DNA of 32,736 nt from the NCBI GenBank assembly GCA_003222895.1, contig QHXI01000047.1, forward strand, positions 1-32,736, in the 5' to 3' direction. This DNA comes from Acidobacteriota bacterium. Its GTDB lineage: Bacteria; Acidobacteriota; Blastocatellia; Pyrinomonadales; Pyrinomonadaceae. Below the pieces are notes generated by a model. It worked only from the letters and a program-made list of their open reading frames with translations, was not told where the DNA came from and did no database searches. Below are positions 1 to 32,736 of the stretch, in pieces (positions within the stretch are counted from its first letter, which is position 1; every line of letters begins with the position of its first letter). Position numbers and translations under genes: made by a program.

Positions 1-208
<208 letters not shown>

Positions 209-219
209 GCTTGAGAGGA

Positions 220-507
220 ATGACAGACTCTGGCTATCATCGATGTCATCAGGGAGAAGTTGCGCGATGGCGATTACGAGTTCGCCATCCCTCATTTCTT
301 TGAAGAGATGGCCAATGATGATTTACTCTTCGCCGACATTGAACGAGTAATTGCGACGGGACACATTCGACGACGATTCACCCGCGACCCTCGCGGCGCC
401 CGATATGAAGTTGTTGGCGCTGCGATTGATGATCGCGAGGTGGCGGTGATTGTCGAATCAAAGAAACAGGCAAGCTGCTTTTCATAACGACGTACGCCCT
501 GGTGTAA
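220..507 (+). pseudogene. DUF4258-family toxin-like gene, frameshifted
   Basis: The middle of the gene reads in one frame (about 230-457) and resembles DUF4258 proteins: AIIDVIREKLRDGDYEF, then a helix, then RYEVVGAAIDDREVAVIV. That frame ends at a TAA at 485-487 after an uncharacteristic tail. One frame over, starting at 457, the sequence continues as IKETGKLLFITTYALV and stops at 505-507, which is the expected family ending and lies 3 nt before the next gene. A single missing base near 455-457 explains this. The only ATG with a purine-rich site nearby (ATG at 220) is also out of frame with the body, suggesting a second indel near 232; alternatively CTG 230 or TTG 260 starts the protein. DUF4258 proteins commonly pair with YgiT-type zinc-finger antitoxins, as here. 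Confidence 0.75.
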
Positions 508-510
508 ATC

Positions 511-783
511 ATGAACAATAATAAGAAGAGCTACGATTACGGCAACTGCCACGTGTGCGGCGAGCAGATGCAAGAGAAGCGAATCAACCAGGACTTCTGG
601 CTAAAAGGAAAGCTGGTGGTGATTGAGTCCGTCCCTGCCGGAGTCTGTCCTCAATGCGGCGAAAAGATTGTGAAAGCCGATGTCGGTCGCGAACTCGCAA
701 GTCTGATTCAAAACCTCAAACGCCTGCCGAAACGAAAAACGATCAGCGTTCCTGTACTTCGATACGCGAAGAAAGTTGCGTGA
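511..783 (+). CDS. YgiT-type zinc-finger protein, probable antitoxin of the DUF4258 pair
   Basis: This is a 90-residue protein with two CXXC knuckles, CHVC at residues 13-16 and CPQC at 46-49, spaced as in the YgiT/MqsA N-terminal zinc domain. It ends in a basic stretch (RLPKRKTISVPVLRYAKK) that could contact DNA or the toxin. It lacks the helix-turn-helix domain of full MqsA, as is usual for short YgiT-type proteins that sit directly behind DUF4258 genes. It starts 3 nt after the stop of the ancestral upstream reading frame, so the two were probably cotranscribed and translationally coupled. It appears intact although its partner is frameshifted. The antitoxin role is inferred from family and position. 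Confidence 0.8.
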   Translation: MNNNKKSYDYGNCHVCGEQMQEKRINQDFWLKGKLVVIESVPAGVCPQCGEKIVKADVGRELASLIQNLKRLPKRKTISVPVLRYAKKVA

Positions 784-807
784 GCCTACCGCGAAGCCCG
801 GCCGCGT

Positions 808-863
808 ACCCAGCGCTAAAGCGCTGGGCTACTGTCAAACGTCCGCTACGCGGACGAAATTAC
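808..863 (+). repeat. Palindromic intergenic repeat, copy 1 of a direct pair
   Basis: A 56-bp unit contains two hairpins: CCCAGCGCT/AGCGCTGGG (809-828) and GTCCGC-TAC-GCGGAC (841-855). A second copy in the same orientation, about 80% identical by eye, lies at 1916-1971. The pair brackets the addiction-module genes. Confidence 0.8.
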
Positions 864-898
864 TTGTCTCGATTGCTCGTAGTGAGTAGTCTTTGACT

Positions 899-1144
899 AT
901 GGCCACATCTGAAGAAATCTTTCGTGACGCGATGGCTTTGCCGCCCGAGGCGCGCGCTGAACTCACGGAGCGATTGGTCGAAAGCTTGGCGCAGGATGTT
1001 TCGCCAGACATCGCTACCGAACAGCTTGCCGAGGTGCGACGACGCATCGCGCAGGTAGAGTCTGGAGAAGTCGAGCTGGTTCCCGGTGACGAGGCATTAG
1101 CCCGAGTCCGAAATCTGCTCGCGCAACACCTGCCATCGAGCTAA
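899..1144 (+). CDS. Addiction-module antitoxin (PF09720-like)
   Basis: This 81-residue protein begins MATSEEIFRDAMALPPEARA and matches the small helical addiction-module component family: an N-terminal amphipathic segment, an LPPEARAELTERLVESL core, then a charged helix ending in RRRIAQVESGEVELVPGDEALARVR. Members are antitoxins to ParE/RelE-type toxins. The ATG at 899 is preferred to the TTG two codons upstream. The stop is 3 nt before the start of a ParE-like gene, which gives the standard antitoxin-toxin order. The antitoxin is intact while its toxin is frameshifted. A very similar N-terminus recurs in the proteins at 1522 and 23708. Confidence 0.82.
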   Translation: MATSEEIFRDAMALPPEARAELTERLVESLAQDVSPDIATEQLAEVRRRIAQVESGEVELVPGDEALARVRNLLAQHLPSS

Positions 1145-1147
1145 CGC

Positions 1148-1449
1148 ATGGCGAGCTACGGCTTTCATTCTGAAGCAGCCGAAGAATATCTCGCCGCGAC
1201 ACAGTATTACCTCGATCATGCTTCGCCTCTAGTCGCCGCAGCCTTTGTCGCCGAAGTTGAAGGAGCAATTTGCTTGGCGCTCCGACAACGGGGGCGGTGA
1301 TCGAAGGGCCGCAGATACGTCGTTACTTACTCAAGCAGTTTCCTTATTCAATTTATTATCGTTGGGAAGCTGAGAAAGATCGCGTTTCTATCTACGCGGT
1401 TATGCACTTCAGCCGGCGTCCTGGTTACTGGCATGAACGACTCACATAA
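1148..1449 (+). pseudogene. ParE/RelE-family toxin, frameshifted
   Basis: The ATG at 1148 opens MASYGFHSEAAEEYLAATQY, a normal ParE N-terminus with its helical hairpin, but this frame stops at TGA 1298-1300. From about 1276 the family continues one frame over: TGAVIEGPQIRRYLLKQFPY, then SIYYRWEAEKDRVSIYAVMH, then FSRRPGYWHERLT, ending at TAA 1447-1449. That is the complete conserved C-terminal beta-sheet of ParE toxins (gyrase inhibitors or ribosome-dependent relatives). One small indel between about 1270 and 1290 accounts for the break. It directly follows its antitoxin, with a 3-nt gap. As written it can only produce a 50-residue fragment, so the toxin should be inactive. Confidence 0.85.
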
Positions 1450-1521
1450 TTCTGTCGCTTGGATCTGCGCGTTTTCTAAATCACTTTTGCCCACTCTACT
1501 TCGCGGGGTTATCTTTTATGT

Positions 1522-1866
1522 ATGGCCAGCTTTGCCGAAGTGGAAAAACTCGCGCTCACGCTATCTGAACATGAACGTGCGAGACTGGCCGCGAAGCTTA
1601 TCGACTCGCTATCGAATGCTGATCCCGATGAAGATGTGGGGAGGGAAGCAGCCAGGTTCAAGCCGGTCAGCTCGAGCATGCTTCGCAGGGTTCGTTACGA
1701 TCCGAAAAGTGGATTTCTCGACGTTGTCTTCAGGACTGGTGAGACCTATCGCTACAAAGATGTTCCATTGGATGAATACCACAAGCTGATGAAAGCTGAG
1801 TCTCACGGCAAATACATGCAGATGCACGTCATCGATCACTATGAGGTTGTTAGGTTAGACGACTAA
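1522..1866 (+). CDS. Fusion of an antitoxin-like N-terminus with a KTSC domain
   Basis: The protein has 114 residues. Residues 1-45 (MASFAEVEKLALTLSEHERA...) resemble the first half of the PF09720 addiction-module antitoxins, including the ERARLAAKLIDSLSN core. Residues from about 48 to 110 (PVSSSMLRRVRYDPKSGFLD...) match the KTSC domain: SS near its start, a YDP turn, FRTGETYRYKDVP, then KLMKAESHGKY. KTSC domains usually occur alone as about 60-residue proteins of unproved role, found at the C-terminus of some lysyl-tRNA synthetases and near mobile genes. The antitoxin half lacks the usual C-terminal helix that binds the toxin. The start is the ATG at 1522; no strong Shine-Dalgarno sequence precedes it. 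The function is unknown. Confidence 0.75.
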   Translation: MASFAEVEKLALTLSEHERARLAAKLIDSLSNADPDEDVGREAARFKPVSSSMLRRVRYDPKSGFLDVVFRTGETYRYKDVPLDEYHKLMKAESHGKYMQMHVIDHYEVVRLDD

Positions 1867-1875
1867 ACCTATGTC

Positions 1876-1891
1876 GCCCGCTAGAGCGGGC
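1876..1891. repeat. Small GC-rich hairpin after the KTSC gene
   Basis: GCCCGCT-AG-AGCGGGC is a perfect 7-bp palindrome 10 nt after the stop of the KTSC gene. It could help to stop or stabilise the transcript, but no T-run follows, so it is classed as a repeat rather than a terminator. Confidence 0.5.
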
Positions 1892-1915
1892 TTTAGATCT
1901 GTTAATTAATCGCTG

Positions 1916-1971
1916 ACCCAGCACTGAAGTAATGGGCTATTATCAATCGTCCGCTATGCGGACGAATCCAC
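1916..1971 (+). repeat. Palindromic intergenic repeat, copy 2 of a direct pair
   Basis: This is the same unit as at 808-863 in the same orientation. The second hairpin is conserved (GTCCGCTATGCGGAC, 1949-1963). The first is eroded (CCCAGCACT...TAATGGG), so this copy looks older or less constrained. A fragment resembling the repeat at 17435-17510 (CGGTCGGGGCTACTGCAC) follows at about 1981. Confidence 0.75.
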
Positions 1972-2079
1972 GCCTCCTCACGGTCGGGGCTACTGCACCC
2001 GTCGCTAAACTCCGTTCACGCGCGGCCTGATGTTCGATTATTGTAATCTGTCGGCTGTTCTCAATATATAGAGATCAAA

Positions 2080-2970
2080 ATGGTCAATCCGGTCAATGTC
2101 AAAATCCTGGCCTTGTCGATCTGCGTGCTCGCTGTTGCCGCAGGACCTGTGGCCGCTCAGACCTCAAGTGTCGCCGTCGCTCCCATGCAGATGCGCGGCT
2201 GGATGCCGGTGATTGAAGTGAAGCTGAACGGGCAGGGACCCTTCGCCTTCATGATCGACACCGGCGCGGGGATGCAGGCGGACATCGATCCGTCGGTCGC
2301 CGCGCGACTCAAACTGCGTTCGAACGGCAGAGCAATCAACGGCGATCCGTCGGGAGAAAATGATCGAGAGGTCGAAATCGCGACGATAGACTCGATCGCG
2401 TTCGGAGGAGGAAGAGAAGGAGGCGGCGTCGAGTTTCGAAAGGTGACGGCGGTCGTTCGTCCGCAACGAATTACGAAAGACTACCCCGAGGTCGACGGCA
2501 TCCTGGGCTTCGCTTTGTTCACTGATTATTTGTTGACGCTTGATTACCGGTCCATGCAAGTCAGAGTTGCGCGCGGAACGTTGCCGACGGTTAACGGAAC
2601 TGACATTTTGAATTTTGAGATCGAGAATCGAATTCCGGTGATCGAAGTCGCAATTGGAAAGATTCGAGTGCGCGCGCACATCGACTCGGGCAACTTTGTC
2701 GCCGGTTTTATTCTGCCCGCAGAGATCGCCGAACAGCTTCAATTGCTGACGCAACCGGTGACGGTGGGCCGCGCGCGTTCAGTCAGTAATCAGATTGAAC
2801 TCAAGCAGGTGCAATTGAAGGACACGATTCGCATTGGCGGCTTTGATTTTCCCCAGCCGAGGATTACGTTTCCCGCCTTGTCGGATACCAACGTCGGGTT
2901 CAAGGTCCTGCGCGACTTTGCGCTGACCTTCGATCAAAAGAACCGCCGCGTGAAATTAGCGCGCGAGTAA
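2080..2970 (+). CDS. Secreted retropepsin-like aspartyl protease family protein
   Basis: The protein has 296 residues. Residues 1-27 form a signal peptide (ILALSICVLAVAAGPVAAQ) ending near A26, so it is probably periplasmic. Two half-domains follow, each with a beta-hairpin and an active-site-like loop: MIDTGAG with Asp60 and HIDSGNF with Asp202. This gives the D-[TS]-G pair of a single-chain retropepsin-fold protease (the bacterial gag-asp/aspartyl_protease families). Each half ends with the conserved hydrophobic-hydrophobic-Gly motif: DGILGFALF (about 143-151) and VGFKVLRDF (about 275-283). A Gly/Glu-rich loop (GGGREGGGVEFRK) in the first half is unusual. The gene stands alone and shares a terminator region with the convergent receptor. 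Substrate unknown. Confidence 0.8.
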   Translation: MVNPVNVKILALSICVLAVAAGPVAAQTSSVAVAPMQMRGWMPVIEVKLNGQGPFAFMIDTGAGMQADIDPSVAARLKLRSNGRAINGDPSGENDREVEIATIDSIAFGGGREGGGVEFRKVTAVVRPQRITKDYPEVDGILGFALFTDYLLTLDYRSMQVRVARGTLPTVNGTDILNFEIENRIPVIEVAIGKIRVRAHIDSGNFVAGFILPAEIAEQLQLLTQPVTVGRARSVSNQIELKQVQLKDTIRIGGFDFPQPRITFPALSDTNVGFKVLRDFALTFDQKNRRVKLARE

Positions 2971-3203
2971 CTTGTCGCGGTTTTTGCCAAGCGCTAAACT
3001 GGCCTCGATCCGACTCCCTCCATTTTTCCCTAATCGCGAAGTAAGTGTCTTGGCCTCAGCAGAATGACAGGTCTTAACGACGCCGGCTCTCTTCAAAGTG
3101 AATGCATCGCAGTCGCTCTCAGTTTCGAATCGACCACCGAAGGCTTCACGGCGAGCTGGGAAGCGAAGCGAAAAAGTTAGTAGCTAGTCGCTCAAGGCAA
3201 AAT
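2971..3203. other. Intergenic stretch before the shared terminator
   Basis: No convincing gene is present. A 38-codon ORF (3064-3180) starts MTGLNDAGSLQSECIAVALS, but it has no ribosome-binding site and no recognisable similarity. Confidence 0.5.
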
Positions 3204-3242
3204 AAAAACGGCGAGTGCAGATTAACCGCGCTCGCCGTTTTT
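3204..3242. terminator. Bidirectional Rho-independent terminator
   Basis: AAAAACGGCGAG (3204-3215) and CTCGCCGTTTTT (3231-3242) are perfect 12-bp inverted arms around a 15-nt loop. Each strand ends in a T-run, so it can terminate both the aspartyl protease gene (plus) and the Oar-like receptor gene (minus), whose stop is at 3278-3280. Confidence 0.9.
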
Positions 3243-3277
3243 GTTTGCGAAGAAGCTTGGAAACTTCCTGTTTCTTT

Positions 3278-6200
3278 CTACCAGTTCAATTTCAATCCAA
3301 ACTGAAATTGTCTGGGATCGTAGGCTGCCGTCGGGCGGCTGTAATAATGGCCATTGCTCGCGCGCTGGTTGAAGGCGTTTACGTCCGAAAAGAAAGGTGA
3401 AGCGGCGGCTTCGTTAAATCGATTGAAGAGGTTAAAGCCTTCCGCAATCACATCCAGTCTCAGGCGTTCGCCGAGCCGAATCACGCGCGTCAGTCGCATG
3501 TCGAACGATGCGTAGCTGTGCGTGATGCCGAGATCGCGACCGAGACTGCCGTTAGTAAATGCCGTCGTCGGCACGAACAAGACGCCGCTGGCATTCACGC
3601 TCGGGCGATCATTTGAACTTTGCAAATCACCATTGGAGTCGCTTCCGGTCAAAATATTAAAAGGACGACCTGAAGAGATTTCAACGATCGGCGCCAGCGT
3701 AAAGTCTGATAAGAACTTGTGTAAACCATCGCCATGACGCCACTCCGCCGGTGAAGTTAGGATGCCACTAAATACAAATCGGTGGCGCTGGTCGAATAAG
3801 GAGTTGGCGCGCTCGGCCCGAAAGTTTCGATTGTCCTGAGGTTTGAGCAGCGTTTGCAGGTCGCTGGAGTCGTCAATTGAGTGCGACCACGTGTACGAAG
3901 CTTGAAACTCAAAATTGTTTGCAAAGCGTCGCTTCAATTCCAAATTCATAGCGTTGTAGTTCGAATTGCCATCGGATAGTTGCGCATCAACTTCACCGAA
4001 TGGCGTAATTGGGCCGCGCGTGCGCACGGTGTTTGCTCCGGCTAAGGCTGCATCGAAGACGGCCTTGGTAACCGCACCGCCCGTGACCGATGCCACAAAG
4101 AAATAGTTGGGACTGTTTGGGCGGAAGAAGTTCGCGGCAATCGGGCTGACGACACCTTGACCCAGGGCATTAACGCCAACAAGTCCGGGAATGACGACGG
4201 TAAATCCTGGTGGACATCCGGCGCCGGGACAAGCGGTTGGCAGACTGAATAACAAAGCCTGACTGTTGCTGGCCGGAGCAGCCCCGGCAAAGCGTCGGAA
4301 ATTTTCAATCAACAGATCTGTGCGCGGCGAATTCACGTCTTCGGGGTGCGGAAGGTGATGCGCACCGACGAAGATGTAGCTGGCCGAAATTGACATGTCT
4401 TTTGTCAGTTGATGCTCGACGGTGAAGTTTGCCTGGTTTGCGGACGCGTATTCAAACTTCTTGCCCACGGCCAGCGTGAAAGGAAAGAGCGGACCGAAGC
4501 CAACGAAAGTCTGATCGTTGAAGCGAACTCTGCCGGGCAGGTACTGTGCGGTAGTGGCAACGCCGGGCGTAGTAAGACCGGCGGGACACAAAGCATTGCT
4601 TGTCGCCGTTGAGCAAACGGTCCCCTGAAAAAGTTGCAGCAGGTTCAGGAGTTGGTTGGACGCGGGACTACCCGGCAGGACGGAAAAATATTGCTGTTGC
4701 TGGGCGGCATCCGCGATGTCTGAGTTAAAGGCGACAGCCAGGAGCGGGTGATCGTAAAAGAGACCGAAGGCTCCGCGGATTACTGTTTTGCTTTTGCCGT
4801 TAATGTTCCAGGCAAAGCCCACACGCGGTGCGAAGTTGTTCGTATCCCGCGGGAATCCTTGCTGCACGTTCACTGCGTCCTGTGCTGTTTGTAAATCAGA
4901 GGCGGCGAGCGTGATGCCGGTCAACGGATCTTTGAAGCCGATGGGCGCGATCGTATCAGTCAGCTCAACGTCGTAACGCACGCCATAGTTGAGGGTAAAG
5001 TCCGGTCGAATCTTCCAACTGTCCTGGGCAAAGAACGCCAGCGGACGATTTTTAATCGCGCTGTTCGGATTGCCAAAGCCCTGGATAAACGCCGAGGGGA
5101 AACCCAGCCCGTAGGATTGCACTGGAGTCAAATCCGGGGCGGCGGCTGACAGGCTTGGAATAAATCCTGATGCAAGTGTGCTGGCGGCCACGCCACCGAA
5201 GTTGAAAAGGCCCGGGAAGTTTAATTCAAACCGCGCACTTACATTGATAAAGTTAAAGTCCCCGCCAAATTTGAAGGTGTGATTGCCCCGAAGATAGTTC
5301 AGACTATCCGTAAATTGATAACGCTTCTCGGTTCGATTAACCGGCGAAAACGGATTCGATCCCATGAAGGCCGAACCGATCACTTGAATCGCCGTGCCCG
5401 GAATTTGCGAATCGAAAGTTGCCTTGCGGCGTCCGAAATTGAAGCGCGCCTCGTTAACAACTTTATTGGAAAGCGTCGATGCCACCGAAGCAACGAAAGA
5501 AATGTCTCGCAACTTTTGAATGCCGGTGCGCGAGAAATCATTTTGCCCCAATGTTTGGTTTTGTGACTCGTCTTGAATACCGGTCAAGTCGCTCGGATTG
5601 TATCCGAAGCGCAAGGTCAAATTATTCTTACGATTGATCTGATGATCGATACGCCCTGAATAGAAACTCGTCGATTCAGAAATCGGGAAGATACGCGCGA
5701 GACTATTGAGCGGGCGAAATGCAATTGGCTGGCCAGCCGTATTGACCGTTACAAAGTTTGGCAAGATGCCGTTATTGGCAGCCGATGGAACGGGCGCACC
5801 GGAAATGAAGAAACGGCCCCCGATCACTTGACCCGCGGAGATCGCACCGCCCGGACTGCGTAACGGGCTTACGCCATTAAGTCCGATTTGGCCGCCGGAT
5901 GATGCGAACGTCGCATATGTAATGGCGCGTCCAATGCGCGCGGCATCACCGCTGGCGAGTTCACCTCCAATGAAAGCAACTTGCGCCGCAGTGAGGTTCG
6001 AATAAACGTTCGAGAAAGGCAGAAACGGAGCTCCGATGGTAATGCTGCTCGTCAAACCAGCTCCGACATCGCTGGTAAAAAATCCCGACTCTTGACGACG
6101 ACGTTGCTCGAAACTGGCAAAGAAGAAGGTCCGGTCCTTCTTAATTGGGCCGCCCAGAGTGGCCCCAAATTGCGCCCGCGTAAACGGCGGTTTCTTGCTG

Positions 6201-7027
6201 GGATTGTTATCGATCAGGGGCGCAAATGCATTCCGTGCTTGAATTGATTTGTGGCGCAGAAAGGCAAAGATGTTCCCGCGAAAATCATTAGTGCCGCTCT
6301 TCGTTACGACGTTTACAATGCCGCCCGTCGCGCGGCCAAACTCCGGCGCGTAGGAATTGGTGGCGACTTGATACTCTTGCACGGCTTCCTGACTCACGGT
6401 CGAGCGCGCGGCATTTATTGAGTTGTCCGTATAGTCAGCGCCGTCCACCTGCACGAGCGTCGAGCGTCCGCGCTGGCCACCGATGTTCAAGCCAGATGTT
6501 GGCGCCGGTCCGATAGGACGCCCGTTGTCGCGCCCCACCGTGGAGATGGTCAGCGCGAATCCGGTGGCGCTGCGCTCGTTAATGGGAAGGCTGTTGACTC
6601 GCTGCTGATCGATTGTCGAGGCTACCGCCGTGCTCGATGTTTCCACCACGTTGACTGGCGCGGTGGTCACAGTTACGGTAGCTGTTACGTCGCCAACTTC
6701 TAACGGCACGTCCTGCACTGCTGTCTGGCCGACTGTCAGCGTCACGGCGGGGATTAGCGCAGTCTTGTAGTTCGCGGCCTTAACAGTTACTTCGTATTGA
6801 CCCGGCGGCAAATTAACGATCTTGTAGAAACCGTCATCGTTAGTTGTCGCTTCGCGCGACAGGTTGGTCGCGGCATTACGCGCCGTGATCGAGGCATTGG
6901 GCACGGCGGCACCGTTTTGATCGCGAACAGTTCCTTGCAGGTCGGCAGCATTCGATTGAGCTTGCGACATGGCGGCGCTCACGCAAAGCAAAACTGCGAA
7001 ACAGGCTAACAGAACTCGCAACGACAT
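3278..7027 (-). CDS. Oar-like TonB-dependent receptor with carboxypeptidase-regulatory domain
   Basis: This is an outer-membrane receptor of 1249 residues from the ATG at 7027. That start gives a clean signal peptide (MSLRVLLACFAVLLCVSAAM...AQA); an in-frame TTG at 7090 would bury it. Residues about 28-110 form a CarboxypepD_reg/CnaB-type beta-sandwich (LQGTVRDQNGAAVPNASITA ... DDGFYKIVNLPPGQYEVTV). The TonB plug follows (NSLPINERSATGFAL ... STLVQVDGADYTDNS ... FGRATGGIVNVVTKSGTNDF), then a barrel ending in FQFGLKLNW with a C-terminal aromatic residue. Oar-type receptors in Acidobacteriota and Myxococcota are linked to uptake of large substrates or to outer-membrane protein export. The gene stands alone, and the substrate cannot be told from the sequence. 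A perfect palindrome abuts the start codon. Confidence 0.9.
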   Translation of the reverse strand: MSLRVLLACFAVLLCVSAAMSQAQSNAADLQGTVRDQNGAAVPNASITARNAATNLSREATTNDDGFYKIVNLPPGQYEVTVKAANYKTALIPAVTLTVGQTAVQDVPLEVGDVTATVTVTTAPVNVVETSSTAVASTIDQQRVNSLPINERSATGFALTISTVGRDNGRPIGPAPTSGLNIGGQRGRSTLVQVDGADYTDNSINAARSTVSQEAVQEYQVATNSYAPEFGRATGGIVNVVTKSGTNDFRGNIFAFLRHKSIQARNAFAPLIDNNPSKKPPFTRAQFGATLGGPIKKDRTFFFASFEQRRRQESGFFTSDVGAGLTSSITIGAPFLPFSNVYSNLTAAQVAFIGGELASGDAARIGRAITYATFASSGGQIGLNGVSPLRSPGGAISAGQVIGGRFFISGAPVPSAANNGILPNFVTVNTAGQPIAFRPLNSLARIFPISESTSFYSGRIDHQINRKNNLTLRFGYNPSDLTGIQDESQNQTLGQNDFSRTGIQKLRDISFVASVASTLSNKVVNEARFNFGRRKATFDSQIPGTAIQVIGSAFMGSNPFSPVNRTEKRYQFTDSLNYLRGNHTFKFGGDFNFINVSARFELNFPGLFNFGGVAASTLASGFIPSLSAAAPDLTPVQSYGLGFPSAFIQGFGNPNSAIKNRPLAFFAQDSWKIRPDFTLNYGVRYDVELTDTIAPIGFKDPLTGITLAASDLQTAQDAVNVQQGFPRDTNNFAPRVGFAWNINGKSKTVIRGAFGLFYDHPLLAVAFNSDIADAAQQQQYFSVLPGSPASNQLLNLLQLFQGTVCSTATSNALCPAGLTTPGVATTAQYLPGRVRFNDQTFVGFGPLFPFTLAVGKKFEYASANQANFTVEHQLTKDMSISASYIFVGAHHLPHPEDVNSPRTDLLIENFRRFAGAAPASNSQALLFSLPTACPGAGCPPGFTVVIPGLVGVNALGQGVVSPIAANFFRPNSPNYFFVASVTGGAVTKAVFDAALAGANTVRTRGPITPFGEVDAQLSDGNSNYNAMNLELKRRFANNFEFQASYTWSHSIDDSSDLQTLLKPQDNRNFRAERANSLFDQRHRFVFSGILTSPAEWRHGDGLHKFLSDFTLAPIVEISSGRPFNILTGSDSNGDLQSSNDRPSVNASGVLFVPTTAFTNGSLGRDLGITHSYASFDMRLTRVIRLGERLRLDVIAEGFNLFNRFNEAAASPFFSDVNAFNQRASNGHYYSRPTAAYDPRQFQFGLKLNW

Positions 7028-7045
7028 TCGGTACAACTGTACCGA
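7028..7045. promoter_or_regulatory. Perfect palindrome abutting the receptor start codon
   Basis: TCGGTACA-AC-TGTACCGA has 8-bp perfect arms and a 2-nt centre, and ends one base before the ATG at 7027. It replaces the usual Shine-Dalgarno position; none is visible. It could be an operator or a hairpin that masks translation initiation. If the TTG at 7090 were the true start it would simply be coding. Confidence 0.45.
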
Positions 7046-7113
7046 CAAATTTCCCGACGCACTTACCGGCGGCGTCAAACTAATTAACAATCGACTATGA
7101 GGAGAGAGTAATT

Positions 7114-7206
7114 ATGAAAGCTTTCCTTGACTCGCATATCAGCGGTTTCTGCTGGCATTGTGCGTCGACGACACCCTCGATGAGTCGCAGGCAGTTTGTA
7201 CCCTAA
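7114..7206 (+). CDS. Possible 30-residue ORF with a strong ribosome-binding site
   Basis: GAGGAGAGAG at 7100-7109 precedes ATG 7114 by a good distance. The ORF reads MKAFLDSHISGFCWHCASTT and then MSRRQFVP before TAA. It resembles no family I recognise. Its MKAFL beginning may be the remnant of a signal peptide whose frame was lost, since the sequence could also be read as a short hydrophobic segment in another frame. It lies between two minus-strand genes. Support is weak. Confidence 0.22.
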   Translation: MKAFLDSHISGFCWHCASTTPSMSRRQFVP

Positions 7207-7258
7207 ATCCATTCGCGAGGCAAGAACTTAATGATAAGGATGGATTCGCTGCCCACGC

Positions 7259-8464
7259 TTACCTTACACGCGTAACAAAAGGAAAAGGTTTCGTTTGCGC
7301 GCCTCGCGTGGCGCGAGCAAGCGCGCGGCGAATCTTTTCGCTCGCACCGAACGCGCGTACGGCGACTTCGGCGAGGCCGGGAACGAATGCCGCTTTGCGC
7401 ATGAGCGAACAAATTTTCAGACGCGAATCGAAAATTTCGTGATACGCAACAGAGTAGTTCACTCGCAGTTGATGCCGGCTCATTGAATTTCCTTCGAGAG
7501 ATTTCGCGATCTCATTAGCCACCAAGGTGCCGCTTTGAAGCGCCATCAACATTCCACTTCCGGTGAACGGATCGATGAATGACGCTGCATCGCCGATTGC
7601 CAGCAGGCCAACCATCGGCGCGACTGAATGACGGCCAAAGCCTTCGAGCGAAACTGCCAACCATGGCGATTGCAGCCGCGCGTTCTGAAGCGTTTCCTTT
7701 GCGCGTTGATTCTGGCATATGACTTCACGCATAACGCGATCGGCGCTTGCGCCACACGCGCGAACGTCATGGGCCGAAGCGATGAAGCAAAGATTACTCA
7801 ACCCGTTTTCGATATTGCTCAATCCTCCATAGCCGCCGCGATAGAAGTAAATCTCGCACGCGCCTGGCGCGACGCTCGTGTTTTCCACGTGCGCTTTGAA
7901 CGCCACCATCGGCGCGCGCTCGCGTTTCGCATTCGGTTTTGAATTAAGCTGGCGCACCAGCGATCTGGAGCGGCCGGTGGCATCGATCGTAACCGCACTC
8001 AAATAGTTTGCCTGGACGCCGTTGTGCTTGATCGTAGCGCCGCGCACAGTCTCGTCTGCGACCACGAGATTTGTCACCTGAGCGTCTTCGATGACGTGCG
8101 CCCCGACATCGCTGGCGCGACGAAGCAGACACTCGTCCATCTCGGCGCGGCTTAATCCGAGCGCCACGCCGGTCGAACCGAACCATGAACTCGGCACCCG
8201 CGCGCATTTGCCGCTACGCGAATAGAAAACTGTTTCCGCGAGCTTTGCCGGACGAGCGGCGAGCATCTGATCGGCAACGCCGAGGCTTTCAAACAGCGCG
8301 ACGCATTCCGGCGAGATAAACTCACCGCACAATTTCGGTCGCGGAAACTTCTTCTGCTCAACAAGCAAAACGCGCGCGCCTCGCGATGCGAGATTGATCG
8401 CGGCGCTCGATCCGGCGGGACCGCCGCCGGCGATGATGACGTCGTAATTTGAATGTTCGGTCAT
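7259..8464 (-). CDS. FAD-dependent oxidoreductase, geranylgeranyl-reductase/FixC-like
   Basis: This 401-residue flavoprotein opens with a Rossmann FAD site, DVIIAGGGPAGSSAAINLAS (GXGXXG with a following Glu in LLVEQ). KLCGEFISPECVALFESLG is the conserved substrate-site segment of the geranylgeranyl reductase and halogenase-like group, and IDATGRSRSLV is the second FAD motif. IGDAASFIDPFTGSGMLMAL (GD motif) closes the flavin site. Relatives reduce isoprenoid or polyketide double bonds, or hydroxylate or halogenate carrier-bound substrates. It is the last gene of a minus-strand set: ketosynthase, methyltransferase, then this gene 70 nt downstream. That context suggests a tailoring role on a lipid or polyketide product. 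No tryptophan-halogenase WXWXIP motif is visible. Confidence 0.85.
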   Translation of the reverse strand: MTEHSNYDVIIAGGGPAGSSAAINLASRGARVLLVEQKKFPRPKLCGEFISPECVALFESLGVADQMLAARPAKLAETVFYSRSGKCARVPSSWFGSTGVALGLSRAEMDECLLRRASDVGAHVIEDAQVTNLVVADETVRGATIKHNGVQANYLSAVTIDATGRSRSLVRQLNSKPNAKRERAPMVAFKAHVENTSVAPGACEIYFYRGGYGGLSNIENGLSNLCFIASAHDVRACGASADRVMREVICQNQRAKETLQNARLQSPWLAVSLEGFGRHSVAPMVGLLAIGDAASFIDPFTGSGMLMALQSGTLVANEIAKSLEGNSMSRHQLRVNYSVAYHEIFDSRLKICSLMRKAAFVPGLAEVAVRAFGASEKIRRALARATRGAQTKPFPFVTRVR

Positions 8465-8534
8465 GATCGATTCGTGTCCGAACCCGGAGCGATAGCAATG
8501 GGATCCATACTCGATTAGATTGACGGTTGGGTCG

Positions 8535-9254
8535 CTACCGCTTCCCGTTCTGACACGCGCTTAAGATCAAGCGTGCCGGAAAATGCCTCTCCGCTCTCAC
8601 GTTCGATAATCCCGCCTGGTGGCCAATCGTTTCCAGTTCTTCTGGCGTCCAACTTTTCAAAATTGAAAGCGCGCCATCCTCGCGAATCAGGCGATTGTGG
8701 AGGAACAAGCGGCCAATGGTCGTGTAAAAAAAATATGCGACTGGATTGCGATGCAAATCGATCACGAAGATCCCGCGCGCTGAAACCCGCGCCATCTCGC
8801 GAACAATGTCGATCGCACCTGCGTTGTCGAAATGGTGCAGCGTCAGCGATTGAATCGCGTAATCAAACGATCTATCCGGAAACGGAAGCCGAAATCCATC
8901 GCCTCTTAACGATGCGATCTCCGGGTACTCGCGCGATTCATCAAGGATCGCTTGCGCCGATCGTTCATTCAACTCAAGACCAACCAGTGAAGCGTTTCGA
9001 TTGGTCTCGCGCGTCCATTTTGCAATCACTCGCAGCAATTCACCGGAGCCGGCGCCAACATCAAGCACCGAGAACGATTGCAATCCCGCACGTTCAATTT
9101 CTTTCAGCAACGAATCGCGCAAAGCGTCCGCATCGCCGAGCCATTCATTTACGCAACGCAACTCAACCAGACAACCTTCGTATTCTTCCGGCGTGTATGT
9201 GCCCTGGTCGATATTCTCGGGCTCGAGGCTGCGTTGGCGAAACTTTTCGAACAT
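8535..9254 (-). CDS. Class I SAM-dependent methyltransferase
   Basis: The protein has 239 residues. The SAM-binding motif I is VLDVGAGSGELLRV (about 64-77), followed by an acidic residue at the end of strand 2 (LVGLELNE), motif II/III LPFPDRSFDYAIQSLTLHHF, and the post-motif strand GIFVIDLHRNPVAYFFY. The Asn-Pro-Val-Ala stretch followed by a hydrophobic segment (AYFFYTTIGRLFLHN) suggests membrane association. This pattern is common in methyltransferases located between a polyketide synthase and a flavoprotein in Acidobacteriota and Planctomycetota. It probably O- or C-methylates the product of the neighbouring ketosynthase. The start is the ATG at 9254. It is separated from the ketosynthase by a 169-nt gap containing a long inverted repeat. 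Confidence 0.85.
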   Translation of the reverse strand: MFEKFRQRSLEPENIDQGTYTPEEYEGCLVELRCVNEWLGDADALRDSLLKEIERAGLQSFSVLDVGAGSGELLRVIAKWTRETNRNASLVGLELNERSAQAILDESREYPEIASLRGDGFRLPFPDRSFDYAIQSLTLHHFDNAGAIDIVREMARVSARGIFVIDLHRNPVAYFFYTTIGRLFLHNRLIREDGALSILKSWTPEELETIGHQAGLSNVRAERHFPARLILSACQNGKR

Positions 9255-9260
9255 GATTCA

Positions 9261-9423
9261 TCCACAGATTACGCAGATCACAAAGATGAGGAAATCAATT
9301 GCCACAAAAAGGCACAAGAAGCACGAAAGGGTATGACGGTTTCTACAGCTCTTTTCGCACCTTTTGTGCATTTTCGTGGCTGAATTTCTTTTGCCAATCG
9401 GTGTAATCTGCGTAATCTGTGGA
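9261..9423. repeat. Nested inverted repeat between ketosynthase and methyltransferase genes
   Basis: Outer arms TCCACAGATTACGCAGAT (9261-9278) and its exact complement (9406-9423) enclose imperfect inner arms: GCCACAAAAAGGCACAAG.. (9301-9329) and ..GTGCATTTTCGTGGC (9351-9380). The whole 163-bp unit can fold into a long hairpin. The sequence words are typical of dispersed intergenic repeats in this kind of genome. It abuts the ketosynthase stop codon at 9424. Confidence 0.8.
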
Positions 9424-10692
9424 CTAAACCTTCCTCACCACCAGCGCGCTGTTTTTAGATCCAAAGCCAATGCAATTGCAGAGGGCGACGCGCACATCAG
9501 CTTCTCGTGCTTCGAGCGGGACGTAGTCTAGGTCACAATCCGGGTCAGGAACGTCGAGGTTTATCGTTGGCGGGATTACGCCGGTTCGCATCGCGCATAA
9601 CGCCGCGCCCAGGCCCGCCGCACCGCTCGCGCCTTGCGGATGCCCGATCTGGGATTTGGTTGCGGACATCGGAATGCGATGTGAGTCGCAGTTCAGCGCG
9701 ATCTTCAACGCGTTCGTTTCGATCCGATCGTTCAGCAGCGTCGAGGTGCCATGTAAGTTTACGTAATCGATATCGCTGGGATTGACTCCCCCATCTTCCA
9801 TCGCCAGAGCCATCGCGCGCGCTGGTTCGTCGCCACCCTCCTGCAAACGCACGCGATGATACGCATCGCAAGTCGATCCGTAACCAATAATTTCAGCGTA
9901 GATGTCAGCGCCACGTTTCGTTGCGCGCTCGAATTCTTCCAGCACGTAAATCCACGATCCTTCGCCGAGTACCATCCCGGAACGATTGCGCGTGAAGGGC
10001 CGCGACGCGCGCTCGGGCTCATCATTCCAATCGGTAGTCAGCACGGTTAACAAATTGAAGCCGGCCAGGATACCTGGCGCGAGTGGCGCATCGACTCCGC
10101 CCGCAATCATCATCTCTTGCCGGCCCACCGCGATGTGTTGCGCCGCATAAGAGATCGCATCAGTCGAACTCGTGCATCCGGTCGAAACAACATGCGACAG
10201 ACCGTGCAGGCCGAAGGCCATCGATATTTCGCTCGACAAAGTTCCATGCGTCGCGGCGGGGATGATGTAAACGCTCGCTTTCGAATGCGAGCCGCCGTTG
10301 TACCAAATCGCGTAATGATCCTCGACGAACGGCAAACCGCCACCGCCGGTTCCAATCTCAACCCCGATTTGTTGTCGTTCTTCGATTGAAAGATTCGCAG
10401 GCGCGATGCCAGCGTCGCTAAGGGCTTCACGCGCGGCAGCCAGGACCAGCGGGACCGTGCGCGGCACGTGCTTGCGATCCTTTGGTCCCAGCTCAGCTTG
10501 CCAATCAAAGTTGCGCACCTGGGCGGCGATTTTCACGGACGAATTAGAGACATCGAATGATTCGATTCGCCGGACGCCGCTCTCGCCGTTTTGAAGACCG
10601 GCCCAAAACGCTTCCCGACCAATTCCAATTGGCGTGACGCAGCCCATGCCAGTGATGACGACACGTCTAGGAGTTTTGAACTTGCTCAGCAT
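9424..10692 (-). CDS. Beta-ketoacyl synthase, FabF/KS-alpha-like, specialised
   Basis: The protein has 422 residues from the ATG at 10692 (a TTG at 10737 would add 15 unconserved residues). It is a condensing enzyme of the thiolase fold, starting RRVVITGMGCVTPIG. The catalytic triad is complete: Cys173 in VVSTGCTSSTDAI, His314 in VNLHGTSTLLND, and Lys346/His351 in SATKSQIGHPQGASG. The nucleophile motif differs from the TACATG of housekeeping FabF, and GTGGGGLPFVEDHYAIWYNG replaces the usual segment near the acyl pocket. I therefore infer a pathway-specific synthase rather than the fatty-acid FabF. It heads a minus-strand set with a methyltransferase and a flavoprotein. No acyl carrier protein is in the window, so it must borrow one. 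Confidence 0.85.
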   Translation of the reverse strand: MLSKFKTPRRVVITGMGCVTPIGIGREAFWAGLQNGESGVRRIESFDVSNSSVKIAAQVRNFDWQAELGPKDRKHVPRTVPLVLAAAREALSDAGIAPANLSIEERQQIGVEIGTGGGGLPFVEDHYAIWYNGGSHSKASVYIIPAATHGTLSSEISMAFGLHGLSHVVSTGCTSSTDAISYAAQHIAVGRQEMMIAGGVDAPLAPGILAGFNLLTVLTTDWNDEPERASRPFTRNRSGMVLGEGSWIYVLEEFERATKRGADIYAEIIGYGSTCDAYHRVRLQEGGDEPARAMALAMEDGGVNPSDIDYVNLHGTSTLLNDRIETNALKIALNCDSHRIPMSATKSQIGHPQGASGAAGLGAALCAMRTGVIPPTINLDVPDPDCDLDYVPLEAREADVRVALCNCIGFGSKNSALVVRKV

Positions 10693-10748
10693 GCTTTTCT
10701 GACGCCGGTCCGGGGACGCCCAGCATAACACCGGCAATCATTGCCAAC

Positions 10749-10776
10749 AAAAAAGCCGGACGCGCGCCCGGCTCTT
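10749..10776 (-). terminator. Rho-independent terminator of the SPFH gene
   Basis: On the minus strand AGCCGG (10773-10768) pairs with CCGGCT (10759-10754), extended by GC pairs, and is followed by a run of T (10754-10749). It lies 22 nt past the SPFH gene stop and insulates it from the ketosynthase operon. Confidence 0.8.
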
Positions 10777-10798
10777 TTGAAAAGAAAACGAAAATCAG

Positions 10799-11863
10799 TC
10801 ATTCGACTTTCGTCCCGCAGTCGTTACAGAATTTGGCGCCGGATGGCAATTCTTTTTGGCAGTTCGAGCATTTCGCCGGCACTTGTGAAGTGCCGCAATC
10901 GCTGCAGAACTTCGCTCCCGCTTGCAACGACGCGCCGCACTTGATGCATTTCTGCGTCGATGGCGCCGCCGCCGGTTCTGAACCGCCGCGTGGTTTCATC
11001 GCATCGCTCATCGCGCCCGCCATTGCGTTGCCGACTGCGAATCCCGCGCCTAGTCCCGCGCCCAAGCCTGCGCCACCGCCCGGATTTTGGGCCGCGTCGC
11101 GCATCGCCTGCGCCGCCTCGAATTGCGTGTACTTGGCCATATCGCCGAGCACGCCCATCGACGTTCGTTTGTCCATGGCCGCTTCGACTTCCTGCGGCAG
11201 CGAAATATTCTCGACGACAAATTTAGTTAACTCCAGGCCGAGCGATTTGAATTCATCCTGAAGTTTCTGTTTCGCGAAGCCACTCAACTCGTCATAGTTC
11301 GAAGCGAGATCGAGCGCCGCGATTTTTGATTCGCCGAGCGCATCAGAAAATCCGCTGACCAGCGTTCGGCGCAACTGGCCTTCGATATCTTCAGTCACAA
11401 ATCGCGCGTTGGTGCCGGCGATCTGCTTGATCAATTCGCGTGGATCGGCGACGCGCATTGAATAGATTCCAAACGCGCGCAGACGCACCATTCCGAAATC
11501 CGTATCGCGCATCATCACTGGATTCGACGTGCCCCACTTCAAATCGGTGAACTGTTTTGTGTTGACGAAATAAACGTCAGATTTGATCGGCGAGTTGAAA
11601 CCGGTTTTCCAGGCGCCCAACTTCGACAGAATCGGAGTATTGCCGCCCTCGACGCTATAACGTCCCGGGCCGAACACGTCAGCGATTTGTCCTTCGTGAA
11701 CGAAAACGGCTGCCTGCGATTCGCGCACGATCAATTGCGCGCCGTTCTTGATTTCCTGATCGCGAACGGGAAAGCGATAAAGCATCGTGTCGCTCGAATC
11801 GTCGAGCCACTCGAGGACCTCGATGAACTGCGCGCCAGGACTAAGCCGGTCAAGAATTCCCAT
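10799..11863 (-). CDS. SPFH-domain protein with two C-terminal zinc ribbons
   Basis: This 354-residue protein has no signal peptide. Residues 1-240 are an SPFH/prohibitin-type domain of the YdjI/'virion core protein' subgroup: GAQLIVRESQAAVFVHEGQI, FGPGRYSVEGGNTPILSKL, and a long helical stretch ending near VEAAMDKRTSMGVLGDMAKY. A Gly/Ala-rich linker follows (GGGAGLGAGLGAGFAVGNAM). Two near-identical double-CXXC zinc ribbons end it: CIKCGASLQAGAKFCSDCG and CSNCQKELPSGAKFCNDCG. SPFH proteins assemble scaffolds on membranes; the ribbons may recruit partners. AAGGAG lies about 9 nt before the ATG at 11863. It has its own terminator and no cotranscribed partner, so it appears to be monocistronic. 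The exact role is unknown. Confidence 0.85.
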   Translation of the reverse strand: MGILDRLSPGAQFIEVLEWLDDSSDTMLYRFPVRDQEIKNGAQLIVRESQAAVFVHEGQIADVFGPGRYSVEGGNTPILSKLGAWKTGFNSPIKSDVYFVNTKQFTDLKWGTSNPVMMRDTDFGMVRLRAFGIYSMRVADPRELIKQIAGTNARFVTEDIEGQLRRTLVSGFSDALGESKIAALDLASNYDELSGFAKQKLQDEFKSLGLELTKFVVENISLPQEVEAAMDKRTSMGVLGDMAKYTQFEAAQAMRDAAQNPGGGAGLGAGLGAGFAVGNAMAGAMSDAMKPRGGSEPAAAPSTQKCIKCGASLQAGAKFCSDCGTSQVPAKCSNCQKELPSGAKFCNDCGTKVE

Positions 11864-11947
11864 TATCTAGTCTCCTTTGTTGACTGCCAGCTATTATACG
11901 GTGAAAGCGCGGGCGGTGTTCAATTGCGCACCTTCTTGCTTGATTAC

Positions 11948-12032
11948 CTCCCTCTCCCTCTGGGAGGGGCTTGGGGAGAGGGGCGAAGCTAGCGCGCCGT
12001 AAATCCCTCACCCTTACCCTTGCCCAGAGGGA
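11948..12032. repeat. Palindromic repeat of the CCCTCTCCC family, overlapping the vanZ 3' end
   Basis: This unit has hairpin CCTCTCCC-TCT-GGGAGGGG, a spacer containing CGTAAATCCCTCACCCT, and a second arm TGCCCAGAGGG. The same architecture, including the GTAAA-CCCTCACCCT spacer, occurs inside feoB at 26621-26711, and half a unit lies at 17397-17425. Its right part encodes the last residues of VanZ. Confidence 0.8.
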
Positions 12033-12505
12033 ATTTGGCTTGCGCTATCGTCCTGGTCCTTGCTGACGCGCGGGCCTCCGATATGCCAACGACTCGCCAG
12101 AAAACTGAGCATCGTTAACCCGCCAAAGGTATCGATCATGCTGTCATAGATCGAAGCCGTTCGCGTCGGGACAAAACTCTGATGAAACTCGTCGCTTAAC
12201 GAATACACAATCACAAAAATAAGCGACACCCAAAACCAACGGTCGCGCAGAATCTCATTTGAGGAAGTTCGAAACGCTCGCGCCGCGAGCAAAGCGAGGA
12301 TCGCGTACTCAGTAAAATGTCCTGCCTTGCGAAGGATGAAATGAATCGTGGCGAGCGTGGGCTCGCTCGCGTTTGGCAGCAACCAATGCAGCGGCCGGAC
12401 AATAAAGGCGCCAGTGTGGGATGCCGAAAGAAGATCGCTCGAACCGATGAAAATTAGGGTGGCCCAGACGATCAGTGGGCCGTAGCGTGAGACGCGATTT
12501 GTCAC
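12014..12505 (-). CDS. VanZ-family membrane protein
   Basis: The protein has 163 residues and about four membrane segments (WATLIFIGSSDLL, the TEYAILALLAARAF helix, WVSLIFVIVYSL and FGGLTMLSFLAS). VanZ hallmarks are RKAGHFTEYAILALL and SLSDEFHQSFVPTRTASIYD with a following D-x-x-G. VanZ homologues affect teicoplanin resistance in enterococci, but most bacterial members have unknown roles. The GTG start at 12505 overlaps the atpG stop by 4 nt (GTGA), so the gene is translationally coupled to the ATP synthase operon. The C-terminal 25 residues (GGPRVSKDQDDSASQIPSGQ...) are not part of the family: they are encoded by two palindromic repeat fragments, so the original end was lost. Confidence 0.85.
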   Translation of the reverse strand: MTNRVSRYGPLIVWATLIFIGSSDLLSASHTGAFIVRPLHWLLPNASEPTLATIHFILRKAGHFTEYAILALLAARAFRTSSNEILRDRWFWVSLIFVIVYSLSDEFHQSFVPTRTASIYDSMIDTFGGLTMLSFLASRWHIGGPRVSKDQDDSASQIPSGQG

Positions 12506-13380
12506 AACGCGGCGGCGCCGGAAACGATCTCGATAATCTCGCGGGTGATCGCTGCTTGTCGCACGCGGTTCATGTTGAGCGTCAGAGTTGAGATCAACTC
12601 GCCCGCATTCTTTGAAGCCGCATCCATGGCCGTCATGCGCGCGCCTTGTTCGGAAGCGATCGATTCGAGCAGCGCCCGAAAGATTTGCGTCTCAACCAGA
12701 CGCGGTAACAGCCGCGTGAAAATCTCTGCCGGTGGTTGCTCGTAAATATAGTCCTTAACTTCGTCCGGCGCCTTGTTTGGATCCTCCGTCTCAGTCGCGC
12801 GCGCAATCGGCAGCAGTTGTGCGGCCACGATGCGCTGACTCAGCACGGTTTTGAACTCGGCGAAGATTAGGAAAATCTTGTCGATTGTTTCGTCTTCAGT
12901 GAAACGCTTGATGATGTCGTCCGCGATTTCGAGTGCTTCGGAAAAGTCGACGCGGCCTTTGCCGGTCACACCTACGTACTCGCCGGCGACCGTTGCGCGA
13001 CGGCGAAAGAAATCGCGGCCTTTTCGGCCAACGGCGATGAACTCAATATTTTTGCCGGCGTTCTCTTTCAGGAATGATTGCGCGGCTTTGATCAAGTTCG
13101 CATTGAACGCGCCGCATAAACCTTTGTCGGCCGTCACGAGCACAACGAGATACTTCTCGTCTCCGCGCGCATCCAACAGCGGATGATGAAAATCCTCGGT
13201 CGTCTGCGAAGCGAGATCGGCGAGTACTGCCGCCATCTTGTTGGCGAACGGGCGCGCATTAATCACGCGATCCTGCGCGCGCCTGAGCTTCGCGGCAGAC
13301 ACCATCTTCATAGCTTTGGTGATCTGCTGCGTGTTCTTGACCGACTTAATGCGCCGGCGAATGTCTAATAAATTTGCCAT
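12502..13380 (-). CDS. atpG: F1Fo ATP synthase gamma subunit
   Basis: This 292-residue subunit forms the central rotor stalk of F1. The N-terminal helix MANLLDIRRRIKSVKNTQQI with TKAMKMVSAAKLRRAQ, and the C-terminal helix MNRVRQAAITREIIEIVSGA, are the paired coiled-coil of gamma and match the family signature. The middle Rossmann-like part is present (YLVVLVTADKGLCGAFNANL). The length is normal. It lies 42 nt after atpA in the minus-strand operon; the gap contains short AGTGAC repeats. Unusually, no atpD or atpC follows; a vanZ-like gene overlaps its stop instead. Confidence 0.97.
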   Translation of the reverse strand: MANLLDIRRRIKSVKNTQQITKAMKMVSAAKLRRAQDRVINARPFANKMAAVLADLASQTTEDFHHPLLDARGDEKYLVVLVTADKGLCGAFNANLIKAAQSFLKENAGKNIEFIAVGRKGRDFFRRRATVAGEYVGVTGKGRVDFSEALEIADDIIKRFTEDETIDKIFLIFAEFKTVLSQRIVAAQLLPIARATETEDPNKAPDEVKDYIYEQPPAEIFTRLLPRLVETQIFRALLESIASEQGARMTAMDAASKNAGELISTLTLNMNRVRQAAITREIIEIVSGAAAL

Positions 13381-13422
13381 TGAAAATCAGTGACAAGTGA
13401 CGGATGCCAAGTGACGAGAAAT
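13381..13422. repeat. Short AGTGAC direct repeats between atpA and atpG
   Basis: CAGTGACAAGTGACGGATGC and then CAAGTGACGAG give three AGTGAC words in 30 nt, the whole gap between the two genes. Confidence 0.6.
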
Positions 13423-14955
13423 CTATGCCGCCAAGGCTTGCGCGCGCTCTACCCAAACTTCCTTGAAATCTTTCAGAGACTGTTCGAGATCTTTTTGGAT
13501 CTCGTCGGTCACCGCTTTCTTCTCGCGCAGGTTCTGCAACACACCCGGATGTGAATTCTCGATAAAGCTCAGCAGTTCGCTTTCGAATTTGCGAATGTCT
13601 TCAATCGGCACATCATCGGCAAAGCCGTTGGTCGCCGACCAGATGATCAAAACCTGCTTCTCGACATCCATCGGTTGGTATTGCGGCTGCTTGAGGATTT
13701 CCGTCAGCCGCTGTCCGCGCGCGAGCTGTGCCTGTGTTGTCTTGTCGAGATCTGATCCGAACTGGGCGAAAGCTGCGAGTTCGCGATATTGGGCCAGGTC
13801 CAGGCGCAAACTGCCGGCCACCTGCTTCATTGCTTTGATCTGGGCCGCGCCGCCCACGCGCGAAACCGAATTGCCGACGTTAATTGCGGGCCGGATGCCG
13901 GCGTTGAAAAGATCGCCTTCAAGAAAGATTTGTCCATCGGTGATCGAAATCACGTTCGTCGGAATGTAGGCCGAGATGTCGCCCGCTTGCGTTTCGATTA
14001 CCGGCAGGCTGGTGAGCGAGCCAGCGCCTTTCGCATCCGATAGTTTCGCCGCTCGCTCAAGCAGACGCGAGTGCAAATAGAAAACGTCACCGGGATAAGC
14101 TTCACGGCCGGGCGGTCGTCGCAGCAGGAGAGAAATCTCGCGATACGCCGCTGCCTGTTTGGAAAGATCGTCGTAAATAGTCAAAGCATGTTGGCCGCGA
14201 TCGCGGAAGAACTCGCCCATCGCCGCCCCCGAATAGGGCGCGAGATATTGCATCGCCGCCGGGTCGGATGCAGTCGCCGCCACCACAATCGTGTAATCCA
14301 TCGCGCCAAAATCCTGAAGCGTCTTCACGATTTGCGCAATCGTCGAAGCCTTCTGGCCAATCGCCACATAGATACAAATGACATCCTTGCCGCGCTGATT
14401 GATGATCGTATCAACCGCGATTGCGGTCTTTCCGGTTTGGCGATCGCCAATGATCAGTTCGCGCTGGCCGCGACCGATTGGAACCATCGAATCGATTGCT
14501 TTCAGACCGGTCTGCAAAGGCTCTTTCACCGGCTGACGATCGACCACACCCGGAGCGATTCGCTCGACCGGGTTATATTCGTCGGTCATGATCGGGCCGC
14601 GTTCGTCGACCGGATTTCCCAGCGCGTCAACAACGCGACCGACCATTGCCTGGCCCACCGGTACCTGCATGATGCGGCCCGTGCGCTTCACGAGATCGCC
14701 TTCTTTGATCTTCTGAAAGTCGCCGAACAGCACGACCCCGACCTTGTCTTCTTCCAGGTTCAGCGCCAGCCCGCGCACGTCGTGGGGAAACTCGAGCAGC
14801 TCGACCGCCATGACTTTCTCCAGACCGTGAACTTCGGCAATGCCGTCACCGACTTTGATCACGGTGCCGACTTCGGCAACCGTGACGCCGGTTTCAAAGT
14901 TCTCGATCTGCTGGCGAATGATTTCGTTGATTTCGTTTGCTTTGATTGGTTCCAT
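13423..14955 (-). CDS. atpA: F1Fo ATP synthase alpha subunit
   Basis: This 510-residue subunit is the non-catalytic nucleotide-binding partner of beta in the F1 hexamer. The ATG at 14955 gives the usual N-terminus ([20 protein letters not shown]); the in-frame start at 14997 would add repeat-encoded residues. The Walker A motif is [10 protein letters not shown], the invariant alpha form. [20 protein letters not shown] and [20 protein letters not shown] are the Walker B and signature regions, and [17 protein letters not shown] is also conserved. The length equals the family norm. The gene lies between atpH (84-nt gap with repeats) and atpG (42-nt gap). Confidence 0.98.
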
Positions 14956-15039
14956 AATAGTAACGATGAACGATGAAGTAGGAATGATGAATTCCAAACG
15001 AATCGTTCATCGTTCCGCGCTCATCATTCTGCCTTGAGT
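14956..15039. repeat. Inverted GATGAACGATGA-type repeat between atpH and atpA
   Basis: AACGATGAACGAT (14962-14974) is repeated inverted as ATCGTTCATCGTT (15002-15014), and GAATGATGA (14982-14990) as TCATCATTC (15021-15029). The element fills the gap and displaces any clear atpA Shine-Dalgarno sequence. Confidence 0.7.
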
Positions 15040-15579
15040 TTAGCCTGCCATCTTTTCCTTAATCTGCTGCAACTGACTGCGCACCGATCCGTCATAAACC
15101 GTCGAGCCTATGCGCGTCACGAGTCCACCGATGATTTCCGGATCAGTAGCAAAGTCGATGCGCACGTTCTTTCCCGTCAGCTCCGCGAGCTTGTCACGTA
15201 GTTTCTGCTGGTAAGGTTGCGGAACCTCGCGAGCCGTAGTGACTGTGGCGGAGACCATGCCCGCGCGTTCGTCGAGGATCTGCGCAAACTTGCGATTGAT
15301 TTCCGCGAGATCCGTTAGCCGTTGATTCTGCAACAGCACCTTCAGAAAATTGATCGTGGTCGGACGCGGCTGGGCCATTTCGATCAGGCGGTTAAGCACT
15401 GCTCGCTTCTTGTCCAGAGCGATCGTGGGATTCGCAAATACTTCGCGCAGATTTGCGTTCGCGCGTAGCAGCTCTTCCCAAACCCTCAGTTCGTCTTGAA
15501 CTTCGGGAGCCTCGCTGCGCTGAATCACAACGTCCGCGAGCGCCGTCGCATAGCGCCGCGCCACTGTTTGCACACTCAT
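15040..15579 (-). CDS. atpH: F1Fo ATP synthase delta subunit
   Basis: This 179-residue subunit caps the F1 hexamer and binds the b/b' peripheral stalk. The N-terminal six-helix domain begins MSVQTVARRYATALADVVIQ, and the C-terminal signature reads FATDPEIIGGLVTRIGSTVY with DGSVRSQLQQIKEKM. The start overlaps the atpF stop by 4 nt (ATGA), indicating coupled translation. Confidence 0.96.
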   Translation of the reverse strand: MSVQTVARRYATALADVVIQRSEAPEVQDELRVWEELLRANANLREVFANPTIALDKKRAVLNRLIEMAQPRPTTINFLKVLLQNQRLTDLAEINRKFAQILDERAGMVSATVTTAREVPQPYQQKLRDKLAELTGKNVRIDFATDPEIIGGLVTRIGSTVYDGSVRSQLQQIKEKMAG

Positions 15580-16115
15580 CGCGCGACCCCCATTTCGTCG
15601 ATGTTTCGCGCGATCAGTCGGGCATCGTCTTCAAGCTGGATGTCTTGCTTGATCATATCTTCGGCGAGGCGAACACTTTGTTCAGCCGTGAAGCGGCGCA
15701 GATCTTTCTTCGCGGTCTTGGCGGCGTTTTCAATATCTCTCTGCCCCTGCGCCGTCAGTTTTGCGATCTCAGCTTCAGTCGAACGCGCAATTCGCTCGCG
15801 CTCTGCGGCGGCTTCCGTTTTCGATTTTTCTTTAATCGTCGCGACCTGATTGTCGAGTCCGGAGAGGCGTGCTTCTACCTCTTTCAACTTGGCCAGCGCC
15901 GCATCGCGCTCGGCGCGCGCTTTCTCGAGTTCGGCCTTGATACTTTCGCGGCGCGCGCGGAATGCATCACCCAACTTCGCTTTGCGGACAAGAATGTAAA
16001 CAAGCAGGGCGACGAAGATAAATAGATTCACGAACTTCCACAGCTCAAAGCCGGGATAGTCCCACCACTTCGTCGTCTCGGAAAATGCAAAGCAAAGATT
16101 CATCGCCAAACTCAT
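15576..16115 (-). CDS. atpF: F1Fo ATP synthase b subunit
   Basis: This 179-residue subunit has one membrane helix (about 25-46, FELWKFVNLFIFVALLVYIL) followed by a long charged coiled coil (KLGDAFRARRESIKAELEKA onward), the stator stalk. The short N-terminal part with FSETTKWWDYPGFELWKF replaces a cleavable leader. It overlaps atpH by 4 nt downstream and shares one base with the preceding b' stop (TAATG). Together with b' it should form a heterodimeric stalk, as in cyanobacteria and alphaproteobacteria. Confidence 0.93.
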   Translation of the reverse strand: MSLAMNLCFAFSETTKWWDYPGFELWKFVNLFIFVALLVYILVRKAKLGDAFRARRESIKAELEKARAERDAALAKLKEVEARLSGLDNQVATIKEKSKTEAAAERERIARSTEAEIAKLTAQGQRDIENAAKTAKKDLRRFTAEQSVRLAEDMIKQDIQLEDDARLIARNIDEMGVAR

Positions 16116-16594
16116 TAGTTCATGTCCGCGCCGCTCAAAGGACGGCTTAGTACGCGGCTGCCAATCTCGACCGCGATGCTACGCGATTCAGTTTCTAAAA
16201 CTGCGCGCGCTTCGGCGGCCTGCTGTTGAATCGCCTCTTTTTCGTGCGCGATTGATTGGGCCAACTGCTCACGCATCTCGTTCAGCTTCTGTTGGCGCTC
16301 TTTCAACTCTTCGGCGCGCTGCGCTTCCGTTAGGGCGTAGGCTTCGCCGCGCGCTTGTCTCAGCGATCGCTCGTACTGCGACATTTTTTCGGTGACGCTC
16401 TCCAGGATCTCTTCGGCTTCAGTCAGGCGGCCGCGCGTGCGTTTTTCGCGCGAAGCCAGGATCTGGTTGATCGGTTTGAAGAGCGTGGCGTTCAGCACGT
16501 ACACCATCACCAGAATGATGACAACATGCAGAATAAGCGTGCCGTCAGGCACAAGTTGAATTGAGTTTTCGGCGAAGCCGAGCGGAAACGACAT
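16115..16594 (-). CDS. atpF': F1Fo ATP synthase b' subunit
   Basis: This 159-residue subunit is a second b-type protein. It has one membrane helix (about 19-39, TLILHVVIILVMVYVLNATL) followed by the KPINQILASREKRTRGRL turn and a long coiled coil rich in Glu, Gln and Arg. The YVLNATLFKPI motif is typical of b' and of b subunits with the first-helix pattern of photosynthetic lineages. It is the first gene of the minus-strand operon b'-b-delta-alpha-gamma; no a or c gene precedes it, so those Fo genes must lie elsewhere. The start at 16594 has only a weak ribosome-binding site. Confidence 0.9.
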   Translation of the reverse strand: MSFPLGFAENSIQLVPDGTLILHVVIILVMVYVLNATLFKPINQILASREKRTRGRLTEAEEILESVTEKMSQYERSLRQARGEAYALTEAQRAEELKERQQKLNEMREQLAQSIAHEKEAIQQQAAEARAVLETESRSIAVEIGSRVLSRPLSGADMN

Positions 16595-16772
16595 CGATTG
16601 TTCTTAGCTGGAGAATTAAGTTTTCAGATCGTTGAAATCCGAGATCTGAAATTCGGTTTCACCGAAGTCTCGATGATCTTCCTCGACCACAGTGACCCAA
16701 GCTTGAGTGCGTTCAAAGCCTTGAAGGCTAACATGCCGTTTTTCCGTGCGTCAAGCGCGCCTTCAACGCTCC
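16595..16772. promoter_or_regulatory. Divergent intergenic region, atp operon leader with small hairpins
   Basis: This gap separates the atp operon (minus) from rpmH (plus). It holds several small dyads: TTCGGT-TTC-ACCGAA (about 16652-16666), CAGATC...GATCTG (about 16624-16647), and AGCCTTGAAGGCT. These could structure the atp 5' leader. No confident minus-strand promoter could be assigned. Confidence 0.4.
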
Positions 16773-16801
16773 TTGACATCGTGTTGTTGCGCCATTAGGC
16801 T
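16773..16801 (+). promoter_or_regulatory. Sigma-70-type promoter for rpmH-rnpA-yidD-yidC
   Basis: A consensus -35 TTGACA (16773-16778) is followed after 17 nt by TAGGCT (16796-16801). It lies 33 nt before the rpmH ATG, with GGAG at 16820-16823 between them. Confidence 0.65.
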
Positions 16802-16834
16802 AAGTCTTTTCTTTGAACTGGAGAATTCTGATCT

Positions 16835-16981
16835 ATGCCGAAGCGAACCTTTCAACCGAACAATCGCCGCCGCGCCAAGACGCACGGATTCCGCGCGCGC
16901 ATGGCGACCAAGAACGGCCGGCTGGTACTGAAACGGCGCCGCGCCAAAGGCCGCAAGCGACTCACTCCGTCGCATTACTAA
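16835..16981 (+). CDS. rpmH: Ribosomal protein bL34
   Basis: This 48-residue, very basic protein begins [20 protein letters not shown] and ends [14 protein letters not shown] with a Tyr, a full match to bL34 (KRTxQPxxxxRxxxHGFRxRM...GRxVLxxRRxKGR). bL34 is a component of the 50S subunit. GGAG lies 11 nt upstream of the ATG. It heads the conserved rpmH-rnpA-yidD-yidC order; rnpA starts 4 nt downstream. Confidence 0.97.
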
Positions 16982-16985
16982 TCCA

Positions 16986-17426
16986 TTGAATTCGAGCCTG
17001 GCCGTAAATTCGAATGCGACGCCGCAGAAGGTCAGGCATGCGTTGCCAAAGCGTTGCCGGCTGCGCGCGCGGGCCGAATTCCAAAAAGTTTACGCCGAAG
17101 GGCGACGTTATGACGGCCGTTTGATGGCCGCTTTTTTACGCGCGAATGACTTGGCGGAACATCGCCTGGGTCTTACCGCTTCGACCAAGGCCGTCGGAAA
17201 ATCAGTCGACCGAAATCGCGCGCGCCGACTGTTGCGGGAAGTTTTTAGGCGCAGCGGAAATGAACTGAACGCGCTCCGGCATCGATACGATTGGGTGATA
17301 AACGCAAAGCGATCGCTGCTGAGTTCGAATGAAGAACTTCGCTTTCGCGAGTTTCGTAGGATTGTTGAGCAGTTGGCGCGGGACGAGAAGTTGTCTCCCT
17401 CTCCCCCTCGGAGAGGGCTGGGTTGA
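16986..17426 (+). CDS. rnpA: Ribonuclease P protein component
   Basis: The protein has up to 146 residues and is the protein subunit that helps RNase P RNA to mature tRNA 5' ends. The conserved core is LPKRCRLRARAEFQKVYAEG, then RLGLTASTKAVGKSVDRNRA and RRLLREVFR, containing the RNR signature; the tail reads HRYDWVINAKRSL. The start is uncertain: TTG at 16986 gives the longest form, and another in-frame TTG (17043) lies just before the conserved LPKR. No good Shine-Dalgarno sequence is seen. The last residues (LSPSPPRRGLG) are encoded by a half copy of the CCCTCTCCC repeat and are not part of the family, so the native end was probably overwritten. Confidence 0.93.
   Translation: MNSSLAVNSNATPQKVRHALPKRCRLRARAEFQKVYAEGRRYDGRLMAAFLRANDLAEHRLGLTASTKAVGKSVDRNRARRLLREVFRRSGNELNALRHRYDWVINAKRSLLSSNEELRFREFRRIVEQLARDEKLSPSPPRRGLG
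17397..17425. repeat. Half unit of the CCCTCTCCC palindromic repeat
   Basis: CCCTCTCCCCCTCGGAGAGG with a following GCTGGGTTGA matches the first half of the elements at 11948 and 26621. It encodes the C-terminal residues of RnpA. Confidence 0.65.
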
Positions 17427-17434
17427 AGGCTTGG

Positions 17435-17510
17435 CGTGTCAGAAGCCCGACCGTCAGGGAGGGCATGTCTGTCGAGAGTTGCCCTTGCTTACGCGCGGGC
17501 TTCTGACACG
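17435..17510. repeat. Inverted repeat with CGTGTCAGAAGCCCG arms
   Basis: Arms 17435-17449 and 17496-17510 are perfect 15-bp complements around a 46-nt loop containing ACCGTCAGGGAGGGCATG and TGCCCTTGCTTACGCG. Parts of the same element occur at 20016-20045 (29 of 30 bases in the opposite orientation), 12055-12090 and about 1981-2000. It ends 12 nt before the yidD start codon. Confidence 0.8.
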
Positions 17511-17522
17511 AGGCGGTAAGCC

Positions 17523-17732
17523 ATGCGGTTTATTTTGATTTCGCTTTTGAAGTTCTACAAAGCGGTAATCTCGCCGTGGTTGCCACCGTCTTGCCGGTTC
17601 GTTCCGACCTGTTCTGAGTACGCGCGCGAAGCGATTGAACGACACGGCGCAATCAAGGGAACAGGCATGGCGATTTGGCGACTGTTGCGCTGTCAACCGT
17701 TTTGCGCCGGTGGTTACGATCCGGTGAAGTAG
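17523..17732 (+). CDS. yidD: Membrane protein insertion efficiency factor YidD
   Basis: This 69-residue protein matches YidD along its length: [20 protein letters not shown], then [18 protein letters not shown] and [15 protein letters not shown]. The three conserved cysteines in PSCRF, PTCSEY and RCQPF are present. YidD lies between rnpA and yidC in most bacteria and assists membrane protein insertion. The ATG at 17523 follows the repeat at 17435-17510 closely, so its upstream region, including any coupling to rnpA, has been altered. yidC starts 12 nt downstream. Confidence 0.95.
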
Positions 17733-17744
17733 TTCTAGTTTCTA

Positions 17745-18812
17745 ATGAAGTCACAACAAAGATTCCTCCTGGCTCTCGTCGCTTCGGCGGCGGTTCTTAT
17801 TCTGTGGAATTATCTTTTCCCTCCCGTCAAGCCGCCGCAGCCAAACGCTAACGCGAATGCGAACGCCAACCTTCAGCAGTCAGCTTCGCCTTCGCCGTCA
17901 TCAACAGCAAAGGCCACAGCGACTGCAACCGTGACGCCGACTCCGGCGCAGGCCGCGGCGGCGCCGACACCAACTCCGGAAACAGTTCCGCAAAGAAAGC
18001 TGCGCATCGTCACGCCGCTCTACGAAGCTACGTTCGATACGCGCGGCGCAGTCGTCACGAGTTGGATTCTAAAGAAGGTCAAGAAAAGCGATGGCAGCCT
18101 GCGTGACGTTTATGCCACTGCCTCGACAAAGAACAACCCGAAGCCGCTCGAGCTGATCGCTACACCACCTCCGGGAGTTGCGCCGGATCAACTCTTTCAC
18201 CCGCTTCAAGTCGTGACTGGTGACGCAGCATTTGACAGTGCATTAGCCAGCCGCAATTACCGAACGTTTGGCCCAAATACCGAATCTGGCGATGAAACTA
18301 TCAATGTCCCCGGTGGTTCGACGCAGATTGATTTCGTTATCCACGATGGCGCCACGGGCCTCGATGCAACCAAGCGCCTGACGTTCTTTGCCGATCGATA
18401 CATCGCGGAAGTCGAGCTAAAGCTCACTCATAATAATCAGCCCGTGCCGCAGGCCCGACTTGCTATCGGCCCAAACATCGGCGATCAAAGTATCGAGCAC
18501 TTCAGTTTTTATTCGTATGCGCCCGAAGGCATCGCGATGGTCAACGGCGGGGTGCGCCGCATCAACGCTTTGGAAGTGCACGCCGATAAAATCAGCAACG
18601 GTGTGTTTAGTTCGCTATTCGAATGGCTCGGCTTGAAATCGCCCGTGACGAAGCCGCCCGATCGCGAGCCAATCGAAGGGCAAGTTCAGTGGGCGGGAGT
18701 TGACGACACTTACTTCGGCATGGTGGCGGTGCTGTCCAGGCCGACAAGTGGCTTGGAATATCGGATCGAAGACCGAACTATTCGTCGGTCCCAAGGATCA
18801 TCGATTGCTTGA
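17745..18812 (+). CDS. yidC: YidC membrane insertase, N-terminal part (frame broken)
   Basis: The first 355 codons cover the N-terminal membrane anchor (FLLALVASAAVLILWNYLFP), a low-complexity linker (NANANANANLQQ, then Ala/Thr/Pro-rich) and most of the periplasmic beta-sandwich domain (VTPLYEATFDTRGAVVTSWI through EGQVQWAGVDDTYFGMVAVL). After GLEY at 18759-18761 the frame drifts into RIEDRTIRRSQGSSIA and stops at 18810-18812. The family continues in the next frame from about 18763 as GSKTELFVGPKDH. YidC inserts and folds inner-membrane proteins with or without Sec and is normally essential. The distance between GMVAV and LFVGPK is only about 22 residues, while in E. coli it is several tens longer, so a deletion as well as a frame change is likely. 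Confidence 0.85.
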   Translation: MKSQQRFLLALVASAAVLILWNYLFPPVKPPQPNANANANANLQQSASPSPSSTAKATATATVTPTPAQAAAAPTPTPETVPQRKLRIVTPLYEATFDTRGAVVTSWILKKVKKSDGSLRDVYATASTKNNPKPLELIATPPPGVAPDQLFHPLQVVTGDAAFDSALASRNYRTFGPNTESGDETINVPGGSTQIDFVIHDGATGLDATKRLTFFADRYIAEVELKLTHNNQPVPQARLAIGPNIGDQSIEHFSFYSYAPEGIAMVNGGVRRINALEVHADKISNGVFSSLFEWLGLKSPVTKPPDREPIEGQVQWAGVDDTYFGMVAVLSRPTSGLEYRIEDRTIRRSQGSSIA

Positions 18813-19608
18813 TGAAGCCAGTAAACAGATCGCCACAGCCGGCGGATCGGCAGTCGATCTCGGCAACGTGATCAATTATGGTTTTTTTGGCAGCATGCGC
18901 CGGTTTCTCGCCGTGCCGATTCTGTGGACCATCGACAAGCTGCAAAGGCTGACGCGCAGCTACGGCATTGCGATCATTCTCTTTACAATCTTCATCTATT
19001 CGCTTTTCTTCCCGCTCAAGTGGCAGTCATCGCGCAAGATGAAAAAGGCGCAGAAGTACGCGCCGCGCATGAAAGAGCTGCAGGAAAAATTGAAAGGGAT
19101 GAAGCAGAGCGATCCGCGCATGAAAGAGCTGCAGATGGAGCAGCTGCGTTTGATGAAGGAGGCGAATCCGCTGGGCGGATGTCTGCCCTTGCTGATTCAG
19201 ATGCCGTTTCTGTTTGCACTCTACACGGCAATTACGATCTCGATCGACTTTCGCCAGGCATCGTTTTTGTGGATTCCGGATCTATCTGCGCCTGAGCCCT
19301 ACATTCTGTATTTCCTTCGCGTGCTGCCCGTCATGTTCTGTGGGTCGATGATCGTGCTGCAATTGCTGACGCCCGCGCCATCCGCCGACCCGCTGCAGCG
19401 AAAGATGATGGCCGTCGGCATGCCGCTCTTCATGCTGTACATTTTGTGGAGCGCGCCGTCGGGACTCTTGCTCTACTGGCTGGTTGGAAACATCGTCGGC
19501 TTCCTGCAACAGATGATTATTAATAAGTTGACGAAGGAAGAAGCACCGCCGCCGGACGAGAAAGCTACGAAGAAGAAGCCCAAGAATTTGAAGCCGGCCG
19601 AAGCGTGA
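18763..19608 (+). CDS. yidC: YidC membrane insertase, Oxa1-type core (second half of the broken gene)
   Basis: In the frame beginning near 18763 the sequence gives the end of the periplasmic domain (GSKTELFVGPKDHRLLDEAS) and the entire conserved Oxa1 core: SYGIAIILFTIFIYSLFFPL, the coiled cytoplasmic hairpin KAQKYAPRMKELQEKLKGMK, NPLGGCLPLLIQMPFLFALY, FLWIPDLSAPEPYILYFL, and SAPSGLLLYWLVGNIVGFLQ, ending in a lysine-rich tail. The track of this frame opens upstream at a TTG at 18700 through unrelated residues. If expressed alone it might begin at ATG 18895 (MRRFLAVPILWTIDKLQ), which would give a plain Oxa1-like insertase lacking the periplasmic domain. Joined correctly with 17745 it would make one normal YidC. 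Confidence 0.85.
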   Translation, partial: GSKTELFVGPKDHRLLDEASKQIATAGGSAVDLGNVINYGFFGSMRRFLAVPILWTIDKLQRLTRSYGIAIILFTIFIYSLFFPLKWQSSRKMKKAQKYAPRMKELQEKLKGMKQSDPRMKELQMEQLRLMKEANPLGGCLPLLIQMPFLFALYTAITISIDFRQASFLWIPDLSAPEPYILYFLRVLPVMFCGSMIVLQLLTPAPSADPLQRKMMAVGMPLFMLYILWSAPSGLLLYWLVGNIVGFLQQMIINKLTKEEAPPPDEKATKKKPKNLKPAEA

Positions 19609-19628
19609 GATATGCGGTGGGAGGAAAT

Positions 19629-19795
19629 ATGGTTAAAGCAAAGAAACATCAAGTGAAGTTCAAGGCGCACAAGAAAGTGGGCAACCGGTAGAGGTAAAAT
19701 TCAAAACGAAAAAAGGAAAGCCGGTTGACTTTGTCGCGAAAAAAAAGGTGGAGAAAGTCGTGGAGGTGAAATTTAAGGCGCGCGACAAAAAATAG
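19629..19795 (+). pseudogene. Small lysine-rich repetitive protein, frameshifted
   Basis: GGGAGGAAAT places a strong Shine-Dalgarno sequence directly before ATG 19629. The frame reads MVKAKKHQVKFKAHKKVGNR and stops at 19689-19691. One frame over, from 19685, it continues PVEVKFKTKKGKPVDFVAKK, KVEKVVEVKFKARDKK, ending at TAG 19793-19795. The motif VKFKxxKK occurs before and after the break, so I infer one ancestral protein of about 56 residues with three VEVKFK-type beta-strand repeats and a single-base loss near 19684. It lies 20 nt after the yidC stop. I do not recognise a named family; the basic composition suggests nucleic-acid or membrane-surface binding. Confidence 0.6.
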
Positions 19796-19991
19796 CGCGA
19801 TCACCTTAGCCGCTATTAAGCCGCGTCGCGGCAGAATGTTTATAGCACGCGGCCAATATTTGTTTTGAGACTCCGTAGGAGCGACATATTCGATCGCCCG
19901 TAAACGGACTCGCGAAATTCGTTGAGAGTGGTTCTATAAATATCTCGTCCCTATCGGGACGAAAGCCGGCTGGCCAAACAATCGATGAGGA
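19796..19991. repeat. Intergenic palindromes downstream of yidC
   Basis: This gap holds ACTCCGTAGGAGC (19870-19882) and TCGTCCC-TATC-GGGACGA (19945-19962), both followed or preceded by TATAAATAT-like words. They match the cluster at 20720-20868. No gene was seen. Confidence 0.65.
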
Positions 19992-20582
19992 TCAATACTG
20001 CGTCTTACTCGCGCGTGCCCTCCCTGACGGTCGGGCTTCGGACACCGCGTAATGCAGCCTCACCACTCCATCAGAGAATTTCTTAACTGAAATTAATTTC
20101 AACGGAATCGTACGATGACGTGGTGCGATTAGCGGAATGCCTTCGCCGATGAGAGTCGGGATCACGTGAATGATGAATTCGTCGATTGCGCCTTCATCCA
20201 AAAACGATCCGATAATGCCACCGCCGCCCATCATCCAAATGTCTTTTCCTTTTTGTGAGCGAATGCGCTTCGCGAATTTCTTGATTGGCTCTTTGACAAA
20301 CTCAAATCCAAAGAGAACTTTCTTCGGTGGCTTGCGAGAGAAGGCGTAGTGCTTAGCTCCGGCAAACATGTCCGGCGTGGCCTTTCCCTCTTTCACAAAC
20401 TTCAAGCTCATGTCGTACGTCTTCCGTCCGAAGAGAATCGTATCGATCGACTTCCAGAACTTGCCCATCCCGTAGTCGCCGGCGGTCGCCGGTCGATCCA
20501 GCCAATCAACCGCGCCATCTTTGCGCGCGATGAATCCATCGGCGCTGGTAGCGATGTAGACGATGATTTTTCGTTTGCCCAT
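19992..20582 (-). CDS. Dihydrofolate reductase-family protein (RibD C-terminal domain)
   Basis: This 196-residue protein starts KRKIIVYIATSADGFIARKD, the N-terminal strand of the RibD_C/DHFR-like fold. The family's FGRKTYDM, KHYAFSRKP, IWMMGGGGIIGSFLDEGAID and IIHVIPTLIGEGIPLI motifs follow. Members are NADPH-dependent reductases of unknown substrate, related to the riboflavin pathway reductase and often called YwjB/YyaP-like. The gene stands alone. Its last 16 residues (SEARPSGRARASKTQY) are encoded by a copy of the CGTGTCAGAAGCCCG repeat (20016-20045), so the C-terminus after HYAV is repeat-derived. Confidence 0.88.
   Translation of the reverse strand: MGKRKIIVYIATSADGFIARKDGAVDWLDRPATAGDYGMGKFWKSIDTILFGRKTYDMSLKFVKEGKATPDMFAGAKHYAFSRKPPKKVLFGFEFVKEPIKKFAKRIRSQKGKDIWMMGGGGIIGSFLDEGAIDEFIIHVIPTLIGEGIPLIAPRHRTIPLKLISVKKFSDGVVRLHYAVSEARPSGRARASKTQY
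20016..20045. repeat. Copy of the 17435 repeat, coding in the RibD-like gene
   Basis: On the minus strand this reads GTGTCCGAAGCCCGACCGTC followed by AGGGAGGGCA, nearly identical to 17436-17465. Confidence 0.75.
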
Positions 20583-21029
20583 AGTCGGTGACTATGAGCA
20601 ATTAAAGCGCGCGCAGAGATTTTTGTGAAGAGTGCGGAGTGCTTTGTTAGTGTTTTGCTGTTGTAGGTGATAACAAAACGGTTTGATGAAACGGTTCTTA
20701 GTCCCCTCTTAATCGCAAGACGGGACGAAATATCTATAGCCTAATGGCCCAACAAAATTGAGCAAGCTCCGTAGGAGCGAAATATTATCGAGCGAGTCAC
20801 ATTTCGCTCCTACGGAGCTAGGGTCGTTGGATCGAGCTGTTGCTATAAACATCCAGCTCCTACGGAGCGAAACGATCGCGACGGTTGTATGGTGTTCTTT
20901 CCTTGCACTCGGCAAGAATGTTATTCCAGCACCACACGAACGGAGCACCACCTGCAAAGACGCAGAGAAAAACCGCAAAGTAAGACACTATGGAAGAGCG
21001 CGAAGTTAGGTGGAAACGCTTAGCGAGTC
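20583..21029. repeat. Repeat-rich intergenic region
   Basis: No gene is seen in 447 nt. It contains three copies of the 13-bp palindrome GCTCCGTAGGAGC or its reverse GCTCCTACGGAGC at 20766-20778, 20806-20818 and 20856-20868, each beside CGAAATATT or CTATAAACAT, plus a diverged GGGACGAAATATCTATAG at about 20721. A low-complexity GCAAAGACGCAGAG word follows at about 20953. Confidence 0.7.
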
Positions 21030-22001
21030 TTACGGACCGGGCGCCGCTGTAAGTGCAGGAGCACCGGCTTCACAATTCCGAACCGACTGTCTTTCGACCA
21101 GGACGTTCGATATTTCTTTTGGAAGTCTCAGCGGCCGCGCCACCAGCACCGGACAGGGCGCTTGCCGGAGCACTCGATCGACGTTCGATCCAAACAGAGT
21201 TTGAATTCCAAAGCCCGCGCCGTGCGCGCCGATGCACACCAGATCGATTTCGTTGCGCTGCGCGTAGTTGAGAATTTCGCGATAAGGTTGGCCTTCGCTA
21301 ATCACATTCTTGATCGTGCACCAGAGATGAGCTTCGTCGGGCACGACTTTTTGCAAGCGACGCGCAGCTTTGTGATAAACGCCTTCCTTGCCCAGCGGGT
21401 ACCAGGAAATTTCCGTCTCGTTAAGAGTGAACGGCGGCAGAACATGCAGCAGATGCAGCTCAGCCTGATACTCCTGCGCAACCAGCAAACCCAACTTCAG
21501 AGCCAGTTCAGAGTAGTCAGAAAAATCGTACGCCACGAGCACGCGCTTCAATCCGATCTCTCTTCCTGCCCCTTTGATCCAATCGCGTTCGTCGCTGTGC
21601 ATCACCATCACCGGGCATGGCGCGGTGCGACAAACCGACTCGGCCACTGAACCGAGCAGCGCCGCACGATGCGGCCGGCGACGCGAACGCATCACGATCA
21701 AATCGACGCCGGACTTTGCAGCTTCCCGCGTGATGCAATCGCCGGGATCGTCGCAACCCAGCACAACGGATTGCCAGCCGAGCGTTTTCAGCTCGCCATG
21801 ATCGGCATGCTTGAGCAGAGCCTGCTCCATTACCTCCGCAGGTTTCACGGAAACGCCGTCCGAGTTGTCGCTCGCGCTGTCTTGGCAATACATCTGAATG
21901 AATTGAGCTTCGTAGGCGCGCGCGAGCGCCACGCCGTAACGCAAAGCAGTTTCTGAATCCGCCGTAAGATCAGTTGGGCAAAGAATTCGTTTGATTCTCA
22001 T
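21030..22001 (-). CDS. Tandem universal stress protein (two Usp domains)
   Basis: The protein has 323 residues from the ATG at 22001 (a TTG three codons upstream is also in frame). Domain 1 (about 1-145) begins IKRILCPTDLTADSETALRY and ends GSVAESVCRTAPCPVMVMHS. Domain 2 (about 150-300) begins LKRVLVAYDFSDYSELALKL and ends GSNVDRVLRQAPCPVLVARP. Domain 2 keeps the ATP-binding G-X2-G-X9-G-S pattern (GAHGAGFGIQTLFGS). In domain 1 the glycines are replaced (RSRRRPHRAALLGS), so it probably does not bind ATP in the same way. Such tandem Usps act in the cytoplasm under starvation or respiratory stress. The gene stands alone. The last 15 residues (NCEAGAPALTAAPGP) look unlike the family and may also derive from a repeat. 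Confidence 0.88.
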   Translation of the reverse strand: MRIKRILCPTDLTADSETALRYGVALARAYEAQFIQMYCQDSASDNSDGVSVKPAEVMEQALLKHADHGELKTLGWQSVVLGCDDPGDCITREAAKSGVDLIVMRSRRRPHRAALLGSVAESVCRTAPCPVMVMHSDERDWIKGAGREIGLKRVLVAYDFSDYSELALKLGLLVAQEYQAELHLLHVLPPFTLNETEISWYPLGKEGVYHKAARRLQKVVPDEAHLWCTIKNVISEGQPYREILNYAQRNEIDLVCIGAHGAGFGIQTLFGSNVDRVLRQAPCPVLVARPLRLPKEISNVLVERQSVRNCEAGAPALTAAPGP

Positions 22002-22265
22002 AAGCTGCAACAGGGATTCGGGACTCTCTGTACCTCGCTAAGCCTTGAGCAATGACCGTGCCGGGTTCAGCCCGCTCAAGAAATGAAGCAAAGTGCGCTG
22101 CGCTTGGTCAGCTCGCCTTCACGTTCAGCGAATCTTGTGGCCTTTTACTCAGCTTCGTGGGAAAGATTGCTCATGAAAATCGGGAGCAGATAACTCGAAT
22201 TGCCAAACCTGATCGGTCGGTGTTTCAGTCATCAATCTGCCACACTTTGTCCGAGACGTTTCTTT
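22002..22265. other. Intergenic region upstream of the Usp gene
   Basis: No gene or clear element is supported in this stretch. It ends at the left junction of the 22.3-23.6 kb segment. Confidence 0.4.
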
Positions 22266-22454
22266 CTAACGCTTCCGGGCTGGTCGCCGAAGCCAATCCG
22301 TGTTCATAAAAGCGGGATCGTAAGTCATCAAACCAAAGTAGTCGTCGTTAACTTTGATCTTACGCAGATCGAGCGCCTTGATCGTTTCGCTTTCGATTGG
22401 CAGCTTGTATTGTTTGCCGGTGCGATTGTCCGTAATGGTCAGTGTGTCATCCAT
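22266..22454 (-). pseudogene. gltA: Citrate synthase 5' fragment
   Basis: From the ATG at 22454 the first 52 residues match the citrate synthase N-terminus: DTLTITDNRTGKQYKLPIES, then IKALDLRKIKV and FGLMTYDPAFMNT. The similarity ends abruptly there at about 22299. Ten unrelated residues (DWLRRPARKR) follow to a stop, and no continuation was found in the other minus-strand frames nearby. Full citrate synthase has about 430 residues and its catalytic His and Asp lie far downstream, so this remnant cannot be active. An AGAAAAGAG-type ribosome site precedes the ATG. The fragment points out of the left end of a segment whose right end carries a similar cysteine synthase fragment. Confidence 0.85.
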
Positions 22455-22568
22455 CGCGTTTCTCTTTTCTCAAGGAGTGCAAAAGGCCTTCGCCGCCACG
22501 CTTAGAACGTGCGCGACGTGAAGACCTGTAATATATAACTTGAGACGAAGTTTTTTGAACTCGTGGAT

Positions 22569-22964
22569 TTAGTTGGCTCCGGGCACCATGTGAGCTTCGA
22601 GCTCGCCCGCGAACTGAAACTCGCGAAGTTCGTTGACTCCCGCGACTAGTTGAGTGCGCACCGTAAAATTCGCAACCTTCAAACGCTGGGCCGGAATGCA
22701 GTGGAACGAAACCACGAGGTTTTCTTTCACCGGCGCGTTGCCTTTGTAGACGAAGGTGCAAGCTTCTCCGCGAGCCATTGCTGCGTCGTCATGAACGAAA
22801 AGATATTCGCCTTTCAGAATTACTCCTTGCAGTCTTACCGGCTGGTTGAACTGAGTTGTCGCCTTTTGGCGTTTGCTCGCGTTCGCCGCTTTGCTGCCTA
22901 CAAACGAGCTGCTGCTAAGCGCGACAACGCCAAGCAAGGTTACAAACAAAAGCAGACTCTTCAT
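22569..22964 (-). CDS. Secreted small protein of unknown function
   Basis: The protein has 131 residues from ATG 22964, which lies 7 nt after AAGGAG (22977-22972); a nearer ATG at 22970 is too close. Residues 1-20 form a signal peptide (MKSLLLFVTLLGVVALSSSS). The mature part contains KATTQFNQPVRLQGVILKGE, YLFVHDDAAMARGEACTFVY and ENLVVSFHCIPAQRLKVANF, with two cysteines that could pair. It looks like a small exported beta-sandwich protein of a kind common in Acidobacteriota, but I cannot name a function. It sits inside the segment between the truncated citrate synthase and cysteine synthase genes. Confidence 0.75.
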   Translation of the reverse strand: MKSLLLFVTLLGVVALSSSSFVGSKAANASKRQKATTQFNQPVRLQGVILKGEYLFVHDDAAMARGEACTFVYKGNAPVKENLVVSFHCIPAQRLKVANFTVRTQLVAGVNELREFQFAGELEAHMVPGAN

Positions 22965-22970
22965 GATCAT

Positions 22971-22977
22971 TCTCCTT
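22971..22977 (-). promoter_or_regulatory. Shine-Dalgarno site that decides the start at 22964
   Basis: On the minus strand AAGGAGA is followed immediately by ATGATCATGAAG. The spacing favours the second ATG (22964), which also gives the cleanest signal peptide. Confidence 0.65.
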
Positions 22978-23089
22978 TTCAAACTCCAAAGTTTGTTGCC
23001 ATCGGCGCAAAATCATTCGATGAAGTGCAATGGACGTGCCGATGTTTCCGCTAAGAAATGCACAGGAAAACCGGTGGACGAAAGCTGCG

Positions 23090-23372
23090 ATGCGCAATCT
23101 TTCGCATTCGACGTGTGAAAGGTCGCAGGTTGGACCAACAGCGAAAGTGATCTCCCGCACATTCGCGGCGATGACGCGCAGGGAATAAATATTGCTCAAT
23201 CAATGATGCGCAGGATCGCTTGCTCGATGGCGCCTATGGAATTTGTCAGGAATGCGGCAGCCAGATTGGCGGAAAACGTTTGCTGGCTGATCCAGCCGCG
23301 CTCTTGTGCCTGGTTTGTCAACAGATGACGGAGCAAGAGTCCGCGCGAGGATTGTTCGCGCGCACTCTGTAA
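23090..23372 (+). pseudogene. DksA/TraR-type C4 zinc-finger protein, frameshifted
   Basis: The C-terminal part (about 23205-23372) is unmistakable: DAQDRLLDGAYGICQECGSQ, IGGKRLLADPAALLCLVCQQ, with CQEC and CLVC zinc pairs and the GxYGxC...RL.A.P pattern of the TraR/DksA family. In frame it opens only at 23175 and has no start codon. An N-terminal piece starting at ATG 23090 in another frame reads MRNLSHSTCERSQVGPTAKV and then ISRTFAAMTRRE before a stop. Joining them needs two single-base corrections, near 23185 and 23203, which would give INIAQSINDAQDRLL. Such short proteins bind RNA polymerase through the secondary channel or act as unknown regulators. The zinc finger is certain; the N-terminal reconstruction is less so. 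Confidence 0.65.
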
Positions 23373-23384
23373 CCGAAGATTGGT

Positions 23385-23627
23385 ATGCGTGAACAACTAA
23401 CAACGATCCAACCATTGGGCAGCGTTGGCAATTTTGCGGCTAAGGCGAATCCGTCACGGCTCGATGTCGCAACGCGCTGCAAAGATTTGAAGCACATGAT
23501 CGGCAACACGCCGCTGTTGGCCCTCCGCTTTCTCTATCGCGGCAAGTCGCTGGTAATCTACGCCAAAGCCGAACACATCAACATGACTGTTGACGGCAAG
23601 CCAAAGCCCTCCGCAAGCAAACTCTAG
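23385..23627 (+). pseudogene. Cysteine synthase-family 5' fragment
   Basis: Residues about 32-68 ([20 protein letters not shown], then [16 protein letters not shown]) match the N-terminus of PLP-dependent cysteine synthases. The match ends at about 23588, immediately before the position where SxKDR with the PLP-binding lysine should follow. The last 12 residues ([12 protein letters not shown]) are unrelated. The gene is therefore a 5' remnant without a catalytic lysine. It starts 12 nt after the broken zinc-finger gene and runs out of the right end of the segment, mirroring the truncated citrate synthase on the left. Confidence 0.85.
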
Positions 23628-23671
23628 TAGAGTGCTCTGCGATCCTCATACGATCGACTGCGCGGACTTCA

Positions 23672-23701
23672 TTGCGACTCCAATCAACCTTACGCTAAAC
23701 T
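23672..23701 (+). promoter_or_regulatory. Possible promoter of the hicBA operon
   Basis: TTGCGA (23672-23677) and TAAACT (23696-23701) are separated by 18 nt. The -10 lies only 6 nt before the ATG at 23708, so transcription would be leaderless, in keeping with the absence of a Shine-Dalgarno sequence. Confidence 0.35.
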
Positions 23702-23707
23702 TTGCGC

Positions 23708-23917
23708 ATGACTTCCTATGAAGAAATTCTGGAATCGGCCAAGCAGCTTTCTTCGGTAGAGCGGTTACAGTTGGCGGATGCCTTGCTTGCCGAAGAGTTG
23801 GGATTTGGCATGTGGCGCGCCCGCGAAGATGTCGCGGACGCCGAAGGCTATGTATCGGATCTGCGCGAAGAAGAGATACTGATGCCTGAGGAGTTTTTCG
23901 AACGAATCAAGTTATGA
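23708..23917 (+). CDS. Small acidic protein preceding hicBA
   Basis: This 69-residue protein begins MTSYEEILESAKQLSSVERL, then QLADALLAEELGFGMWRARE, and is acidic throughout. The N-terminal half has the same helix pattern as the addiction-module proteins at 899 and 1522 (a hydrophobic-x-x-L-S-x-x-E-R-x-x-L-A-x-x-L run). The second half (EDVADAEGYVSDLREEEILM) does not match a family I know. Its stop overlaps the hicB start by 4 nt (ATGA), so it belongs to the hicBA operon as a third component. An additional antitoxin or a DNA-binding regulator is plausible but not demonstrated. Confidence 0.7.
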   Translation: MTSYEEILESAKQLSSVERLQLADALLAEELGFGMWRAREDVADAEGYVSDLREEEILMPEEFFERIKL

Positions 23918-24138
23918 AATTACCCAAGTTAACAGCCGTCATCGAAAAAGAAGGTAAGTGGTACGTCGCGACATGTCCCGAGTTGGGAGTTGCCAGCCAA
24001 GGGCGTACTGATGAAGAGGCGGAAGCAATGCTTCAGGAAGCTGTCGAGTTGTTGCTCGAAGAGGCTGACGAAGCCGAAGTCAGGCGGCGACTTGATCGAG
24101 GTGTGAAAGTAAAACGACTGGAACTCGTTCATGCCTAA
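23914..24138 (+). CDS. hicB: HicB-family antitoxin
   Basis: This 74-residue protein reads LTAVIEKEGKWYVATCPELG, then VASQGRTDEEAEAMLQEAVE and LLLEEADEAE, the partial RNase H fold of HicB antitoxins. It lacks the C-terminal ribbon-helix-helix or HTH domain of longer HicB proteins, so it probably does not repress alone. The order hicB-hicA is reversed with respect to the classic hicAB but common in this lineage. It overlaps the upstream gene by 4 nt and hicA by 8 nt. Confidence 0.85.
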   Translation: MKLPKLTAVIEKEGKWYVATCPELGVASQGRTDEEAEAMLQEAVELLLEEADEAEVRRRLDRGVKVKRLELVHA

Positions 24139-24352
24139 GCTGCCTTCCTTGTCCGCACGCCAGGTGTGCGGGATCCTTGAGAAGCACGGCTTCGCGATCA
24201 TCAGGCAAAAAGGAAGTCACATCATCCTCCGAAAACAACTCCCGGATCGTGGAATCACAGTTCCCGTGCCGAATCATTCTGAAATTGCAAAAGGCACGCT
24301 CAAGAGCATCATCAATCAAAGTGAGATTCCTCAGTCAGCATTTCTGAAATAG
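24131..24352 (+). CDS. hicA: HicA-family mRNA interferase toxin
   Basis: This 73-residue toxin has the double-stranded RNA-binding-like fold: LSARQVCGILEKHGFAIIRQ, then KGSHIILRKQLPDRGITVPV and PNHSEIAKGTLKSIINQ. The catalytic histidine sits in the conserved GSHIIL motif. HicA cleaves mRNA when freed from HicB. The gene is intact, unlike the DUF4258 and ParE toxins at the start of the window. It starts 8 nt before the hicB stop. Confidence 0.9.
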   Translation: MPKLPSLSARQVCGILEKHGFAIIRQKGSHIILRKQLPDRGITVPVPNHSEIAKGTLKSIINQSEIPQSAFLK

Positions 24353-24367
24353 TAACAAAACAAATTG

Positions 24368-24395
24368 CGCCGCCGAGATTGCTCTCTGGCGGCGC
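24368..24395 (-). terminator. Terminator after the Spy-like gene
   Basis: GCGCCGCC (24368-24375) and GGCGGCGC (24388-24395) form an 8-bp stem with a 12-nt loop. On the minus strand AATTTGTTTTGTT follows, so it serves the Spy-like gene; on the plus strand after hicA no T-run follows. Confidence 0.75.
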
Positions 24396-24434
24396 TTCAA
24401 GTTAACGACCGCGTGGGTCGAGGAAACGCTTTAA

Positions 24435-24929
24435 CTATCTCGGAGTTTGATTGCGGCGCCCGAAATGTTCGTGATTTGCCCGGCGCGCCTTAATCATTTC
24501 TTCCATCTTCGCTTTTTGTTCCGGCGTTAGCAGCGCGGCTAACTGAGTCCGTGTTGCCTTTCTTGTTTCCATCAGCTGACCCCGTAATTCCTTTGCGCGA
24601 GCCTCATCGTTCGCATCCAGAGTGCCAGCGCGTCTCTTCTCCATCAGTTGACGAAGTTCCCGTCGCTGCGCCTGCGTGCTCTGAGAGTTGGTTTGCATGA
24701 GCGAGCGCGCCTGCTGCTTCTGCTGATCGGTCAGGTTCAATTGCCGCAATGCGCCGAACATTCCCATGCGCGCCCGACGACGCATCATGCGTCGCGCAAA
24801 CGCGGGCCGTTGCGGTTGCTGGGCAGTCGTTGCTGGATTGTTTGGCTGCGCCTGCTGCGCGAAGACTGATCCGCCGGCGACCAGCCCAAACATCAACCCG
24901 GCGATCGTAAGTTTGTTGCGTAAGAACAT
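24435..24929 (-). CDS. Spy/CpxP-like periplasmic LTXXQ protein
   Basis: This 164-residue protein has a signal peptide (NKLTIAGLMFGLVAGGSVFA) and a Gln/Pro-rich linker, followed by Arg/Met-rich ARRMMRRRARMGMFGALRQL. The two LTXXQ-type motifs are LNLTDQQKQQ (about 65-74) and LLTPEQKAKMEEM near 140, with long helices between. Spy and CpxP are ATP-independent chaperones and envelope-stress sensors in the periplasm; members also appear in metal resistance loci. GGAG lies 9 nt before the ATG at 24929. It is monocistronic with its own terminator, convergent with hicA. The role in envelope stress is inferred from the family. Confidence 0.8.
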   Translation of the reverse strand: MFLRNKLTIAGLMFGLVAGGSVFAQQAQPNNPATTAQQPQRPAFARRMMRRRARMGMFGALRQLNLTDQQKQQARSLMQTNSQSTQAQRRELRQLMEKRRAGTLDANDEARAKELRGQLMETRKATRTQLAALLTPEQKAKMEEMIKARRANHEHFGRRNQTPR

Positions 24930-25066
24930 TTTGATTACTCCTTCAGGGGATAAATATTAATTGCGCGCTCCCAAGATTCTCATCAGGAGCGATGCGTATT
25001 CTTAGACGCGATGACTGCGTAGCTGGTCTGGAGAAGTTTATTGGTGAAGTTTGCGCGGTCCGCGCA

Positions 25067-25243
25067 TTATCGCGCAGGGCTCTTTTTGCTGCTGCAACCG
25101 CAGCCTTCGCCGCATGAACTCGCGCTCATGCGCCTCGTGAGTTTCATCGAAGATAGCCGCAGCCACCCGCGCCAGCCGATGTATGCTGAGGCTGAGACGA
25201 GCGCGATTCCTGCCGCAATGATTTGCCAGTCAAACTTCATCAT
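25067..25243 (-). CDS. FeoB-associated Cys-rich membrane protein
   Basis: This 58-residue ORF, read on the minus strand from ATG 25243, shares one base with the feoB stop (TAATG). It reads MMKFDWQIIAAGIALVSASA, then YIGWRGWLRL, and ends SSCGEGCGCSSKKSPAR. It has one membrane helix (about 7-25) and a C-terminal CGEGCGC cluster. This is the layout of the small Cys-rich proteins that follow feoB in many bacteria, thought to assist Feo or bind iron. Its position decides the call more than sequence does, since members are short and variable. Confidence 0.8.
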   Translation of the reverse strand: MMKFDWQIIAAGIALVSASAYIGWRGWLRLSSMKLTRRMSASSCGEGCGCSSKKSPAR

Positions 25244-27300
25244 TAACTAAACCCAAGTAAGTGACCACCCTGATAAGTTATGAAAGAAGCCACGTACGCA
25301 AGCACGAGCATGTAACTAACCATAAAGATCGGCCAGCGCCAGGAGTTCGTTTCGCGGCGAACAATGGCGACCGTCGACATGCACTGACAAGCGAGCAGGA
25401 AAAAGATCATCAGCGAGAGCCCGACTAGCGGTGTCCACAACGGCGAGCCGTCGGTGCGCTTGGCGTTGCGCAGCGCGTCGACCAGCGATGACGATTTGTT
25501 TTCCGGACTCTCGCCGACGTTGTAAACGATGCTGAGCGTCGAGATGATCGTCTCGCGCGCGGCGAATGATGAAATCAAGCCGATGCCGATCTTCCAATCG
25601 AATCCGAGTGGCTTGATTGCCGGCTCGATCAATCGACCAGCGCGTCCGGCAAAACTGTTTTCGATCTGAACTGCCTTGCCGCCGTCGGGTGAGGACGGGG
25701 CAGAACCTCCGCGCGGAAAAGCCATCAAGGCCCAAAGCAAAATCGAAATCGCGAGAATTACAGTGCCCGCACGCTTCAGAAAGATCGAACATCGGCTGAA
25801 CAGTGCGTGGCCCACGTTTCCGAAATCGGGGACTCGATACGGCGGCAGTTCCATCACAAACGGCGGCGGCGGCGCATTGAGAATGGTGTGCTTCAGAATC
25901 CAGGCCACGACAATCGCGACGGCAATGCCCAGAATGTACATCGCCAGGATGATCACCGCGCCCAGCGAAATCACTCCCAGGACTTTACGGCCAGAAAAGA
26001 AAGCGGCAATCATCAACGTGTACACCGGTAGCCGTGCAGAGCAACTCATGAAGGGCGCGATCATGATCGTGGCGATGCGATCCTTTGGATTTTCGATCGT
26101 GCGCGTCGCCATGATTCCAGGTACAGCGCAAGCAAAGCTGCTGAGTAACGGCACGAAGGCCTTGCCGTGCAAACCAACCGCGCGCATCAGGCGATCCATC
26201 AAAAACGCCGCGCGCGCCATGTAGCCGCTGTCTTCCAAAATCGAGATGAACAGAAACAGCAGAAGGATCTGGGGCAGGAAAGCGAGCACGCCGCCAACGC
26301 CCGCGATGATTCCATCAGTTAGGAGATCGGTGAAGATTCCCGCAGGCAAGTGCGCTCGGACCGCGTCACCCAACGCGCTGAAAACGTTGTCGATCAGGCT
26401 CATCGGCAGCGATGCCCACGAGAAGATCGCCTGAAATACGAGCAGCATCACCACGATGAGAACGACTGGCCCAAGTATTTTGTGCGTGACCACGCGGTCG
26501 ATGCGTTCGCTGATCCCAGGCTTTCCTTCGTCAGTCGATTCAACCGCGTCAGAGACGATTCGTTCGATCAAAGCGTAGCGCTTGATTAGTTTTGTTTGGT
26601 GATCCTTCCAATCGGCTCGATCCCCCTCTCCCGTTGGGAGAGGGGAAAGGGTAGAGGGTCTGCCGCCTCGTAAACCCTCACCCTGGCCCTCTCCCAATGG
26701 GAGAGGGAAACGCATCGGAAGGGTTTCGATCAGATTGAGCACTCTATTGGCTAAGTCTCCCAATCCTCGTCGCTGCTTGGCGACAACCGGCACGACCGGA
26801 ACTCCTAACGCGTCGCTTAACTTCTCGACATCAATCTTCAGTTTGCCGCGCTCAGCGAGATCGAACATTGTTAGTGCAATCACGATCGGTTGTTTTGTCT
26901 CGATCAGTTGCGTCGCGAGATACAGATTGCGAACGAGGTTAGTCGCGTCGACGACTACGATGATCGCATCCGCGCTCCTGCTCTTTGGGCCACGTCCCAA
27001 CAAAACGTCACGCGCGATCTCTTCGTCCAACGATGTAGCAGCCAAACTGTAAAGTCCCGGCAGATCGATCAAGCGCGCCGGCGGCAGCTCAGGCGAGAGC
27101 GTCCACTGGCCCATTTTGCTTTCGACCGTGACGCCGGGGTAGTTCGCAACTTTTTGTCGCAGGCCGGTGAGTGAATTGAACAAGCTGGTCTTGCCCGCGT
27201 TCGGATTACCCGCAACCACGATCGTCAATTCACGCGCGCGATTAGCTTCAGCCGGCAGCGCGGATTGCTCAATTACAAGTGTATCCAGAATGGCACTCAT
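25243..27300 (-). CDS. feoB: Ferrous iron transporter FeoB
   Basis: This 685-residue GTP-dependent Fe(II) transporter lies in the inner membrane. The N-terminal G domain has GNPNAGKTSLFNSLTG (G1), PGVTVE (G2), LIDLPGLYSLAA (G3) and the GDI-like helical part to about residue 260. The membrane core contains two Gate regions and the conserved SSFACAVPGIMATRTI, MSCSARLPVYTLMIAAFF and LISSFAARETIISTLSIVY motifs. Residues about 197-227 (FPLPLGEGQGEGLRGGRP... and TLSPLPTGEGD) do not belong to FeoB: they translate an inserted palindromic repeat in the linker after the G domain, without breaking the frame. The operon is feoA-feoB-Cys-rich protein, with a 27-nt gap to feoA. Confidence 0.95.
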   Translation of the reverse strand: MSAILDTLVIEQSALPAEANRARELTIVVAGNPNAGKTSLFNSLTGLRQKVANYPGVTVESKMGQWTLSPELPPARLIDLPGLYSLAATSLDEEIARDVLLGRGPKSRSADAIIVVVDATNLVRNLYLATQLIETKQPIVIALTMFDLAERGKLKIDVEKLSDALGVPVVPVVAKQRRGLGDLANRVLNLIETLPMRFPLPLGEGQGEGLRGGRPSTLSPLPTGEGDRADWKDHQTKLIKRYALIERIVSDAVESTDEGKPGISERIDRVVTHKILGPVVLIVVMLLVFQAIFSWASLPMSLIDNVFSALGDAVRAHLPAGIFTDLLTDGIIAGVGGVLAFLPQILLLFLFISILEDSGYMARAAFLMDRLMRAVGLHGKAFVPLLSSFACAVPGIMATRTIENPKDRIATIMIAPFMSCSARLPVYTLMIAAFFSGRKVLGVISLGAVIILAMYILGIAVAIVVAWILKHTILNAPPPPFVMELPPYRVPDFGNVGHALFSRCSIFLKRAGTVILAISILLWALMAFPRGGSAPSSPDGGKAVQIENSFAGRAGRLIEPAIKPLGFDWKIGIGLISSFAARETIISTLSIVYNVGESPENKSSSLVDALRNAKRTDGSPLWTPLVGLSLMIFFLLACQCMSTVAIVRRETNSWRWPIFMVSYMLVLAYVASFITYQGGHLLGFS
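26621..26711. repeat. Palindromic repeat inserted in frame in feoB
   Basis: There are two 21-bp palindromes, CCCTCTCCC-N3-GGGAGAGGG, at 26624-26644 (centre GTT) and 26687-26707 (centre AAT). They are separated by a spacer with CTCGTAAACCCTCACCCT, the same architecture as the element at 11948-12032. The whole unit is translated as part of FeoB. Confidence 0.9.
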
Positions 27301-27327
27301 CTAATTGTCGAACAGTGAAAGGAAAGG

Positions 27328-27555
27328 CTATTCGCCGAGTGTAACCTCAATTGCCTGAGCTTCGACGCGGCGCAGTGCGAGGTGATAATTGCGGATACAA
27401 ACCTGAATTGGATCGCCGAGCGGAGCGGCTTTCACGACGCGCACAGGCGCACCGGGCACCAGGCCCATCTCCATCAGTCGCAGGCCGTGCGCTCCGTTCA
27501 TTTCGACGGAAGCCACGCGGGCGGTTACATCTTTTGGCATCGTGTCCAGGGTCAT
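27328..27555 (-). CDS. feoA: FeoA, cytoplasmic iron-transport accessory protein
   Basis: This 75-residue SH3-like protein, from ATG 27555, has AGGAAAG as Shine-Dalgarno sequence 6 nt upstream; an in-frame TTG at 27579 is less likely. HGLRLMEMGLVPGAPVRVVK is the core FeoA motif (LxxMGLxPG), and PLGDPIQVCIRNYHLALRR with EAQAIEV is the second half. FeoA is required for FeoB function. It heads the feoAB operon; a palindromic operator candidate lies 34 nt upstream of its start. Confidence 0.93.
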   Translation of the reverse strand: MTLDTMPKDVTARVASVEMNGAHGLRLMEMGLVPGAPVRVVKAAPLGDPIQVCIRNYHLALRRVEAQAIEVTLGE

Positions 27556-27588
27556 CTCAGGCTTTCCTACTCTCCTCAATTTCCCTCA

Positions 27589-27611
27589 ATATTGAAATTC
27601 ACTTTCAATAT
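27589..27611. promoter_or_regulatory. Candidate iron-responsive operator upstream of feoA
   Basis: ATATTGAAA-TTCAC-TTTCAATAT is a perfect 9-bp inverted repeat, AT-rich in a GC-rich genome, immediately upstream of an iron-uptake operon. The TGAAATT..ACTTTCA core resembles a Fur-type 7-1-7 box. It would overlap the promoter, and Fe(II)-loaded Fur or a DtxR-type repressor binding it is a reasonable inference. Confidence 0.6.
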
Positions 27612-28028
27612 CAGTCGCGGCTTTTAGAGCAATTGGCAGGCCGCTACGGTTGCTAGAATTTGAGCAACAATACTACGTGCAATCGCCGACTGTCGGAACT
27701 CTCTTCGCGAGCCTGCGGAATTCTGCGACCTTGCTCGGCATATTCCCCACTAGTGCGCGGTAAGAGAGGAGAAATCACGAGGTTTTGCATACGCATTTGT
27801 TATTTTCCGTCAACTCAATTCATTTAAGTTCGAGTGTTGCAGGGGAAGCCGAGCCTGATCGGAACCCTGGACTGACGATTTTGCGAAGCAGCGATTGTCG
27901 AAGCTGGAGTCGCGGGATTGAGACTTCAACTTGCACGTCATGTTGCTTTGAGTCGGTCAATGCGCTCGGCCGTGCAAAGGGATGTTGACGGGCTCGACGA
28001 TCGGTATGAATCCACCGGCTGTGACGAA
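27612..28028. other. Intergenic region without identified genes
   Basis: About 420 nt between the feo operator and a dehydrogenase remnant. No gene, terminator or repeat could be supported here. Confidence 0.4.
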
Positions 28029-28231
28029 TCAAGGTTTGATGGCCACCTTCAGGACGCCGCCGGCTCGCTCTCCAAAAGTCTGTAGCCTTCCGCAATTTGA
28101 TCGAGCGAGAACCTATGCGTCAACAGCGGAGTAAGATCCACGCGACCGCTCCGAACAACTTCCATCAAACGTCGCATCCGTTCTTTTCCGCCTGGGGCTT
28201 GTGCAGATTTGTTGAGGAGCAAAGATCGCAA
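28029..28231 (-). pseudogene. Zinc-dependent alcohol dehydrogenase 3' fragment, frameshifted
   Basis: On the minus strand, PGGKERMRRLMEVVRSGRVD then LTPLLTHRFSLDQIAEGYRL is the C-terminal part of a zinc-binding medium-chain dehydrogenase. The frame stops at 28049-28051 after ESEPAAS. The family's true end, AGGVLKVAIKP, is read one frame over and stops at 28029-28031, so a single-base change near 28066 broke it. Upstream of PGGKERM (about 28195) the sequence no longer matches the family, so the 5' part, including both zinc sites and the NAD(P) Rossmann fold, is missing. This is a remnant, not a gene. Confidence 0.75.
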
Positions 28232-28367
28232 AAACTACTACCGGCCCTGCCGCACATTGCACTGCTCCTGAAACAGCCTCAGCGACACTCACTCAAGCTA
28301 ACATTTCACGGCTAACTTAGGCGGATATGTCATGTGCTAACGACCAGTCACATCACAATCAAAATTC

Positions 28368-28397
28368 TTGACAAAGTATTGGGGCGTTCCGTAAAAT
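28368..28397 (+). promoter_or_regulatory. Sigma-70-type promoter for the receptor/beta-propeller operon
   Basis: TTGACA (28368-28373) and TAAAAT (28392-28397) are separated by 18 nt. It is the only consensus-like promoter upstream of the receptor gene, and implies a leader of roughly 250 nt. Confidence 0.6.
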
Positions 28398-28638
28398 GCC
28401 GCGCCATCGAGTTTGGTCTTTATATTTTATGGTCAGACCTTTTAATAACTGTTGAGCGTCACCAAGCGCAGATCAAGGTTTGGGCATTCGTCAGTGCTCG
28501 GCGGTGATCCGTTTGGATGGTCATAGTCCGTCATCCCCGAGATTCTCTGGTCGATAAACTTCGAAGCGCAAGGCTTGCTTGCATAAGCAATCTTTCGAAT
28601 TAACGCGGAAGAAAAGCTCGAGCAAATCTTTCCATCAC

Positions 28639-28644
28639 AAGGAG
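28639..28644 (+). promoter_or_regulatory. Ribosome-binding site that sets the receptor start
   Basis: AAGGAG lies 9 nt before ATG 28654, which opens a proper signal peptide. The in-frame ATG at 28579 has neither. Confidence 0.8.
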
Positions 28645-28653
28645 ACTTTACCA

Positions 28654-31600
28654 ATGCGAAGCAAGAGTTCCATATTCTTCGCCCTGCCCGTAGTACTACT
28701 CTCGGCAGTGCTCGTCTACGGACAAGGCACGAGCGGCACAATTCTGGGCACCGTGACCGATCCCCAGGGCGCCGTCATAGTCGGCGTTACCGTGTCCGTC
28801 AAAAATCTCGATACCCAACGTCAGCGTCAAGTGACCACCGACAGCAGTGGATACTATCGCGTTGAGGCTTTGCCAGTCGGCCGATATGAGGTGCGAGCCG
28901 AGCGACAAGGTTTTAAGGTGACACTGAGTTCCTTGACGCTCACTGTTGCAGAAGAAGCCGTGACGAATTTCAAGATGGAAGTCGGCTCCTTAAGCGAGCA
29001 GGTCATAGTCACCAGCACGGGCACCGAGGTGGAAACCACGACCGCCACGATGGGAGGCTTGGTTGACGAGAAAAAGATAAGAGACTTGCCACTGAACGGC
29101 CGGAGCTTCGATCAATTGATTTATCTCCAGCCGGGAGTCACGGTCGCCACTTCTGCAGGGGCCAGTCCGAATCAGGGCCGGGGCACCAAGTTCTCAGTTA
29201 GCGGAGCGCGCCTTACTTCCAATCTGTTCATGCTTGACGGAACCGACATGAACGATTCGCAGAACTTTACTCCTGGTGGCGCCGGCGGACAGATGTTTGG
29301 CGTGGAATCGATCAAGGAATTCAAAGTAATCACCCACAACGCCCCCGCCGAATATGGACGGTCGATGGGCGGGATTATCAACGCGGTCAGCAACACCGGT
29401 ACCAACAACTTCCACGGAGATGTTTTTGAATTCCTGCGCAACTCCGCGCTCGATGCGAAGAACTTCTTTGACAGTCCCACCGATCCCATTCCGCCATTCA
29501 AGCGCAACCAATTTGGCGGTGTCATCGGTGGGCCAATGGTACTGCCGCGCTTTGGTGAAGGCGGTCCCGCCGTTGGCTACAACGGAAAAGATAAGCTCTT
29601 CTTCTTCGCCAACTATGAGGGTTTACGAGAGAGCTTGGGAGTGACTCACTTTGCTCAGGTGCCCGATGCCGATGCACGGGCGGGACGGATCATCGATCGA
29701 GTCACCGGCAAAGTAACCACAGTTACGATCAATTCAGCCGTGGTTCCTTATCTTAATCTGATTCCTCAGGCCAATGGTTCCGCCACGGCCACACCAGGAG
29801 TCGCGATATTGCAGTTCAGCAACCAGCAGCCCGCCCATGTTAATTACGTAACCGGGAGGATCGATTGGAACCGCACGTCGAAGGATTCCTTGTTTGGGCG
29901 GTACACCATTGATGACAGCACAAAGCTGCGGCAGGATGCGCCCGACCACGTGCTGGGGTTATTTGCCGAGAACGAAGGTCACCGAAACCAATATATTACG
30001 TTGCAGGACACGCGAATTCTTTCATCGACTAAGGTGAATCAACTTCGGTTTGGATTCAATCGTTCGACGCTGCACGTGGACTTGGTTAACCAGGCAAATG
30101 TGCCGGCGTCGCTGTCGTTCATCCCGGGTCAGCCCTTCGGGCACATCAGTATCACAGGCATGTCTCCTGTCGGAACCGTGGTGAACGATCCGCGGGCGTT
30201 CTATATGAACTCATATCAACCATCGGATGATTTCAGTGTTACTCATGGTAATCACGCTTTTAAAACTGGCGTCTTCATCGAACGATTCCAGTGGAACACG
30301 AGCGCCTTTAATCGCATCGGCGGCGATTATTCTTTTGCTTCACTGAGCGACTTCCTTACAGCCAAAGTGAAGTCAGCAGTTGTGCCTTTCCCCGGCGCCG
30401 ATCCACATCGAAGCATCCGGGCGACACTATTTGCCGGTTACTTTCAGGATGACTGGCGGGTCCGAAGGCGTCTCACGCTTAACCTTGGCCTGCGCTACGA
30501 GTTGACGACTGTGCCTACGGAAACACACGGTCGGTCATCATTCTTACTTTCGCCATCGGATACTGCTCTACAGATCCACACGCCGTTCGCGGGAAACCAT
30601 AACAACTTTGCGCCCAGAGTAGGGTTCGCATGGGATGTCACTGGCGATGGCAAGACCAGCGTCCGCGGCGGCTTCGGAATATACTACGATCAAATTTTGC
30701 TGAACCAGTTCCTCAACCTTTTTGACCGCAATCCGACGCCAGACCTGAAAGGCGGCTGGCTCTCGGTAACCCTTCCGATTACTTCACCGTCCGTGCCAGC
30801 ATCGTTTCCAAATCCGCCTAGTGCCGCTCAAATCCAGGCAGGGTGCGCCGCAAAACCGGGTGCATGTTTCTCTCTACAGAATGTCGTCTTCGGTAATTTC
30901 AAAACTCCTTACTTGTATCAATACAGTTTGGAAGTGCAACGACAAATTGCAAAAAACCTGGTGGCCTCCGTCGCTTATGTGGGATCTCGGGGCAAGCATC
31001 TGGTTGAACGAATCGAGGGGAACACTCCCGTTCCAATTGTGTTGCCGGGCGGAGTACCTTGCAACGCGGGGGCAGTTAGCGCCACGAACCCAATTCTTCC
31101 GGCAGGCACTCTCTGTACTCCAAAGACCGCGACCAGAAGAAATCCGAATTGGGATGCTATGCAAACGCGCAGCTTGAACGGACTTTCCTGGTACGACTCG
31201 ATGCAGGTATCAGTGCTCCGGCGATTTTCGGCCGGTCTACAGGTGCAAGGAACTTACACTTGGAGCAAGTCGCTCGACACGAGTGCTGGTCTTTTTAGCG
31301 AGGAAGCGGACAACGCCGCGACCGGGGTTGAGATTCCCGACAATATTCGCAACGAGAAGGGCCTCTCCAACTTCGACGCTCGGCATAACGGCGTTATCAA
31401 CGTGCTTTATGAACTGCCATTCGGAAAAACTCTTAAAGGCGCAGGCCGGCAGTTGCTCAGTGGATGGCAAATCGGAGGGATTGGAACCTTTGTCAGCGGT
31501 AATCCCTTTACAGTTGAGAACTCCGGCAATCGCTCGCAAGATCAGGCGACGGGATCGAACTTCGCCGACCGTCCGAATCTGGCCGGCCCAAGCAACAATC

Positions 31601-31992
31601 CTACGTCCGGGGTTTCCACCGGCTGCACTTTCGGGACGGGCAGCATCGCGGCCGGCACACCAGTAGGAACGCCGACCCACTGGTTTGATCCGTGTGCTTT
31701 TGTGCCGCAACCTCTGGGAACGTTTGGTAATCTGGGAAGAAATACTTTGATCGGGCCGGGGAGATCGACAATTGATTTCCTCGTCAACAAGCATTTTCGG
31801 ATCTCAGAGAAGCGCGAGCTGCAGTTCCGCACAGAAGTCTTCAACCTTCTGAATCACCCCAACTTTGAAGCGCCAAATTCCGCGAACCGGCGCATCTTCG
31901 ATAGTAGCGGGAATCTCGTGGCCTCAGGACAGCTTACAAACACGACGACAACGTCTCGACAAATTCAGTTCGGGCTCAAATTCATTTTTTGA
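28654..31992 (+). CDS. Second Oar-like TonB-dependent receptor
   Basis: This outer-membrane receptor has 1112 residues. The signal peptide is SIFFALPVVLLSAVLVYGQG. A CarboxypepD_reg domain follows (about 25-110: GTILGTVTDPQGAVIVGVTV ... DSSGYYRVEALPVGRYEVRA). The plug carries DLPLNGRSFDQLIYLQPGVT, FMLDGTDMNDSQNFTPGG and YGRSMGGIINAVSNTGTNNF. The barrel ends RQIQFGLKFIF, with a terminal Phe as the outer-membrane assembly signal. Its plug differs clearly from that of the receptor at 3278, so the two are paralogues with separate substrates and not a recent duplication. The next gene starts 5 nt after the stop, suggesting a two-gene operon with a secreted beta-propeller-like partner. The long leader could carry regulation. 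Confidence 0.92.
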   Translation: MRSKSSIFFALPVVLLSAVLVYGQGTSGTILGTVTDPQGAVIVGVTVSVKNLDTQRQRQVTTDSSGYYRVEALPVGRYEVRAERQGFKVTLSSLTLTVAEEAVTNFKMEVGSLSEQVIVTSTGTEVETTTATMGGLVDEKKIRDLPLNGRSFDQLIYLQPGVTVATSAGASPNQGRGTKFSVSGARLTSNLFMLDGTDMNDSQNFTPGGAGGQMFGVESIKEFKVITHNAPAEYGRSMGGIINAVSNTGTNNFHGDVFEFLRNSALDAKNFFDSPTDPIPPFKRNQFGGVIGGPMVLPRFGEGGPAVGYNGKDKLFFFANYEGLRESLGVTHFAQVPDADARAGRIIDRVTGKVTTVTINSAVVPYLNLIPQANGSATATPGVAILQFSNQQPAHVNYVTGRIDWNRTSKDSLFGRYTIDDSTKLRQDAPDHVLGLFAENEGHRNQYITLQDTRILSSTKVNQLRFGFNRSTLHVDLVNQANVPASLSFIPGQPFGHISITGMSPVGTVVNDPRAFYMNSYQPSDDFSVTHGNHAFKTGVFIERFQWNTSAFNRIGGDYSFASLSDFLTAKVKSAVVPFPGADPHRSIRATLFAGYFQDDWRVRRRLTLNLGLRYELTTVPTETHGRSSFLLSPSDTALQIHTPFAGNHNNFAPRVGFAWDVTGDGKTSVRGGFGIYYDQILLNQFLNLFDRNPTPDLKGGWLSVTLPITSPSVPASFPNPPSAAQIQAGCAAKPGACFSLQNVVFGNFKTPYLYQYSLEVQRQIAKNLVASVAYVGSRGKHLVERIEGNTPVPIVLPGGVPCNAGAVSATNPILPAGTLCTPKTATRRNPNWDAMQTRSLNGLSWYDSMQVSVLRRFSAGLQVQGTYTWSKSLDTSAGLFSEEADNAATGVEIPDNIRNEKGLSNFDARHNGVINVLYELPFGKTLKGAGRQLLSGWQIGGIGTFVSGNPFTVENSGNRSQDQATGSNFADRPNLAGPSNNPTSGVSTGCTFGTGSIAAGTPVGTPTHWFDPCAFVPQPLGTFGNLGRNTLIGPGRSTIDFLVNKHFRISEKRELQFRTEVFNLLNHPNFEAPNSANRRIFDSSGNLVASGQLTNTTTTSRQIQFGLKFIF

Positions 31993-31997
31993 GGGTA

Positions 31998-32736
31998 ATG
32001 AGTGTGGGCTTAAGACTGGTTCTGGTTTGTGGATTATTTGTTATCTTCGCGATGGTTCCGTTCTCACTCGGTAGAATGAGCGCGGATAATTCCATGCGCG
32101 ACGATCAAATCGATCCGTCATGCATGATTACCACGGAGTCAGGCACAGAAGTTTGCCTCGACGATGCGACTGAGTTTAGCCAAACCGGATCGAAGCCCGA
32201 GCCTCAACCCTCACAATCGAAAATTCTCGGTGGCGATATTCCGGCGGCGCGCGCGATCGTCGATCCGCATCCGGCCTTCGTAGGAGTTGCGGTCGATCCT
32301 GTTAATGACATCGTGGTAATGGCTGATACTAATCGGAAGAGCGTGGTGAGCTACGAACGAAGCCTTGGCGCAAACAAGTCCGGCGAAACAAGTCAGATGC
32401 GTCGTCAGATTATTGGTCCAGAGACCAATATAGGATTCGTTGCCGGCGTAGCCGTTGATCCTGCGCGCCGCGAACTTTACGCCGTCAACAACGATATCGA
32501 AGACACGATGATGGTTTGGTCTTATGACGCCGAAGGCAACGCAAAACCATCGCGCTTGTTGGCGGTGCCGCATCAAGCATGGGGCGTGGCGCTCAGTCCG
32601 TCGCGAAATGAAATTGCTGTTTCAATCGAGCTGCAAAGCGCGATCGTCATTTATCGTCGTGAAACAATCGGTTTGGAAACTCCTATTCGTTACCTTCGCG
32701 GCGCACAGACCGGAATGGCCGACCCGCACGGCATTT
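31998..32736 (+). CDS. Exported beta-propeller-like protein, 3' end outside the window
   Basis: The open frame runs from ATG 31998 to the window end, 246 codons without a stop. GAGGG lies just upstream of the start, and the preceding receptor's stop is 5 nt away. Residues 1-27 form a signal peptide or anchor (LRLVLVCGLFVIFAMVPFSL). After a Cys-containing linker, repeated blade-like units appear: FVGVAVDPVNDIVVMADTNR, then FVAGVAVDPARRELYAVNND, then AWGVALSPSRNEIAVSIELQ. Each has the GVAVDP...-V-VA pattern of NHL/six-bladed beta-propellers. It is probably periplasmic or exported and may bind the ligand or cargo of the adjacent receptor; this is inference from position. It was not possible to count all blades. 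Confidence 0.75.
   Translation, partial: MSVGLRLVLVCGLFVIFAMVPFSLGRMSADNSMRDDQIDPSCMITTESGTEVCLDDATEFSQTGSKPEPQPSQSKILGGDIPAARAIVDPHPAFVGVAVDPVNDIVVMADTNRKSVVSYERSLGANKSGETSQMRRQIIGPETNIGFVAGVAVDPARRELYAVNNDIEDTMMVWSYDAEGNAKPSRLLAVPHQAWGVALSPSRNEIAVSIELQSAIVIYRRETIGLETPIRYLRGAQTGMADPHGI

Follow-up and report, generated by a model that had tools for sequence, protein, structure and literature searches.

A yidC gene broken across two reading frames in an Acidobacteriota metagenome bin is most likely an assembly artefact

YidC is essential in Escherichia coli, and a cell that lost it would be expected to die or barely survive. How, then, should one read a contig on which yidC is spread over two reading frames: as an insertase made in two pieces, or as a fault of the sequence record? 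The contig in question (C65) was analysed in full, and its 32,736 bp are referred to here as the window. It belongs to a metagenome assembly (the bin, G000) whose 167 contigs add up to 4.77 Mb at a completeness of 96.4%; the closest named relatives in the contig database searched are soil metagenome-assembled genomes (MAGs) of the Blastocatellia/Pyrinomonadaceae, in the Acidobacteriota. The neighborhood of the gene, rnpA-yidD-yidC, is ordinary.

The upstream part of yidC opens in frame 0 with the ATG at 17745 and closes with the TGA at 18810-18812, encoding 355 aa. It is 56-75% identical to the corresponding part of six congeners (G001 to G006), until the frame is lost after 18762 and 16 unrelated residues lead to the stop. 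In comparison with each of the six, similarity to YidC leaves frame 0 at 18764 and re-enters in the +1 frame at 18763; all six carry the single continuous frame that is absent from this contig. The +1 frame is open from 18649 to a stop at 19606-19608 (319 aa), and the downstream part is 73-87% identical to the congeners. Profile searches assign the two pieces in the same way. The downstream part matches PF02096 over its whole length (1-163 of 163; 154-156 bits, cut-off 35) and likewise TIGR03592 (1-191 of 191; 179 bits, cut-off 84.3), the mark of a complete core. TIGR03593 (yidC_nterm) is matched at positions 1-276 of 363 by the upstream piece (80.2 bits, cut-off 58.25) and at 315-362 by the downstream piece, so that profile positions 277-314 represent the missing part. 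The preliminary description of this locus, which let the upstream reading run through the residues GLEY to 18761 and the core frame begin at 18763, is exact in its coordinates. Beyond yidC, a lysine-rich, repeat-like small ORF occupies 19629-19796 on the plus strand; its frame seems to change near 19688, and no match to it was found among the relatives' loci examined.

The same description suggested that tens of codons had been lost and the frame changed, and alignment to 11 relatives agrees. The junction lacks 83 bp relative to nine of them, 74 bp relative to G006 and 86 bp relative to G020. All three lengths equal 2 modulo 3 and shift the frame by +1, and the periplasmic P1 domain has lost about 28 codons from its end. 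Anchor-to-anchor counts lead to the same result: counted from the YF of WAGVDDTYF as far as GPK, the window has 70 nt, or 23.3 codons, whereas the range is 48-65 codons among 75 distinct relatives (87 of the 109 loci entered had usable anchors, the other 22 did not). The Oxa1 core was matched in 56 of 60 genomes (unmatched: G009, G010, G015 and G019), and the open frame that carries it measures at least 585 aa in 53 of the 55 other genomes matched; the exceptions are G032, with 519 aa, and G033, with 379 aa near a contig end. The best PDB match to a congener's YidC spans residues 392-615 only, and the lost P1 segment lies outside it. Inspection of the alignment by eye suggests a possible microhomology of 2-4 bases at the junction. 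Slippage between direct repeats was considered and set aside, the region 18560-18960 having only imperfect repeats of 9-10 bases, none of which convincingly brackets the junction. As for a second yidC elsewhere in the genome, a profile search of the whole bin returned one PF02096 match only.

Table 1. Positions of the yidC parts, the candidate starts of the core, the gene fragments of the window and the two other frame-crossing genes of the bin
Feature	Position	Strand	Basis
Upstream yidC part, TM1 and most of periplasmic P1	17745..18812	+	ORF, TIGR03593 profile 1-276
Deletion junction (18762/18763, +/- a few bases)	18759..18766	+	DNA alignment, anchors
Downstream yidC part, last P1 residues and whole Oxa1/YidC core, +1 frame	18763..19608	+	PF02096, TIGR03592
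Candidate re-initiation TTG, core frame, overlapping the upstream stop 18810-18812	18805..18807	+	anti-Shine-Dalgarno -5.0 kcal/mol
ATG proposed as core start, 237 codons	18895..18897	+	anti-Shine-Dalgarno -2.2 kcal/mol
Citrate synthase, N-terminal fragment (residues 24-79 of 463)	22266-22466	-	83-88% identity to G006 over ~56 residues
160-aa protein, C-terminal part (104-159)	23196-23363	+	comparison with G006
Cysteine-synthase-like protein, N-terminal fragment (16-85 of 388)	23379-23626	+	comparison with G006
Acetylating acetaldehyde dehydrogenase, lacking 97 bp relative to G005, out of frame	L226 3199-4919 (G000:C51)		
VWA-domain protein, lacking 64 bp relative to G005, out of frame	L200 16727-18060 (G000:C25)		

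The upstream half of the gene changes no faster than intact copies and shows no sign of decay. Because most pairs come close to saturation in dS, we used dN alone. The dN of this half to G002 is 0.205, compared with 0.237 for G001 and 0.229 for G003, both of them intact. When measured to the outgroups G005 and G006, the value is lower than in G001 and G003; to G004 it falls between the two, and to G035 it is slightly above them (0.523 versus 0.499 and 0.504). The Oxa1 core, for its part, is under purifying selection like that of the relatives. With no sign of decay in the gene, the loss must be either very recent or not real.

Breaks of the same sort occur elsewhere in the bin. In a survey that set 947 kb of the congener G005 against 846 kb of the bin (the window included; 20-22 kb per side being N), three of 73 genes compared crossed frames in the bin: yidC, the gene for an acetylating acetaldehyde dehydrogenase on contig C51 and that for a VWA-domain protein on C25. 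The reverse comparison gave two frame-crossing genes out of 74, both at the C51 and C25 breaks, so that none is private to G005. The difference between 3/73 and 0/74 is not significant (P = 0.12), nor is that between 2/72 and 0/73 when yidC is left out (P = 0.24); we have therefore put weight on the likeness of the lesions and not on their number. All six congeners read the dehydrogenase gene through in a single frame, and five of the six do so for the VWA gene; G003 is unmatched for the latter, and the match in G001 counts one TAA. Among the congeners matched, both losses are thus private to this bin. Microhomology was not evident at either loss in the nucleotide comparison with G005. Other counts speak against a faulty assembly. 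Genes covered only in part in their interior were no commoner in the bin (five, versus eight in the reverse direction), none of its six full-length ACR_tran (RND) genes is broken, and the ABC ATPase domains include only two interior-looking partial rows among the 58 matches listed. At G000:C109:2973-3284, an open frame of 222 aa holds an ABC ATPase domain matched only at 3-80 of 137, another possible break.

Stretches of N can imitate such lesions. The contigs sampled from the bin, of which about 823 kb was usable, have N runs of 8, 126 and 231 in their interior; these may mark scaffold gaps, which would fit a faulty assembly, or merely masked sequence. N runs also lie within conserved genes of the congeners, in atpA of G001 (L034 19355-19642, 288) and yidC of G003 (L044 8901-8972, 72), with another of 45; the apparent insertion in the former and deletion in the latter were discarded, being N runs that mimic frame breaks in a naive comparison. 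A looser first survey (56 genes, 60% identity, no test of colinearity) had returned four multi-frame and three partial genes; half of the multi-frame genes proved to be duplicates or paralogues, and we relied on the stricter survey instead.

Taken at the two ends of the choice left by the preliminary description, an assembly collapse or a separately made core, the collapse is the better supported, because the bin has two similar, private, out-of-frame losses, because the upstream half of yidC behaves like that of intact genes, and because the bin has one YidC only, which a cell should hardly be able to lose. It falls short of proof, since the survey difference is not significant. Most likely the organism has one intact yidC like its congeners and the contig lost the 83 bp in assembly. 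The P1 bases could have been dropped, for example, where a brief gap in coverage was closed with no filler, or where coverage was low and a chimeric read was used. The break would then most likely be an ordinary draft-genome artefact and not some novel two-piece protein. That spurious pseudogenes can arise from errors of assembly has been published (PMC11017572). The case at hand resembles those in that a conserved gene is broken in one draft and intact in relatives; it differs in that the study tallied frameshifts and internal stops in isolate genomes, MAGs lying outside its scope, whereas the losses here are of 64-97 bp.

The most serious rival is that the contig records a real and recent deletion allele, which would produce a secreted TM1-P1 fragment of 355 aa and a separate, five-TM Oxa1-like core. 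This we regard as unlikely. Translation of the core would re-initiate after the upstream stop, at TTG 18805 or some other start, and the core would work like the short YidC, SpoIIIJ or Oxa1. Short YidC (of the SpoIIIJ type) and mitochondrial Oxa1 do without P1. The orphaned downstream ORF alone is like them, matching PRK02944 with 118.8 bits (below the cut-off of 377), but it has no signal sequence or proven start, and the resemblance is that of an orphaned core's look only. Taken together, the two halves match the long Gram-negative members of the YidC/Oxa1/Alb3 insertases, with TM1, P1 and five-TM core (TIGR03593 for one half, TIGR03592 and PF02096 for the other), although on this contig the gene is divided between two frames and is short of about 28 codons. 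What speaks for a real allele is that the bin's sole yidC is the broken one, and that its core is complete over all 191 positions of TIGR03592 and constrained as in relatives. As far as the cited portions of the literature go, moreover, P1 is reported to be dispensable in E. coli (PMC4124156), and a large deletion of P1 left insertion of the tested substrates in place, YidC as such being essential for cellular homeostasis (PMC7618853). A cell could thus survive a lesion confined to P1 provided that it still made the core, and the question becomes whether it does.

Six codons could start the core in its own frame: TTG 18700, GTG 18748, TTG 18805, GTG 18868, ATG 18895 and GTG 18913. The two TTG codons have moderate anti-Shine-Dalgarno energies (-5.1 kcal/mol at 18700, -5.0 at 18805), stronger than that of the native yidC ATG (-1.8), and TTG 18805 has the added attraction of overlapping the upstream stop. 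The seven usable control starts, however, span energies between 0 and -9.1, and the measure therefore does not discriminate. A search for a sigma-70-like site that might serve the core found 0 versus 0.9 expected, a result that decides little in this phylum. The separate core that had been envisaged from ATG 18895 finds no positive support; TTG 18805 would be the more natural candidate for a restart, and the putative re-initiation of the core is possible but unsupported. Against a real allele, furthermore, the arrangement was found in no relative; the N-terminal half shows no relaxation, so that only a very recent deletion would fit; the core, deprived of TM1, would also be deprived of its usual membrane targeting; and the like lesions in unrelated genes of the bin fit a technical cause. 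That the sole YidC of a Gram-negative bacterium is made as two polypeptides, with the core re-initiated at a stop-overlapping start, in what would amount to a recent conversion from the long to a short Oxa1-like form, strikes us as quite improbable.

Three other gene-cutting junctions on the same contig can be read in two ways, as further signs of a faulty assembly or, to the credit of a real allele, as real rearrangement. Among 22 genes of the window comparable to relatives, yidC alone lies in two frames, and three others are fragments, whose junctions were judged against the one congener that has the region (G006). At the citrate synthase junction, about 2.8 kb of G006 is absent from the window; the remainder of this gene was searched for elsewhere in the bin, where only a 37% paralogue was found. 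Another 260 bp of G006 is absent at 23194-23198, beside the fragment of the 160-aa protein, which by eye has a zinc-finger look and is presumably DksA-like. The cysteine-synthase-like junction lacks about 960 bp of G006, and the fragment is followed by some 770 bp not found in G006, in which we take a HicB/HicA-like pair to lie, judging by eye; the remnant itself has three paralogues at 29-37%. On the evidence of this one comparison genome, the three junctions may be real rearrangements.

Mixed strains offer a further route to the same contig. A minority inactive allele that really exists, or a chimeric read, could have been picked by the assembler over an intact majority. The bin, as a metagenome assembly of 167 contigs, is open to such mixing, and the possible microhomology at the yidC junction is what slippage or template switching might leave. 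Assemblers, however, usually keep the deeper path, and we hold this course of events to be very unlikely. Least credible of all is a programmed +1 ribosomal frameshift, which could fuse the frames into one shortened YidC chain anywhere in their overlap from 18649 to 18812, given that the congeners have no shift here, the fused chain would remain about 28 residues short in P1, no known slippery motif is seen by eye at the stop (GCT TGA), and the fold of the overlap is unremarkable (z = -1.93, DNA parameters).

If an assembly fault accounts for the break, as we favor, the lesson is one of caution: essential genes of a bin that is 96% complete can hold short out-of-frame losses, and claims about gene content or pseudogenes drawn from this bin need reads behind them. 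Should the allele be real after all, the organism would constitute a natural test of whether a Gram-negative bacterium can live with a YidC core that is free of P1 and separately made.
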